From Gammaproteobacteria bacterium (lineage in GTDB: Bacteria > Pseudomonadota > Gammaproteobacteria > Steroidobacterales > Steroidobacteraceae), in NCBI GenBank assembly GCA_030037905.1, contig JASHPX010000111.1, positions 1 to 34,537 on the forward strand: a stretch of DNA of 34,537 bases, given 5' to 3'. Within the stretch, counting starts at the first letter, position 1, and the number at the start of each line of letters is the position of its first letter. The translations under genes and the position numbers were made by a program. The notes under the pieces were generated by a model. That model was not told where the DNA came from, did not search any database, and saw nothing but the letters and a program-made list of their open reading frames with translations. Positions 1-34,537 of the stretch are shown here, in pieces.

Positions 1-305
1 TGCGCCTGGCCGAGCGGCTGCGCGACGCGCTGCCGGGACGCGGTGTGCTGCTGAACCTCGGCGGCGGCAACTTCAAGGCGCAGTTCCGCCGCGCCGATCG
101 CAGCGGTGCGCGCCTGGCGCTGGTACTGGGCGAGAGCGAGCTGGCGCGCGGCGTCGTCGCCGTGAAACCTTTGCGGCGCGACGGCGGTCAGACGGACTGT
201 CTGCTCGGGGAGCTGCCGGACCGCATCGTGGCACTGCTCGAGCGTGAGCCGGCCGCCTCGGGCGCCGCCGGGGTCGTGGCCGCAGATGATGTCGGGAGAG
301 CGTGA
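1..305 (+). CDS. hisS: Histidyl-tRNA synthetase, C-terminal end (partial)
   Basis: This is the last ~100 codons of histidine-tRNA ligase, cut by the window start; the first complete codon begins at base 3. The translation matches the C-terminal anticodon-binding domain of class II HisRS, with the features [20 protein letters not shown] and [17 protein letters not shown], the latter equivalent to the conserved G-E-x-E-x-x-x-G-x-V-x-V-K strand/helix region. The stop TGA at 303-305 is followed directly by the next gene's GTG start. The catalytic domain lies outside the window, so nothing can be said about it. The downstream neighbours yfgM, bamB and der are the usual gammaproteobacterial partners, which supports the call. 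Confidence 0.93.
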
Positions 306-944
306 GTGGAAGTGGAAAGCTATCTGGATGACCAGGAACAGTGGCGCCAGGTCGTCACGTGGTTACGCGAGTCGGGGCCCTGGATGCTCGGGGCCGTCAT
401 CGTCGTGCTGCTCGCCTACGGCGGCTGGCGCTACTGGCAGGCGCGAGTCACGCGTATCGAGCTGTCGGCCGAGGCCCGCTACGAAGCGCTGCTGACCACT
501 CTGGATCAGGGGCAGCTGGCCGCCGGCGTTACCCTCGCCGACAACCTGGCACGGGATTACCCCAACACGCCGTACGCCGACCAGGCGGAGCTCGTGGCCG
601 CGCGCATCTCGGTGCAGAACAATCAGCTCAGCGACGCCGCGGCCCGCCTGACGCGCGTGCTGACCGGCACGCACGACCCGCAGCTGCAGCTGCTGGTGCG
701 GTTGCGGCTGGCGCGCGTGCTGCTCGGAGAGGGCAAGCCTGACGACGCCCTGCGCACGCTGAATGATCCGTCCGTCAAGCCCGGCGCCTTTGCGGCGCGC
801 TACGCGGAAGCGCGCGGGGACGCGCTGCTCGCCAAGGGCGACCGCGCCGGCGCGCTGCGGGCCTATCGCGAGGCGCGCGCGGAAGCGGATACGGTCGATG
901 CGCAGCTGCTCGATCTGAAGATCGACGACCTGGCGCACTCGTGA
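306..944 (+). CDS. yfgM: YfgM-type membrane-anchored TPR protein
   Basis: A 212-aa protein starting at GTG 306, immediately after the hisS stop. Residues 1-20 form a short acidic cytosolic leader (EVESYLDDQEQW). Residues ~25-43 form one transmembrane helix ending in GWRYW, the typical YfgM N-terminus. The remainder is an alpha-helical TPR-like domain (TPR_21 family) with repeats such as NPYA-type turns and the GKPDDAL and GDRAGALRAY helices. In E. coli YfgM is an inner-membrane SecYEG/PpiD-associated periplasmic chaperone component. It sits in the hisS-yfgM-bamB-der gene order and overlaps bamB by 4 bases (GTGA), implying translational coupling. Family function is from established knowledge; the TM helix and overlap are directly visible. 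Confidence 0.92.
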   Translation: MEVESYLDDQEQWRQVVTWLRESGPWMLGAVIVVLLAYGGWRYWQARVTRIELSAEARYEALLTTLDQGQLAAGVTLADNLARDYPNTPYADQAELVAARISVQNNQLSDAAARLTRVLTGTHDPQLQLLVRLRLARVLLGEGKPDDALRTLNDPSVKPGAFAARYAEARGDALLAKGDRAGALRAYREARAEADTVDAQLLDLKIDDLAHS

Positions 945-2188
945 GCAGCGCGCAGTTCCCGCGGCGGGCGCGGCCGCCGGTGCTCGCCGGCGCGCGCGTC
1001 GCAACCCTGAAGCTGATGGCTCTGGTGCTGGCGGCAGCGGTGCTCGCGGCCGGCTGCGCCAGCAGCGGGACGGCAAAGCCCGCACCGCTGTTGAAGATGC
1101 AGAATCGGATCGCGGTGCGCACCGTGTGGCACCAGCGGCTGCGGCGCGAGGCGCCCAAGCTGCGGCTGGGTCTCGGGCTCGCCATCGACGGCCAGCGCGT
1201 GTTCGCGGCTTCGCACAGCGGGGAGGTGGAGGCGTTCGACCTGACGACCGGCCGGCGGCTGTGGCGGCGCAAGGTACGTGCGCCGCTCTCGGGCGGCCCT
1301 GGTGTCGGCGCGGGGCTGGTCGTGTTCGGCAGCTCCAAGGGTGATGTGATCGCGCTGTCGGAGGCCGACGGCCGGGTGCGGTGGCGGCGGCGGGTGAACT
1401 CCGAGATCCTATCCGCGCCGGCGGTCGGCAATGACTTCGTCGTGGTGCGCGGTGTGGATGGTCGGCTCGAGGCGCTCACCACGGCCAATGGCACCGATAC
1501 GTGGATGGCCAACCAGAGCGTTCCGCAGCTGTCGCTGCGGGGCACGGGCCGACCGATCCTCGTGCGGGATCTGGCGATCTGCGGATTCGACAACGGACAC
1601 GTCCTCGCAGTCGATCGCACCGACGGCACGACGGAGTGGGACGCGGCGGTGGGCCAGCCGCATGGCACCTCCGAGCTGCAGCGACTCATCGACGTGGATG
1701 CCCCGGTCATCCTGGTCGGCGATGATCTATACGCCGTGGCCTATCAGGGCCGGGTAGCGCGGCTGGTCGCCGACAGCGGCCGGATTCTCTGGACGCATGA
1801 TCTTTCGAGCTACCGAGGCCTGACGGTCGACGAGAACTCCCTTTACGTGTCCGATGCCGGCGGCAACCTCGTGCGGCTCAACAGCCAGAACGGTACGTTG
1901 GTGTGGCAGGTCAAGCAGCTGGCCAATCGCGAGCTGTCGGCACCGGTCGTCTATCACCGGGAGATCGTGGTCGGGGATTTCGCCGGCTACCTGCATTGGT
2001 TTGATCCGACGAGCGGCCGTTATCTCGCGCGCGTGCGCATCGGCAAGAATCGCATCAGCGCTGCCCCGCTGGTCGCCGGGGGGCTGCTGCTCGTGTTCGA
2101 CGACGGCGGGCAGCTGGCGGCGTACCGGACCCCGGAGCCCCCTGCGCCTGCCGCGGCCGCCAGCCCTGCTGCGCCCGCGAATCCCTGA
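941..2188 (+). CDS. bamB: Outer-membrane assembly lipoprotein BamB
   Basis: A 415-aa lipoprotein of the BAM complex, which inserts beta-barrel proteins into the outer membrane. A signal peptide (basic RVATLK followed by LMALVLAAAVLAAGC) carries a lipobox LAAG-C near residue 39. The rest is an eight-bladed PQQ-like beta-propeller: repeated blades show A-x-D-x-x-T-G-x-x-x-W patterns (VEAFDLTTGRRLWRRKV, VIALSEADGRVRWRRRV, VRLNSQNGTLVWQVK). The start is taken as GTG 941, overlapping yfgM. GTG 980 would give a more ordinary signal-peptide length and is a real alternative. Length is close to E. coli BamB. The last ~20 residues (PEPPAPAAAASPAAPANP) are a low-complexity Pro/Ala tail. Confidence 0.94.
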   Translation: MSSAQFPRRARPPVLAGARVATLKLMALVLAAAVLAAGCASSGTAKPAPLLKMQNRIAVRTVWHQRLRREAPKLRLGLGLAIDGQRVFAASHSGEVEAFDLTTGRRLWRRKVRAPLSGGPGVGAGLVVFGSSKGDVIALSEADGRVRWRRRVNSEILSAPAVGNDFVVVRGVDGRLEALTTANGTDTWMANQSVPQLSLRGTGRPILVRDLAICGFDNGHVLAVDRTDGTTEWDAAVGQPHGTSELQRLIDVDAPVILVGDDLYAVAYQGRVARLVADSGRILWTHDLSSYRGLTVDENSLYVSDAGGNLVRLNSQNGTLVWQVKQLANRELSAPVVYHREIVVGDFAGYLHWFDPTSGRYLARVRIGKNRISAAPLVAGGLLLVFDDGGQLAAYRTPEPPAPAAAASPAAPANP

Positions 2189-2207
2189 TGACGGCGGTGA
2201 TGTCGCG

Positions 2208-3626
2208 GTGCTGCCGATCGTCGCCATCGTGGGGCGGCCGAGCGTCGGCAAATCGACGCTGTTCAATGCGCTGACACGCACGCGCGCGGCCATCGTCGCG
2301 GATATGCCGGGCGTGACGCGTGACCGTCAGTACGGTTATGCGCGCATCGGCCGCGTGCCCTGCGTGCTGATCGATACCGGCGGACTGGTCGAGAACCCCA
2401 CGGGGCTGGAGGCGCAGATCCGCCTGCAGACCGAGCGCGCCATCGCCGAGGCCGATCGGCTCATTCTGGTCACCGATGCACGGGCGGGGCTGACGACGCA
2501 GGACGAATTCATCGCCCGCGAGCTGCGTCGCAGTGGCAAGCCCGTGGTGCTGGCAGTGAACAAGTCCGAGGGCCAGGATTCCGACCTGGTTGCAACCGAC
2601 TTCCATCGGCTGGGACTGGGCGCCCCCCTCGCCATCGCCGCCGCGCATGGCGAGGGCTGCCGCGAGCTGATCGATACGGCGCTCGCGGATCTCGGGCCGC
2701 CCGGGGAGGACTCAGGGGCCGAGGCGCCCGCGTTGGCAACGCCCGAGTCCGAGGCGGCCGGGTCCGAGGCGATCCGCGTGGCCATCATTGGCCGCCCCAA
2801 CGTCGGCAAGTCCACGCTGGTCAACCGCCTGCTCGGCGAGGAACGGGTGATCGCCAGCGATGCGCCCGGCACCACGCGCGACAGCATCCTCGTGCCCTTC
2901 GAGCGCGAGGGGCGCCGCTTCCTGCTGGTGGATACGGCGGGGCTGCGCCGGCGCGCGCAGGTCGCCGGCGCGATCGAGCGCGCGAGCGTCGCGCGCACCC
3001 TGCAGGCGATCGCCGAGGCGCACGTGGTGATCCTGGTCCTCGATGCACACGACAGCATTGGAGAGCAGGATGCGAGCGTGCTCGGCCAGGCGCTGGAGCG
3101 CGGCCGGGTGATCCTCATCGCGGTCAATAAATGGGATCACATTCCTGCCACGCAACGCGAGGAGATCCACCGCCAGCTCTCCCTGAAGCTCAACTTCGTT
3201 CCCTTCGCGCCGCTGCATTTCATTTCGGCGCGCCACGGCACCGGGGTCGGCGAGCTGGCGCGCGACGTGGTGCGAGGCTACGAGGGCTCGATGCGCGAGA
3301 TGCCCACGGCCGAGGTCATGCGCACGCTCGAGCGCGCGCTGCAGGCTCACCAGCCGCCGCTGGTGCACGGCCGGCGCATCCGTCTGCGCTACGCGCATCA
3401 GGGCGGGCGCAATCCACCGCGCCTAATCGTTCACGGCAATCAGACTGCGGCGGTGCCGGACGCCTACCGGCGCTATCTCGCGAACGTATTCCGCGAGCGC
3501 TTCGATCTCTATGCCACCCCGGTGGCGATCGAGTTTCGCACCGACGTCAATCCGTATGATCGCGAACGGCGCACGCGCCCACGAGGGGCGGCCGGCACGA
3601 TGCCGGGCCGGCGCAGGCGCGGTTGA
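2208..3626 (+). CDS. der: Ribosome assembly GTPase Der (EngA)
   Basis: A 472-aa double-Era GTPase needed for 50S subunit maturation. Two tandem G domains are visible. The first has GRPSVGKST, DTGG and NKSE, the second GRPNVGKST, DTAG and NKWD. They are separated by an acidic linker rich in Glu/Ala/Gly, and a C-terminal KH-like domain follows with the hallmark HQPPLVHGRRIRLRYAHQGG. The reading frame stays open upstream into bamB, but GTG 2208 places the N-terminus (VLPIVAIVGRPSVGKST) exactly as in the family, so it is preferred. The start lies 19 bases after the bamB stop. The basic tail ending GRRRRG is common in Der. It converges with xseA, with only 4 bases between stops. Confidence 0.95.
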   Translation: MLPIVAIVGRPSVGKSTLFNALTRTRAAIVADMPGVTRDRQYGYARIGRVPCVLIDTGGLVENPTGLEAQIRLQTERAIAEADRLILVTDARAGLTTQDEFIARELRRSGKPVVLAVNKSEGQDSDLVATDFHRLGLGAPLAIAAAHGEGCRELIDTALADLGPPGEDSGAEAPALATPESEAAGSEAIRVAIIGRPNVGKSTLVNRLLGEERVIASDAPGTTRDSILVPFEREGRRFLLVDTAGLRRRAQVAGAIERASVARTLQAIAEAHVVILVLDAHDSIGEQDASVLGQALERGRVILIAVNKWDHIPATQREEIHRQLSLKLNFVPFAPLHFISARHGTGVGELARDVVRGYEGSMREMPTAEVMRTLERALQAHQPPLVHGRRIRLRYAHQGGRNPPRLIVHGNQTAAVPDAYRRYLANVFRERFDLYATPVAIEFRTDVNPYDRERRTRPRGAAGTMPGRRRRG

Positions 3627-3630
3627 GCAC

Positions 3631-5013
3631 TCAGGAGCGGCGCTTGACTACGGCGGCGTGCAGGCTGCCCTGGGCGAGCCGGGCGTCGAAGGTGTCACCG
3701 ACGGCGAGCTGTTCTATCGAGGTGACCAACGCACCATCGGCGCTGCGCGTGATCACGGCGAAGCCGCGATCGAGTGTCGCAAGCGGACTGACCGCCTGCA
3801 ACGCACGTGCGAGCGATTGCAGGCGCGTGTTGTGCGAGGCCAGGCGCGTCTGCAGCGCGAACTGCAGGCGGCTCTCCAGCTCGTCGAGCCGCTGGCTGGC
3901 CGAGCGCAGGCGCGCGCCGGGATGCGAGCTCTGCAGCCGCCGCGTGAGCCCCGTGAGCCGCGAGCGCTCGGCCTGCAGTGTGCGGCGCGCGGCCGCCGCG
4001 AAGCGCGCCTGCAGCTGCGAGAGCCGCTGCAGCCAGCCGCGCACGTCCGGCACCACCAGCTCGGCGGCGCCCGACGGGGTCGGCGCGCGCACGTCGGCCA
4101 CGAAGTCCGCGATGGTGAAATCGATCTCGTGACCGATGCCGGTCACGACCGGCAGGCGCGCGCGATGAATGGCGCGCGCCACGCGCTCATCGTTGAACGC
4201 CCAGAGATCCTCGAGCGAGCCGCCGCCGCGCGCCAGGATCAGCACGTCACACTCGGCGCGCGCGCTGGCCAGATCGAGCGCCGCGACGATGGCGGGCGCT
4301 GCGGCGGCGCCCTGCACGGGTACGCCGTACACGACAACCGCGGCGGCCGGAAAGCGTCGCGCGAGAATGTGCAGGATGTCGCGGATCGCAGCGCCGGTCG
4401 GTGATGTCACGACCCCGATGCATCGCGGGGCCGCAGGCAGGGGGCGCTTGCGCTCGGGCGCAAACAGCCCCTCGGCCGCCAGCCGCTTCTTGAGCTCATC
4501 GAAGGCACGCTGCAGGGCACCGAGGCCCGCCTCCTCGAGCTGCTCGACCAGCAGCTGATAGTCTCCGCGCGGCTCGTACAGACTGACTCGTCCGCGCGCG
4601 ATCACGAGCTGACCTTCCCGCGGCACGAACGGGATGCGGCCGTTGCGGGTGCGAAACATCGCGCAACGCACCTGTGCGTCGCGGTCCTTCAGAGAGAAAT
4701 ACCAATGGCCGGAGGCGGGTCTGGACAGATTGGAAAGCTCGCCCTGCACCCAGAGCTGCCCAATGCCGGACTCCAGGAGGCTCCGTACCTCGCGGTTCAG
4801 TCGGGAGACCGAGTAGACGATGCGGCCCGGAGCGCCGGTGGCGGGGTCCCCGGCGTCCCGGGCGGCGCTGGCGGCGGCGCTGGCGGCGCTGGCGGCCCCG
4901 GCAAGCCTGGCGACGCCCGAGGGCGTAGCGCAGGGAGCTGCGCCGGGCGAAGCGGAGCGGGGCAGGGTATCGGCGAACAGTGGGGCGGGGCCCCGGGGGG
5001 CATCCGGCTTCAT
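3631..5013 (-). CDS. xseA: Exodeoxyribonuclease VII large subunit
   Basis: XseA is the catalytic large subunit of the ssDNA-specific ExoVII. The OB-fold nucleic-acid-binding region is near residues 65-165 ([39 protein letters not shown]). The catalytic domain follows with [31 protein letters not shown] and [24 protein letters not shown] long helical coiled-coil region and C-terminal core ([10 protein letters not shown]) end the protein. The first ~55 residues are an Ala/Ser/Gly/Pro-rich extension ([18 protein letters not shown]) not present in E. coli XseA. No ATG or GTG lies between it and the OB-fold, so it is probably translated. ATG 5013 is preferred; GTG 5019 is two codons further upstream. 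It is divergent from guaB, as in E. coli. No xseB is seen here. Confidence 0.93.
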
Positions 5014-5020
5014 TGGCACG

Positions 5021-5077
5021 ATCTCGAGCGAGGCGCAGGATCTTGGGTGAGGCGCAGGATCTTAAGCGAGGCCCCGG
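5021..5077. repeat. Three tandem 19-bp repeats in the xseA-guaB intergenic region
   Basis: Three consecutive 19-base units begin at 5021, 5040 and 5059. The first two share ATCT(C/T)G(A/G)G(C/T)GAGGCGCAGG, and the third keeps ATCTTAAGCGAGGC before diverging to CCCGG. They fill the space between the divergent xseA start (5013) and the guaB -10 box (5087). Phased direct repeats in a divergent promoter can be regulator sites, but they could also be a decayed minisatellite. E. coli guaB has PurR and DnaA sites nearby; none of these repeats resembles the PurR palindrome. Confidence 0.55.
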
Positions 5078-5086
5078 AGCCTTTGC

Positions 5087-5092
5087 TACAAT
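5087..5092 (+). promoter_or_regulatory. Probable guaB -10 box
   Basis: TACAAT preceded by TTGC lies 31 bases upstream of the guaB start codon and immediately after the 19-bp repeats. It is the only good sigma-70 -10 hexamer in the intergenic region. A matching -35 is poor (TTAAGC at 5062, 19-bp spacing). The untranslated leader would be short, and a CGAGG ribosome-binding site sits at 5115-5119. Confidence 0.5.
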
Positions 5093-5123
5093 GACGCGCT
5101 TCTCTCGAAATGCACGAGGCTGC

Positions 5124-6590
5124 ATGCGAATTCTCGAGGAAGCGCTCACTTTCGACGACGTGCTGCTCGTCCCCGCGCGCTCGGACGTGCTGCCGCGCGA
5201 AGTCGATCTGTCCACCCAACTGACACGCAAGATCCGTCTGGGTCTGCCGGTGCTGTCTGCCGCCATGGACACGGTGACGGAAGCGCGTCTGGCGATCACC
5301 ATCGCGCAGGAGGGCGGCATCGGCATCGTCCACAAGAACATGTCGATCGAGGCGCAGGCGCGCGAAGTGGCGCGCGTGAAGAAATTCGAGAGCGGCGTGA
5401 TCACCGATCCGATCACCGTACCGCCCAATATGACGATCCGCGAGGTCATCGAGCTGACGCGTGCGCGCGGCATCTCGGGGGTGCCCGTGGTCAGCGGCAC
5501 CAAGGTCGTGGGCATCGTCACGCACCGCGACCTGCGCTTCGAGCGCGAGCTGGATGCCCCGGTCAGTGCCGTCATGACGCCCAAGGCGCGCCTCGTCACG
5601 GTGCGCGAGAACGCGCCGAAGGAAGAGGTGCAGCGGCTGCTGCACAAACATCGCATCGAGAAGGTGCTCGTCGTCAACGGTGACGATGAGCTGCGCGGGA
5701 TGATCACGGTAAAGGACTTCCAGAAAGCCACCGAGTTTCCGCGCGCGAGCAAGGACGAGAGTGGCCGGTTGCGCGTGGGCGCGGCGGTGGGTACCAACCC
5801 TGACACGCTCGATCGGGTCGCGGCGCTGCGCGAAGCGGGCGTAGACGTCGTCGTCGTGGATACCTCGCATGGCCATTCGCAAGGCGTGCTCGAGACGGTT
5901 GCACGGCTGAAAGCGCGCTGGCGGGATCTCGAGCTCATCGCCGGCAATGTGGTGACGCGTGAGGGTGCCCTGGATCTCGTAGCGGCCGGAGCGGATGCCA
6001 TCAAGGTCGGCATCGGTCCGGGCTCGATCTGTACCACTCGCGTCATCGCGGGAGTGGGTGTGCCACAGATCAGCGCGGTCGCCAATGTCGCCGCGGCGCT
6101 CGAGGGTCGCGGTGTGCCGCTGATCGCCGACGGTGGGATCCGCTTCTCGGGCGACCTGGCCAAGGCGATCGCCGCGGGTGCGCACGCAGTCATGATCGGC
6201 GGACTGTTTGCCGGCACCGAAGAGTCACCCGGAGAGGTCGAGCTCTACCAGGGCGCTTCCTACAAGGCGTATCGGGGCATGGGCTCGCTCGGCGCGATGT
6301 CCGAGCGGCACGGCTCGGCGGACCGCTACTTTCAGGACACCGCGACCGAGCTCGAGAAGCTCGTGCCCGAGGGCATCGAGGGACGCGTGCCCTACAAAGG
6401 CAGCCTCGTCACGATTTTGTACCAGCTCGCGGGAGGACTGCGCGCGGCCATGGGATACACGGGCAGTGGCAACATCGAGCAGATGCGTACGCGGCCGACC
6501 TTCGTGCGCATCACCAGCTCCGGGGTGCGCGAGAGCCACGTGCACGATGTCACCATCACCAAGGAGGCGCCCAATTACCGCATCTCGTGA
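5124..6590 (+). CDS. guaB: Inosine-5'-monophosphate dehydrogenase
   Basis: IMPDH oxidises IMP to XMP with NAD+, the first committed step to GMP. ATG 5124 gives 488 aa, the same length as the E. coli enzyme and with the usual N-terminus [23 protein letters not shown] 5091 in the same frame would add 11 atypical residues. The TIM barrel is interrupted at ~residues 95-205 by a CBS pair ([21 protein letters not shown], and [16 protein letters not shown]). The catalytic loop [11 protein letters not shown] with the active-site Cys, the [10 protein letters not shown] phosphate-binding motif and the flap [10 protein letters not shown] are intact. The stop is 115 bases before guaA. That gap holds GC-rich inverted repeats of GGCGCC but no clear gene. 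Confidence 0.97.
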
Positions 6591-6705
6591 GCGCGCCGGT
6601 AGCGGCGCCGCGGCAGCGGCGCCGGCGCCTCGCGGGGTGCCCGCCTCCTCGGATATCCATGCGCGGCCGCCGGCTGCGACCGTGGCATCGGGCCTCGCGG
6701 CCGAT

Positions 6706-8352
6706 ATGCCGCCCGGCATCCCCGCCGACATCCACGCGCACCGCATCCTGATTCTCGACTTCGGCGCCCAGTACACGCAGCTGATCGCGCGGCGCGTACG
6801 CGAGCTGGGCGTGTACTGCGAGATTCATCCCTGGGATGCCACGGATGCGCAGGTACGCGCCTTCGGCGCACGCGGCATCATCCTCTCGGGCGGCCCGGAA
6901 TCGGTGACGGACATTGCGCCGCCGCGCGCCAGCGCGGCCGTGTTCGACTGTGGGGTGCCGGTGCTCGGCATCTGCTACGGCATGCAGACCATGGCGCAGC
7001 AGCTCGGCGGCCGCGTGGCTGGCTCGGGTACGCGCGAGTTCGGTTATGCGCAGCTGCGGCTCACGGCCACCTGCCGCCTGTTCGATGGGATCCTTGATCG
7101 TGAGGGCGGCAGCGGGAGCGCAGGCGCGTGCGGCGGCGAGGGCGCGAGCGGCGGCGAGACGGCGCATGGGGCGCTCGCGCTGCTCGACGTGTGGATGAGT
7201 CATGGCGATCGCGTTGAGACTCTGCCACCGGGCTTCGTGGCGGTGGCGAGCACGGCGGATGCGCCCGTGGCTGCGATGGCCGATGAGCGGCGGCGCTTCT
7301 ACGGCGTGCAGTTTCACCCGGAGGTCACGCACACCCCACGGGGCGCCGCGCTGCTCGAGCGCTTCGTGCGCGAGATCTGCGGCTGTGACGCGCTGTGGAC
7401 GGCCGGTAACATCATCGACGAGCTCATCGGCCGCGTGCGCAGCCAGGTCGGTGATGCTCGCGTGCTGCTCGGCCTCTCGGGCGGCGTGGATTCCTCGGTG
7501 GTCGCAGCGCTGCTGCACCGGGCGATCGGCGCGCAGCTGACCTGCGTGTTCGTCGATCACGGTCTGCTGCGCCTCGGCGAGGCCGATCAGGTCATGGCGA
7601 CCTTCGCGGGCTCGCTGGGCGTCCAGGTGATCCGCGTGGACGCCGCCGAGCGCTTCCTCGCGGCGCTCGCGGGTCAGAGCGATCCCGAGACCAAGCGCAA
7701 GCTCGTCGGAGCGCTGTTCGTCGAGGTATTCGAGGAGCAGGCGCGGCTCATCGGCGATGCGCGCTTTCTCGCCCAGGGAACCATCTATCCGGACGTGATC
7801 GAGTCGGCCGGCGCGCGCACCGGCAAGGCTCACGTCATCAAATCGCATCACAACGTCGGCGGCCTGCCGGCGCAGCTGCGCCTGCAGCTCGTCGAGCCGC
7901 TGCGCGAGCTGTTCAAGGACGAGGTGCGGCGGATCGGCGTCGAGCTCGGCCTGCCGCACGACATGATCCACCGCCATCCCTTTCCGGGACCGGGGCTCGC
8001 GGTGCGCATCCTCGGGGAGGTGCGTCCGGAGTATGCGCAGCTGCTGCGCCGGGCCGACCATATCTTCATCGAAGAGCTGCGCCGCCACGGCCTGTACGAG
8101 CGCACCAGCCAGGCGTTTGCCGTGTTCCTGCCGGTGCGCTCGGTGGCGGTCATGGGTGATGGGCGACGCTACGAGCACGTCATCGCGCTGCGCGCCGTGC
8201 AGACCGTAGACTTCATGACCGCACAGTGGGCGCACCTGCCCTACGAATTCCTCGAGCTGGTGTCCCGCCGCATCGTCAACGAGCTGCCGGGCGTGTCGCG
8301 CGTGGTCTACGACATCTCGGGCAAGCCGCCGGCGACGATAGAGTGGGAGTGA
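6706..8352 (+). CDS. guaA: GMP synthase (glutamine-hydrolysing)
   Basis: GuaA converts XMP to GMP using ATP and glutamine. ATG 6706 gives 548 aa; GTG 6682 is possible. The class I glutamine amidotransferase domain shows [20 protein letters not shown], the nucleophile Cys in GICYGMQ and the His/Glu pair in QFHPEVTHT. The PP-loop ATP pyrophosphatase domain has [17 protein letters not shown], and the C-terminal dimerisation domain includes [15 protein letters not shown] and ends [10 protein letters not shown] Gly/Ser/Ala-rich stretch (~residues 129-147, [18 protein letters not shown]) is inserted in the amidotransferase domain relative to E. coli GuaA and probably forms a surface loop. The last codons plus stop form one copy of the 19-bp repeat bounding the downstream island. 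Confidence 0.97.
8334..8352 (+). repeat. Left attachment-site repeat (attL-like), inside guaA
   Basis: GACGATAGAGTGGGAGTGA is identical to 11553-11571. With one mismatch the match extends 4 bases to the left (CGG then a mismatched base). It encodes the last residues of GuaA and its stop codon, so integration here leaves guaA intact. Confidence 0.75.
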
Positions 8353-8356
8353 CGGG

Positions 8357-8383
8357 GATTATCGGAGACTATCGCCGGTAATC
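8357..8383. other. Hairpin just downstream of guaA
   Basis: GATTATCGG (8357-8365) pairs with CCGGTAATC (8375-8383), with a 9-base loop and one G-T pair. No T-run follows on +, so it is not a clear intrinsic terminator. Lying directly inside the island's left repeat, it may instead be a recombinase-binding arm or a weak guaA terminator. Confidence 0.4.
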
Positions 8384-8425
8384 GATATCAACGTTGTTGT
8401 AAGCCGGGCTGTCCTCGCGCTGTGA

Positions 8426-9100
8426 TCATCCGAACGGTAGTTCATTGCAAAAATTGAATTCCAGTTGTGTGGGAGTTCGCTGCAGCCGAAATCGTCGCCA
8501 CGGTCCAGGAATGAAGTTCTTCTCCATCATTGGCAACGGAACGGGCTTTTGGCACACGACCAAGAATCTTGCGTGAGCGCAGCGACGATACGCGTACGAT
8601 TCAGAGATCAAGAGATGATTGGCGACCGCTCGCATTCTGTTGTCGAAGTGGCGCAGGAGGTGCGCGTATGCGCCGGCGAGAGAGTAGTTGACGTTGATCC
8701 CAAGGTGTTGGGATGACGTTTCTTCCTGTTCGATAAGCGTAGTCAGCGGGTGCCCGCCGTCATCGCTGGTTAACGTGCGCATGAGTAGATGCGGTTCGCT
8801 ATCTTGGCCGTCGTCAGCGACGGCATGATCAAGCCGAGCTGCGTGGCGAATATTCTGTTCGGTATACCGGACCAGATGCTGGTACAGATAGCTAATCAGC
8901 AGATCCTGAAACGATTCGTCTAAAAAATTGATCGCGGTGCCTTTGCGGGCTTTCAGTTCGCTGGCCATGAGCCAGGCTTCATTTACTACGTCCGAGAATT
9001 GTTGCTCATTGCGCGTGCTGCGTCTGATTCGTTCCAGATCCGCCTTTCGTCGAGCGACGAATTTCTCGAACGCGCCCTCGTTGAGCAGATCGGCACCCAT
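8426..9100 (-). CDS. Sigma-like / helix-turn-helix island protein, function unknown
   Basis: A 224-aa protein from ATG 9100, which is preceded by TTGAGGAAGC, a good ribosome-binding site. A TTG at 9145 would add 15 residues and is less likely. The N-terminal half is helical and basic (FEKFVARRKADLERIRRSTRN, then VVNEAWLMASELKARKG and YLYQHLVRYTEQNIRHAARLDH), resembling the layout of sigma region 2. The centre is acidic and polar. Residues ~160-190 (AYAHLLRHFDNRMRAVANHL, then ISESYAYRRC) have the shape of a helix-turn-helix, as in sigma region 4. The end WRRFRLQRTPTQLEFNF resembles tails of conserved island-borne proteins I have seen, but I cannot name a family with certainty. It is last in the island operon, 71 bases after the ATPase gene. 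Confidence 0.7.
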   Translation of the reverse strand: MGADLLNEGAFEKFVARRKADLERIRRSTRNEQQFSDVVNEAWLMASELKARKGTAINFLDESFQDLLISYLYQHLVRYTEQNIRHAARLDHAVADDGQDSEPHLLMRTLTSDDGGHPLTTLIEQEETSSQHLGINVNYSLAGAYAHLLRHFDNRMRAVANHLLISESYAYRRCAHARFLVVCQKPVPLPMMEKNFIPGPWRRFRLQRTPTQLEFNFCNELPFG

Positions 9101-9171
9101 ACGCTTCCTCAAGAGCCGCTGTCTATCGCACGATATGATTGGCAAATTTCGGAGAGATTGATTGGTTCGCT

Positions 9172-10689
9172 CTATCGAACAATCAGTAGTGTCCTCAGAG
9201 GAACGGTGATGATCCGTGGATCGGCTGGCGCCTGCGCGTCTTCGCGCGTGATTAATAAACCGAATGGCGCGTTATTTGTCGCCTTTTCGACGAAAGCACG
9301 TAGGCCGAGCGTGTCGCGCATCGAATCAATTTGACGGCGGTATTTGATCTCCATCGGAATCCGTCGCTCGCCGATGGTGAGGACATAGTCAACTTCTGGA
9401 TTTCCATCTCGCTCAGGAAGATGAGAAACAGCGAGTCCCGTGATCGAGCTCAGGTAGTACCCCGCAGTACTCTCGGCAACTCGACCTGCCAGATCCATCA
9501 AGTGGGGGTTTTGATCAAGCTCGGCCGGATCCAGCGGAATTACTTCTTGCAACCAGGCCGCGCGGATGGCGTGATCGCAGAGACAAATCTTACGATACCC
9601 GCGCCGCTTCTTGAGGCGGATTTCGAGGGGCTCGATCTCCTTGAGCAACAAGCTGCTGTCCAGAAAGTCTAGATAGTGCCGAACACGCTGAACGCCGACA
9701 TTCGCGTGCAAAGCCAGCTGGGCTTCGCGCGCTAATAACGTTGGGTTGGGTGCCTGACCGAGATAACGGCACGCAATGCGGAAGACTTCCTCCAGCAAGG
9801 CGGCATCGCGCTTGCGTCCGCGATCACCGATGCGTAGATCATGTTCGATCACTCGCTTGACAACCGTCTCGCGCAGCTGATCCGCCACATCGCTCCATGG
9901 CAGACTTGGATTGTTTTGAGCCAACGGGTATCCGCCCAGGCGGGAGAAAGCGGCAAAGGCGTCTGTCAGACCGGGGGTCTGGGCGTTGGCGTGGGCTACC
10001 AATTCCCGCCAGAAGTCCGCGCGAAGCCAGTCGGCCCATCCGTTATCCTCTTGCAGCGGGTTAACTGTACCGAAGCCGCGAAGCTGACCGATTTCCGCTA
10101 GGCGAAGAGGTCCGACCTCCATCGAATGGATTCGCCCCGCCAACGAGTCGCGCCCTCTTTCGATGCGCAGCGCAGAACTCCCTGTGACGAGTACACGGAC
10201 AGTTGCGTGGTCCACAAGGGACTTAAGTTGTACGTCCCAATCCCCGAGGTTTTGCACCTCGTCCAGAAAGAGGTATGCCGGCTCGTTCTTACGGGCAGCC
10301 GCGTTCAGAGTCGATTTGAGCACTGAGCTCTCGAACCATTCGACCAGCCGGAGAATCGGTTCCTGGAGTTTCCGTTCCTTAAGGGTCGGCAGATCATCGA
10401 ATTGCACCCGGAAAATTCGCGTGGGAGCGATGCCCTGCTTGAGGAGTGCATCGACAATTTGCAGTTGCAGGGTAGTCTTTCCGATCTGGCGAGGTCCCCG
10501 GACCACGTTGATCGGGGCAATCGGCTGGTCCAGCCGTGCCATCAGCTTCTTAAATGGCCATCGCCGATATGCGGGCAGTTGTGGAAGCGCGTCCCCACTC
10601 CACCAGGGGTTCTGACGCACAAGGTTGCGCACGAGCTCCTCAGGTAGTGCGAACGCTGGCAATAGGAGGTCATGTCCTGATGATGCCAT
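9172..10689 (-). CDS. AAA ATPase with DUF4143 / PD-(D/E)XK-like C-terminus
   Basis: A 505-aa protein of the AAA_14-DUF4143 type. Walker A is VVRGPRQIGKTT (residues ~62-73), and Walker B is AYLFLDEVQNLGDW with a sensor-like VLVTGSSALRIERGRDSLAGR. The arginine-rich GRIHSMEVGPLRLAEI segment follows, as expected for the family. A winged-helix-like middle leads to a C-terminal NPEVDYVLTIGERRIPMEIKYR, which fits the D...E-x-K core of a PD-(D/E)XK nuclease fold. The start ATG 10689 has GGAA upstream; TTG 10695 also occurs. These proteins are common in bacteria and archaea but poorly understood; effector or defence roles are suspected. It sits between the XRE regulator and the sigma-like gene. Substrate and nuclease activity are unproven. 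Confidence 0.88.
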   Translation of the reverse strand: MASSGHDLLLPAFALPEELVRNLVRQNPWWSGDALPQLPAYRRWPFKKLMARLDQPIAPINVVRGPRQIGKTTLQLQIVDALLKQGIAPTRIFRVQFDDLPTLKERKLQEPILRLVEWFESSVLKSTLNAAARKNEPAYLFLDEVQNLGDWDVQLKSLVDHATVRVLVTGSSALRIERGRDSLAGRIHSMEVGPLRLAEIGQLRGFGTVNPLQEDNGWADWLRADFWRELVAHANAQTPGLTDAFAAFSRLGGYPLAQNNPSLPWSDVADQLRETVVKRVIEHDLRIGDRGRKRDAALLEEVFRIACRYLGQAPNPTLLAREAQLALHANVGVQRVRHYLDFLDSSLLLKEIEPLEIRLKKRRGYRKICLCDHAIRAAWLQEVIPLDPAELDQNPHLMDLAGRVAESTAGYYLSSITGLAVSHLPERDGNPEVDYVLTIGERRIPMEIKYRRQIDSMRDTLGLRAFVEKATNNAPFGLLITREDAQAPADPRIITVPLRTLLIVR

Positions 10690-10740
10690 GATCAATTTCC
10701 GTCGCGTTGACGCAATGGTTTCGGCAGCGCACGTAGTACT

Positions 10741-10965
10741 TCACCGCCGCCGCCGCCCTGGGAATGCTGGCGCTTCACCGGACTCGACGCGGTGTCGGAA
10801 CCACGCCCAAATGGCGGGGTGCATGCCGACCTGGCCACCCTCCCAATTCTGCCAGCTACGCAACGTGGAATAGACGAGTTCGGCGGCCTGCGTCTGCGAG
10901 AGACCGAGGCTTTCGCGGAGTTGGCGGATCTTTGTTGGCTCCGGCGGCTTGGGCCTGTTGCGCAT
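10741..10965 (-). CDS. Small XRE-family transcriptional regulator
   Basis: A 74-aa protein from ATG 10965 (MRNRPKPPEPTKIRQLRESL). The helix-turn-helix is clear: LRESLGLSQTQAAELVYSTL, followed by RSWQNWEGGQVGMHPAIWAWF. This HTH plus W-x-x-W-E-x-G form is frequent in regulators encoded by integrative elements. The frame stays open upstream to 11046, but that stretch would read through the operators, so the short form is preferred. Two tandem palindromes lie 11-44 bases upstream of the start, strongly suggesting autoregulation of this three-gene operon. The gene ends 51 bases before the ATPase start on the same strand. Confidence 0.85.
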   Translation of the reverse strand: MRNRPKPPEPTKIRQLRESLGLSQTQAAELVYSTLRSWQNWEGGQVGMHPAIWAWFRHRVESGEAPAFPGRRRR

Positions 10966-10975
10966 TCTCCGATGA

Positions 10976-11009
10976 TACGCAAGACTTGCGTATACGCAAT
11001 ATTTGCGTA
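10976..11009 (-). promoter_or_regulatory. Two tandem palindromic operators upstream of the XRE gene
   Basis: TACGCAAGACTTGCGTA (10976-10992) and TACGCAATATTTGCGTA (10993-11009) lie head to tail without a gap. Each has the form TACGCAA-N3-TTGCGTA. They occupy the region where the promoter of the regulator should lie. Two adjacent 17-bp dyads are typical of cooperative binding by a small XRE repressor. Confidence 0.75.
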
Positions 11010-11249
11010 CGATCCCAGGGGTTTGGCCGCCACACCAGAGAACCACAAGACGGCCGTAAAGGAACTTCCGGCTCGATAGCTTGCATGTGCCGTAAACGAT
11101 CGAGTGTGAGTAGGGACAGCCTGGAAAATTGCCAAAATGAGTGCCTGAGGGAACCGTGTTGGTAGCCGTGCTTCCCGGCTTCGAGGGCTACAACAGCCTT
11201 GCGGACGTCGGAGCAGCGGAGGGGATCAACTTGCCACGCTTCCTCGGTC

Positions 11250-11501
11250 ATGTGGCCATTTACTCAATACTTTGGCGGTCAAGCAGCTGGGCGTTCTGAA
11301 AAGCAGCTCAAAGCGCTAGACAAGTTTCTAAACGAAGCCGTCGAGACCGGCGACGATTTAGAAAACGCTGTCTCTACCCGCTTTTTCGAACACCTTTCTG
11401 GCAGGCGCCCCGGCTCGACCCGTGGGCCGAGTACTCGCCATCTATCGCCGCCAATCGCCGGCAAGCAGAATTTTCTATCGGTAATCCTGACGGTATTTTA
11501 G
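11250..11501 (+). CDS. Possible small or decayed ORF at the right end of the island
   Basis: An 83-aa frame beginning ATG 11250 (MWPFTQYFGGQAAGRSEKQL). The middle, KALDKFLNEAVETGDDLENA followed by VSTRFFEHLSG, reads like a genuine acidic helical domain, whereas the C-terminus (RPGSTRGPSTRHLSPPIAGK) looks random. That suggests a truncated or frameshifted gene fused to non-coding sequence. No good ribosome-binding site is seen just before the ATG. From 11010 to 11249 I see no supported gene. I do not recognise the family. Confidence 0.3.
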   Translation: MWPFTQYFGGQAAGRSEKQLKALDKFLNEAVETGDDLENAVSTRFFEHLSGRRPGSTRGPSTRHLSPPIAGKQNFLSVILTVF

Positions 11502-11552
11502 CCAGCGGCGCAAGAGTAACGCCTTATAAAACAGTATCTTACGGTGCTCGGA

Positions 11553-11571
11553 GACGATAGAGTGGGAGTGA
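11553..11571 (+). repeat. Right attachment-site repeat (attR-like)
   Basis: A second perfect copy of GACGATAGAGTGGGAGTGA, here outside any gene and preceded by CGGA. It marks the right edge of the guaA island. The 54 bases from here to the end of the toxin gene at 11626 hold nothing recognisable. Confidence 0.75.
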
Positions 11572-11625
11572 TTCAGGCCTTTTCGGTGATGGGTTTGGCG
11601 CGGTGACGGGGCGTTTTGTCCGTCT

Positions 11626-12141
11626 TCACGGTGGCGCGAGTGCCCTCGCAATGGTGTCCAGATGCATAAAGAGGCGCAGAGGGGCGCTCGGGAACGGAAT
11701 GAAGCCGTGCGTCTGGTAGTAGGCTGCGGACCTCTCATGCTTTGCATCGACGACCAACACCACCGTGCCCATCGCTTCGGCGTGAGTCAGCACCTTGCTC
11801 ATGGCATCGAGCATCAGGTGCTCCCCGAGCCCCCGACGCTGGCAATTGCGGTCGACCGCTAAGCGTCCGAGGAGAGCCGCGGGGACATCGGGGTAACGCG
11901 GAAGCTTCTTGGTCAGCTCTGGCGGCAAGTCAGGGAGATGGACCGAGTATGCCGAGAGCGTATAGTAGCCGCGGATAGTGGCTCGGTTCTCAGGGTGGGG
12001 AAGCACCCAACAGACGCTCACGCGTCGGTCTTGATCCTGTCGGGCCTGCTGCTTCAGGAACTGATTGAGTGCCTCATCGCCGCAATCAAAAGCCCCTCGG
12101 TCGTGTGCTGATCCGAGGGGCTCTGTGGGAGGGTGAGCCAA
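11626..12141 (-). CDS. GNAT-type acetyltransferase toxin (TacT/AtaT-like)
   Basis: A 171-aa N-acetyltransferase. It shows the early FDCGDEALNQFLKQQARQDQ segment typical of GNAT toxins, then the acetyl-CoA pyrophosphate-binding motif in LGRLAVDRNCQRRGLGEHLM (R-R-x-G-L-G), and a late catalytic-type Tyr in ERSAAYYQTHGFIPFP. Toxins of this family acetylate the amino group of charged aminoacyl-tRNAs and block translation. The start appears to be TTG 12141, giving an N-terminus that aligns with the family; no in-frame ATG lies upstream within the gap. It follows the DUF1778 antitoxin gene by 15 bases on the same strand, the normal order. tRNA specificity cannot be read from sequence alone. Confidence 0.88.
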   Translation of the reverse strand: MAHPPTEPLGSAHDRGAFDCGDEALNQFLKQQARQDQDRRVSVCWVLPHPENRATIRGYYTLSAYSVHLPDLPPELTKKLPRYPDVPAALLGRLAVDRNCQRRGLGEHLMLDAMSKVLTHAEAMGTVVLVVDAKHERSAAYYQTHGFIPFPSAPLRLFMHLDTIARALAPP

Positions 12142-12156
12142 GGGCGGGCGGCGCGT

Positions 12157-12444
12157 TTACCGATGCTCGTGGGTCGCCTCTCGGTAGCGAGCTGCGGCTG
12201 CACGCAGCCGGTCATTGGGCGCTGCCGGGGCGAGCATCGCGGCGACGAACGCTTCGCGGTCGCGTGCATCCGTGAGCATCATGCCCTCATAACGCTGAAT
12301 GGTCTCACGGGCCGCCTCGCAGGCCGCACTCACGACGAAGTCCGTGAGTTTGCGGCCGCTCAATTCTGCGGCTCGCTCCAAAGAGCGCTTATCCTCGGGC
12401 CGAATGCGCGCCTCCAGGCGTTCAAGCTTCACAGCAGTGCTCAT
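12157..12444 (-). CDS. DUF1778 (ribbon-helix-helix) antitoxin
   Basis: A 95-aa antitoxin partner of the GNAT toxin. The N-terminal RHH DNA-binding part reads KLERLEARIRPEDKRSLERA followed by AELSGRKLTDFVVSAACEAA, the DUF1778/TacA signature. The C-terminal ETIQRYEGMMLTDARDREAF segment is the toxin-neutralising helix. The start ATG 12444 is preceded by AAGGAGAGG, a strong ribosome-binding site. A perfect palindrome 24-48 bases upstream is the likely autoregulatory operator. Antitoxin in excess would be favoured by the strong site here versus the weak TTG start of the toxin (inference). Confidence 0.92.
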   Translation of the reverse strand: MSTAVKLERLEARIRPEDKRSLERAAELSGRKLTDFVVSAACEAARETIQRYEGMMLTDARDREAFVAAMLAPAAPNDRLRAAAARYREATHEHR

Positions 12445-12467
12445 AGGGGATCCTCTCCTTGTGGAGT

Positions 12468-12492
12468 ATTGTACGGCAAAGTGCCGTACAAT
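12468..12492 (-). promoter_or_regulatory. Palindromic operator of the toxin-antitoxin operon
   Basis: ATTGTACGGCA (12468-12478) and TGCCGTACAAT (12482-12492) are perfect 11-bp inverted arms around a 3-base centre. On the minus strand the left part of the dyad supplies TACAAT, a good -10 box for the antitoxin gene. RHH antitoxins bind such dyads and repress their own promoter. From 12493 to 12660 (168 bases) no other feature is evident. Confidence 0.8.
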
Positions 12493-12660
12493 GACAGGCC
12501 ACGCCAGGAATACTAACTAACTGATTCTCAATTGATCCGATCCCAAGGCTTAAAGACATAATCCACGTTCAGATAGCGCAAGCTCACGATCGAGCTCATA
12601 TGGCCTGACCCTTGTCAAGCCCCCGCGCTCGAGGCCGGAATGTGACGGTGAGGAGGGGCG

Positions 12661-13188
12661 GTGCCTGGCGAATACCTGGTGCACCTGATATGCGGCTCCA
12701 CGGGCTCCGGGAAGACCACATATGCACGTGAGCTCACCGAGCGCATCGGTGGCGTTCGCTTTTCGATCGACGAGTGGATGTCGACGCTGTTCTGGATGGA
12801 TACGCCCAAGCCGCTCGAGGCGGCTTGGTCCATGCAGCGCGTCGAGCGTTGCCTCAGTCAAGTCTGGGACGTCGCCCGCCAGGTCGCATCACGCGGGATT
12901 GCGTGCGTAATGGACTTGGGGTTCACTCAGGCGAGCGTTCGGCACCGTTTCTACCGGCTCGCGGCGGAGTCGGGTCTGTTCCTTCAATTGCACGTGCTCG
13001 ATGCGCCAGCCGCGGAGCGTTGGCGACGAATCGAGACACGTAACCGGGAGAAAGGGGCGAGCTATAACCTCCCGTTCGATGTCAACCGTGAAATGTTCGA
13101 CTTCGTGGAGAGACTCTGGGAGCCACCCACCGAGGAAGAAATCGCCGCCCACACCGGCATCAGGCTTCCGGCGGAGCGGGCTGGGTAA
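12661..13188 (+). CDS. P-loop kinase-like ATP-binding protein (AAA_33 type)
   Basis: A 175-aa protein with start GTG 12661, preceded by GAGGAGGGG. Walker A is LICGSTGSGKTTYARELTER (residues ~8-27). A conserved Asp follows in RFSIDEWMSTLFWMD, an equivalent of the substrate-binding DE motif. The second conserved segment is GIACVMDLGFTQASVRHRFY, and the lid region is RWRRIETRNREKG. This pattern matches small nucleoside/aminoglycoside/zeta-like kinases annotated AAA_33. The substrate is unknown. It stands alone between the toxin-antitoxin pair and the GHKL ATPase and is convergent with the latter (59 bases apart). Zeta-type toxicity or simple metabolite/antibiotic phosphorylation are both possible. 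Confidence 0.85.
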   Translation: MPGEYLVHLICGSTGSGKTTYARELTERIGGVRFSIDEWMSTLFWMDTPKPLEAAWSMQRVERCLSQVWDVARQVASRGIACVMDLGFTQASVRHRFYRLAAESGLFLQLHVLDAPAAERWRRIETRNREKGASYNLPFDVNREMFDFVERLWEPPTEEEIAAHTGIRLPAERAG

Positions 13189-13247
13189 CCCGCTGCTCTC
13201 ATGCCCTGGCGCCGGCAGTTGGCACTCAGTTAGCATCAGTTAGCCTC

Positions 13248-15092
13248 TCAGCCCGCTTTCAGCTTCTCCTCGACATAGAGAGACAATTCGATCATCCGCT
13301 CCGCGACCTGCGCTGGCGACAGTCCTGGAAAGTTCTTGAGCACGAGCTCCTTGACGTACAGACGCACGAGATAGCGTAGCTGCAGCGCCCGATTGCGGGT
13401 CGCGAAGACGAAATCCCGGTGTCCATTGTTGACGACGATGAGATTGCGCTCGGCATCGTACCGCGAGCGCCACAGCTCGCCGGCGGCCCGCTCGAAGGTG
13501 TACCCGGGCAGCCCGCGCGCATTGACGACAGTGGGCGCGATTGCCGCCTCGAGGCTTGCGGTCACCGTGATCAGCGCCTCGGCTTGGCAGGAAGTCTCGC
13601 GCTGCGAGACGGTCACGGCGAGCCGCACGAGCCCAGGGGAGGAGGGCGCCTGATACATCACCTCCTGATCGGAGGTGCCTGACTGCGTCCCGCCGCCTTC
13701 GAGGATTTTCCAGCGAAACGACAGGTCTTGCTCGACCCGCCGGCGCGATCGATCGCGCGGCAACGCCCGGAATCGCCGGGTATCGCCGATGGCCACGGTA
13801 CTGGCTGCCGGTGAGATCACCACGCTGTGCAGGGGACCTGCGAACTCGAAGAATTGCCGCTGCCCGGTCGCCTCCGACCCTTCGGGCTCCGGCACACCCG
13901 GCGTCGACGTGGCCCCGTCACCCTGAGCGAGTGCCTCCGCGGGCTCGGCCGAGGGGCTCGAGCCGGTCGACTCCCGACCTCGCGCCTGGATGTCGAACCA
14001 GTCGTACTCCTCGGGCGGCAGTGCAAGCATCGCTTCGCGAAACGCGCGCTGGATCGCCCGCAGCGATTCGCGGTTCGCCTGTTCCTCCTCGGCTCGCTGC
14101 TGCGCATCGATGAGCGCGTTGAGGTGCTCCTCGAGAGGCCCGAGCGCCGCCACGAACGCGGCGTAGCGCTCGTCGTGCACGATGCCGGAGCGCGTTCCGG
14201 GCGTGAGGTTCAGGTAGGGCACGTCGATGAGGCCCTGCAGGTAGCGGGAGGTCCAGGGAGCATGCTCGAGGCCGGGAAGGATGGCCAGATCCTCGAGCAC
14301 GCGCGTGCCGAGGCGCGTCAGGGCCACCCGACAGGTCTCTGCCGGCTCGGTGAGATAAAGCTCGGCGTAAGCTTCCCCGAACGCCGTGCGTACCGCTGGC
14401 AGTTGGTGCAGCAGTCGCCCCTCGAATTGCCGTGGCTCGACCTCGTACTGCTTGCGCGCCAGCCGATCGATCACGCTCACGCGCACGCCCGACTGGCGGA
14501 TGCGGTCGCGCAGCTCGGAGGCGAGATACCACTGGATTTTCTCGCCGCTGAGCGCGCGGATGCCCTCCAGGAGCGGCGCGATGCGCAGCTCCGTGCCACG
14601 TTCGGCAAACAGCGTCCGCCGCGTGCTCACACGGTAGCGCGGATCGCCCTTGTGCATGAGCATCTGATAGGCGCGCTGATCGGTCCCGGTGGACGTCATG
14701 CACAGCGTGTCACCCACCGTCCAGAACGAGAGCAGGCCGATCCCAAACTCGCCCTGCACCCCTGTGCCGGCACCGCCGGCTTTCAGACGGCGCTTGATCG
14801 AATCACAGATGTGAGTCGCGACGTACTTGAAGTCGGGCAATCCGTCTGCATCGCGTGGCACGCCGTCGCCGTCATCCTTGACGGCCAGATAGTGCTCGCC
14901 GTGCTCGCGCCCACGCATAATGGTGACGGTCTTCGCATGCGCGTCGATCGCGTTCTCGACGAACTCGGCGATCGCCTTGAGCGGATTGCTCTGGGAGAGC
15001 GCGATGATGCGAATCGCGTTCCAGTCATCGCCGATGCGCAGCTTGCCGCCGTCGGCATCCTGGGCGCGGTGAGCTTTGGAACGTGGGCTCAT
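13248..15092 (-). CDS. GHKL-family ATPase with an internal Ig-like segment
   Basis: A 614-aa protein from ATG 15092. The Bergerat ATP-binding fold is complete: N-box EFVENAIDAH (E46, N47), G1 box DDGDGVP (74-79) and G2 box GVQGEFGIGLLSFW (111-124). A transducer-like domain follows (~150-340), then a helical, Gln/Glu-rich stretch (~345-385) and a Ser/Pro/Glu linker. Residues ~425-510 (SVVISPAASTVAIGDTRRFR; LSFRWKILEGG; LVRLAVTVSQRE; ALITVTASL) read as a bacterial Ig-like beta-sandwich. The end (ELWRSRYDAERNLIVVNNGH to the C-terminus) is a conserved-looking helical module. MORC/MutL/Hsp90-type GHKL proteins occur in bacterial defence operons; that role here is inference. The start overlaps the stop of a truncated upstream frame (ATGA). 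Confidence 0.85.
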   Translation of the reverse strand: MSPRSKAHRAQDADGGKLRIGDDWNAIRIIALSQSNPLKAIAEFVENAIDAHAKTVTIMRGREHGEHYLAVKDDGDGVPRDADGLPDFKYVATHICDSIKRRLKAGGAGTGVQGEFGIGLLSFWTVGDTLCMTSTGTDQRAYQMLMHKGDPRYRVSTRRTLFAERGTELRIAPLLEGIRALSGEKIQWYLASELRDRIRQSGVRVSVIDRLARKQYEVEPRQFEGRLLHQLPAVRTAFGEAYAELYLTEPAETCRVALTRLGTRVLEDLAILPGLEHAPWTSRYLQGLIDVPYLNLTPGTRSGIVHDERYAAFVAALGPLEEHLNALIDAQQRAEEEQANRESLRAIQRAFREAMLALPPEEYDWFDIQARGRESTGSSPSAEPAEALAQGDGATSTPGVPEPEGSEATGQRQFFEFAGPLHSVVISPAASTVAIGDTRRFRALPRDRSRRRVEQDLSFRWKILEGGGTQSGTSDQEVMYQAPSSPGLVRLAVTVSQRETSCQAEALITVTASLEAAIAPTVVNARGLPGYTFERAAGELWRSRYDAERNLIVVNNGHRDFVFATRNRALQLRYLVRLYVKELVLKNFPGLSPAQVAERMIELSLYVEEKLKAG

Positions 15093-15295
15093 AGCGGGAA
15101 TCGCTCGATAAAGCGCTCGACAAATTCGATCGATGGGATCATGGGCACGTCCACGGCCTGCGCCTCGAGACACCTGCGGGTCTTGGTATATTGCAACATG
15201 GACGAGAGCTCGTCGTGCAGCGCGTCGCGGCAGGGCCGAGTGTTCCGGCGGCGCTGCGCGTAATTACCCGAAGCGTCGATCGGAACGCACAGAAC
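15089..15295 (-). pseudogene. 3' remnant of a gene translationally coupled to the GHKL gene
   Basis: A 68-codon open frame ends at TGA 15089-15091, which overlaps the GHKL ATG as ATGA. The translation (ASGNYAQRRRNTRPCRDALH and, later, IPSIEFVERFIERFP) looks coding, and a stop-start overlap is what an operon partner would give. There is no plausible start: the first ATG is at 15199, with only 36 codons left and no ribosome-binding site. The frame closes at TGA 15296-15298, exactly where the hairpin block begins. I infer the upstream gene lost its 5' part by insertion or deletion. Family not recognised. Confidence 0.5.
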
Positions 15296-15330
15296 TCAGG
15301 TAATCCGGGTGCGCCCCTGTCCCCAGACAC

Positions 15331-15372
15331 GTTCAGCCACTGAACTACCGGTGCTCGCTGCATTGCGAGCAC
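15331..15372. other. Pair of strong hairpins between divergent genes
   Basis: GTTCAG-CCA-CTGAAC (15331-15345) is a perfect 6-bp stem. GTGCTCGC (15351-15358) pairs perfectly with GCGAGCAC (15365-15372) across TGCATT. A GC-rich stretch with a short dyad (TGTC/GACA, 15317-15328) precedes them. The block lies between the truncated frame and the FhuF-like gene. It could be a REP-type palindrome, a bidirectional terminator, or a structured RNA. No T-run follows either hairpin. The rest of 15093-15430 holds only the remnant frame. Confidence 0.45.
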
Positions 15373-15430
15373 ACAATCCCAGCTTCACCCTGCAGTTCGT
15401 CGACGCCTGCTGCGTTCGGGGTTCGGCGAC

Positions 15431-16405
15431 GTGAACGCCGCCAAGGGCGCCCTGTGCCGCGTGGAGTCCGCGGCGCGGTTGACTGCGGCACTGGCAGCAG
15501 CTTCGAGCCCAGCGGATCGGTGTCGCTGGTGGTTGCTGAGGGGTGCAGCCGCAGGCGCCTCGGGCGCCGCCCGAGAGCTGGGGGGCCCTAGTGCCGGGCG
15601 ACTGCAGACGGGCGGCCGCGTATCCGAGCCTGCCGGGTGCAGCCTCGCCGATCTCGCAGCCGACGAGGCGCTCATGGATGGCTGGATACGCGACTGTGGA
15701 CAGCCCCACGCGCGCTCCGAGGTCGGAGGCGCCATAACTGCGCTGCGCGTCTGCGCCCCCGTCATAGATCTTGCTGTCAGCCTTTTGGTTGTGCATCGCA
15801 TCGCAGTTCCGCTGCCGCCAGACGGGGTGTTGCTGGCGCTGGACGATCGCCGTCGAGTCGCTGGCATCGCGCTACGCGAGGCAACGTTCCTGGTGGACGA
15901 TGGCGACGCCCAGAAGGTCACTGCGGCGGTCCCGACGGGCGAGCTTCCGGCGCCTGGCTCGCTCGGCTCATATCTCGCCAGCCAGCTCGTCGATCTGCTG
16001 CAGCCCATCTTCCAGGCTCTCAGGTCGCGCTCGCGCTACGGCCTGCGCGGAATGTGGGGACAGGCCGTCGATGAGATCGCTGCTGCCGCGATGCGCAGGG
16101 CACGCCTGCTGGGCCTCGATCAGGCCGCGGCTTGGCAGATCGCCGCCGAGCTGACCGATGCCCTGGCGGCAGTGCAGCCGTTGGTCAGAAGGCGACCCTC
16201 CGCTTATTCCGTGTCATGGCCGGGCGGAAAGGCGACGCTCGCGATCAAGGGCAGCTGCTGCCTGTATTTCAAGGTCAGCGCCCATTGCGACGTGCACCGC
16301 TATTGCTCGACCTGTCCGCTACTGGCGGACGAAGAACGCGCGCCGCGCATTGCGAGCCTGCTGCAGCGGGAATACGCACGCCTTCGCCGCCCAAAGGCGG
16401 CCTGA
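15431..16405 (+). CDS. FhuF-like siderophore-iron reductase
   Basis: A 324-aa protein with start GTG 15431; ATG 15674 would give a shorter form. The C-terminal Cys cluster SCCLYFKVSAHCDVHRYCST followed by CPL resembles the FhuF [2Fe-2S] site, which is C-C-x10-C-x2-C in E. coli; here the spacing is C-C-x14-C-x2-C with one additional Cys between. The centre (VHRIAVPLPPDGVLLALDDR, LVDLLQPIFQALRSRSRYGL and AAAAMRRARLLGL) fits the IucA/IucC-FhuF-type fold. Such proteins reduce ferric siderophores in the cytoplasm to release iron. No receptor or ABC importer is next to it; a PepSY-TM protein, also often iron-linked, lies 1.4 kb away. The first ~80 residues are Ala/Gly-rich and poorly supported. Confidence 0.75.
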   Translation: MNAAKGALCRVESAARLTAALAAASSPADRCRWWLLRGAAAGASGAARELGGPSAGRLQTGGRVSEPAGCSLADLAADEALMDGWIRDCGQPHARSEVGGAITALRVCAPVIDLAVSLLVVHRIAVPLPPDGVLLALDDRRRVAGIALREATFLVDDGDAQKVTAAVPTGELPAPGSLGSYLASQLVDLLQPIFQALRSRSRYGLRGMWGQAVDEIAAAAMRRARLLGLDQAAAWQIAAELTDALAAVQPLVRRRPSAYSVSWPGGKATLAIKGSCCLYFKVSAHCDVHRYCSTCPLLADEERAPRIASLLQREYARLRRPKAA

Positions 16406-16443
16406 GCTCAACCCCGAGCTCGGCCTGAGCTCGGCCTGAGCTC
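16398..16443. terminator. Palindrome-rich convergent intergenic region
   Basis: GGCCTGAGCTC occurs three times (from 16399, 16422 and 16433), with the perfect palindrome CCGAGCTCGG (16415-16424) between. It spans the convergent ends of the FhuF-like gene and the small minus-strand gene. The self-complementary GAGCTC units can form alternative hairpins, so a bidirectional terminator is likely, though no T-run is present. Confidence 0.4.
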
Positions 16444-16651
16444 AATGTTGTGGCTTGTGGGTCGTCTCCGGCTGGCGCGTGCCGCTCTGCCCGGGCGCAG
16501 CTGTCTGCGGCCGTTTGCCGGATGAGCCCTGCCCCTGCCCCTGCCCCTGCCCCTGCTCGTGGCCGTGTTCTGCCGGCTGCTGCGACTCCTTGGACGGGGC
16601 GGCTCCCTTCTTCGCCGGCTCCTTCTGATGCTCCCCTTCGTGATGGCTCAT
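16442..16651 (-). CDS. Small hydrophilic Gly/Gln-repeat protein, unknown function
   Basis: A 69-aa protein from ATG 16651, preceded at good distance by AAGGAGAGG. It is composed almost entirely of charged and polar residues (MSHHEGEHQKEPAKKGAAPS) with a (GQ)n tract encoded by repeated GCCCCT hexamers at 16531-16554 and a C-terminus rich in Thr, Gln and Pro. No hydrophobic core is present, so it is likely intrinsically disordered. The strong ribosome-binding site is the main reason to accept it as a gene. It may belong to stress-related small hydrophilins; that is a guess. Confidence 0.6.
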   Translation of the reverse strand: MSHHEGEHQKEPAKKGAAPSKESQQPAEHGHEQGQGQGQGQGSSGKRPQTAAPGQSGTRQPETTHKPQH

Positions 16652-16769
16652 GGTCCGCCTCTCCTTTGCCAAGTGGAGGCCGCAGCATGAGATCGATGCC
16701 CACGGCGTCGCTGCCGGTGGCAGTCGGACGCTGCGGTAGGAGGCTACCAGACACGTCGCTCGCGCCAGC

Positions 16770-17681
16770 CTAACGCCGGCTCATGAGATGGGGCAGCTGC
16801 GCGGCTCTACACGTGAGGATGTGGCAGCGCAGTTCCGCTAGGGTGTCCATGCGGGTTCGCATATGCGCCGCCAGCGCATGCAGATACCCCTGTACGGTCC
16901 GATGCGCATGCTGCACTCGTGGTGAGTCGGGCGGTGCCATCATCGCCAGCATCTGGAGCGTGTTCGGATCAAACACCACGAGCACCGGTTCTCCCCGCCC
17001 CGTCAGAGGTATGGCGTTCAATTGATCGCTGTTCAACCCGAGTGCATGCATACGCTGCTCGAGCGCCTTCTTTTCTGCTCCCGAGAAGTAAGACACATTG
17101 TCGACTTTCTTCAATTGCTTTCGCAGTGCCGGCAACCCCTGCCTCCACTGCTTGAAATAGCGGGGCATTGAAATGACGTCGTCGCCTCCCTGGAGGGTGG
17201 ACATCACGATTTTTATGCGCTCCTTCGGATCGTCGGGCAGTGGCGCCCAGATCCACCTGGGCAGGCTATACCAATGCGGGAGGATTTTTGCCTCTTGCTG
17301 GCGTGCGACGGCCACCTCCTGGGGGCTGATATCGTAGGCCTGCACGAGCTGCAGCTGGTTCTCCGAAAAAGCGTAGTAGAGCGGGCGTCCGTGCCAGAGC
17401 GACACCGTACCGTAGACGAGCGCACAGAGCTGAACTGTCGCAATGATCGCGATGTCGCGGACCAGTTCCCGACGTGGCTTCGTGGCACGCGCCACGACCA
17501 ATGTAATGAGCGGCCCGATGGTCACGTCCACGGCGATCAGCACGGCCGCCACGGTCGGGGCGCCGACTACGTACCAACCGGGCCAGCGATACCAGCCCAG
17601 GTAGAGTGTCCCGAGCACCAGCGTGAGCACGGTGGCGCTCGCCAGCAGATGCAGTCCGAATGCGCGCAGCCGAAATTTCAT
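16770..17681 (-). CDS. TfpX/TfpZ-family type IV pilin accessory protein
   Basis: A 303-aa inner-membrane protein from ATG 17681. The N-terminus MKFRLRAFGLHLLASATVLT continues to LYLGWYRWPGWY, a strong family signature of pilin accessory proteins TfpX/TfpZ. Predicted TM helices lie at ~6-28, 36-60 and 70-92, followed by a large periplasmic domain with PHWYSLPRWIWAPLPDDPKE and RYFKQWRQGLPALRKQLKKV. Family members are normally encoded beside the major pilin and modulate pilin levels or assembly. Here no pilin gene is adjacent, so this copy is an orphan or works in trans. It is divergent from the PepSY-TM gene. Confidence 0.88.
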   Translation of the reverse strand: MKFRLRAFGLHLLASATVLTLVLGTLYLGWYRWPGWYVVGAPTVAAVLIAVDVTIGPLITLVVARATKPRRELVRDIAIIATVQLCALVYGTVSLWHGRPLYYAFSENQLQLVQAYDISPQEVAVARQQEAKILPHWYSLPRWIWAPLPDDPKERIKIVMSTLQGGDDVISMPRYFKQWRQGLPALRKQLKKVDNVSYFSGAEKKALEQRMHALGLNSDQLNAIPLTGRGEPVLVVFDPNTLQMLAMMAPPDSPRVQHAHRTVQGYLHALAAHMRTRMDTLAELRCHILTCRAAQLPHLMSRR

Positions 17682-17841
17682 AGCCTCATCGACAGCAACG
17701 AAGCTGATCCTCCAGAAAGGGCCCTCCTGAGAACCGCTATTTTTCACGAGCGTTTGCGCAATTGAAGTGCGCGGCCGCCTCGTCGGCTGAAAATTGCAAA
17801 CGGCGTCACACTGTGGTGGGGCTGATATAGACTGTCGGGCC
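17682..17841. promoter_or_regulatory. Divergent intergenic region between tfpZ-like and PepSY-TM genes
   Basis: 160 bases must hold promoters for both directions. It is locally less GC-rich (AAAATTGCAAAC at 17789-17800). TATAGA at 17825-17830 is the best -10-like hexamer for the PepSY gene, but no well-spaced -35 is seen. I see no clear Fur-type dyad. Confidence 0.35.
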
Positions 17842-18885
17842 ATGACCCTCGCCGACAGCAAGCTCGCGCGCCAGCCGCAGGCGTTGTGGGTGCGCCGGGC
17901 ACTGTTCCAGCTGCACCTGTGGACGGGGCTCGGTTTCGGTCTTTATATCTGCATGATCAGCCTGTCGGGCAGTGCCATCGTGTTCAGGCATGAGATGGAC
18001 CGGGCGCTCTGCCCGCAGATCATCATGGTCAAGCCGTCCGGACCGCGCATGAGTGATGCGCAGCTCGCTGCCGCCGCGAGACGCTCGTTCCGGCGATTCC
18101 CGCGTGCCAACGTACAGATCGAGGTGCGTGGGCCACGCGTGCCCGGCGCCGCCGTCGAAGTCTGGTATCTCTTCCGGCGAGATCGTATCGAACGGTTGCT
18201 TGACCCGTATACCGGCAAGGACCTGGGGGACGCCACGGCCTGCGAGCCGGGCTTCGTTGCAGGCCTTGCCGATCTGCACGATAACCTCATGGGCGGAACG
18301 ACCGGTCTTGCTTTCAACGGTATCGGCGCGGTGCTGCTGACGCTGATGTGCCTGACCGGCGCGGTGATCTGGTGGCCGGGGACCGCGCGCTGGCGGCGCA
18401 GCCTGACTCTGCGACGCAACGTCCACTGGCGGCGCTTCGTTTGGGACCTGCACGGCGTCGTGGGCTTCTGGATGTTCGCTCTGATCCTGATGTGGGCGGT
18501 GTCGGGTATCTACCTCGCGTTTCCGAACTCCTTTTACGATGTCGGCGATTTTCTGGTCGCACATGGCGCGAGCCGGGCCACTCCGCACAGAATCGACGTT
18601 CTCATCGATTGGCTCGTGCGCCTGCATTTCGGCCGTACCTTCGGTCTGTGGGCCAAGGTGCTGTGGGTGATCCTGGGGCTCATCCCGTGCGCGCTGATCG
18701 TCACGGGCGCCCTGATGTGGTGGAATCGCGTACTGCGCAAGGTCATGGGCCGCTCCGGGGAGCTCATCGGCGCAGTTCCCACATCGCCGGCTACTCCTGC
18801 GCTCGCACCGACCGATGCAACGAGCGCGAACGGCGGGTTGCCCGCAGGTACCGCGGTATCCGCTGCCGCACACGCTCCACTCTGA
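17842..18885 (+). CDS. PepSY-associated transmembrane protein
   Basis: A 347-aa inner-membrane protein from ATG 17842. Four TM helices are apparent: LWTGLGFGLYICMISLSGSA, GAVLLTLMCLTGAVIWWPG, HGVVGFWMFALILMWAVSGI and LWVILGLIPCALIVTGALMW. Conserved His residues at helix starts (QLHLWTG, LHDNLMGG, DLHGVVGFW, LHFGRTFGLW) are the hallmark of the PepSY_TM family and are proposed heme or metal ligands. Family members are often Fur-regulated and linked to siderophore-iron reduction. The C-terminal ~40 residues are a low-complexity Ala/Thr/Pro tail. The end overlaps the proposed ligD start by 71 bases, so PepSY and ligD may be cotranscribed. Confidence 0.87.
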   Translation: MTLADSKLARQPQALWVRRALFQLHLWTGLGFGLYICMISLSGSAIVFRHEMDRALCPQIIMVKPSGPRMSDAQLAAAARRSFRRFPRANVQIEVRGPRVPGAAVEVWYLFRRDRIERLLDPYTGKDLGDATACEPGFVAGLADLHDNLMGGTTGLAFNGIGAVLLTLMCLTGAVIWWPGTARWRRSLTLRRNVHWRRFVWDLHGVVGFWMFALILMWAVSGIYLAFPNSFYDVGDFLVAHGASRATPHRIDVLIDWLVRLHFGRTFGLWAKVLWVILGLIPCALIVTGALMWWNRVLRKVMGRSGELIGAVPTSPATPALAPTDATSANGGLPAGTAVSAAAHAPL

Positions 18886-21691
18886 CGGGTTCGCGGATAT
18901 CCAACGCAAGCAGGACAAACTTCAGGGGCGAAGCGCTGCGGCGGGCAGCCCCGCTCTGCAGCGCTATTCGTCCAAGCGCGCATTCGCGCGCACCCCCGAG
19001 CCTCCACCGAGACTGGCCGCGGCACGCACCGGGCCGCTGCTGTTCGTCGTGCAGAAGCATGCCGCCAGTCACTTGCATTACGACCTGCGGCTCGAGCTCG
19101 ATGGAGTGCTGAAGTCCTGGGCGGTTCCCAAGGGACCTACCGTCGCGCTGGGCATGCGCAGGCTCGCCGTGCAGGTCGAGGATCATCCATTCGACTATGC
19201 GTCCTTCGAGGGCGTCATCGCGGCCGGTGAATACGGCGGCGGCAAGGTCATCGTCTGGGACGGCGGCGTGTATTCGCCGGAAGAGGAGGGCGCGAGCGAC
19301 GGGCAACACTGGTTCGAGCAGCGCTCCGAAGCTGAGAGCCGCGTACGTGCGGCACTGGAACGCGGCAAGCTGAACCTGTTCCTGTGCGGAGAGAAGCTCA
19401 AGGGTTCCTTCGCGTTGGTGCGTACCTCGACGGCCAAGCAATGGTTGCTGCTGAAGCACGAGGATCGCTTCGCCGACGGCGCCGATGTGCTCTCGCAGCG
19501 CGAGTCGATTCTCTCGAGCGCTGCGGTCGAGGACGTGGTCGCTGGACCGCCCGGCGCGCGGCTGGATGCCGAGCGGCTCACTCCCCACGGACCGTCCGAG
19601 CCCATGCCCTCGAGGCTCGCGCCCATGCTTGCCGAGGCGAGCAGCACGGCCGACTTCGATGCAGGCTGGCTGGCTGAGCCGAAGCTGGACGGCTATCGCG
19701 TCATCGCGCATGTCGCACAGGGAGCCGTGCGCCTCATCTCGCGCCGTGGCCTGGACCTCACCGCCGCCTTTCCCGAGATCGTCGCAGAGTTTGCCGGCCA
19801 GGTGGCGTCGATGATCGTCGATGGCGAGCTGGTCGCCTTGGCGAGCGACGGCCGTCCGTCCTTCAATGCCCTGCAGAATCGCGTGCAGCTCAAAGCCCCA
19901 AAGGACATCGAGCGAGCGCAGCGCGAAACACCGGTGGTGTTCGTCGCCTTCGACATCCTGCACTTCGCCGGCATCGATCTGCGCGGCTCGCCCTACGCGG
20001 ACCGCCGGCGCTACCTGCGGCAGTGCCTGCTTCCCTCATCGCGGCTGCAGGTCGTGCACGTCTCGACCGATGCGAAGGCATTGTATGCCGCGGCGCTCAG
20101 CGCCGGGTTCGAGGGCATCGTCGCCAAGCGCATCGACAGCCGCTACGAGCCCGGCAGGCGCTCGCCGGCCTGGCGCAAGGTCAAGCGGGTACAGACGGCC
20201 GAATTCGTCGTCGGAGGCTACACGCGCGGTAAGGGCGCGCGCGAGCCGCTCGGGGCTCTGCTGCTCGGGTTCTGGCGCGGCGATACATTGGTCTATTGTG
20301 GTCACGTCGGCTCGGGGCTCGATGAGCGCACGCTGGTAGATCTGGGCAGGCGCTTTACAGCGCTGCGACGCCGGAAGTCGCCGTTTGCGCAACAGCCGTC
20401 GCTGCACCGTCCGACCACGTGGCTCGAACCCCGGCTGGTCGTGGAAGTGAGCTTTGCCGAGCGAACGCCGGACGGCATGCTGCGCGCTCCCGTGCTCATC
20501 CGCGTGCGCACCGACGTCACGGCCGACAGCGTGCGGCAGGATGCGGTGGCGGACGATCCGCCCCCGCCGAGCTCCGGGCCGTCGCGCACGACAGGCGATG
20601 AGATCGCCACGGTGCTCGAGCAGCTGCGGGGCAAGGACAACCGGCTCGATCTGGTTGCGCTCGACTGGCGCGTACGCGTGACTCATCTCGATCGCGTCTA
20701 CTGGCCCGCCGGCCAGCGTGCAGCGCGCGGCGCGATCACCAAGCGGGATCTCCTGCGGTACCTCGCGGCAGTATCGCCCTACATGCTGCCACACCTGCAG
20801 GATCGCCCCCTGACGATGATCCGCATGCCCGAGGGCATCGGCGGCGAGCGCTTCTTTCAAAAGCACTGGGATGCGCCGCTGCCGCAGTTCGTGCAGACGG
20901 TACGGGTGTTCTCCGAACATGCGGGTGAAAAGCAGGACTACATCCTCGCCAACAACCTGCCGACGCTGTTGTGGCTCGGGCAGAATGGCACTCTGGAATA
21001 TCACGTCTGGCACTCCCGGGCGCATGTGGATGCAGACGCAGTGAGCCGCAGCACCGACTATTCGGCCTCGCTCGCGGCCATGGAATCCTCGGTGCTGAAT
21101 TACCCCGATTATCTGGTGTTCGATCTGGATCCCTACATCTACTCGGGCAAAGAGGCGCAGGGCGCCGAGCCGGAGCTCAATCGCAGGGGCTTCGCCATGA
21201 CGCGTCGCGTTGCCTTCTGGTTGCGCTCGCTGCTGAAGGAAATGTCGCTCGAGGCAGTCGTGAAGACCTCCGGCAAGACGGGGTTGCATGTGTTCGTGCC
21301 CATCGAGCGGACCGTCACCTTCGACCAGGTGCGCCACATCTGTGAGCTGACAGGCCGGCATCTGCTGCGGGAGCATCCACGCGAGATCACCATGGAATGG
21401 GCCACCGCGCGGCGTACCGGTAAGGTCTTCATCGACCACAACATGAATGTACGTGGCAAAACGCTCAATGTCGCGTACTCGCCACGGGGGCTACCCGGGG
21501 CGCCGGTGTCCATGCCCCTGACCTGGGAGGAGCTGGAGGCGGCCGAACCGGGCGATTTCACGCTGCGTAACGCGATGCAGCGCTTGGAGAAGACCGGAGA
21601 CCGGTGGCATGATGTATTGACCAGGAAACAGAGCCTTGCGCAGGCTTTTGGCGGTACCGGCCGAAGTATTGGCCGAGATCAGGCTCCGTGA
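18815..21691 (+). CDS. ligD: ATP-dependent DNA ligase D (PE-LIG-POL), NHEJ
   Basis: A multifunctional NHEJ enzyme of up to 958 aa. The 3'-phosphoesterase domain comes first (LLFVVQKHAASHLHYDLRLE, then KSWAVPKGP, residues ~75-210, with catalytic His/Asp). The ligase domain follows with nucleophile Lys ~290 in EPKLDGYR, FEGIVAKR and WRKVKR. The primase-polymerase domain is C-terminal (~640-940): YWPAGQRAA, metal-binding DLDP at ~770-773, KTSGKTGLHVF and DHNMNVRGKTLNVAYSPRGL. The domain order is as in Pseudomonas LigD. ATG 18815 overlaps the PepSY gene by 71 bases. No ATG or GTG follows before the PE domain, so this start is accepted with caution. The leader before LQRYSSKRAFARTPEP is not conserved. 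ku follows 22 bases downstream. Confidence 0.95.
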   Translation: MQRARTAGCPQVPRYPLPHTLHSDGFADIQRKQDKLQGRSAAAGSPALQRYSSKRAFARTPEPPPRLAAARTGPLLFVVQKHAASHLHYDLRLELDGVLKSWAVPKGPTVALGMRRLAVQVEDHPFDYASFEGVIAAGEYGGGKVIVWDGGVYSPEEEGASDGQHWFEQRSEAESRVRAALERGKLNLFLCGEKLKGSFALVRTSTAKQWLLLKHEDRFADGADVLSQRESILSSAAVEDVVAGPPGARLDAERLTPHGPSEPMPSRLAPMLAEASSTADFDAGWLAEPKLDGYRVIAHVAQGAVRLISRRGLDLTAAFPEIVAEFAGQVASMIVDGELVALASDGRPSFNALQNRVQLKAPKDIERAQRETPVVFVAFDILHFAGIDLRGSPYADRRRYLRQCLLPSSRLQVVHVSTDAKALYAAALSAGFEGIVAKRIDSRYEPGRRSPAWRKVKRVQTAEFVVGGYTRGKGAREPLGALLLGFWRGDTLVYCGHVGSGLDERTLVDLGRRFTALRRRKSPFAQQPSLHRPTTWLEPRLVVEVSFAERTPDGMLRAPVLIRVRTDVTADSVRQDAVADDPPPPSSGPSRTTGDEIATVLEQLRGKDNRLDLVALDWRVRVTHLDRVYWPAGQRAARGAITKRDLLRYLAAVSPYMLPHLQDRPLTMIRMPEGIGGERFFQKHWDAPLPQFVQTVRVFSEHAGEKQDYILANNLPTLLWLGQNGTLEYHVWHSRAHVDADAVSRSTDYSASLAAMESSVLNYPDYLVFDLDPYIYSGKEAQGAEPELNRRGFAMTRRVAFWLRSLLKEMSLEAVVKTSGKTGLHVFVPIERTVTFDQVRHICELTGRHLLREHPREITMEWATARRTGKVFIDHNMNVRGKTLNVAYSPRGLPGAPVSMPLTWEELEAAEPGDFTLRNAMQRLEKTGDRWHDVLTRKQSLAQAFGGTGRSIGRDQAP

Positions 21692-21713
21692 GGGGCCGCA
21701 TGGAGAGGCAGAT

Positions 21714-22592
21714 ATGGCCGCACGCTCAATCGGCTCGCTCACACTGTCGTTCGGATTGGTCGCGATCCCGGTGAAGCTCTATTCAGCTACCCAATCGGGT
21801 AGCGCGATCTCATTCAACCTGCTGCACAAGGACTGCGGCTCGCGCCTCAAGCAGCAATACATATGCATCCGGCACGGCACGGTCGTGGAACGTGACGAGA
21901 TGGTCAAAGGCTATGAGTTCGCCAAGGACCAATACGTCACGTTCACACCCGAGGAGATCAAGGCCCTGGAAGAGGTCGGCTCGCATTCAGTCGACATTTC
22001 CGAGTTCGTGCCGATCGAGTCGATCGATCCGATGTATTTCGACAAGGTCTACTATCTGGCGCCGGATAAGGGCGCCGCGAAGCCGTACGCTCTCCTGGTG
22101 GAGGCGCTCAACGAAGCGAAGCGCTGCGCTGTGGGTCATTGGGCCTGGCGAGGCAAGGGTTATGTGGTCGCGCTGCGACCGGTCGGCGACGTGCTGACGA
22201 TGCAGCAGCTGCTGTTCGCCTCGGACGTGCGCTCCGTCTCGGAGCTGGAGGTGCCCAAGCAGGAGGTGCGGCCCGCCGAGCTCAAGCTCGCACGGCAGCT
22301 GATCGACCAGCAGTCGGCCGACCATTACGATCCCAGCGCCTATAGGGACGACGTGCGCGCGCGAGTCGAGGCGCAGATTGAAAAGAAGGTCGAGGGCAGG
22401 CAGATTTCCGTAGCCGAAGCTCCGGTGCCGGAAGTCGGTGGCGGCAAGGTGATCGACCTGATGGATGCCCTGCGCGCGAGTCTGGAAAAGACCGAAGCGG
22501 CGCGCGCCTCTGCCCCGCGCATGGAGCCGCGTAAGGGGCCCAAGCGTGTCGAGCGGCCCGCCAAGACGGCGCGCAAGGCCGGCAGGCGGTAG
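21714..22592 (+). CDS. ku: Bacterial Ku protein, NHEJ end-binding
   Basis: A 292-aa Ku homolog from ATG 21714, preceded by GGAGAGGCAG. The core is intact: MAARSIGSLTLSFGLVAIPV, then SISFNLLHKDCGSRLKQQY-type strands, FVPIESIDPMYFDKVYYLAP, and the long Ku bridge (VLTMQQLLFASDVRSVSELE). Bacterial Ku forms a homodimeric ring on DNA ends and recruits LigD. The C-terminal ~45 residues are Lys/Arg-rich (KGPKRVERPAKTARKAGRR), like the basic extensions that bind DNA and let some Ku proteins slide inward. Together with ligD this is a complete two-component repair system. The MerR/TPR gene follows 16 bases later. Confidence 0.96.
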   Translation: MAARSIGSLTLSFGLVAIPVKLYSATQSGSAISFNLLHKDCGSRLKQQYICIRHGTVVERDEMVKGYEFAKDQYVTFTPEEIKALEEVGSHSVDISEFVPIESIDPMYFDKVYYLAPDKGAAKPYALLVEALNEAKRCAVGHWAWRGKGYVVALRPVGDVLTMQQLLFASDVRSVSELEVPKQEVRPAELKLARQLIDQQSADHYDPSAYRDDVRARVEAQIEKKVEGRQISVAEAPVPEVGGGKVIDLMDALRASLEKTEAARASAPRMEPRKGPKRVERPAKTARKAGRR

Positions 22593-22608
22593 GTGCGCAG
22601 AGGTCGCG

Positions 22609-23514
22609 ATGCAGTCTTACGGCGTGCGGGACATCGAGCGGGTCCTGCAGCTGTCTCGCAGCACCCTGCGCAGTCTCATTGACGGGGGCTTCGTCAAGCC
22701 GACGCGCGGGGCGCGCCGGCAGCTGCGCTTCTCATTCCAGGACCTGGTCGTGCTGCGCGCCGCTCGCGCCCTGCTGCAGGCCCACGTGCCGAGCCGCCGC
22801 ATTCACAAGTCCCTCAAGGAGCTGCGCGCCCACCTGCCCGAGGCCGCGCCGCTGTCGGGCCTGTCGATCTCGGCCGTCGGCGATCGCGTCGTGGTGCGGG
22901 AGGGCCACAATCACTGGGACGTCAACGATGGCCAATACCTGCTGGCGCTCGACGTGCAGGTTCAGGGCGGCGTGCTCAAGGTGGCTGAGTGGAGCGCGCA
23001 AGACGCCACACAGCGCCCGCCGGCGGGCGCTGCCGCCCGAGCAGGCGCTGGCGAGCGAGTGGACAGCGGTGCTGGCGCGGAGGAGCAAGGCGAGCACTGG
23101 GACGCCGATCACTGGTTCGAGCATGGGCTCGGCATGGAAGCCACCGACGTGGATGCGGCCCTCGCGGCTTACCGGCGCGCCGTGGAGCTGGCACCCGATT
23201 ATGCCGGGGCCTGGATCAACTGGGGCCGCCTGCTGCATCAGCACGGCAGACGCACGGAGGCCGAGCAGATCTACCGTCAGGCTCTAACGCAGTGCGGGCC
23301 CGATTCACTGCTGTTGTTCAATCTGGGGGTGTTGCTCGAGGACGAGGGGCAGGTCGGTCCGGCGCTGGATGCGTATCAGCGCGCGATCGGGCAGGATCCG
23401 ACGCTCGCGGACTGTCACTACAATCTCGCGCGCCTGTATGAGGCGCTCGGCAAGCCGCAGCATGCGATCCGCCACCTGGGCCAGTACCGGCGACTGCTCG
23501 GCGACAGCCACTGA
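22609..23514 (+). CDS. MerR-type HTH protein with C-terminal TPR repeats
   Basis: A 301-aa protein from ATG 22609. Residues 1-70 form a MerR-like winged helix: YGVRDIERVLQLSRSTLRSL, then GFVKPTRGARRQLRFSFQDL and an arm-like RRIHKSLKELRAHLP. A middle beta-rich segment (LSGLSISAVGDRVVVREGHN, YLLALDVQVQGG) and a Gly/Ala linker precede at least three TPRs (~170-295): DVDAALAAYRRAVELAPDYA, AEQIYRQALTQCGPDS and ALDAYQRAIGQDPTLADCHY. There is no dimerisation helix or ligand-binding Cys typical of classical MerR sensors. It is wedged between ku and DUF72 with spacings of 16 and 11 bases, so it is probably cotranscribed with ligD-ku and is a candidate NHEJ regulator or scaffold (inference). Confidence 0.85.
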   Translation: MQSYGVRDIERVLQLSRSTLRSLIDGGFVKPTRGARRQLRFSFQDLVVLRAARALLQAHVPSRRIHKSLKELRAHLPEAAPLSGLSISAVGDRVVVREGHNHWDVNDGQYLLALDVQVQGGVLKVAEWSAQDATQRPPAGAAARAGAGERVDSGAGAEEQGEHWDADHWFEHGLGMEATDVDAALAAYRRAVELAPDYAGAWINWGRLLHQHGRRTEAEQIYRQALTQCGPDSLLLFNLGVLLEDEGQVGPALDAYQRAIGQDPTLADCHYNLARLYEALGKPQHAIRHLGQYRRLLGDSH

Positions 23515-23525
23515 GGCGCCGCGCG

Positions 23526-24233
23526 ATGGCACTGTGGGTGGGAACATCGGGCTACAACTACCCGGAATGGCGGGGCAGCTTCTATCCGGAAAAGCTACCC
23601 GCCGCGAAGATGCTGCCCTACTACGCCGAGCGGCTGTCGACCGTCGAGATCAACAATACCTTCTATCGCATGCCTACCGAGAAGACGGTCGCCGGCTGGA
23701 GTCAGGCAACGCCTCCGGGCTTCAAGCTCACGCTCAAGGCGCCGCAGCAAATCACGCATGTGGCGAGATTGCGCGACTGTGCCGAGGCCGTGCGGCGCTT
23801 CATCGAAGTCGCGCAGACACTGGGTCCGAAGCTCGGAGCGCTGCTGTTCCAGCTGCCCCCGTACCTGCGCTCGAACGACGCACTGCTACGGGAATTTCTG
23901 CAGACGCTTCCGGAGGCGCTGCCGGCGGCGTTCGAATTCCGGCATGCCTCCTGGTTCAGCGAGCAGACCTTCGACCTGCTGAGCGACGCTGGCTACGCGC
24001 TGTGCGTGTCCGACAGCGAGAAGTTGTCCACGCCGGCGCGGGTGACCGCGCGTTATGCGTATTTTCGACTGCGGGACGAAGGCTATCAGCCCGCGGAGGT
24101 TGCGCGCTGGGCAGTGCAGATCCGCGAACTCACAGGGGCCTGCGAGCACGTCTGCGTGTACTTCAAGCACGAGGAGGCAGGCAAGGGACCGCAGTTCGCG
24201 CACCTGTTTCTCGATGCATGGGCCCCCCGCTGA
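23526..24233 (+). CDS. DUF72 (YecE-like) protein
   Basis: A 235-aa TIM-barrel-like protein. It opens with LWVGTSGYNYPEWRGSFYPE and has YYAERLSTVEINNTFYRMPT, GFKLTLKAPQQITHVARLRD, LGALLFQLPP and FEFRHASWF, all classic DUF72 motifs. The shape and conserved acidic/aromatic residues suggest an enzyme, but no reaction is established for the family. The C-terminal YAYFRLRDEGY and VYFKHEEAGKGPQFA motifs are intact, so it is full length. It is embedded in the NHEJ gene run with 11 bases before and 19 after. DUF72 genes are seen near DNA repair genes elsewhere, but a functional link here is inference. Confidence 0.93.
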   Translation: MALWVGTSGYNYPEWRGSFYPEKLPAAKMLPYYAERLSTVEINNTFYRMPTEKTVAGWSQATPPGFKLTLKAPQQITHVARLRDCAEAVRRFIEVAQTLGPKLGALLFQLPPYLRSNDALLREFLQTLPEALPAAFEFRHASWFSEQTFDLLSDAGYALCVSDSEKLSTPARVTARYAYFRLRDEGYQPAEVARWAVQIRELTGACEHVCVYFKHEEAGKGPQFAHLFLDAWAPR

Positions 24234-24252
24234 GGGGTGCGCCGGCTCACAT

Positions 24253-25704
24253 ATGCGGCTGCTATACATCGACATCGACACGCTCAGGGCCGATCATCTC
24301 GGCTGCTATGGCTATCCGCGTCGCACCAGCCCGAACATCGATCGGATCGCATCCGACGCAGTGGTGTTCGCCAATGTGTATGCCTCCGATACCCCATGCC
24401 TGCCGAGTCGTACGGCACTGCTCACCGGGCGGTTCGGGATTCACAACGGTGTCGTCAACCACGGCGGTACTGACGCCGATCCAGCGATCGACGGGCCGGC
24501 GCGGCAGTTTCATTCGCGCCTGCATCTCGACTCCTTTCCGAACCGCCTGAAACAGGCGGGCCTGAAAACGGTGACAGTGAGCTCGTTTGCTCACCGGCAT
24601 TCCGCATTCCATTGGTACGCGGGTTTCGACGAAGCCTACAACGTCGGAAAGTGGGGCATGGAGACTGCCGATGAGGTTTTTGCCGTCGCGAGCGACTGGC
24701 TGGTGAGACACGGTCGCGAGGACGGCTGGTTCCTGCACGTGCACCTGTGGGACCCGCATGCGCCGTATCGCGCGGCCGCCCGCTATGGTGAGCCGTTCGC
24801 GTCCACGCCCTGTCCGGCCTGGCTCACCGAGCAGGTGCGCGCCAGGCATTGGCAGGGCTGCGGGCCGCACAGCGCGCGCGAGGTCGGAGGCTTCGCCCCG
24901 AACGAATACGATCGCGCGCACTACCCGCGGCAGCCGCAGGAGATCGCCGACATGGCGGCGGTGCGCGCCATGTTCGACGGCTACGATACCGCCGTGCTCG
25001 CAGCCGACGAGTGCGTGGGCAGGCTCGCACAACTGCTCGGCGATCTGGGCGTGGAGCGGGACACGGCAGTCATGATCTCCGCCGATCATGGCGAGACGCT
25101 GGGAGAGCTCAATATCTACTGCGACCATCAGACGGCCGATGAGTACACCGCGCACGTGCCGCTGATCCTCAAGTGGCCGGGGCTTGCGGCAGCTCGCCAT
25201 GCGGGTCTGCACTATCAGATCGACGTGACAGCCACGCTGCTCGAGCTACTGGGTCAGGAGATTCCCTCCAGCTGGGATGGTGAGTCGTTCGTCGCGTGCC
25301 TTACGGCGGGAACGGATCGAGGGCGTGATCATCTGGTGCTGTCACAGGGCGCCTGGACATGCCAGCGCAGCGTACGCTTCGAGCGCTGGCTGCTGATCAA
25401 CACACTGCACGGTGGCTACCACCTGTTCGACGACGTGATGCTCTTCGATCTGCACGACGATCCGTTCGAGCAGCACAACGTTGCATCCGATCGCCCCGAT
25501 GTCGCAGGACGGGGCCTGATGCTGCTCTCGCAGTGGCAATCCGCGATGCTCCCGGGTGTCGCGCGAGGGCGCGATCCGCTGGCGAATGTAGTGCTGGAAG
25601 GTGGCCCTTATCACGTGCGCGGCCAGTTGCCTGCGTACCTGGAGCGGCTGAGAGCCACGGGGCGGGCCGACCAGGCGGCGCTGCTGGCCGCCAGGTATCG
25701 TTGA
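24253..25704 (+). CDS. Type I sulfatase / alkaline phosphatase superfamily hydrolase
   Basis: A 483-aa protein from ATG 24253 without a signal peptide, hence cytoplasmic. N-terminal metal ligands are in MRLLYIDIDTLRADHLGCYG. The formylglycine sulfatase signature C-x-P-S-R is present in PCLPSRTALLTGRFG, so Cys would be converted to FGly if a maturase is encoded. The second metal site is SADHGETLGE. Later segments (HVPLILKWPG, WDGESFVACL, MLFDLHDDPFEQHNVASDRP) match the family C-terminus. Sulfatases with DIDTLRADH N-termini include phosphonate monoester hydrolases and choline-sulfatase relatives; the substrate cannot be predicted. It is last in the ligD-ku run, 19 bases after DUF72, and is followed by an 8-bp tandem repeat. 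Confidence 0.9.
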   Translation: MRLLYIDIDTLRADHLGCYGYPRRTSPNIDRIASDAVVFANVYASDTPCLPSRTALLTGRFGIHNGVVNHGGTDADPAIDGPARQFHSRLHLDSFPNRLKQAGLKTVTVSSFAHRHSAFHWYAGFDEAYNVGKWGMETADEVFAVASDWLVRHGREDGWFLHVHLWDPHAPYRAAARYGEPFASTPCPAWLTEQVRARHWQGCGPHSAREVGGFAPNEYDRAHYPRQPQEIADMAAVRAMFDGYDTAVLAADECVGRLAQLLGDLGVERDTAVMISADHGETLGELNIYCDHQTADEYTAHVPLILKWPGLAAARHAGLHYQIDVTATLLELLGQEIPSSWDGESFVACLTAGTDRGRDHLVLSQGAWTCQRSVRFERWLLINTLHGGYHLFDDVMLFDLHDDPFEQHNVASDRPDVAGRGLMLLSQWQSAMLPGVARGRDPLANVVLEGGPYHVRGQLPAYLERLRATGRADQAALLAARYR

Positions 25705-25707
25705 GCC

Positions 25708-25797
25708 AGCGTCGTCAAGCGTGACAGCGCTACAGCGTTACAGCGTTACAGCGTCGTAGCGTCGTAGTGTTACAGCGTTACAGCGTCGCAGCGCCAT
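25708..25797. repeat. 8-bp tandem repeat array
   Basis: About eleven consecutive copies of an 8-base unit AGCGTTAC / AGCGTCGT (variants AGCGCTAC, AGTGTTAC, AGCGTCGC), with a 2-base slip after the first copy. It fills the whole space between the convergent sulfatase and DUF5710 genes, at the edge of the mobilizable-element remnant. Eight is not a multiple of three, so it is not coding-derived. It may be iteron-like sites or a simple minisatellite. Confidence 0.8.
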
Positions 25798-25806
25798 CGC
25801 CGCCCG

Positions 25807-26358
25807 TCAGACCTCGACGCTGTAATCGGCATCGGCTCGTATCGGTCCGCAAAGGGGCGTGAGGACGATCCCGACGCTGCCGGCGATGTCGTAGAAGGGC
25901 TGATCGGGCTCGGAGTGCAGGTCCGCGTCCGGTTGAATGGCGTTGCAATGGGCGCAGTGGTTGACGTACGCGCCGGACTGCTCGATCGGGCGGAACCCTG
26001 GCCAGCCCTGCAGCTGTCGGCTCAGCGCAGCATCCGCCGCGCGCAGGTTCTGCAACGTGAAGTGTTCCAGGAGTTCCCCGCAGGCCGTGCCGCTGCGACA
26101 GTAGATGCAGATCACTTCGATACCGCGCCCGCATCCGCAACAAGGCACCGTGCCAGTCGCCACGTACGCGGAACGAGACTCGATGGCAAATGCGCCGCCG
26201 CAGTCCGGCTCGCGCGTGTCGCCGAGCCAACGTGCGAAGCGGTGCGCCGCCGTGGCGCCGTCGATGTACCAGCACTTGAGCTGCTCGTCCCAGCAGGCAC
26301 CGCGCGCTCGAACAGCGGCATACTCTTCCGGCGAAACGTAGAGATCGATCCGTTGCAT
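25807..26358 (-). CDS. DUF5710 domain protein with zinc-ribbon-like cysteines
   Basis: A 183-aa protein from ATG 26358. The N-terminus RIDLYVSPEEYAAVRARGAC and WDEQLKCWYIDG is the DUF5710 signature, a short module frequent in relaxase, primase and other plasmid/ICE proteins. It is followed by AAHRFARWLGD and then cysteine pairs (VPCCGCGRGIEVICIYCRSG; YVNHCAHC), which look like zinc-binding ribbons. Its start is 3 bases from the relaxase stop on the same strand, so the two are cotranscribed. It is probably an accessory of the mobilization module; its actual role is unknown. Confidence 0.8.
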   Translation of the reverse strand: MQRIDLYVSPEEYAAVRARGACWDEQLKCWYIDGATAAHRFARWLGDTREPDCGGAFAIESRSAYVATGTVPCCGCGRGIEVICIYCRSGTACGELLEHFTLQNLRAADAALSRQLQGWPGFRPIEQSGAYVNHCAHCNAIQPDADLHSEPDQPFYDIAGSVGIVLTPLCGPIRADADYSVEV

Positions 26359-26361
26359 GCT

Positions 26362-27636
26362 TTACAGACTCAGGTCGTAATCGTTGCCCCGCTCCCCGGG
26401 GATCTGTGGCTCGGGCTCGGCCTTCTCCGCTGTGTGCTCTGGGCCCTGCTGCCGATAATCCAGCCAGTTACGGATTGCCGTCAGCCGAGCCTCCTCCGGA
26501 GACGCCATCTCCTGGTCGTGAGCTTGGGAGTACGCGCTCGCCAGATCGCCGCCGCTGGCCACCCTCTCGCCAGGCGCCAGTGGTGCCTCGCCATGACCGG
26601 GATGTTCCGCCAATCTTTCCGGTTCCCGTATCGCGGCGCCCTGCGCAGGGGGCAGCCTATGGCTTTGGTCGAATGCATCCGCGATGCCCAGTCGGTCGCG
26701 CAGTGTGCGCCACACCGACTGCGCTCTTGTACGGGCGCGCTCCAGCCAGTGCTCAGCGGTTGAAGCCGGTCCCGCCGGCACCTGCGGGCTCTGGAGCGTT
26801 TTCTGGCCCTGCGCCGGCTGGCTCCGTGCTTGCTGGCCTCGCGCTTGCTGGAGCTGCACTCGTTCGAGCTGCGCTTGCTCGAGCTGCGCGCGATGCTGTG
26901 CGCGGATGCGCTCGGCGACGAAGCTACGCCGCCCCGTCTGCTCGATGTGGTAGGCGATCGATGGCAGCCAAGGCGGGCGCGTCAGGTCAGGGCTCCTCGG
27001 CCGCACGTGTGACACCCGTACATCGAGCCCGGCTTCGCGCAGAGCCTGATTCGACGCCTCCGCCCAGTGTTCTCGCAGCCAGGCCCTCTCTGCGGCCCAG
27101 GACGTCAGTCCGCGTCGGTGCCGCTCGGTACCCGACAGCTCGAGTGCAGCCTTGGGGCCAAGACCGTCCGCGGTCAGCTCGCGCGTGGTACTCAGAAGAT
27201 GCGCATGATAGTTGCGCGCATCACCGCGCGGCGCATGGATTACCAGGTCCACGGCAGTTCCGTAGCGCTCTGCCAGATCGCTTGCGAAGCCCTGCGCAAG
27301 CCGCACACGCTCGGTCTGCCCGAGCTCGTGCGGCAGCGCGAGCGTGAACTCGCGCGCCACCCGCGCATTGGCTCGGGTCTCGGCCCTCTCCGCCGCGTTC
27401 CACAGCGTCGCGCGGCTGCGCGCCCAGTCCATCTCCCGGCCACGCGCTGCCAGCTCGCGCGGAAGGACGATTTCCTTGTGCAGGACGTCGTGCCGGCGGC
27501 GATGATCGTAGGACGCGCCGGTGCGCACATCGCGGATGCGTTCGCCGGCGCGATAGGCCGCAGCGCTGGTCGCGCGGCTGCCGCGACTGCCAGCGTTGCG
27601 GCTGAACGTCTTCATTTTGAAGACGTAGATTGCCAC
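26362..27636 (-). CDS. MobA/MobL-type (MobQ) conjugative relaxase
   Basis: A 424-aa relaxase. GTG 27636 yields the family-typical N-terminus VAIYVFKMKTFSRNAGSRGS, whereas ATG 27615 would remove the first strand. Tyr in ATSAAAYRAGERIRD is the candidate nucleophile. The three-His metal site is IHAPRGDARNYHAHLLSTTR. The conserved ELTADGLGPKAALELS and RRGLTSWAAERAWLREHWAE follow. The C-terminal half (~260-424) is a Gln/Arg/Glu-rich helical region with QLEQAQLERVQLQQARGQQA repeats. MobQ relaxases nick oriT and lead DNA into a recipient. No coupling protein, type IV secretion genes, replication gene or integrase is in view, so this is at best a mobilizable element or its remnant. Confidence 0.9.
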   Translation of the reverse strand: MAIYVFKMKTFSRNAGSRGSRATSAAAYRAGERIRDVRTGASYDHRRRHDVLHKEIVLPRELAARGREMDWARSRATLWNAAERAETRANARVAREFTLALPHELGQTERVRLAQGFASDLAERYGTAVDLVIHAPRGDARNYHAHLLSTTRELTADGLGPKAALELSGTERHRRGLTSWAAERAWLREHWAEASNQALREAGLDVRVSHVRPRSPDLTRPPWLPSIAYHIEQTGRRSFVAERIRAQHRAQLEQAQLERVQLQQARGQQARSQPAQGQKTLQSPQVPAGPASTAEHWLERARTRAQSVWRTLRDRLGIADAFDQSHRLPPAQGAAIREPERLAEHPGHGEAPLAPGERVASGGDLASAYSQAHDQEMASPEEARLTAIRNWLDYRQQGPEHTAEKAEPEPQIPGERGNDYDLSL

Positions 27637-27690
27637 GGCGGAAGCGCTCGTCCTCGATCCTCCGGTAGAGCATCGCAGGCTCGGGCGGGT

Positions 27691-27724
27691 CACGCTGCCG
27701 CAGTAACCGGCGTGTTTGCGCAGA
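27691..27724 (-). other. Candidate oriT upstream of the relaxase gene
   Basis: CACGC and GCGTG form a short inverted repeat (27691-27695 and 27710-27714) enclosing GCAGTAACCGG, followed by TTTGCGCAG. The string AACCGG...TTTGCGC recalls the inverted repeat plus nic region of RSF1010-type MobQ oriT (ACCGGTAAATGCGCC). It lies 55-88 bases upstream of the relaxase start, the expected place. The resemblance is weak and by eye. Confidence 0.3.
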
Positions 27725-27727
27725 AAT

Positions 27728-27790
27728 GGCAGCTTCGGCTGGGATGGGCAGCTCCGGCTGGGGATGGACAGCACTGGCTGGGGTAGGCAG
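27728..27790. repeat. Degenerate ~20-bp tandem repeat upstream of the relaxase
   Basis: Three units related to GGCAGCTTCGGCTGGGAT occur in series (from 27728, 27747 and 27767), e.g. GGCAGCTCCGGCTGGGGAT and GGACAGCACTGGCTGGGGTA. They lie next to the candidate oriT in the 177-base gap between the relaxase and the CPXCG gene. They could be accessory protein sites or neutral repeats. Confidence 0.45.
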
Positions 27791-27813
27791 TACCGTCCGC
27801 GGCGGCAGTACGA

Positions 27814-28242
27814 TCAATCTTCGCGCATCGCCGCGAGTCTCACCAATCGACCCGTGGGATCGATCTCGACATCGAACTCGATCGGCTGGCAGCAAATCCT
27901 GCAGTCCTCGATGTAGTTGGCAGTGCCGGCGCTGAGGTCGACCAGCATCTCGAACGGCTCTCCGCAGTACGGGCACTCGATCGTGTGCACCTCGGTCGCG
28001 TCCCCGTCGCGCTCGCCATTGCTACCGCCACGGCTATCACCGCCACTGCCACCGCCACTGCGATCGCCGCTGTCACTGCGATCGCCGCTGTCACATGATC
28101 CCGTGTCTTCGCCAGGCTCGAACACCGGCTCGAGACCGTAGCGCTCGTCGATGGCCTTCGCATCCTCCAAAGCTTTGTCGGCGGTAGCTCGCCCGGAGAT
28201 CGCCGCACGCGGCTCGGAGCGTTTGTGATCGGACCGCTTCAT
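27814..28242 (-). CDS. CPXCG-motif zinc-ribbon protein with a Ser/Gly/Asp insert
   Basis: A 142-aa protein from ATG 28242. The C-terminal half is the CPXCG cysteine-rich domain: IECPYCGEPFEMLVDLSAG, then YIEDCRICCQPIEFDVEID. CPXCG small proteins are normally ~60-70 aa and stand alone. Here the domain is preceded by a basic leader and a repetitive SGDRSDSGDRSGGGSGGDSR stretch, partly encoded by a perfect 18-bp duplication. The zinc-binding fold is inferred from the two Cys pairs; function is unknown. It ends the minus-strand group with the relaxase, 177 bases upstream of it, and its start is 8 bases from the SDR stop. Confidence 0.82.
   Translation of the reverse strand: MKRSDHKRSEPRAAISGRATADKALEDAKAIDERYGLEPVFEPGEDTGSCDSGDRSDSGDRSGGGSGGDSRGGSNGERDGDATEVHTIECPYCGEPFEMLVDLSAGTANYIEDCRICCQPIEFDVEIDPTGRLVRLAAMRED
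28057..28092 (-). repeat. Perfect 18-bp duplication inside the CPXCG gene
   Basis: ACTGCGATCGCCGCTGTC is present twice in tandem (28057-28074 and 28075-28092), encoding a repeated S-G-D-R-S-D type hexapeptide. The duplication keeps the frame. Its exactness at the DNA level suggests it is recent. Confidence 0.8.
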
Positions 28243-28249
28243 GCAGCCA

Positions 28250-29116
28250 CTATGCTCCGACGCCCGTGAGCTGCGCCGAGATTTCCCACAAGCGGCGGGC
28301 ATCCTCGTCACTGCGTGCCCGTGCGCTGATTGGCGCTGGCCGACACTTGTAAAAGTACCCGCCGGTGTCCCTGGCGACCGCCGCGGAGCTGGCCAGATAG
28401 ATCAGCGTCTGGGCACCCTGTTCGGGCGTCAGCCCCCCGAAGCGCTTGCCGAGCCGGATGGAGAACGCCGTCAGTCCGCCGTTGTTGTCGCCGAAGCGGG
28501 TGGCCACGAAACCGGGGTGCAGGCAGTTCGCGGTGACCCCGGATGGGCCGAGCCGCCGCGCGAGCTCGCGCGTGAAGAGAATGTTCATCAGCTTCGAGCT
28601 ACCGTAGGCGGCAAAGCCGCGGTAGTGTTGCGCCGATTGCAGATCGGCGAAGTCGATTTGCCCCTGGCGATGCGCAGCCGAGGAGGTGGACACGATGCGC
28701 GCGCCTGGGGTGGCTTTGAGCCGCTCGAGCAGCAGATTGGTGATCACGAAGTAGGACAGATGATTGGTGGCGAGCGTGCGCTCCAGCCCTTCGGGCGTCA
28801 GCTCGCGTCGCGCGAAGAGCGCTCCGGCGTTGTTGACGAGTACCTCGATACGAGGCTCGCTCGCCGCAATCTCTCCCGCGACACGCTTCATCTCGGCGAT
28901 CAGCGACAGGTCGGCATAATGAACCGCGGGCTCGCGGCCGGGGCTCAGGCTACGCAGGCGCGCGAGCATCGCCTCCCCGCGCATGCGATCACGCGCAATG
29001 AACACGATGCGAGCGCCTTGCTGGGCCAGGCGCTCGGCGGCGACCTGGCCGATGCCCGAGGTCGCCCCGCTGATGACGACAGTCTTGCCCTGCATGGGCT
29101 CGATGTCCGTGCCCAT
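28250..29116 (-). CDS. Short-chain dehydrogenase/reductase
   Basis: A 288-aa SDR from ATG 29116; ATG 29095 is an alternative, directly before QGKTVVISG. The NAD(P)-binding TGxxxGIG motif is GATSGIGQVAAERLAQQGAR. The family NAG motif is in VLVNNAGALFARRELTPEGL, and the catalytic set is S (IVSTSSAAHRQGQID), Y and K (YGSSKLMN, with Y in FAAYGSSK). The pattern resembles classical retinol dehydrogenase-like SDRs. The frame continues upstream to 29233 through repeat DNA, but that extension is low-complexity and overlaps the cupin gene, so it is not used. It is last in the catabolic operon, 19 bases after the cupin stop. Substrate unknown. Confidence 0.9.
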   Translation of the reverse strand: MGTDIEPMQGKTVVISGATSGIGQVAAERLAQQGARIVFIARDRMRGEAMLARLRSLSPGREPAVHYADLSLIAEMKRVAGEIAASEPRIEVLVNNAGALFARRELTPEGLERTLATNHLSYFVITNLLLERLKATPGARIVSTSSAAHRQGQIDFADLQSAQHYRGFAAYGSSKLMNILFTRELARRLGPSGVTANCLHPGFVATRFGDNNGGLTAFSIRLGKRFGGLTPEQGAQTLIYLASSAAVARDTGGYFYKCRPAPISARARSDEDARRLWEISAQLTGVGA

Positions 29117-29135
29117 CGGATATCCCGGCGGCAAT

Positions 29136-29603
29136 TCACCCAGTGACGCGACGCGCCGGCACCGCACCGCCGGTAGCGCCGGTAGCACCGGTAGCACCGG
29201 TAGCACCGGCGGCACCGGCAGCAGCACTGGCATAGTCCTGCTCGCTGACTTGCTCCTGCCAGGAGGCTTTACCGATCGAGATCGCGATGTGGACCATGTA
29301 ACTGTCGGCGCTGCCGCCGTGCCAGTGGCGTTCGTTAGGGGCTATCCAGACGACGTCGCCCTGGCGGATGGGCTGCGGCTGCGCGCCCGCGGTGCAGATC
29401 CAGCCCTGGCCCGCGGTGACGTGCAGGATCTGTCCGTGCTCGTGCATGTGCCAGAAGGTGCGCGCTCCGGGCGCGAAGAACACGGTGTTGATCGTGACCC
29501 CATCCGTGGCCGGCATGACCGGATCGGCCCAGACGGTGCCCGTGAACGTGCCGCCGCGCTGCTCGGACAGTGCCCCGCTCGCGCGGCCGTGAAATACCCT
29601 CAT
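29136..29603 (-). CDS. Cupin-domain protein with a collagen-like GAT tail
   Basis: A 155-aa single-domain cupin. Cupin motif 1 is ARTFWHMHEHGQILHVTAGQ with G-WI (the H-x-H metal ligands). Motif 2 is GDVVWIAPNERHWHG with the fourth His. The C-terminal 30 residues are Ala/Gly/Thr triplets (AGAAGATGATGATGATGG) encoded by a 9-bp tandem repeat. Related small cupins in aromatic-degradation operons act as decarboxylases, isomerases or quercetinase-like proteins; the exact reaction is unknown. The start ATG overlaps the upstream dehydrogenase stop by 4 bases (ATGA), so the two are translationally coupled. Confidence 0.88.
   Translation of the reverse strand: MRVFHGRASGALSEQRGGTFTGTVWADPVMPATDGVTINTVFFAPGARTFWHMHEHGQILHVTAGQGWICTAGAQPQPIRQGDVVWIAPNERHWHGGSADSYMVHIAISIGKASWQEQVSEQDYASAAAGAAGATGATGATGATGGAVPARRVTG
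29171..29224 (-). repeat. 9-bp tandem repeat in the cupin gene tail
   Basis: Six 9-base units (CGGTAGCAC and variants CGGTAGCGC, CGGCGGCAC, CGGCAGCAG) encode the Gly-Ala-Thr triplets. Three units are identical. Copy-number changes would lengthen or shorten the tail by three residues without a frameshift. Confidence 0.85.
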
Positions 29604-30526
29604 CGATGGCTCTCCTGTTTGGATGGTTGTGTCGGGGCGTCAAACAGCCGCACGCCTCCCGATACGTCGCCGATCGCGTCGACGACGCGGTTGCTGATCT
29701 GATCGCCGTATCCGAGTGCGGTGCCGAGCCCGAAGCTCGCGAGCGCGCCGGCGGCGTTGAGTGAGACGATGCCAAGCTCGTGCAGGCGCTCGACGTACAG
29801 CACGACGTCCTTCGTCATCAGCTTGCCGGTCAGGCCCCCCTCGAGATAGTCGCCTTCGATGATTTTCGGAAAGCGGTTGAGCGTCGCGAAGTTGACGCCG
29901 CTGCTGCTATTGAGCACTTCGAGCAGCCGATGCAGGTCGAGCCCGGCCTTGCGGCCGGCGACCATGACCTCGGCGGTCGCGGCGAGGCTGACGGCGTTGA
30001 GGAAGTTGTTCAGCAGCTTGGTAGTATGACCCGAGCCGCTGGCGCCCATGTAGATGACCTTGGCGCTGATCGGTGCGAACGCCCAGCGCACGGCTTCGAT
30101 AGCCGCATAGTTGCCGCCGACCATCAGTGTGAGCGAGCCTTTCTCGGCCGCCGCCGCCCCGCCGGAGATACCGGCATCGATGTACTGCGCGTTGCGCTCG
30201 GCCATCCGCTGCGACAGGCGCACGGTAGAGCTCGCTGCCGAGGTGCTCAGGTCGATGATCGTCTGTCCGGCGCGGCAGTGCTGCAGCACGCCATCGGCAT
30301 CCTCGATCACCGACTCGACGACCCGGCTATCCGGCAACGACAGCATCACGACATCCGCCGCGGCGACCACCTCGCGCACCGACCCGGCGGCCTGCGCTCC
30401 AGCGCTGCGCACCCGCTCCGTCACCGGATCGAAGCCGACCACGGCGATGCCGGCGCCGATCAGACGGCGGGTCATGCGGGAGCCCATGTTGCCGAGGCCG
30501 ATGAAACCGATGCGACTCTTATCCAT
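29600..30526 (-). CDS. 3-hydroxyisobutyrate dehydrogenase-family oxidoreductase
   Basis: A 308-aa beta-hydroxyacid dehydrogenase. The Rossmann motif is IGFIGLGNMGSRMTRRLIGA. The substrate-binding signature is DAGISGGAAAAEKGSLTLMV, and the catalytic Lys lies in GSGHTTKLLNNFLNAVSLAA. The C-terminal helical domain is complete (KLMTKDVVLYVERLHELGI). Members oxidise 3-hydroxyisobutyrate, tartronate semialdehyde, 2-(hydroxymethyl)glutarate or related acids with NAD(P)+; the sequence does not settle which. It is the second such enzyme of the operon (the other lies at 33972-34537) and overlaps the cupin start. Confidence 0.92.
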   Translation of the reverse strand: MDKSRIGFIGLGNMGSRMTRRLIGAGIAVVGFDPVTERVRSAGAQAAGSVREVVAAADVVMLSLPDSRVVESVIEDADGVLQHCRAGQTIIDLSTSAASSTVRLSQRMAERNAQYIDAGISGGAAAAEKGSLTLMVGGNYAAIEAVRWAFAPISAKVIYMGASGSGHTTKLLNNFLNAVSLAATAEVMVAGRKAGLDLHRLLEVLNSSSGVNFATLNRFPKIIEGDYLEGGLTGKLMTKDVVLYVERLHELGIVSLNAAGALASFGLGTALGYGDQISNRVVDAIGDVSGGVRLFDAPTQPSKQESHR

Positions 30527-30555
30527 GTTGCTTCACACGCTGCAAGAGCACCCTG

Positions 30556-32043
30556 CTACAGATCGATGTCGCGCGTCTCGGGGCCGAGCCATGCTCCGAG
30601 CATGCCCAGCAACCCGCCCAGACATAACAGCGCCACTGGAGTGAGCCTCGGGGGCATCACGGAGCCGAGCCAGTTCATGTAGAACGCGTAGAAGGAAGGT
30701 AGGATCAGTGAAAAGCTGTAGGCCACCCCGAAGCCGGTGGCGCGCATGTCGGTTGCGAAGCGCTCGTTCACGTAGGTCACGAGAACGCCCCAGGGGGCGG
30801 TCACGAGCACCGCCAATGCGCACACCAGTACGATGATCGGTGCGAACGATAACCTCGGTAGGCTGGTCAACGCGTAGAGCAGTACCGCGCCGACGCTGGC
30901 GATCAGGGGACCCAGCAGCATGAAGAAGCGCCGCCGGCCGAGTCGCTGGCTGAGAACGCCGGCGCCGATATAACTGAAGAACAATGCCAGATACGTCACC
31001 ATCAAGGTGGAGGTGAGCTGATAGCCACCGAGGTGCCGGATGTCGCGCAGCAGCCCGGTCGGCACGAAGATGGTGATCAGGTTCTGCGTCAACCAGAATC
31101 CGCTCATCAGCAGCAGCACCTGCACGAGCTTGCGAGCGCCGTCCCCGCGCAGCAGCCGCCACAGCGGCAACGCGCTCGCGTCGCCGGTCGCGCGCCCTGC
31201 AGTGGGCGTCGCCGGTGCCGAGGCGCCGCCGCCGGCGGTGCGGCTGGCATTGCCGCGGGCGTTGCTGCTGGCACTGCCGCCGGCGCCGCCGCCGGCATTG
31301 CCGCTCTCCCAGAGCTCCGACTCGGCGACACGGCGCGCGTAGTAGAGCGCCAGCAGCAGCGCGAGGACGGCGCCGATGACGAATGGAATGCGCCAGCCCC
31401 ACTGTACGTAAGCGGAGTGCAGGCCGCCGAGGGGGAAAATGGCCAGCATCAGCATTGCCACGAGGTTGATGCAGAGGTACGCGGCGCAGAACGCGGCCAT
31501 GAGAAAGCCGCCCACCAGTCCACGCTGCTCCTTGCGCGAATACTCGAATGCCAGGGGCATGGCACCGGTATAGCCGCCGCCGAGGAAGATGCCATCGACG
31601 AAGCGCAGCAACACCAGCAGGTCATAGGAGAGGATGCCGAGGCGCTCGTAGCCAGGCAGCAGCGCGATCAGCAGCGTCACCACGCCAAAACCGGACACCG
31701 AGTAGATCGAGGCGCGCCGCCGGCCTATACGGTCGGCGACGAGACCGAACAGCAGCGCGCCGATGGGGCGGCCGAGCAGCGTCGTAACGAACACCAGCGA
31801 GGCGAGGATCGCGGCCGTGGCATGCGGCAGCTGCGCCGGCTGAAAGTAGCCCAGTGCCGGTGCCAGTACCACGACCGGCAGGTAGATGTCGAACATGTCG
31901 ATGAACTCGGAGAAGAAGGCGCCCTGAATGGCGCTTCTTCTGCGGGCATCGATCGGGGTCGCCAGCGCAGGCGCCGCGGTCGCGGCGGTCGCAGGCGCGG
32001 CGGCTGCGGTCGTGGCGGTTGCGGCGTGGTCTAGCGGTGCCAT
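30556..32043 (-). CDS. MFS metabolite:proton symporter
   Basis: A 495-aa 12-TM carrier from ATG 32043; ATG 32061 would add six residues. After an Ala/Thr-rich leader, TM1 is followed by the MFS motif LLFGLVADRIGRRRASIYSV between TM2 and TM3, and LLRFVDGIFLGGGYTGAMPL is in TM4. The tail of the N-half (WGWRIPFVIGAVLALLLALY) fits the metabolite:H+ symporter group, which imports organic or aromatic acids. The central cytoplasmic loop is enlarged by a Gly/Ala/Ser repeat region (NAGGGAGGSASSNARGNASR). Placed among dehydrogenases, it likely imports the pathway substrate (inference). It begins 24 bases after the CMD stop. Confidence 0.9.
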   Translation of the reverse strand: MAPLDHAATATTAAAAPATAATAAPALATPIDARRRSAIQGAFFSEFIDMFDIYLPVVVLAPALGYFQPAQLPHATAAILASLVFVTTLLGRPIGALLFGLVADRIGRRRASIYSVSGFGVVTLLIALLPGYERLGILSYDLLVLLRFVDGIFLGGGYTGAMPLAFEYSRKEQRGLVGGFLMAAFCAAYLCINLVAMLMLAIFPLGGLHSAYVQWGWRIPFVIGAVLALLLALYYARRVAESELWESGNAGGGAGGSASSNARGNASRTAGGGASAPATPTAGRATGDASALPLWRLLRGDGARKLVQVLLLMSGFWLTQNLITIFVPTGLLRDIRHLGGYQLTSTLMVTYLALFFSYIGAGVLSQRLGRRRFFMLLGPLIASVGAVLLYALTSLPRLSFAPIIVLVCALAVLVTAPWGVLVTYVNERFATDMRATGFGVAYSFSLILPSFYAFYMNWLGSVMPPRLTPVALLCLGGLLGMLGAWLGPETRDIDL

Positions 32044-32067
32044 GCGGCTGCTTCCGCGCATGGATGC

Positions 32068-32514
32068 TCAGGTGCCAGTGCCAGTGCCAGTGCCAGTGCC
32101 GGTACCAGCACCGGTGCCGGAGTCGGTCGCCACTTCGGTCTCGTAGGCCTTGATGGCTTCGCTGGCGACACGAAAGGCGGCCAGCGCCAGCGGCAACCCA
32201 CAGTACACCGCCGTTTGCATCAGCGCTGCGCGGATCTCTTCGCGCGTGACGCCGTTGCGCAGTGCGCCCCTGACGTGCGCCGAGAGCTCGTGGTGCTGGC
32301 TCAGCGCCGTCAGCATCGCGATGTTGAGGAGGCTGCGCGTGCGCAACGGCAGCGTCTCGTCAGCCCAGACCTGCCCCCAGCAATACTCGGTGACGAAGCG
32401 CTGCACCGGCCGATTGAACTCGTCGGCCTTCGTCAGGGACTTCTCGACGTAGGCGGCGCCGAGCACCTTCTTGCGGATCTCCAGACCCTTGGCGAATCGA
32501 TCCTCGTGTTGCAT
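32068..32514 (-). CDS. Carboxymuconolactone decarboxylase family protein
   Basis: A 148-aa protein from ATG 32514 with GAGGAACG just upstream. It has the PcaC-like layout: GLEIRKKVLGAAYVEKSLTK, ADEFNRPVQRFVTEYCWGQV, LRTRSLLNIAMLTALSQHHE and the conserved GVTREEIRAALMQTAVYCGL followed by P-x-A-x-x-A. The AhpD CxxC motif is absent, so a peroxidase role is unlikely. Gamma-carboxymuconolactone decarboxylases act in the protocatechuate branch of the beta-ketoadipate route, but many homologs have other ring or carboxylate substrates. The last ~20 residues (SGTGAGTGTGTGTGTGT) are a simple Gly-Thr repeat. It lies 14 bases after the aldehyde dehydrogenase stop. Confidence 0.92.
   Translation of the reverse strand: MQHEDRFAKGLEIRKKVLGAAYVEKSLTKADEFNRPVQRFVTEYCWGQVWADETLPLRTRSLLNIAMLTALSQHHELSAHVRGALRNGVTREEIRAALMQTAVYCGLPLALAAFRVASEAIKAYETEVATDSGTGAGTGTGTGTGTGT
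32072..32119 (-). repeat. 6-bp tandem repeat encoding the CMD tail
   Basis: Eight 6-base units (GTGCCA x4, then GTGCCG, GTACCA, GCACCG, GTGCCG on +) encode alternating Gly and Thr at the protein's C-terminus. Four adjacent units are identical, so the tract is probably length-variable. Confidence 0.85.
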
Positions 32515-32528
32515 CGTTCCTCCTCGCT

Positions 32529-33962
32529 TCAATTTTCCGCGCCATAGCCGACCATCGACTTGATCTCCAGATATTCGCGCAGGCCCGCCTCGCCCCATTC
32601 GCGCCCGTTGCCCGAGCGCTTGTAGCCACCGACCGGTGCGCGGAAGTCCGGAGGCGGGTAGTTCAGGTGCACCGTGCCGGCACGCATTGCGCGCCCGATG
32701 CGCCGCGCACGCTGAGGATCGCGCGACTGCACGTACGCCGCCAGGCCGTAATCGGTGCCGTTGGCGATCTCGATCGCCTGCGCTTCACCGTCGTAGGCCA
32801 TCATCGAGAGCACCGGTCCGAAGATCTCCTCGCGCGCGATCGTCATCTGGGGCGTGACGTCGGCGAATACGGTGGGCCGCACGTAGAAGCCGGCGCCCAG
32901 GCCTTCCGGCCGACCGGGGCCGCCGGCGACCAGGTGCGCGCCTTCCTCGATGCCGCGCAGGATGAGCGATTGCACGCGCTCGAACTGGTTGCGATTGACC
33001 AGCGGCCCGAGCTGCGTTTCCGGATCATCGGGCCGCCCGACGCGGAAGGCGCCGGCCGCGCGTGCCGCGATCGCGGCAGCAGCGCCCATGAGCGCGCGCG
33101 GCACGAGCATGCGCGTGGGAATCGAGCAGGACTGGCCGCCGTTGCTGAAACAACCGGCAACGCCGCGCGTGACGGCATCCTCCAGGTCCACATCGTCGAG
33201 CAATATATTGGCCGACTTGCCGCCGAGCTCCTGGGCGACGCGCTTGACGCTGTCGGCCGCAGCCTTGGCGACCAGGACACCGGCGCGCGTGGAGCCGGTG
33301 AACGACACCATATCGATGTGCGGGTGCGCCGCGATGGCCGCTCCAACGCCCGGACCGTCGCCGTGCACCAGATTGACGACGCCGGGAGGCACGCCCGCCT
33401 CGTGCAGTACCTCCATGAACAACACCGCGCTCGAAGCCGCGTACTCACTCGGCTTGAGCACCATCGTGCAGCCGGCGGCCAGTGCCGGGCCCACTTTGAC
33501 CACGACCTGATTGATCGGCCAGTTCCAGGGCGTGATCAATCCACAGACCCCGACCGGCTCGAAGCGCAGGCGCGTGCTGCCCAGACGCGGCTCGAAGTCG
33601 AAGCGAGCCAGTGTCTCGATCAGGACGTTCAGATGCGTCGGTCCGCGCGCCGCCTGTGTTTTGCGGGCAAAGTCGATCGGCGCGCCCATCTCGGCGCTGA
33701 TCGCCCGGGCGAATTCCTCGTAGCGGCGCTCGTAAATCTGCACGATGCGGCGGAGCAGGGCGGTGCGCTCGGCGACACTCGTGGCCGCCCAGGTGGGCAA
33801 TGCGGCCCGCGCCGCGGCCACGGCCCGCTCGACGTCCGCGGAGGTGCCGAGCGCGAGCCGTCCGGTGACGAGCTCGGTGGCGGGGTCGACCAGTTCGAAC
33901 CAGGTGGGGGCCACCGGGTCCACCCAACGGCCGTCGATGTAGAAGTGCCTGATCTGAGACAT
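32529..33962 (-). CDS. NAD(P)-dependent aldehyde dehydrogenase
   Basis: A 477-aa ALDH superfamily enzyme from ATG 33962. The cofactor-binding region has CGLITPWNWPINQVVVKVGP, TMVLKPSEYA and the SFTGSTRAG loop. The general base Glu lies in AQELGGKSANILLDDVDLED, and the catalytic Cys in CFSNGGQSCSIPTRMLVPR. EEIFGPVLSMMAYD and the C-terminal GGYKRSGNGREWGEAGLREY are intact. It opens with HFYIDGRWVDP as in many catabolic ALDHs. It oxidises an aldehyde to an acid with NAD(P)+; the substrate is unknown. It is 9 bases downstream of the partial dehydrogenase and upstream of CMD in the same operon. Confidence 0.94.
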   Translation of the reverse strand: MSQIRHFYIDGRWVDPVAPTWFELVDPATELVTGRLALGTSADVERAVAAARAALPTWAATSVAERTALLRRIVQIYERRYEEFARAISAEMGAPIDFARKTQAARGPTHLNVLIETLARFDFEPRLGSTRLRFEPVGVCGLITPWNWPINQVVVKVGPALAAGCTMVLKPSEYAASSAVLFMEVLHEAGVPPGVVNLVHGDGPGVGAAIAAHPHIDMVSFTGSTRAGVLVAKAAADSVKRVAQELGGKSANILLDDVDLEDAVTRGVAGCFSNGGQSCSIPTRMLVPRALMGAAAAIAARAAGAFRVGRPDDPETQLGPLVNRNQFERVQSLILRGIEEGAHLVAGGPGRPEGLGAGFYVRPTVFADVTPQMTIAREEIFGPVLSMMAYDGEAQAIEIANGTDYGLAAYVQSRDPQRARRIGRAMRAGTVHLNYPPPDFRAPVGGYKRSGNGREWGEAGLREYLEIKSMVGYGAEN

Positions 33963-33971
33963 GCAAGCGAA

Positions 33972-34537
33972 TCAGTCGGGTGAGCCGCAGCTGCGGTCGT
34001 GTTCGTCGGCGAGTAAGCGATACATCTCGGTGTGATCGGTAGTGGGTGCGCTGCGCTGGGCGGCCTCGTCCCAGAGCGCTACGCAGGCGCTACCCAGACG
34101 CAGCGGATAACCCACGGCCTGCGCCAGTGCGGCGGCGGTCCGCAGATCCTTGGCCATAAGCTGCAGAGCAAAGCCGGAAGCGAAGCTGCCGCTGAGCATG
34201 AACTGGTTGACCTTGTTCTCGGTGGTGTTGTTGCGTCCCGTGGAGGCATTGAGCACCTCGGTCATCAGGGCCGGTGCGATGCCGAAGCGGGCGGCCACGT
34301 GCAGCGCCTCGACCGCCGCAACGAGTCCCGCGGCCGAGACGTAGTTGTTGAGCGCCTTGGCGGCGTGGCCCGCGCCAGCCGCGCCGACGTGCAGCACGCT
34401 TGCGCCCATGGCCGCAAGCAGCGCTCGACAGCGTTCGAGCACCGCGGCCTCGCCACCGACCAGAATCGCGAGTGTGCCGGCCTGCGCCTTGCGCACGCCG
34501 CCCGAGACCGGCGCGTCCAGGTAGGCGAGGCCGAGAC
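33972..34537 (-). CDS. 3-hydroxyisobutyrate dehydrogenase-like enzyme (partial)
   Basis: The C-terminal ~188 residues of a second beta-hydroxyacid dehydrogenase; the start lies beyond the window end. [20 protein letters not shown] is the substrate-binding signature, and the catalytic Lys is in [20 protein letters not shown]. The C-terminal domain continues with [20 protein letters not shown] and [20 protein letters not shown]. It is clearly different from the copy at 29600-30526, so this is not a recent duplication. It is the most upstream gene of the operon in view. Confidence 0.92.

Follow-up and report, generated by a model that had tools for sequence, protein, structure and literature searches.

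Why should a Bergerat-type ATPase carry an immunoglobulin (Ig)-like domain, and what might such a protein do? The question is raised by one gene in a 34,537-nucleotide stretch of gammaproteobacterial DNA (the whole stretch analysed here, hereafter the window), whose product we call GHKL-Ig. From sequence alone, the initial annotation described a complete Bergerat ATPase joined to an Ig-like domain, with neither signal peptide nor transmembrane (TM) helix. We find that GHKL-Ig represents an unnamed, transferred family of Hsp90-like GHKL ATPases.

Domain architecture of GHKL-Ig

The gene runs on the minus strand from an ATG at 15092 to a stop at 13248; an alternative GTG start would give a protein of 641 aa. 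An AlphaFold2 model built from 56 family members (mean pLDDT 73, pTM 0.51), together with the family alignment, suggests the following organization:

13248..15092, minus strand: complete gene for GHKL-Ig (Hsp90-like GHKL ATPase plus Ig-like domain), 614 aa, from its open reading frame, HATPase_c_3 match and near-full-length relatives
14493..15053, minus strand: Bergerat/GHKL ATP-binding domain, Hsp90-like, residues 14-200, from Pfam, model and invariant motif residues
14163..14492, minus strand: S5/middle-type domain, residues 201-310, from the model, with R301 (identical in 56/56 aligned members) as proposed catalytic arginine
14022..14141, minus strand: single long helix, residues 318-357, a possible coiled coil, from the AlphaFold2 model
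13869..14012, minus strand: variable acidic linker, residues ~361-408 (disorder to ~415), predicted disordered with pLDDT <50
13557..13835, minus strand: Ig-like (Big_2-type) beta-sandwich, residues 420-512, from two models and fold matches
13251..13517, minus strand: conserved C-terminal domain, residues 526-614, with a VNNGHRDF motif, modelled at low confidence as strands plus two helices

The Pfam family HATPase_c_3 matches residues 39-143 (E = 2.2e-10; HATPase_c matched below its cut-off), and E43, N47, D50, D73, G75, G77, the 114-GEFGIGL-120 loop and G166 are invariant in all 56 aligned members. The family carries the N-box, G1 and G2 Bergerat residues that define the GHKL ATPase superfamily, and these residues, the Pfam match and the model agree with the initial annotation that the ATPase is complete.

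The Ig-like domain was also confirmed at the level of fold. Residues 421-511 are modelled with confidence as all-beta (pLDDT ~90), and the check by AlphaFold and Foldseek that had been proposed for residues ~425-510 did find an Ig-like fold. In a second model, for which residues 411-614 were folded separately, the 50 Foldseek matches listed include Ig-like domains at E-values of 1.8e-6 to 1.9e-4, LigA and the Ig domain of the lambda tail tube being two of them, and VIA gives Z 11.5 over 88-93 residues at an rmsd of 2.0-2.5 Å, the Big_2 domain 7quz included. This is a fold call, since the sequence falls under the Pfam thresholds: the best Ig-type model is PKD (E ~0.005, in 4 of the 56 members), and the 15 families listed for these members at E <= 1 include no Big family.

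In a Kyte-Doolittle scan (19-residue mean), hydrophobicity reaches its maximum of 1.41 at residues 505-525, i.e. not at the N-terminus, and no conspicuous TM-like segment or hydrophobic N-terminus is seen. The scan agrees with the annotated lack of signal peptide and TM helix, and GHKL-Ig is apparently a cytosolic protein. A surface or adhesion role, which an Ig domain might suggest, was rejected because no export signal was seen in the same scan.

Mean pairwise identity across the family is 0.71 for the GHKL domain, 0.59 for S5, 0.57 for the helix, 0.29 for the linker (mean net charge -6.4), 0.50 for Ig and 0.70 for the C-terminal domain, 18 of whose 89 residues are invariant. By this measure the C-terminal domain is conserved to the same degree as the ATPase motor. 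Pfam gave no consistent match for it, each family hitting at most 4 of the 56 C-terminal halves, and PADLOC gave none; its best PDB match is insignificant (E = 0.91), and among 299 genomes of the phylum it occurs in the family itself and in no other architecture. The fold matches listed were taken up by the ATPase (full model) or the Ig domain (411-614 model). We also considered a nuclease in this domain and rejected it, there being no consistent match in Pfam, PADLOC, PHROGs or PDB.

Family distribution and relationship to Hsp90

In a collection with one genome per species we found relatives of GHKL-Ig at 143 loci, and kept 80 that align over most of the length, with 52-78% identity and from at least nine phyla. 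Because the whole architecture is conserved in these 80 loci, the combination of ATPase, Ig domain and tail is no fusion accident. The main alignment comprises the window protein plus 55 of the kept loci (56 rows), leaving aside 10 loci with in-frame stops or a frameshift and 15 that are redundant or truncated; a second alignment uses 42 of these rows.

Presence of the family is patchy. Counting its own genome, GHKL-Ig occurs in 3 of 98 related genomes, 9 of 200 genomes of the taxonomic family and 2 of 299 of the phylum; one carrier-rich genus of the family has it in 8 of 58 genomes, and two members of this genus (G563 and G591) have two copies each. In the tree, nine named phyla are represented among 54 labelled rows, the window protein clusters with five Acidobacteriota and one Pseudomonadota rows (SH-aLRT 97), and the labels Pseudomonadota and Acidobacteriota must each change at least 5 times along supported branches. 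Transfer across phyla appears to be the simplest reading of this tree, though misplaced contigs are possible, the records being mostly metagenome bins. No relatives were found in plasmid, phage and viral-contig collections. The host genome carries two further, truncated copies: one (residues 11-141, contig C328) lies downstream of a PHD/PIN-like pair and is followed by an apparent tyrosine recombinase, a label read from translations, and the other (residues 1-28, contig C323) lies downstream of a very similar PIN-like gene, likewise read from its translation. The initial annotation had named homologues confined to core housekeeping loci as evidence against its reading; they lie instead in variable, not fixed, loci, and patchy presence makes a housekeeping role less likely.

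The modelled ATPase of GHKL-Ig is closest in fold to Hsp90/HtpG. With the full model, the 50 Foldseek matches listed are all Hsp90, TRAP1, GRP94 or HtpG (E from 4e-13), in alignments that span ~350-400 columns and both domains but at an rmsd of 14-20 Å; for the N-domain against Hsp90-type structures, VIA gives Z 16.8 over 174 residues at 3.2 Å. The closest solved folds of the Bergerat N-domain, and less firmly of the middle domain, are thus those of Hsp90/HtpG/TRAP1, and the invariant arginine R301 is, by eye, comparably placed. The stretch GLIDVPYLNLTPGTR(301) resembles, again by eye, the part of the Hsp90 middle domain that carries the catalytic arginine. Beyond these domains GHKL-Ig differs from Hsp90/HtpG/TRAP1: the helix, acidic linker, Ig-like domain and orphan C-terminal domain replace the Hsp90 C-terminal dimeriser, PF00183 (Hsp90) has no Pfam match at E <= 0.1, and the NCBIfam model for HSP90 family proteins scores 29.7 bits, below its cut-off of 455.

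Two proteins of phage biology also show partial likeness. The PADLOC model PDLC03968 for TmtA, which we take to be the Tiamat defence protein, matches weakly (E = 0.0012) at residues 34-78; of its 1486 positions, the likeness is restricted to the N-box of the ATPase. Phage rIIA has an Hsp90-like ATPase fold and is among the top viral matches in the predicted structures of BFVD (E ~6e-10), but whole-chain TM-scores are 0.2-0.3, so that it is comparable over part of GHKL-Ig at most.

The prokaryotic MORC/paraMORC1-5 proteins described by Iyer, Abhiman and Aravind (2008; PMC2292703) share with GHKL-Ig a GHKL plus S5-type domain, a sporadic, transferred distribution and a link to superfamily II helicases including SNF2; they are tied to restriction-modification operons with such helicases, which occur in about 70% of MORC neighbourhoods. 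In contrast, the MORC signature of the S5 domain described there (GhXhhpXXRhl) is found in 0/56 GHKL-Ig members, and no restriction-modification operon recurs. SNF2 adjoins the gene in 6/80 loci, many of them on short contigs; it is enriched there, at a rate well under the 70% of MORC. MutL is matched by the ATPase in profile TIGR00585 (30.9 bits, E = 1.3e-7, far below the cut-off of 180) and in the PDB (E = 2e-5). The label 'MORC/MutL-type' of the initial annotation is therefore unsupported, as the MORC motif is absent from 56/56 members; the fold is Hsp90-like, the MutL models score far under their cut-offs, and we rejected membership in either group.

These matches bear on a possible host function, in which GHKL-Ig would be a MutL/MORC-like clamp for DNA repair or DNA superstructure that serves its host and has spread by transfer. 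Apart from the weak MutL matches, it could draw on the SNF2 partner described below, sometimes found beside Pif1 or PrimPol-helicase genes, and on the LigD and Ku genes present in the window. However, the absent MORC motif, the low MutL scores and the patchy presence speak against it, and neither LigD nor Ku is among the 25 commonest neighbour families; we regard such a role as highly improbable.

The architecture of Hsp90-like ATPase, Ig and orphan C-terminal domain was not found in a literature search of open-licence PMC papers. The terms 'immunoglobulin' and 'Ig-like' do not occur in the MORC/paraMORC paper (PMC2292703), and passages from a paper on other HATPase_c_3 proteins make no mention of Ig-like domains (PMC8011034). 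SMCHD1, considered as a GHKL-plus-Ig parallel, was dropped when the search gave no support. The family defined here joins an Hsp90-like motor to an Ig-like domain that is apparently cytosolic and to an orphan C-terminal domain; it is widely transferred and has SNF2 as a candidate partner.

The guaA locus and the neighbours of family members

In the window, GHKL-Ig lies beyond a duplicated attachment (att) site at the 3' end of guaA:

8334..8352, plus strand: attachment-site copy 1, GACGATAGAGTGGGAGTGA, the last 19 bases of guaA
9172..10695, minus strand: AAA_14-DUF4143 ATPase, between the two att copies, from Pfam
11553..11571, plus strand: attachment-site copy 2, an exact 19-bp duplicate of the guaA 3' end (chance expectation 0.00 in 100 shuffles)
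11626..12444, minus strand: TacA antitoxin (12157-12444) and GNAT-family toxin (11626-12141), from Pfam, the toxin termed TacT-like because of its pairing with TacA
12661..13188, plus strand: AAA_33/zeta-toxin-like P-loop kinase, convergent neighbour of GHKL-Ig, from Pfam

Within the 19-bp sequence lies GAGTGGGA, which has been reported as the guaA integration site of GIsul2, an island with an attB of 19 bp (PMC9376610). The window therefore shares with GIsul2-type islands, as described there, a 19-bp att at the guaA 3' end with this core; it differs from them in that no Pfam-named integrase lies between the two att copies, where two of three genes have no family. G+C drops from ~70% to 57-62% over 8.0-13 kb, directly after guaA, whereas the GHKL-Ig gene itself, 1.7 kb past the second att copy, has a G+C of 0.65-0.67, like the rest of the window and unlike this segment. 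As no third att copy occurs in the window within 3 mismatches, the gene is a putative member of a guaA island. No tRNA genes were found in the window.

The 3' side of guaA is also occupied in other genomes, by GHKL-Ig in L029 as in the window, by both GHKL-Ig and SNF2 in L044, and by SNF2 in L123 and L125. No duplicated att was found in these four loci, so that the window alone has the duplicate. At a further locus (recorded as both L051 and L147) GHKL-Ig lies on the 5' side of guaA.

For the neighbours of family members, genes were called by a simple codon-score method, and 126 of 127 listed adjacent genes were compared with 126 of 175 genes lying 4-6 places away. Of 138 Pfam families in the adjacent genes, the 25 commonest include SNF2 (6), the toxin-antitoxin type families PIN (6), Fic (5) and Polbeta (4), and DUF4143 (3); in the distant set PIN occurs twice, and SNF2, Fic and Polbeta, outside the 25 commonest of 161 families, at most twice each. 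The PADLOC models listed for adjacent genes (25 of 202) belong to SNF2-type and other helicase components of known systems: DpdE, ZorD, DrmD, BrxH, HmaA and DrmA. The link to restriction-type operons suggested by the initial annotation is weak, since no nuclease or methylase other than PIN, a toxin nuclease, is among the 25 commonest adjacent families; a helicase link does suit the MORC/paraMORC theme, but it is loose and mostly non-adjacent. We found no conserved operon partner: the largest neighbour cluster, SNF2, covers 7 of ~80 loci if a distant fragment in L074 is counted, and GHKL-Ig has no fixed neighbour.

Such surroundings could fit an Hsp90-like protein that serves a mobile element as chaperone or maintenance factor; it would stabilise the element's proteins or help transfer and have no part in defence. 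The Hsp90-type fold would agree with this, as would neighbours rich in toxin-antitoxin genes, the att duplicate nearby and the recombinase-like gene beside a truncated copy. However, relaxase, type IV secretion (T4SS) and tyrosine-integrase families are absent from the 25 commonest families in the 126 adjacent genes, Resolvase is found in 2/126, TrwB-type neighbours in a single locus (L014), and PF00183 is unmatched. On balance we consider this role unlikely.

Association with SNF2 helicases and a possible role in conflict

The six SNF2 genes adjacent to GHKL-Ig (L009, L025, L044, L045, L053 and L079) come from several phyla, with four pairs divergent and two on the same strand. Their products are 36-88% identical to one another and all have an N-terminal CxC...CxH SWIM-like motif, as read by eye. 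Among 60 related genomes, strong SNF2 matches are confined to G000 (1022 bits) and G016 (480 bits), both carriers of GHKL-Ig, and the others score at most 168 bits. In the genome of the window, the SNF2 gene is on contig C237.

We then compared carriers with other genomes. Fifty carrier genomes were taken from the 80 loci, mostly on longer contigs, and were chosen before the result; the SNF2-adjacent L045 was left out. An SNF2 match of at least 380 bits is present in 21 of the 50 (genome completeness not given), and the remaining 29 reach 187 bits at best. Adjacent loci account for five of the 21, and in 16 SNF2 lies on another contig or ~280 kb away on the same one (G432); since many carrier contigs are short, a place on another contig is compatible with linkage. 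The background is 3/298 phylum genomes (4/299 with our own genome), which against 21/50 gives a Fisher p of 4e-17, with the qualification that it covers one phylum and the carriers several. In the 200 family genomes SNF2 occurs in 6/9 carriers versus 11/191 others (p = 1.1e-5, or 8.6e-5 without our own genome). Outside the carrier-rich genus the counts are 3/3 versus 4/156 (p = 5e-5; without our own genome 2/2, p = 0.0012), and inside it 4/8 versus 8/50, a borderline result (p = 0.049). The carrier and family-genome tests overlap, since several genomes recur in both under two handles (G408=G050, G418=G552, G402=G527, G401=G575, G410=G591). PglZ, a defence marker used as control, is found in 0/9 carriers and 5/191 others; with five positives it is rare and hence a weak control. 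When both draws of 299 genomes are taken as the same, G199, G284 and G213 have SNF2 without GHKL-Ig, and G189 the reverse. The association is real but loose, and it may partly be shared mobile-gene ecology, which may explain much of it given the borderline link within the carrier-rich genus.

From the domains and their conservation, the patchy distribution with signs of transfer in the tree and the statistical co-occurrence with SNF2, all of them observed, we infer an ATP cycle, dimerisation, roles for the Ig and C-terminal domains, and a function in defence; this function and the partnership with SNF2 are put forward as proposals. The reading that we tentatively prefer, at somewhat under an even chance, is that GHKL-Ig, carried on mobile DNA, works as a dimeric clamp or chaperone gated by ATP, in loose partnership with an SNF2 translocase and probably in conflict with phages or mobile elements. 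It is favoured by the invariant ATPase residues, the Hsp90 fold, the patchiness, the SNF2 co-occurrence and the shared location 3' of guaA. ATP would close two Hsp90-like N-terminal domains into a dimer, with R301 of the S5/middle domain sensing or hydrolysing the nucleotide; the long helix and flexible acidic linker would carry the Ig-like domain as a recognition module, and the conserved C-terminal domain might dimerise or dock an effector. Encoded on mobile DNA, the clamp or chaperone would act in a conflict with phages or with mobile elements of other kinds; in many hosts it may do so together with a SWIM-like SNF2 helicase encoded adjacent or elsewhere.

Several observations were counted against this clamp reading. 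The 29 of 50 carriers without strong SNF2 are one, and SNF2 genes having other neighbours of their own (Pif1, PrimPol-helicase) another; so are the att duplicate seen in the window alone, a G+C of the focal gene unlike that of 8.0-13 kb, and the lack of relatives in the plasmid, phage and viral-contig collections.

GHKL-Ig might also be a stand-alone defence or abortive-infection protein, whose Ig domain senses a phage product and whose own C-terminal domain acts, SNF2 being a matter of shared ecology. The lack of a fixed neighbour and the carriers without a strong SNF2 match would agree with this, and a C-terminal domain about as conserved as the ATPase beside a variable Ig domain is as expected of effector and sensor. 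A precedent is VcSduA, described as a Shedu protein with a GHKL N-terminal domain, a DUF4263 nuclease and single-gene phage defence (PMC12137116). Both are single-gene GHKL-type ATPases, and the model given there for VcSduA is a dimeric clamp whose effector is C-terminal. GHKL-Ig differs in having an Ig-like domain, and Pfam finds no DUF4263 nuclease in it, either in the full-length protein or in the C-terminal halves of 56 members. However, if the protein acted alone, neither the 6 loci, from several phyla, in which SNF2 is adjacent nor the co-occurrence between lineages would be explained, and no nuclease or toxin signature appears in the C-terminal domain in Pfam, PADLOC and PDB searches. 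We therefore find it rather unlikely.

The clamp with its SNF2 partner may be extended, as a speculation that we hold to be very unlikely, to an undescribed, split immune system with genes that are usually apart: SNF2 would locate foreign DNA, or a protein bound to DNA, in some hosts alongside a neighbouring Pif1 or PrimPol-helicase; Ig would read a phage structural protein, and ATP-driven closure of the clamp would fire the C-terminal effector. If this is an immune system, its parts co-occur in genomes yet lie mostly apart, and defence discovery based on gene neighbourhoods would miss such cases.

A third component beside SNF2 was also looked for. No neighbour is universal, and two recur. An 847-942 aa fusion protein with an XPB/RadD helicase match (E = 1e-15) lies beside or near SNF2 in L123, L127 and L129; its N-terminal part (residues 152-314) has a second PDB match (E = 7e-8), to chains that we take to be CRISPR-associated primase-polymerases. 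The other recurrent neighbour, a helicase like Pif1 (E = 1e-91), is transcribed divergently from SNF2 in L129 and L130; loci of related genomes contain copies that are 85-91% identical.

Genes adjoining GHKL-Ig and SNF2

In 22 loci, a gene on the same strand lies directly upstream of GHKL-Ig, the gene for the Hsp90-like GHKL ATPase with an Ig-like domain, at a distance of no more than 300 bp; in ten of them (L008, L016, L018, L022, L032, L033, L046, L070, L074 and L081) this upstream gene was assigned by eye as toxin-antitoxin-type. These genes are of the Fic, HigA, PIN, RES, and AbiEii or MNT-like kinds, and are separated from GHKL-Ig by 27-245 bp. Pfam counts for adjacent genes agree with the by-eye calls for PIN, Fic, and Polbeta. 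In another locus, L014, the upstream gene (2-1747) codes for a TrwB/TraG-type conjugation coupling protein, a hint that the genome may contain a conjugative element.

Beside SNF2, the SWIM-like helicase that is a candidate partner of GHKL-Ig, three loci have a fusion of primase-polymerase-like and XPB/RadD-like helicase domains, and two, together with close relatives, a Pif1-like helicase:

L123 10842-13382, fusion
L127 10985-13188, fusion
L129 2961-5786, fusion
L129 5786-8317, Pif1-like helicase
L130 10425-12947, Pif1-like helicase

Truncated copies and record labels

The host genome contains two additional, truncated GHKL-Ig N-termini:

L002, contig C328, 1380-1772
L003, contig C323, 359-442

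Each is preceded by a PIN-like toxin gene, very similar in the two loci, and one is followed by a tyrosine-recombinase-like gene, an arrangement that suggests recombination at the GHKL-Ig gene in this genome.

L071 is a MAG contig whose record title reads Bordetella parapertussis, a label that may be wrong; its protein groups beside a betaproteobacterial one in the GHKL-Ig family tree.

Other elements of the window

8334-8352 and 11553-11571, exact 19-bp duplicates of the guaA 3' end
18815-22592, LigD then Ku
26362-27774, MobA/MobL relaxase

The 19-bp copies, probably attL and attR of an island of the type of the guaA-integrating GIsul2, enclose a 3.2-kb insert of low G+C with an AAA_14-DUF4143 gene; no integrase was recognised among the genes between them. 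LigD, with ligase, phosphoesterase, and primase-polymerase domains, and Ku are a bacterial end-joining pair. The relaxase region, a possible second mobile element, is adjoined by apparent catabolic genes.
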